A stretch of DNA of 5,903 bases from positions 1-5,903 of the forward strand of contig JALVIU010000060.1 of assembly GCA_027028665.1 (NCBI GenBank), written 5' to 3'. The DNA is from Candidatus Atribacteria bacterium (GTDB lineage Bacteria > Atribacterota > JALVIU01). Under the pieces are notes generated by a model, which saw only the letters and a list, made by a program, of their open reading frames with translations, was not told the origin of the DNA and searched no databases. Below are positions 1 through 5,903 of this stretch, piece after piece (the stretch's first letter is position 1; each line of letters starts with the position of its first letter). The position numbers and the translations under genes are program-made.

Positions 1-490
1 AGTAAGTGGCATATATGCAACAGGTGATGTTATTCAGGGTCCAAAATTTGCACATACCGCTACATATGAATCAAATATTGCCGCTATGAATATCCTCATG
101 GGCAACAGCCAGAAGGTAGATTTCTCTAAGAACTCCTGGGTACTTTTCTCAGAACCAGAGGTAGCATCTGTAGGATATGATAAGAAAAAGGCAGAAGAGG
201 CTGGATACGATGTCATAACTGGTATGTACAATTATAATATAGATGCCGCAGCCCAGGTAAGAAATAATCCTATGGGATATCTAAAATTTGTCGTAGATAA
301 AAAGACATTGGAGATCTTAGGTGTTCATATATTTGGTGCATCTGCCTCATCTATTGTTGGAGAAGCATCACTAATTGTGGCAAATAGGCTTACCCTAAAG
401 GATGTAGCACAGGCCATACATCCACACCCCACACTTACAGAGGCATTTGGGGTATTGGCCATTAATATGTTGGCCAACCTCAGAAATTAA
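1..490 (+). CDS. Dihydrolipoyl dehydrogenase-like pyridine nucleotide-disulfide oxidoreductase, C-terminal part (5' truncated; lpdA-like)
   Basis: The reading frame is open from base 2 to the TAA at 488-490, giving 162 residues; the start lies outside the window. The fragment opens with GIYATGDV (residues 3-10), the FAD-binding motif in which the Asp contacts the flavin ribityl chain. The dimerisation domain follows, with FSEPEVASVGY near residues 49-59 and HPHPTLTE at 140-147. In dihydrolipoamide dehydrogenases the second His and the Glu of this last motif (here H142 and E147) form the proton-relay pair supplied by the partner subunit. Enzymes of this type oxidise dihydrolipoamide with NAD+ in 2-oxoacid dehydrogenase or glycine cleavage complexes. 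The His-Glu pair and the lack of a C-terminal Cys pair argue against mercuric reductase, and the His argues against non-disulfide transhydrogenases only weakly. The redox-active CxxxxC and NAD domain are upstream of the window, so the exact subfamily is open. The gene ends inside the hairpin at 484-521. Confidence 0.88.
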   Translation, partial: VSGIYATGDVIQGPKFAHTATYESNIAAMNILMGNSQKVDFSKNSWVLFSEPEVASVGYDKKKAEEAGYDVITGMYNYNIDAAAQVRNNPMGYLKFVVDKKTLEILGVHIFGASASSIVGEASLIVANRLTLKDVAQAIHPHPTLTEAFGVLAINMLANLRN

Positions 491-521
491 AAAAGGCCTC
501 GAAAGAGGCCTTTTTTAATTT
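484..521. terminator. Bidirectional intrinsic terminator between convergent genes
   Basis: Bases 484-500 and 505-521 are perfect reverse complements (17 bp) around a GAAA tetraloop at 501-504. The GC-rich core is GGCCTC/GAGGCC, flanked by A6 on the left and T6 on the right, so on either strand the stem is followed by a U-run. The left arm contains the stop codon of the dehydrogenase gene (488-490). The right arm ends 4 bases before the stop codon of the leftward ATPase gene (526-528). The structure can therefore terminate both transcripts. Confidence 0.93.
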
Positions 522-525
522 CTTA

Positions 526-3135
526 TTAAATAATCTTCTGTTTTTCTAACCACTTATAAGTCAATACCTTGGCAAAATCGTTTACAGCCATCCATAAAAG
601 TGCATAAACCCATATGATTATAGCATATCTCCACCCAATAGGAGAGATAAACCACCCATATACGGCAAATAAAGTGGCAAGTACCTTTGTGGATAGAGCT
701 GCCCAGAAGAGAGATGAAGAAGGATACGGTTTTCTCCAGAAGGGCCCTTGTGTTCTTGTAAGGAATATGGTAAGATGTCCTGCTACAGCAAGTTTTAAGA
801 ATACAAAACTCTGAATCATACCAGGTGTAAGCTTAAAGAACTCCTTGGCGATATAGAAGATACCAAAACTTGCAATAACACCTAATATACCGAGCACTGT
901 AGAGACTGTTAGGATTTCTTTCATATTCCATCGTACGGGATAGTCATCGATCTTTGTTCTGTCATATGCAATAGCGAGAATAGGTAGATCATTCAGAAAT
1001 GCCAGAAGAATAATCATTAGTGCTGTTACAGGATAAAAATTAAAGACTAATATAGATGTTGTCATAAAGAATATAACCCTTAGTGTCTCTGTTATCCTAT
1101 ATATAGTGTAACTTTTCATACGTTCAAATGTAACACGTGCTATTTTTATTGCATTTACAATCACGGAAAGACCTGGTTCAAGAAGAGACACAGAAGCTGC
1201 TGCTCTTGCTGCATCTGTTGCACCAGATACAGCAATACCTGTATCTGCCTTTCTAAGTGCTGGTGCATCATTGACACCATCTCCTGTCATAGCAACAATA
1301 TGACCGCCACGCTGTAATTTATCTACAATGAAGTATTTATCATCTGGAAATACCTGAGCAAAGCCATCTGCACTCTCTATAAGCTCTATAATCTTTGACT
1401 CATGTCTTTTTACATACCCTTTGGGAAGGGGTATATTTGCTAAATAATCTCTTACTTCTCTTGTTACCTCTTTTGCAAATATTTCTACCTCTTTTTCATC
1501 TACACCTGGTTTTAGTTTTTTGTATATAGTCTTTGATATTATGTCAGAAAGCATTAAATATTCTCTATAGTCCCCACCTCTTAAGTCTTGTGCATCTAAG
1601 ATATTTGTACCAAGCCCCAATATTTCTGCAATGTGTTTTGCAATAGCAATATTATCACCTGTAAGCATTTTTACACTAAGATGTAGTTTCTTTGTTTCTT
1701 GTATCGTGGCCTTTGAGTCTTGACGAGGTGGGTCAAATAAAGGAATGAGGCCTATATATTTATATTCTTTTTCGTCAAGCTCTTTTACTGCAACGCCCAA
1801 TGTTCTAAAGCCTTTACTGGCAAGTTCATTTACAGGTCTTAATACCTTATCTTGTTCTATTGTCTTTATACAGAGATCCAATATTACCTGAGGGGCACCT
1901 TTAGTTACAATGAATCTTTTTCCATCTTTTGATTCTATTAATGCCTCTGTTCTTTTACTTATAGGATCAAATGGACTAAATTTTAATTGTTTGTAATTCT
2001 TTAGGTTTTCATATAAATTATGTTCCTTTAGATATTCAAAAATCGGGATTTCAATAGGATCCTTATTCTCCTCTCGTGAGGCAAGTGCACTATAAAAAAT
2101 CAGATCATCTGCAGTATAATTATCAAAAAGAATTGGATCAGATATTGTCATTTTATTTTGTGTAAGAGTTCCTGTCTTGTCTGAGCATAGAATATCAACA
2201 CCTGCAAGCTCTTCTATTGCTGCGAGTCTACTCACTATGGCCTGTTTCTTGGCAAGGTGCATAGCTCCAACAGCCATTGTAAGGGTAAGTACTGCGGGTA
2301 GAGCCACAGGTATAGCAGCAATAGTTAACACAAGAGAGAATCTTACGATATCCAGCATATCTTCATGTCTGAATAAGGCAGCAACTATAATCAGGGCCAC
2401 AAGTCCTATTGTTAAAAATATAAGATAATCTCCTACTTTGATGACTGCTTTCTGGAAGTGACTCTTTTCCTCTTTCTCTGCCTTTACTACAAGTTTTACA
2501 GTTTTCCCAAAGAATGTATCAAGTCCTGTGCCTACAACTACACCAATAATTTCTCCCTGTTTTGCAATAGAATTGGAATATATGATCTCATTTACATGTT
2601 TTGTTACAGGAAGAGATTCTCCTGTAAGTGCAGATTGATCTACCTGTATGTAGTCTCCTTCTATAATTTTTATATCTGCTGGGACAATGGCGCCAATTTT
2701 TACTTTCACTATATCTCCTGGCACTAATTCTCGGGCATCAATTTCTTTGAATTCCCCATCTCTGAGTACAACAGCCCTTTTCGCAAGCTTTCTTTTTAGT
2801 GCACTTAAAGTACTTAAGGCTTTGGATTCTTGCCAAAAATCTATAAATGCATTTGTAATAAGTAAAAGTGTGATAATTGTAAAATCTTCCCATTTTTGTA
2901 CTATTGCAGAGAGTATTGCTGCTATTTCAATCATCCATGGTATAGGTCCCCAGAATCTCTTAAATATCCTATGAAATAGTGTTTCTTCTCGCTCTGGTAT
3001 CTCATTTGGCCCATATTTTTTGAGTCGAATCCTGGCTTCTTCAGAAGAAAGGCCTTTCTCTTTATCTGTTTCGAGGATCTTTAATACCTCTTCTATATCT
3101 AATTTTTCATATTCTTTTAACTTATCCTCAGCCAT
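526..3135 (-). CDS. P3A-type (plasma-membrane H+-ATPase family) P-type ATPase, 869 aa
   Basis: This is an integral membrane pump that uses ATP to export a cation, most likely protons. Residues below are counted from the preferred start at 3135. An N-terminal cation-transporter domain is followed by M1-M2 (about 62-102, with N95), the A-domain TGES (171-174), M3, M4 with PVALP (276-280), the phosphorylation site DKTGTLT (D319), KGAP (412-415), TGDN (492-495), GDGVNDAP (618-625), and six further membrane segments. In M5, R686 (IYRITETLR), and in M6, D716 (FLNDLP), align with the proton-pathway Arg and Asp known from plant and fungal H+-ATPases, and N95 matches the M2 Asn. Those positions and the PVALP motif favour P3A over Ca2+ (P2) or heavy-metal (P1B) pumps. 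The protein stops soon after M10, so the long regulatory tail of plant enzymes is absent. About 50 extra residues lie before ADGFAQVFP. The second of two close ATGs is preferred because the AAGGAGG lies 8 bases before it but only 2 before ATG 3141 (871 aa). The cargo ion is inferred. Confidence 0.95.
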   Translation of the reverse strand: MAEDKLKEYEKLDIEEVLKILETDKEKGLSSEEARIRLKKYGPNEIPEREETLFHRIFKRFWGPIPWMIEIAAILSAIVQKWEDFTIITLLLITNAFIDFWQESKALSTLSALKRKLAKRAVVLRDGEFKEIDARELVPGDIVKVKIGAIVPADIKIIEGDYIQVDQSALTGESLPVTKHVNEIIYSNSIAKQGEIIGVVVGTGLDTFFGKTVKLVVKAEKEEKSHFQKAVIKVGDYLIFLTIGLVALIIVAALFRHEDMLDIVRFSLVLTIAAIPVALPAVLTLTMAVGAMHLAKKQAIVSRLAAIEELAGVDILCSDKTGTLTQNKMTISDPILFDNYTADDLIFYSALASREENKDPIEIPIFEYLKEHNLYENLKNYKQLKFSPFDPISKRTEALIESKDGKRFIVTKGAPQVILDLCIKTIEQDKVLRPVNELASKGFRTLGVAVKELDEKEYKYIGLIPLFDPPRQDSKATIQETKKLHLSVKMLTGDNIAIAKHIAEILGLGTNILDAQDLRGGDYREYLMLSDIISKTIYKKLKPGVDEKEVEIFAKEVTREVRDYLANIPLPKGYVKRHESKIIELIESADGFAQVFPDDKYFIVDKLQRGGHIVAMTGDGVNDAPALRKADTGIAVSGATDAARAAASVSLLEPGLSVIVNAIKIARVTFERMKSYTIYRITETLRVIFFMTTSILVFNFYPVTALMIILLAFLNDLPILAIAYDRTKIDDYPVRWNMKEILTVSTVLGILGVIASFGIFYIAKEFFKLTPGMIQSFVFLKLAVAGHLTIFLTRTQGPFWRKPYPSSSLFWAALSTKVLATLFAVYGWFISPIGWRYAIIIWVYALLWMAVNDFAKVLTYKWLEKQKII

Positions 3136-3143
3136 AAGCATAT

Positions 3144-3150
3144 CCTCCTT
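3144..3150 (-). promoter_or_regulatory. Ribosome binding site deciding the ATPase start
   Basis: On the minus strand these bases read AAGGAGG, a near-perfect anti-16S match. The gap is 8 bases to the ATG at 3135 but only 2 bases to the ATG at 3141. The downstream Met-Ala-Glu start is therefore the better choice. Confidence 0.85.
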
Positions 3151-3159
3151 TTTTTCTTT

Positions 3160-3188
3160 ATTATAAAATAACTAATGTTAAAATTCAG
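3160..3188 (-). promoter_or_regulatory. Putative sigma70-type promoter of the ATPase gene
   Basis: On the minus strand, 3165-3160 reads TATAAT, a perfect -10 box. Seventeen bases upstream, 3188-3183 reads CTGAAT, which matches the -35 consensus at only three of six positions. Transcription would start near 3153, giving a very short leader that barely includes the ribosome binding site. The weak -35 box overlaps the innermost of three tandem repeats (3181-3210), which would suit activator-dependent control. The region is AT-rich, so a chance TATAAT is possible. Confidence 0.45.
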
Positions 3189-3210
3189 TTAATTTAGGTA
3201 TAAATTAGGT
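3181..3210 (-). repeat. Three tandem 9-bp repeats (ACCTAAWTT-like), possible operator
   Basis: Read on the minus strand, the copies are ACCTAATTT (3210-3202), ACCTAAATT (3199-3191) and ACTGAATTT (3189-3181). Their starts are 11 and 10 bases apart, so successive copies fall on nearly the same helical face. They end just upstream of the TATAAT of the ATPase gene. Tandem direct half-sites with one-turn spacing are typical of OmpR/PhoB-family response regulators, but the motif is not one I recognise and no regulator is encoded in the window. Confidence 0.4.
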
Positions 3211-3274
3211 AATTTTTACAGAATACATTACATTTTGTACATATACATAGAAGACTTTTTGCTTTAATCATTAG

Positions 3275-3283
3275 TGGTATTGT
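3275..3283 (+). promoter_or_regulatory. Possible extended -10 promoter for the rightward exported-protein genes
   Basis: Bases 3275-3283 read TGGTATTGT, which fits the extended -10 form TGnTATAAT at the TG and at four of six hexamer positions. There is no good -35 box at the expected place (3255-3260 reads CTTTTT). The predicted leader to the ATG at 3361 would be about 70 bases. The call is weak because the whole region is AT-rich. Confidence 0.25.
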
Positions 3284-3346
3284 AAATAATAAAAACAGAA
3301 TTTTTACCAAAGAAAATTTTTTACATCTAAATAGGCAAAATGTAAT

Positions 3347-3354
3347 AAGGAGGT
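3347..3354 (+). promoter_or_regulatory. Ribosome binding site of the glycoside hydrolase-like gene
   Basis: AAGGAGGT is followed by six A residues and then the ATG at 3361. This is a near-perfect Shine-Dalgarno sequence at good spacing and supports the chosen start. Confidence 0.85.
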
Positions 3355-3360
3355 AAAAAA

Positions 3361-4866
3361 ATGAAAAAATTTTTAGTATTCACACTCATTATCCTTTCCT
3401 TCTTTATCTGGAGTCAGTCTGCAAAGGCAACTACATTTTCTGAAGACCCCCTTGGTATTGCATATGGTGCAAGATTTAGAGGGGAAAGTTTTATGCCTTA
3501 TCTTTATGAGATAGGTGTTCACAGGACCAAGATATCCTTTTACTGGGGAAACCTTGAGCCACAGGAAGGGGTATATGACTGGAGTATGGTAGATGCATAT
3601 CTTAACCAGGTAGGCCCAGATGATAAGGTATTGCTAAATGTATTTACCAATGGACCATGCACTAACCGAGAATCACTAAAGGGTGCTACCTTTAAAAATG
3701 AACATTGTAAAGAGGTATACAGGAAGTTTATTGCAGCACTTGTAAAACATACAAATGGAAGGGTAACGTATTGGCAAAGGGATACAGAGCCTGCATCTCC
3801 CCGCCACTGGCCAAAGGATAAAGCAAAAGAATATGTGGAGGTCCAGAAGATATTCTATGAAACCGTAAAATCTATACAGCCAGATGCTATAGTACTTGGG
3901 GTAAATCACAACGGAAATCTCACAAGAAATGGTGAACCCACAAGTAAAGAGTTCTTCTTATATGTAATAAAGCATGCAAAGGATTATTACGATATGCTTG
4001 ATGTAAGACTATATGGAGATGAGTACGATATACCTAAGAGAGTGGAGTGGTTTAGAAATGCAATGAAAAAGTATGGGTATGAAAAACCCATTGTTACCAC
4101 AGAGTTTGGAGGCCCAGATCCCAGGGCACTCTCTGGTGGCCTATTCCACAAATTGACACAGACTATAAGAAAAAGTGCAGGAATGGAAGGGCCAGGGCCT
4201 ATGCCACAAAGACCTAAAAAACCGGGACATAAACCAAAGGCAAAACCTAACTTTGAACCACCGCAAAATCCAGAAAATAGACCACAAGACAACTTCTGGA
4301 AATGGGTAAAGACCCATGGAGATGAGATCGATCCAAAGCTTCGCATTTTCTACACACTTCCAGGCTCAGAATATGATAAGATCCATGCCAATATACATTG
4401 CCATGATATAGTACAGAGACATATGATTGCATATGCATCTGGTATAACCCTTTCATGGTGGTGGAATCTCCAATCACCAGGGTGGGACCCCATATTTGGT
4501 AGAATGAGACTTATGGATATAAAGCGAGGTGTGAAGTTCCAGGGATATTACTGCTTCCAGAGGATGGTAGAGAAATTAGAGGGTATGAAGTCCATAGAGC
4601 GTATACCACTTTCAAATAAAAATATATATCTTTATATGATAAAAAAGGAAGGTAATGAGATGATGTATGTGGCATGGTACCATGATAATAAACTTGACTT
4701 TTATGATTCTTATATGGCAGCACCTACCAATATAAGGCTAACAATGATATTCAAAAAGGTAAAGATAACTGATATTTTTGGCAATCAGAGTATAAAAAAT
4801 ACAAATAATGGGATAATAAATCTAAGTCTAAGTGATACACCTATATTTATCGAAAATGCCTTATAA
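3361..4866 (+). CDS. Exported clan GH-A (GH39/GH5-like) glycoside hydrolase-like protein, 501 aa
   Basis: Residues 1-23 form a Sec signal peptide: KK, a hydrophobic core, then SAKA with likely cleavage after A23. The mature part looks like a clan GH-A (beta/alpha)8 barrel. It has an early strand HRTKISFYWGNLEPQEG with YDWSMVD (about 54-77), a candidate acid/base E143 in YWQRDTEP (strand 4), a DVRLYGD segment (214-220), and a candidate nucleophile E248 in VTTEFGG (strand 7). A Trp-rich strand 8, ITLSWWWNL, lies near 362-370. The two glutamates are 105 residues apart, normal for the clan. The C-terminus (about 420-501, DIFGN and LSDTPIFIE) resembles the small beta-sandwich often packed on such barrels. 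Two features are odd: T142 replaces the Asn that usually precedes the acid/base Glu, and residues 277-308 form a Lys/Pro-rich insertion. Four Cys (C100, C116, C347, C398) could form disulfides outside the cytoplasm. The substrate is unknown; the context suggests an exopolysaccharide or cell-wall glycan. The next gene starts 11 bases after the stop, so an operon is likely. Confidence 0.82.
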   Translation: MKKFLVFTLIILSFFIWSQSAKATTFSEDPLGIAYGARFRGESFMPYLYEIGVHRTKISFYWGNLEPQEGVYDWSMVDAYLNQVGPDDKVLLNVFTNGPCTNRESLKGATFKNEHCKEVYRKFIAALVKHTNGRVTYWQRDTEPASPRHWPKDKAKEYVEVQKIFYETVKSIQPDAIVLGVNHNGNLTRNGEPTSKEFFLYVIKHAKDYYDMLDVRLYGDEYDIPKRVEWFRNAMKKYGYEKPIVTTEFGGPDPRALSGGLFHKLTQTIRKSAGMEGPGPMPQRPKKPGHKPKAKPNFEPPQNPENRPQDNFWKWVKTHGDEIDPKLRIFYTLPGSEYDKIHANIHCHDIVQRHMIAYASGITLSWWWNLQSPGWDPIFGRMRLMDIKRGVKFQGYYCFQRMVEKLEGMKSIERIPLSNKNIYLYMIKKEGNEMMYVAWYHDNKLDFYDSYMAAPTNIRLTMIFKKVKITDIFGNQSIKNTNNGIINLSLSDTPIFIENAL

Positions 4867-4868
4867 GT

Positions 4869-4873
4869 GAGGA
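4869..4873 (+). promoter_or_regulatory. Ribosome binding site of the beta-propeller gene
   Basis: GAGGA lies 4 bases before the ATG at 4878 and within the 11-base gap after the preceding stop codon. It supports start at 4878 over the in-frame ATG at 4890, which has only a weak purine stretch before it. Confidence 0.6.
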
Positions 4874-4877
4874 TAGA

Positions 4878-5903
4878 ATGAGTATCAGGATGGTAAAAGT
4901 TATTGTCATACTTTTGGCCCTATGGGTACTTATTATGCCTACCAATGGTTATGGTTCATCAAGATTTTTGTGGAGGATGAAGATAGGGGATATGATAACA
5001 ACCACACCTCTTATATACAAAGACTTTTTGTACATCCAGACCTCTGGTTATCTCTGGATACTTGATAAAAAGACCAAAACAGTGAAGCAGATGGTGAAAA
5101 CTGCTAAAACATCAGATGCATCTCCCCTTATAGTAGGTGATACCATCTACCTTATAAGGGAGAAGGGTGATGGGTTTTATATTCAGGCCTATAGCTTGCT
5201 TACAGCCAGGATGTTGTGGGAGATTGGATTGGGCAAGTATGACAATATCTTTACCCCAGCTGGAAGGGATGATCTTATATATACAGTCTGTACCAAAGAT
5301 GAGGGAAAATCTACCGTATTTGCTGTATCGAAAACTACGGGAGGGCTCATATGGAGGGCATTTCTTGACTCATATGTGGCAAATCCCCTCTCTGTATCAG
5401 AAGATGCGGTATATGTAGGGACAGACGATGGAAACCTATATGCACTCTCCAGGGATAATGGAAAGCTAAAGTGGAATTTCTTTATAGAGGGGGCAAAAAT
5501 GGACTCTCCAATACATAAAGAAATTGGTACAACTGCAGGTATATGTAAAGATACGGTATATGTAGGTAGTGAAGATACAAACTTCTATGCAATAGATAGA
5601 AAGACAGGAAACCTAAAGTGGAAATTTGCCACATATGGAGGACAGGTTGCATCCCCCGCTATAGATGATGATACTGTATATGTGGCAAGTAAAGATGGAT
5701 TTTTATATGCACTATCTAAGGAAGATGGGGCCTTGAAGTGGAAATATGAAACAGGCTATCGGGTATTTTCATCTCCTATCATTTCAGGTGATTATGTATA
5801 TATAGGTGATACATCTGGTATAGTCCATGAGATAAAAAAGGACACAGGAAAGGTGGTATGGAGGTTTGACATTGATCTTCATAAGGATGATCCTATCCCA
5901 CCG
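4878..5903 (+). CDS. Exported PQQ-like (PQQ/WD40-type) beta-propeller repeat protein, 3' truncated
   Basis: The frame stays open for 342 codons to the window edge, with no stop. Residues 1-26 look like a Sec signal peptide (basic start, hydrophobic residues 8-20, likely cleavage after NGYG). There is no lipobox Cys, so it is not a BamB-type lipoprotein. The rest consists of PQQ-like blades with the pattern YVGxxDGxLYALxxxxGxxxW. Clear copies have their YVG/YVA/YIG at residues 179, 228, 268 and 308. More diverged copies lie near 51, 91 and 135, and DDPIPP at the end looks like the opening of an eighth blade. An early strand, SRFLWRMKIGD, could close the ring with the last blade. Such propellers serve as scaffolds for protein or ligand binding; quinone binding or dehydrogenase activity cannot be claimed because no metal or quinone ligands are identifiable. 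No promoter or terminator separates it from the hydrolase-like gene, so co-transcription is likely. Confidence 0.88.
   Translation, partial: MSIRMVKVIVILLALWVLIMPTNGYGSSRFLWRMKIGDMITTTPLIYKDFLYIQTSGYLWILDKKTKTVKQMVKTAKTSDASPLIVGDTIYLIREKGDGFYIQAYSLLTARMLWEIGLGKYDNIFTPAGRDDLIYTVCTKDEGKSTVFAVSKTTGGLIWRAFLDSYVANPLSVSEDAVYVGTDDGNLYALSRDNGKLKWNFFIEGAKMDSPIHKEIGTTAGICKDTVYVGSEDTNFYAIDRKTGNLKWKFATYGGQVASPAIDDDTVYVASKDGFLYALSKEDGALKWKYETGYRVFSSPIISGDYVYIGDTSGIVHEIKKDTGKVVWRFDIDLHKDDPIPP

Follow-up and report, generated by a model that had tools for sequence, protein, structure and literature searches.

Organisation of the locus

The window, that is, the whole stretch of 5,903 nucleotides analysed here, is an entire contig (C60) of a bin comprising 413 contigs. 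A gene for a pyridine nucleotide-disulphide oxidoreductase lies at its left end, and a P-type proton-efflux-like ATPase is encoded on the reverse strand (526–3141), upstream of the gene that is the main subject of this study. The latter (3361–4866, forward strand) is preceded by a strong Shine–Dalgarno sequence (AAGGAGGTAAAAAAATG) and specifies a secreted protein of 501 amino acids with a barrel of the clan GH-A type. The gene for a secreted BamB/PQQ-type β-propeller (4878–5903, forward strand) starts 11 bp past the stop of the barrel gene and runs off the contig end. Barrel and propeller genes probably form one operon.

Among 50 genomes of the phylum, the closest relative of the ATPase is only 44% identical and occurs in one genome, which suggests, as far as sequence identity is a guide, that the ATPase was acquired by horizontal transfer. 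The same lack of close kin (44% at best) raised the suspicion that the 5.9 kb contig had been misbinned, an explanation that was dropped because the contig agrees with its bin in tetranucleotide usage (0.93). No homologue of the barrel protein was found among the 50 genomes of its own phylum, the weak matches including GH42-type barrels.

Architecture of the barrel protein

The first 23 residues (3361–3429) were recognised by eye as a Sec-type signal peptide (MKKFLVFTLIILSFFIWSQSAKA), within which residues 2–20 are modelled as a helix of low pLDDT. A (β/α)8 barrel (residues 31–405; 3451–4575) and a C-terminal β domain (residues 409–499; 4585–4857) follow, as delineated in an AlphaFold2 model built from an alignment of 11 rows (pLDDT 83.3, pTM 0.85). 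The eight strands of the modelled barrel start at residues 31, 55, 89, 137, 177, 212, 244 and 362. In the gap between strands 7 and 8, a Pro/Lys-rich insert (residues 277–303; 4189–4269; GPGPMPQRPKKPGHKPKAKP) is predicted to be disordered (pLDDT < 50), and an insert of basic character occupies the corresponding position in the Aminicenantes homologues. Such a basic insert could bind an anionic polymer.

The solved structure closest to the model is that of PslG, a GH39-like endoglycosidase of Pseudomonas aeruginosa (PDB 4ZN2, 5BX9 and 9G17; Z 29.6, rmsd 2.8, 367 residues, 14% identity). It is followed by BcGH39 of Bacteroides cellulosilyticus (PDB 5JVK; Z 29.0, 358 residues aligned, 18% identity), and GH30, GH164 and other GH39 enzymes come next at a Z of about 23. 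With such a barrel and with clan GH-A enzymes as its top structural matches, the protein was rightly assigned to this clan in the initial annotation.

PslG and the window protein share the barrel, the C-terminal β domain, acid/base and nucleophile Glu residues following strands 4 and 7, and a secreted or periplasmic location. A profile match to PslG (E 8e-6) aligns E143 and T142 with the Glu and the Asn, respectively, of the QVWNEP motif; these two are taken to be Glu165 and Asn164. In a PslG complex, Asn164 forms a bond with the sugar ring in −1, and the residue that bears the covalent label is Glu276 (PMC11912335). The window protein differs in that T142 occupies the position from which Asn164 contacts the −1 sugar, and in that the strand-2 Arg is replaced by Lys. 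BcGH39 differs from it, too, in having the canonical WNEP motif.

The predicted active site

The acid/base site reads DTEP in place of NEP, as had been noticed initially: residues W138 to P144 (WQRDTEP, within YWQRDTEP) are encoded at 3772–3792. The residue numbers assigned earlier to T142, E143 and E248 agree with the translation of 3361–4863, but the start given for the motif, 3775, falls inside it. E143 (3787–3789), the predicted general acid/base, is situated just past strand 4 (137–140), and E248 (TTEFGG; 4102–4104), the predicted nucleophile, at the end of strand 7 (244–249). Three lines of evidence support this assignment: BLAST alignments with enzymes that have the canonical WNEP/TE, the PslG profile alignment, which spans the acid/base, and the strands of the model. 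T142 (3784–3786) replaces the Asn of clan GH-A according to both the alignments and the PslG profile match.

Distribution of the family

For an unbiased sample of position 142, a DNA pattern covering the motif around the nucleophile, KPIxxTE[F/Y]GGP, was run against 85,000 species genomes. Eight of the 19 matches are full-length relatives of the window protein (27–43% identity, tblastn), originating from two Aminicenantes, two Desulfobacterales, one Acidobacteriaceae, two Bryobacterales and one Bacteroidetes MAG; the remaining 11 either are barrels with the canonical NE or match weakly. Three further members (L045, L055 and L056) were added by profile searches, bringing the family to 12, including the window protein. 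It is rare and patchily distributed: phylum- or order-wide profile searches of well over a thousand (>1,000) genomes recovered a full-length member in just two new genomes, besides those known from the pattern scan.

The 8-mers of the window protein had no match among genome contigs and viral contigs, a PHROGs search with the protein had none either, and the family alignment detected no member among viral contigs. Plasmid and phage collections yielded distant canonical GH-A proteins only. Three viral-contig matches to the pattern YWQxD[N/T]EP were judged to be due to chance.

Conservation of the predicted active site

Alignment and tree were based on 11 members, with L023 left out as a near-copy of L027 containing ambiguous bases. 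The aligned members are 26–44% identical to the window protein and form a single clade in the maximum-likelihood tree (support 100/99). E143, E248, W62, E66, the strand-6 Tyr Y218 (4012–4014), the strand-8 Trp W368 (4462–4464) and the GGP following the nucleophile are invariant among them. The description of the Trp-rich strand 8 as intact (S365-WWW-N369; 4453–4467) holds for W368, but position 366 is Trp in 8 of the 11 aligned members, and position 367 varies.

In none of the 12 members is position 142 Asn. It is Thr in six (the window protein, L022, L035, L033, L055 and L056), Ser in L027 and L023, Trp in L029 and L045, Cys in L031 and Ala in L019. The six Thr proteins make up a subclade (96/98, maximum likelihood). 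With regard to the conservation of T142 in homologues, an issue raised by the initial annotation, Thr is thus fixed in one subclade only, and the family-wide trait is the absence of Asn. Related barrels outside the family have Asn at this position in nearly all cases, the exceptions with Ser or Asp being L058, L060 and L029c.

Two further positions change along with it. The strand-2 residue K57 (3529–3531), which corresponds to an Arg in almost every related canonical protein, is Lys, His or Leu within the family. In strand 6, R216 (4006–4008) takes the place of a His that is present in canonical relatives and retained in both W142 members; Arg is found there in every T/S/C/A142 member of clean sequence, and the ambiguous sequence of L023 reads Gly. 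The linked changes at 216 and 142 may represent a single evolutionary event.

Because homologues at 35–44% identity retain both Glu residues and also lack the Asn, T142 is neither a sequencing slip nor a chance occurrence. Judging from these sequences, the loss of the Asn is old and maintained and not a sign of decay, which upholds the earlier view that a distinct family is likelier than decay.

The main rival explanation, although an unlikely one, is a non-catalytic, glycan-binding barrel, the cleft of which would bind polysaccharide during export or at the cell surface, hydrolysis having been lost together with the Asn, the strand-2 Arg and the strand-6 His. All three are usual GH-A active-site residues, and such a pseudo-enzyme would also fit the related paralogues L058 and L029c, which are altered at both the Asn and the nucleophile. 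In GH158, moreover, replacement of the equivalent Asn, N136, by Ala abolished activity (PMC7157763); therefore, loss of this residue could mean loss of the classic activity. However, a barrel of the lectin type has usually lost one Glu, which seems to apply to L058 and L029c, whereas both catalytic Glu residues, Y218 and W368 are invariant in this family across several phyla. With the catalytic pair invariant, a role confined to glycan binding is less likely.

Outside the family, L058 (421–1905, reverse strand) and the L029 gene at 1577–3478 (forward strand) belong to a neighbouring GH-A-type clade with Ser or Asp for the Asn. By eye, the nucleophile position of this clade is an Asp in a GD motif (VGDA or AGDT), and its members are possibly non-catalytic barrels, going by sequence. 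Another GH-A-type protein outside the family, L060 (1426–2640, forward strand), has WSEP for WNEP; its source and that of the Aminicenantes homologue belong to one phylum.

Class assignment

By its modelled fold and its predicted catalytic pair, with invariant Glu residues past strand 4 and at the end of strand 7, the protein is of the clan GH-A type; it lacks the Asn signature before the acid/base, as do all 12 members (T/S/C/A/W). This Asn is usual yet not universal in the clan, since GH26 has His. GH26 thus offers a precedent for a clan GH-A enzyme without Asn at the acid/base site, but it differs in the residue and in the family, and no GH26 match was seen.

No Pfam or NCBIfam model matches the window protein above its cut-off, in agreement with the initial suggestion of a distinct family. 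The GH42/GH35 scores are sub-threshold (15.6/21 bits and 18/500 bits; Pfam/NCBIfam), and the similarity to these β-galactosidases is a weak local match in the W..LEP..G..DW region only, which does not span the active site. GH42 and GH35 enzymes carry DNE/ENE. A known GH family that normally has Thr or Ser at position 142 was not encountered in Pfam, NCBIfam or PDB profiles, and a literature search for a described clan GH-A family without the Asn found nothing relevant. A new GH family is not thereby proven, being set apart by Pfam, NCBIfam and PDB profiles only.

The fold and the profile match might also point to nothing more than a distant GH39/PslG-like hydrolase of the ordinary kind, with Thr taking the place of Asn and no change in substrate class or chemistry. 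PslG and BcGH39 are indeed the best fold matches, and the domain layout is that of PslG (Z 29.6). Nevertheless, identity to these enzymes amounts to only 14–18%, and Pfam Glyco_hydro_39 matches none of the family members at E 0.1 or better. In addition, the Arg, the Asn and the His change together, the replacement of His by Arg being common to the T/S/C/A members of clean sequence. Such a simple substitution is therefore considered improbable. As far as model and sequence go, the protein is PslG/GH39-like in its fold but not with respect to sequence thresholds or the −1 subsite Asn164, for which it has T142.

Less probable still, and very unlikely, is a substrate-assisted mechanism acting on a 2-acetamido sugar, with D141-x-E143 as the D/N-x-E pair of GH18, GH56 and GH85 and another role for E248. 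The D/N-x-E pair is preserved, as position 141 is Asp in 10 of the 11 aligned members and Asn in the other, and an acetamide at C2 would remove the need for a contact to the 2-hydroxyl. Yet E248 in strand 7, where enzymes of the substrate-assisted type have no nucleophilic Glu, is invariant, as expected of a classical nucleophile, and Asp or Glu also occurs at this place in canonical DNE/ENE proteins of the GH-A type (L029 3478–5238, LDNEAD; L005, DNE). It is because Asp also precedes the canonical NE in relatives that this mechanism is ranked low.

Genomic context of the family members

In two Desulfobacterales genomes (members L033/L045 and L031, respectively), the family gene is part of an exopolysaccharide cluster, as is pslG. 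These clusters contain a Wzy_C polymerase/ligase, MurJ or Polysacc_synt flippases and GNVR chain-length proteins, to which the cluster of L031 (L099) adds glycosyltransferases, a WecG-type transferase, a polysaccharide deacetylase and a GH39 gene. One Desulfobacterales genome has two family members 6.6 kb apart, one of the T and one of the W type. Among the genomes examined, the exopolysaccharide context is limited to these two; the Aminicenantes and Acidobacteria members are not located in exopolysaccharide clusters, and the only partner of the window's barrel gene is the β-propeller gene.

Propellers recur as neighbours of the L098 family gene and of the window barrel gene. In L098, large proteins adjoining the family gene include an LVIVD-repeat propeller fused to a metalloenzyme/phosphodiesterase domain (6074–9820) and a Sortilin/BNR propeller (533–2980). 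Several type I phosphodiesterase-like genes lie inside both Desulfobacterales exopolysaccharide clusters (L098 and L099). The Bacteroidetes MAG has three tandem GH-A-type barrel genes (L102, 1577–7013) with the acid/base contexts GDEP, DNEA and NWEA, the last of which is the family member.

Proposed mechanism

The barrel gene of the window is probably not broken but codes for a functional enzyme whose sugar pocket is altered. In the reading that we favour, and hold to have a somewhat better than even chance of being right, the secreted protein is a retaining glycosidase of the clan GH-A type, with endo or exo action and with PslG/GH39 as its nearest kin in fold. It would represent a small family of its own, have a remodelled −1 subsite and probably act on exopolysaccharide. 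A working retaining glycosidase is proposed because the Glu pair, the Tyr and the Trp are kept, and a rebuilt −1 subsite because the Arg, the Asn and the His are lost in coordination.

In this retaining glycosidase, E143 would protonate the leaving group and E248 would attack C1 in a double displacement. T142 would not grip the 2-hydroxyl in the manner of Asn, and R216 in strand 6 might supply charge or hydrogen bonding near the nucleophile or the sugar, replacing the strand-2 Arg and the Asn. The −1 subsite would thereby suit a sugar with a substituted, inverted, deoxy or anionic C2. In the simplest case, the sugar would be without the usual free equatorial 2-hydroxyl, with R216 compensating for it.

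The probable substrate would be an exopolysaccharide of bacterial origin, which the enzyme would trim while the polymer is exported or afterwards, as PslG trims Psl. The hydrolytic activity of PslG has been reported to be necessary for normal Psl production, although the same paper notes a dispute on this point (PMC6813494). Trimming is proposed because three members sit in exopolysaccharide clusters; by analogy with PslG, it is probable but weakest for the window protein, the neighbour of which is a β-propeller gene.

A more far-reaching proposal, to which we give somewhat less than an even chance, is a new GH family built on the scaffold of clan GH-A. It would have exchanged three residues, namely the strand-6 His, the strand-2 Arg and the Asn that is nearly universal elsewhere, and an Arg would have moved to strand 6. 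Its −1 subsite would accept sugars lacking a free equatorial 2-hydroxyl, or its mechanism would be modified, and it would act on bacterial exopolysaccharides.

Significance

Few signatures of the largest glycosidase clan are as constant as the Asn-Glu pair. A natural family that occurs in several phyla without the Asn, and has kept both catalytic Glu residues, provides a direct test of the role of this Asn and of how a −1 subsite can be rebuilt. If active, its members are likely to cut glycans beyond the reach of existing enzymes and may define a new CAZy family tied to exopolysaccharide assembly.
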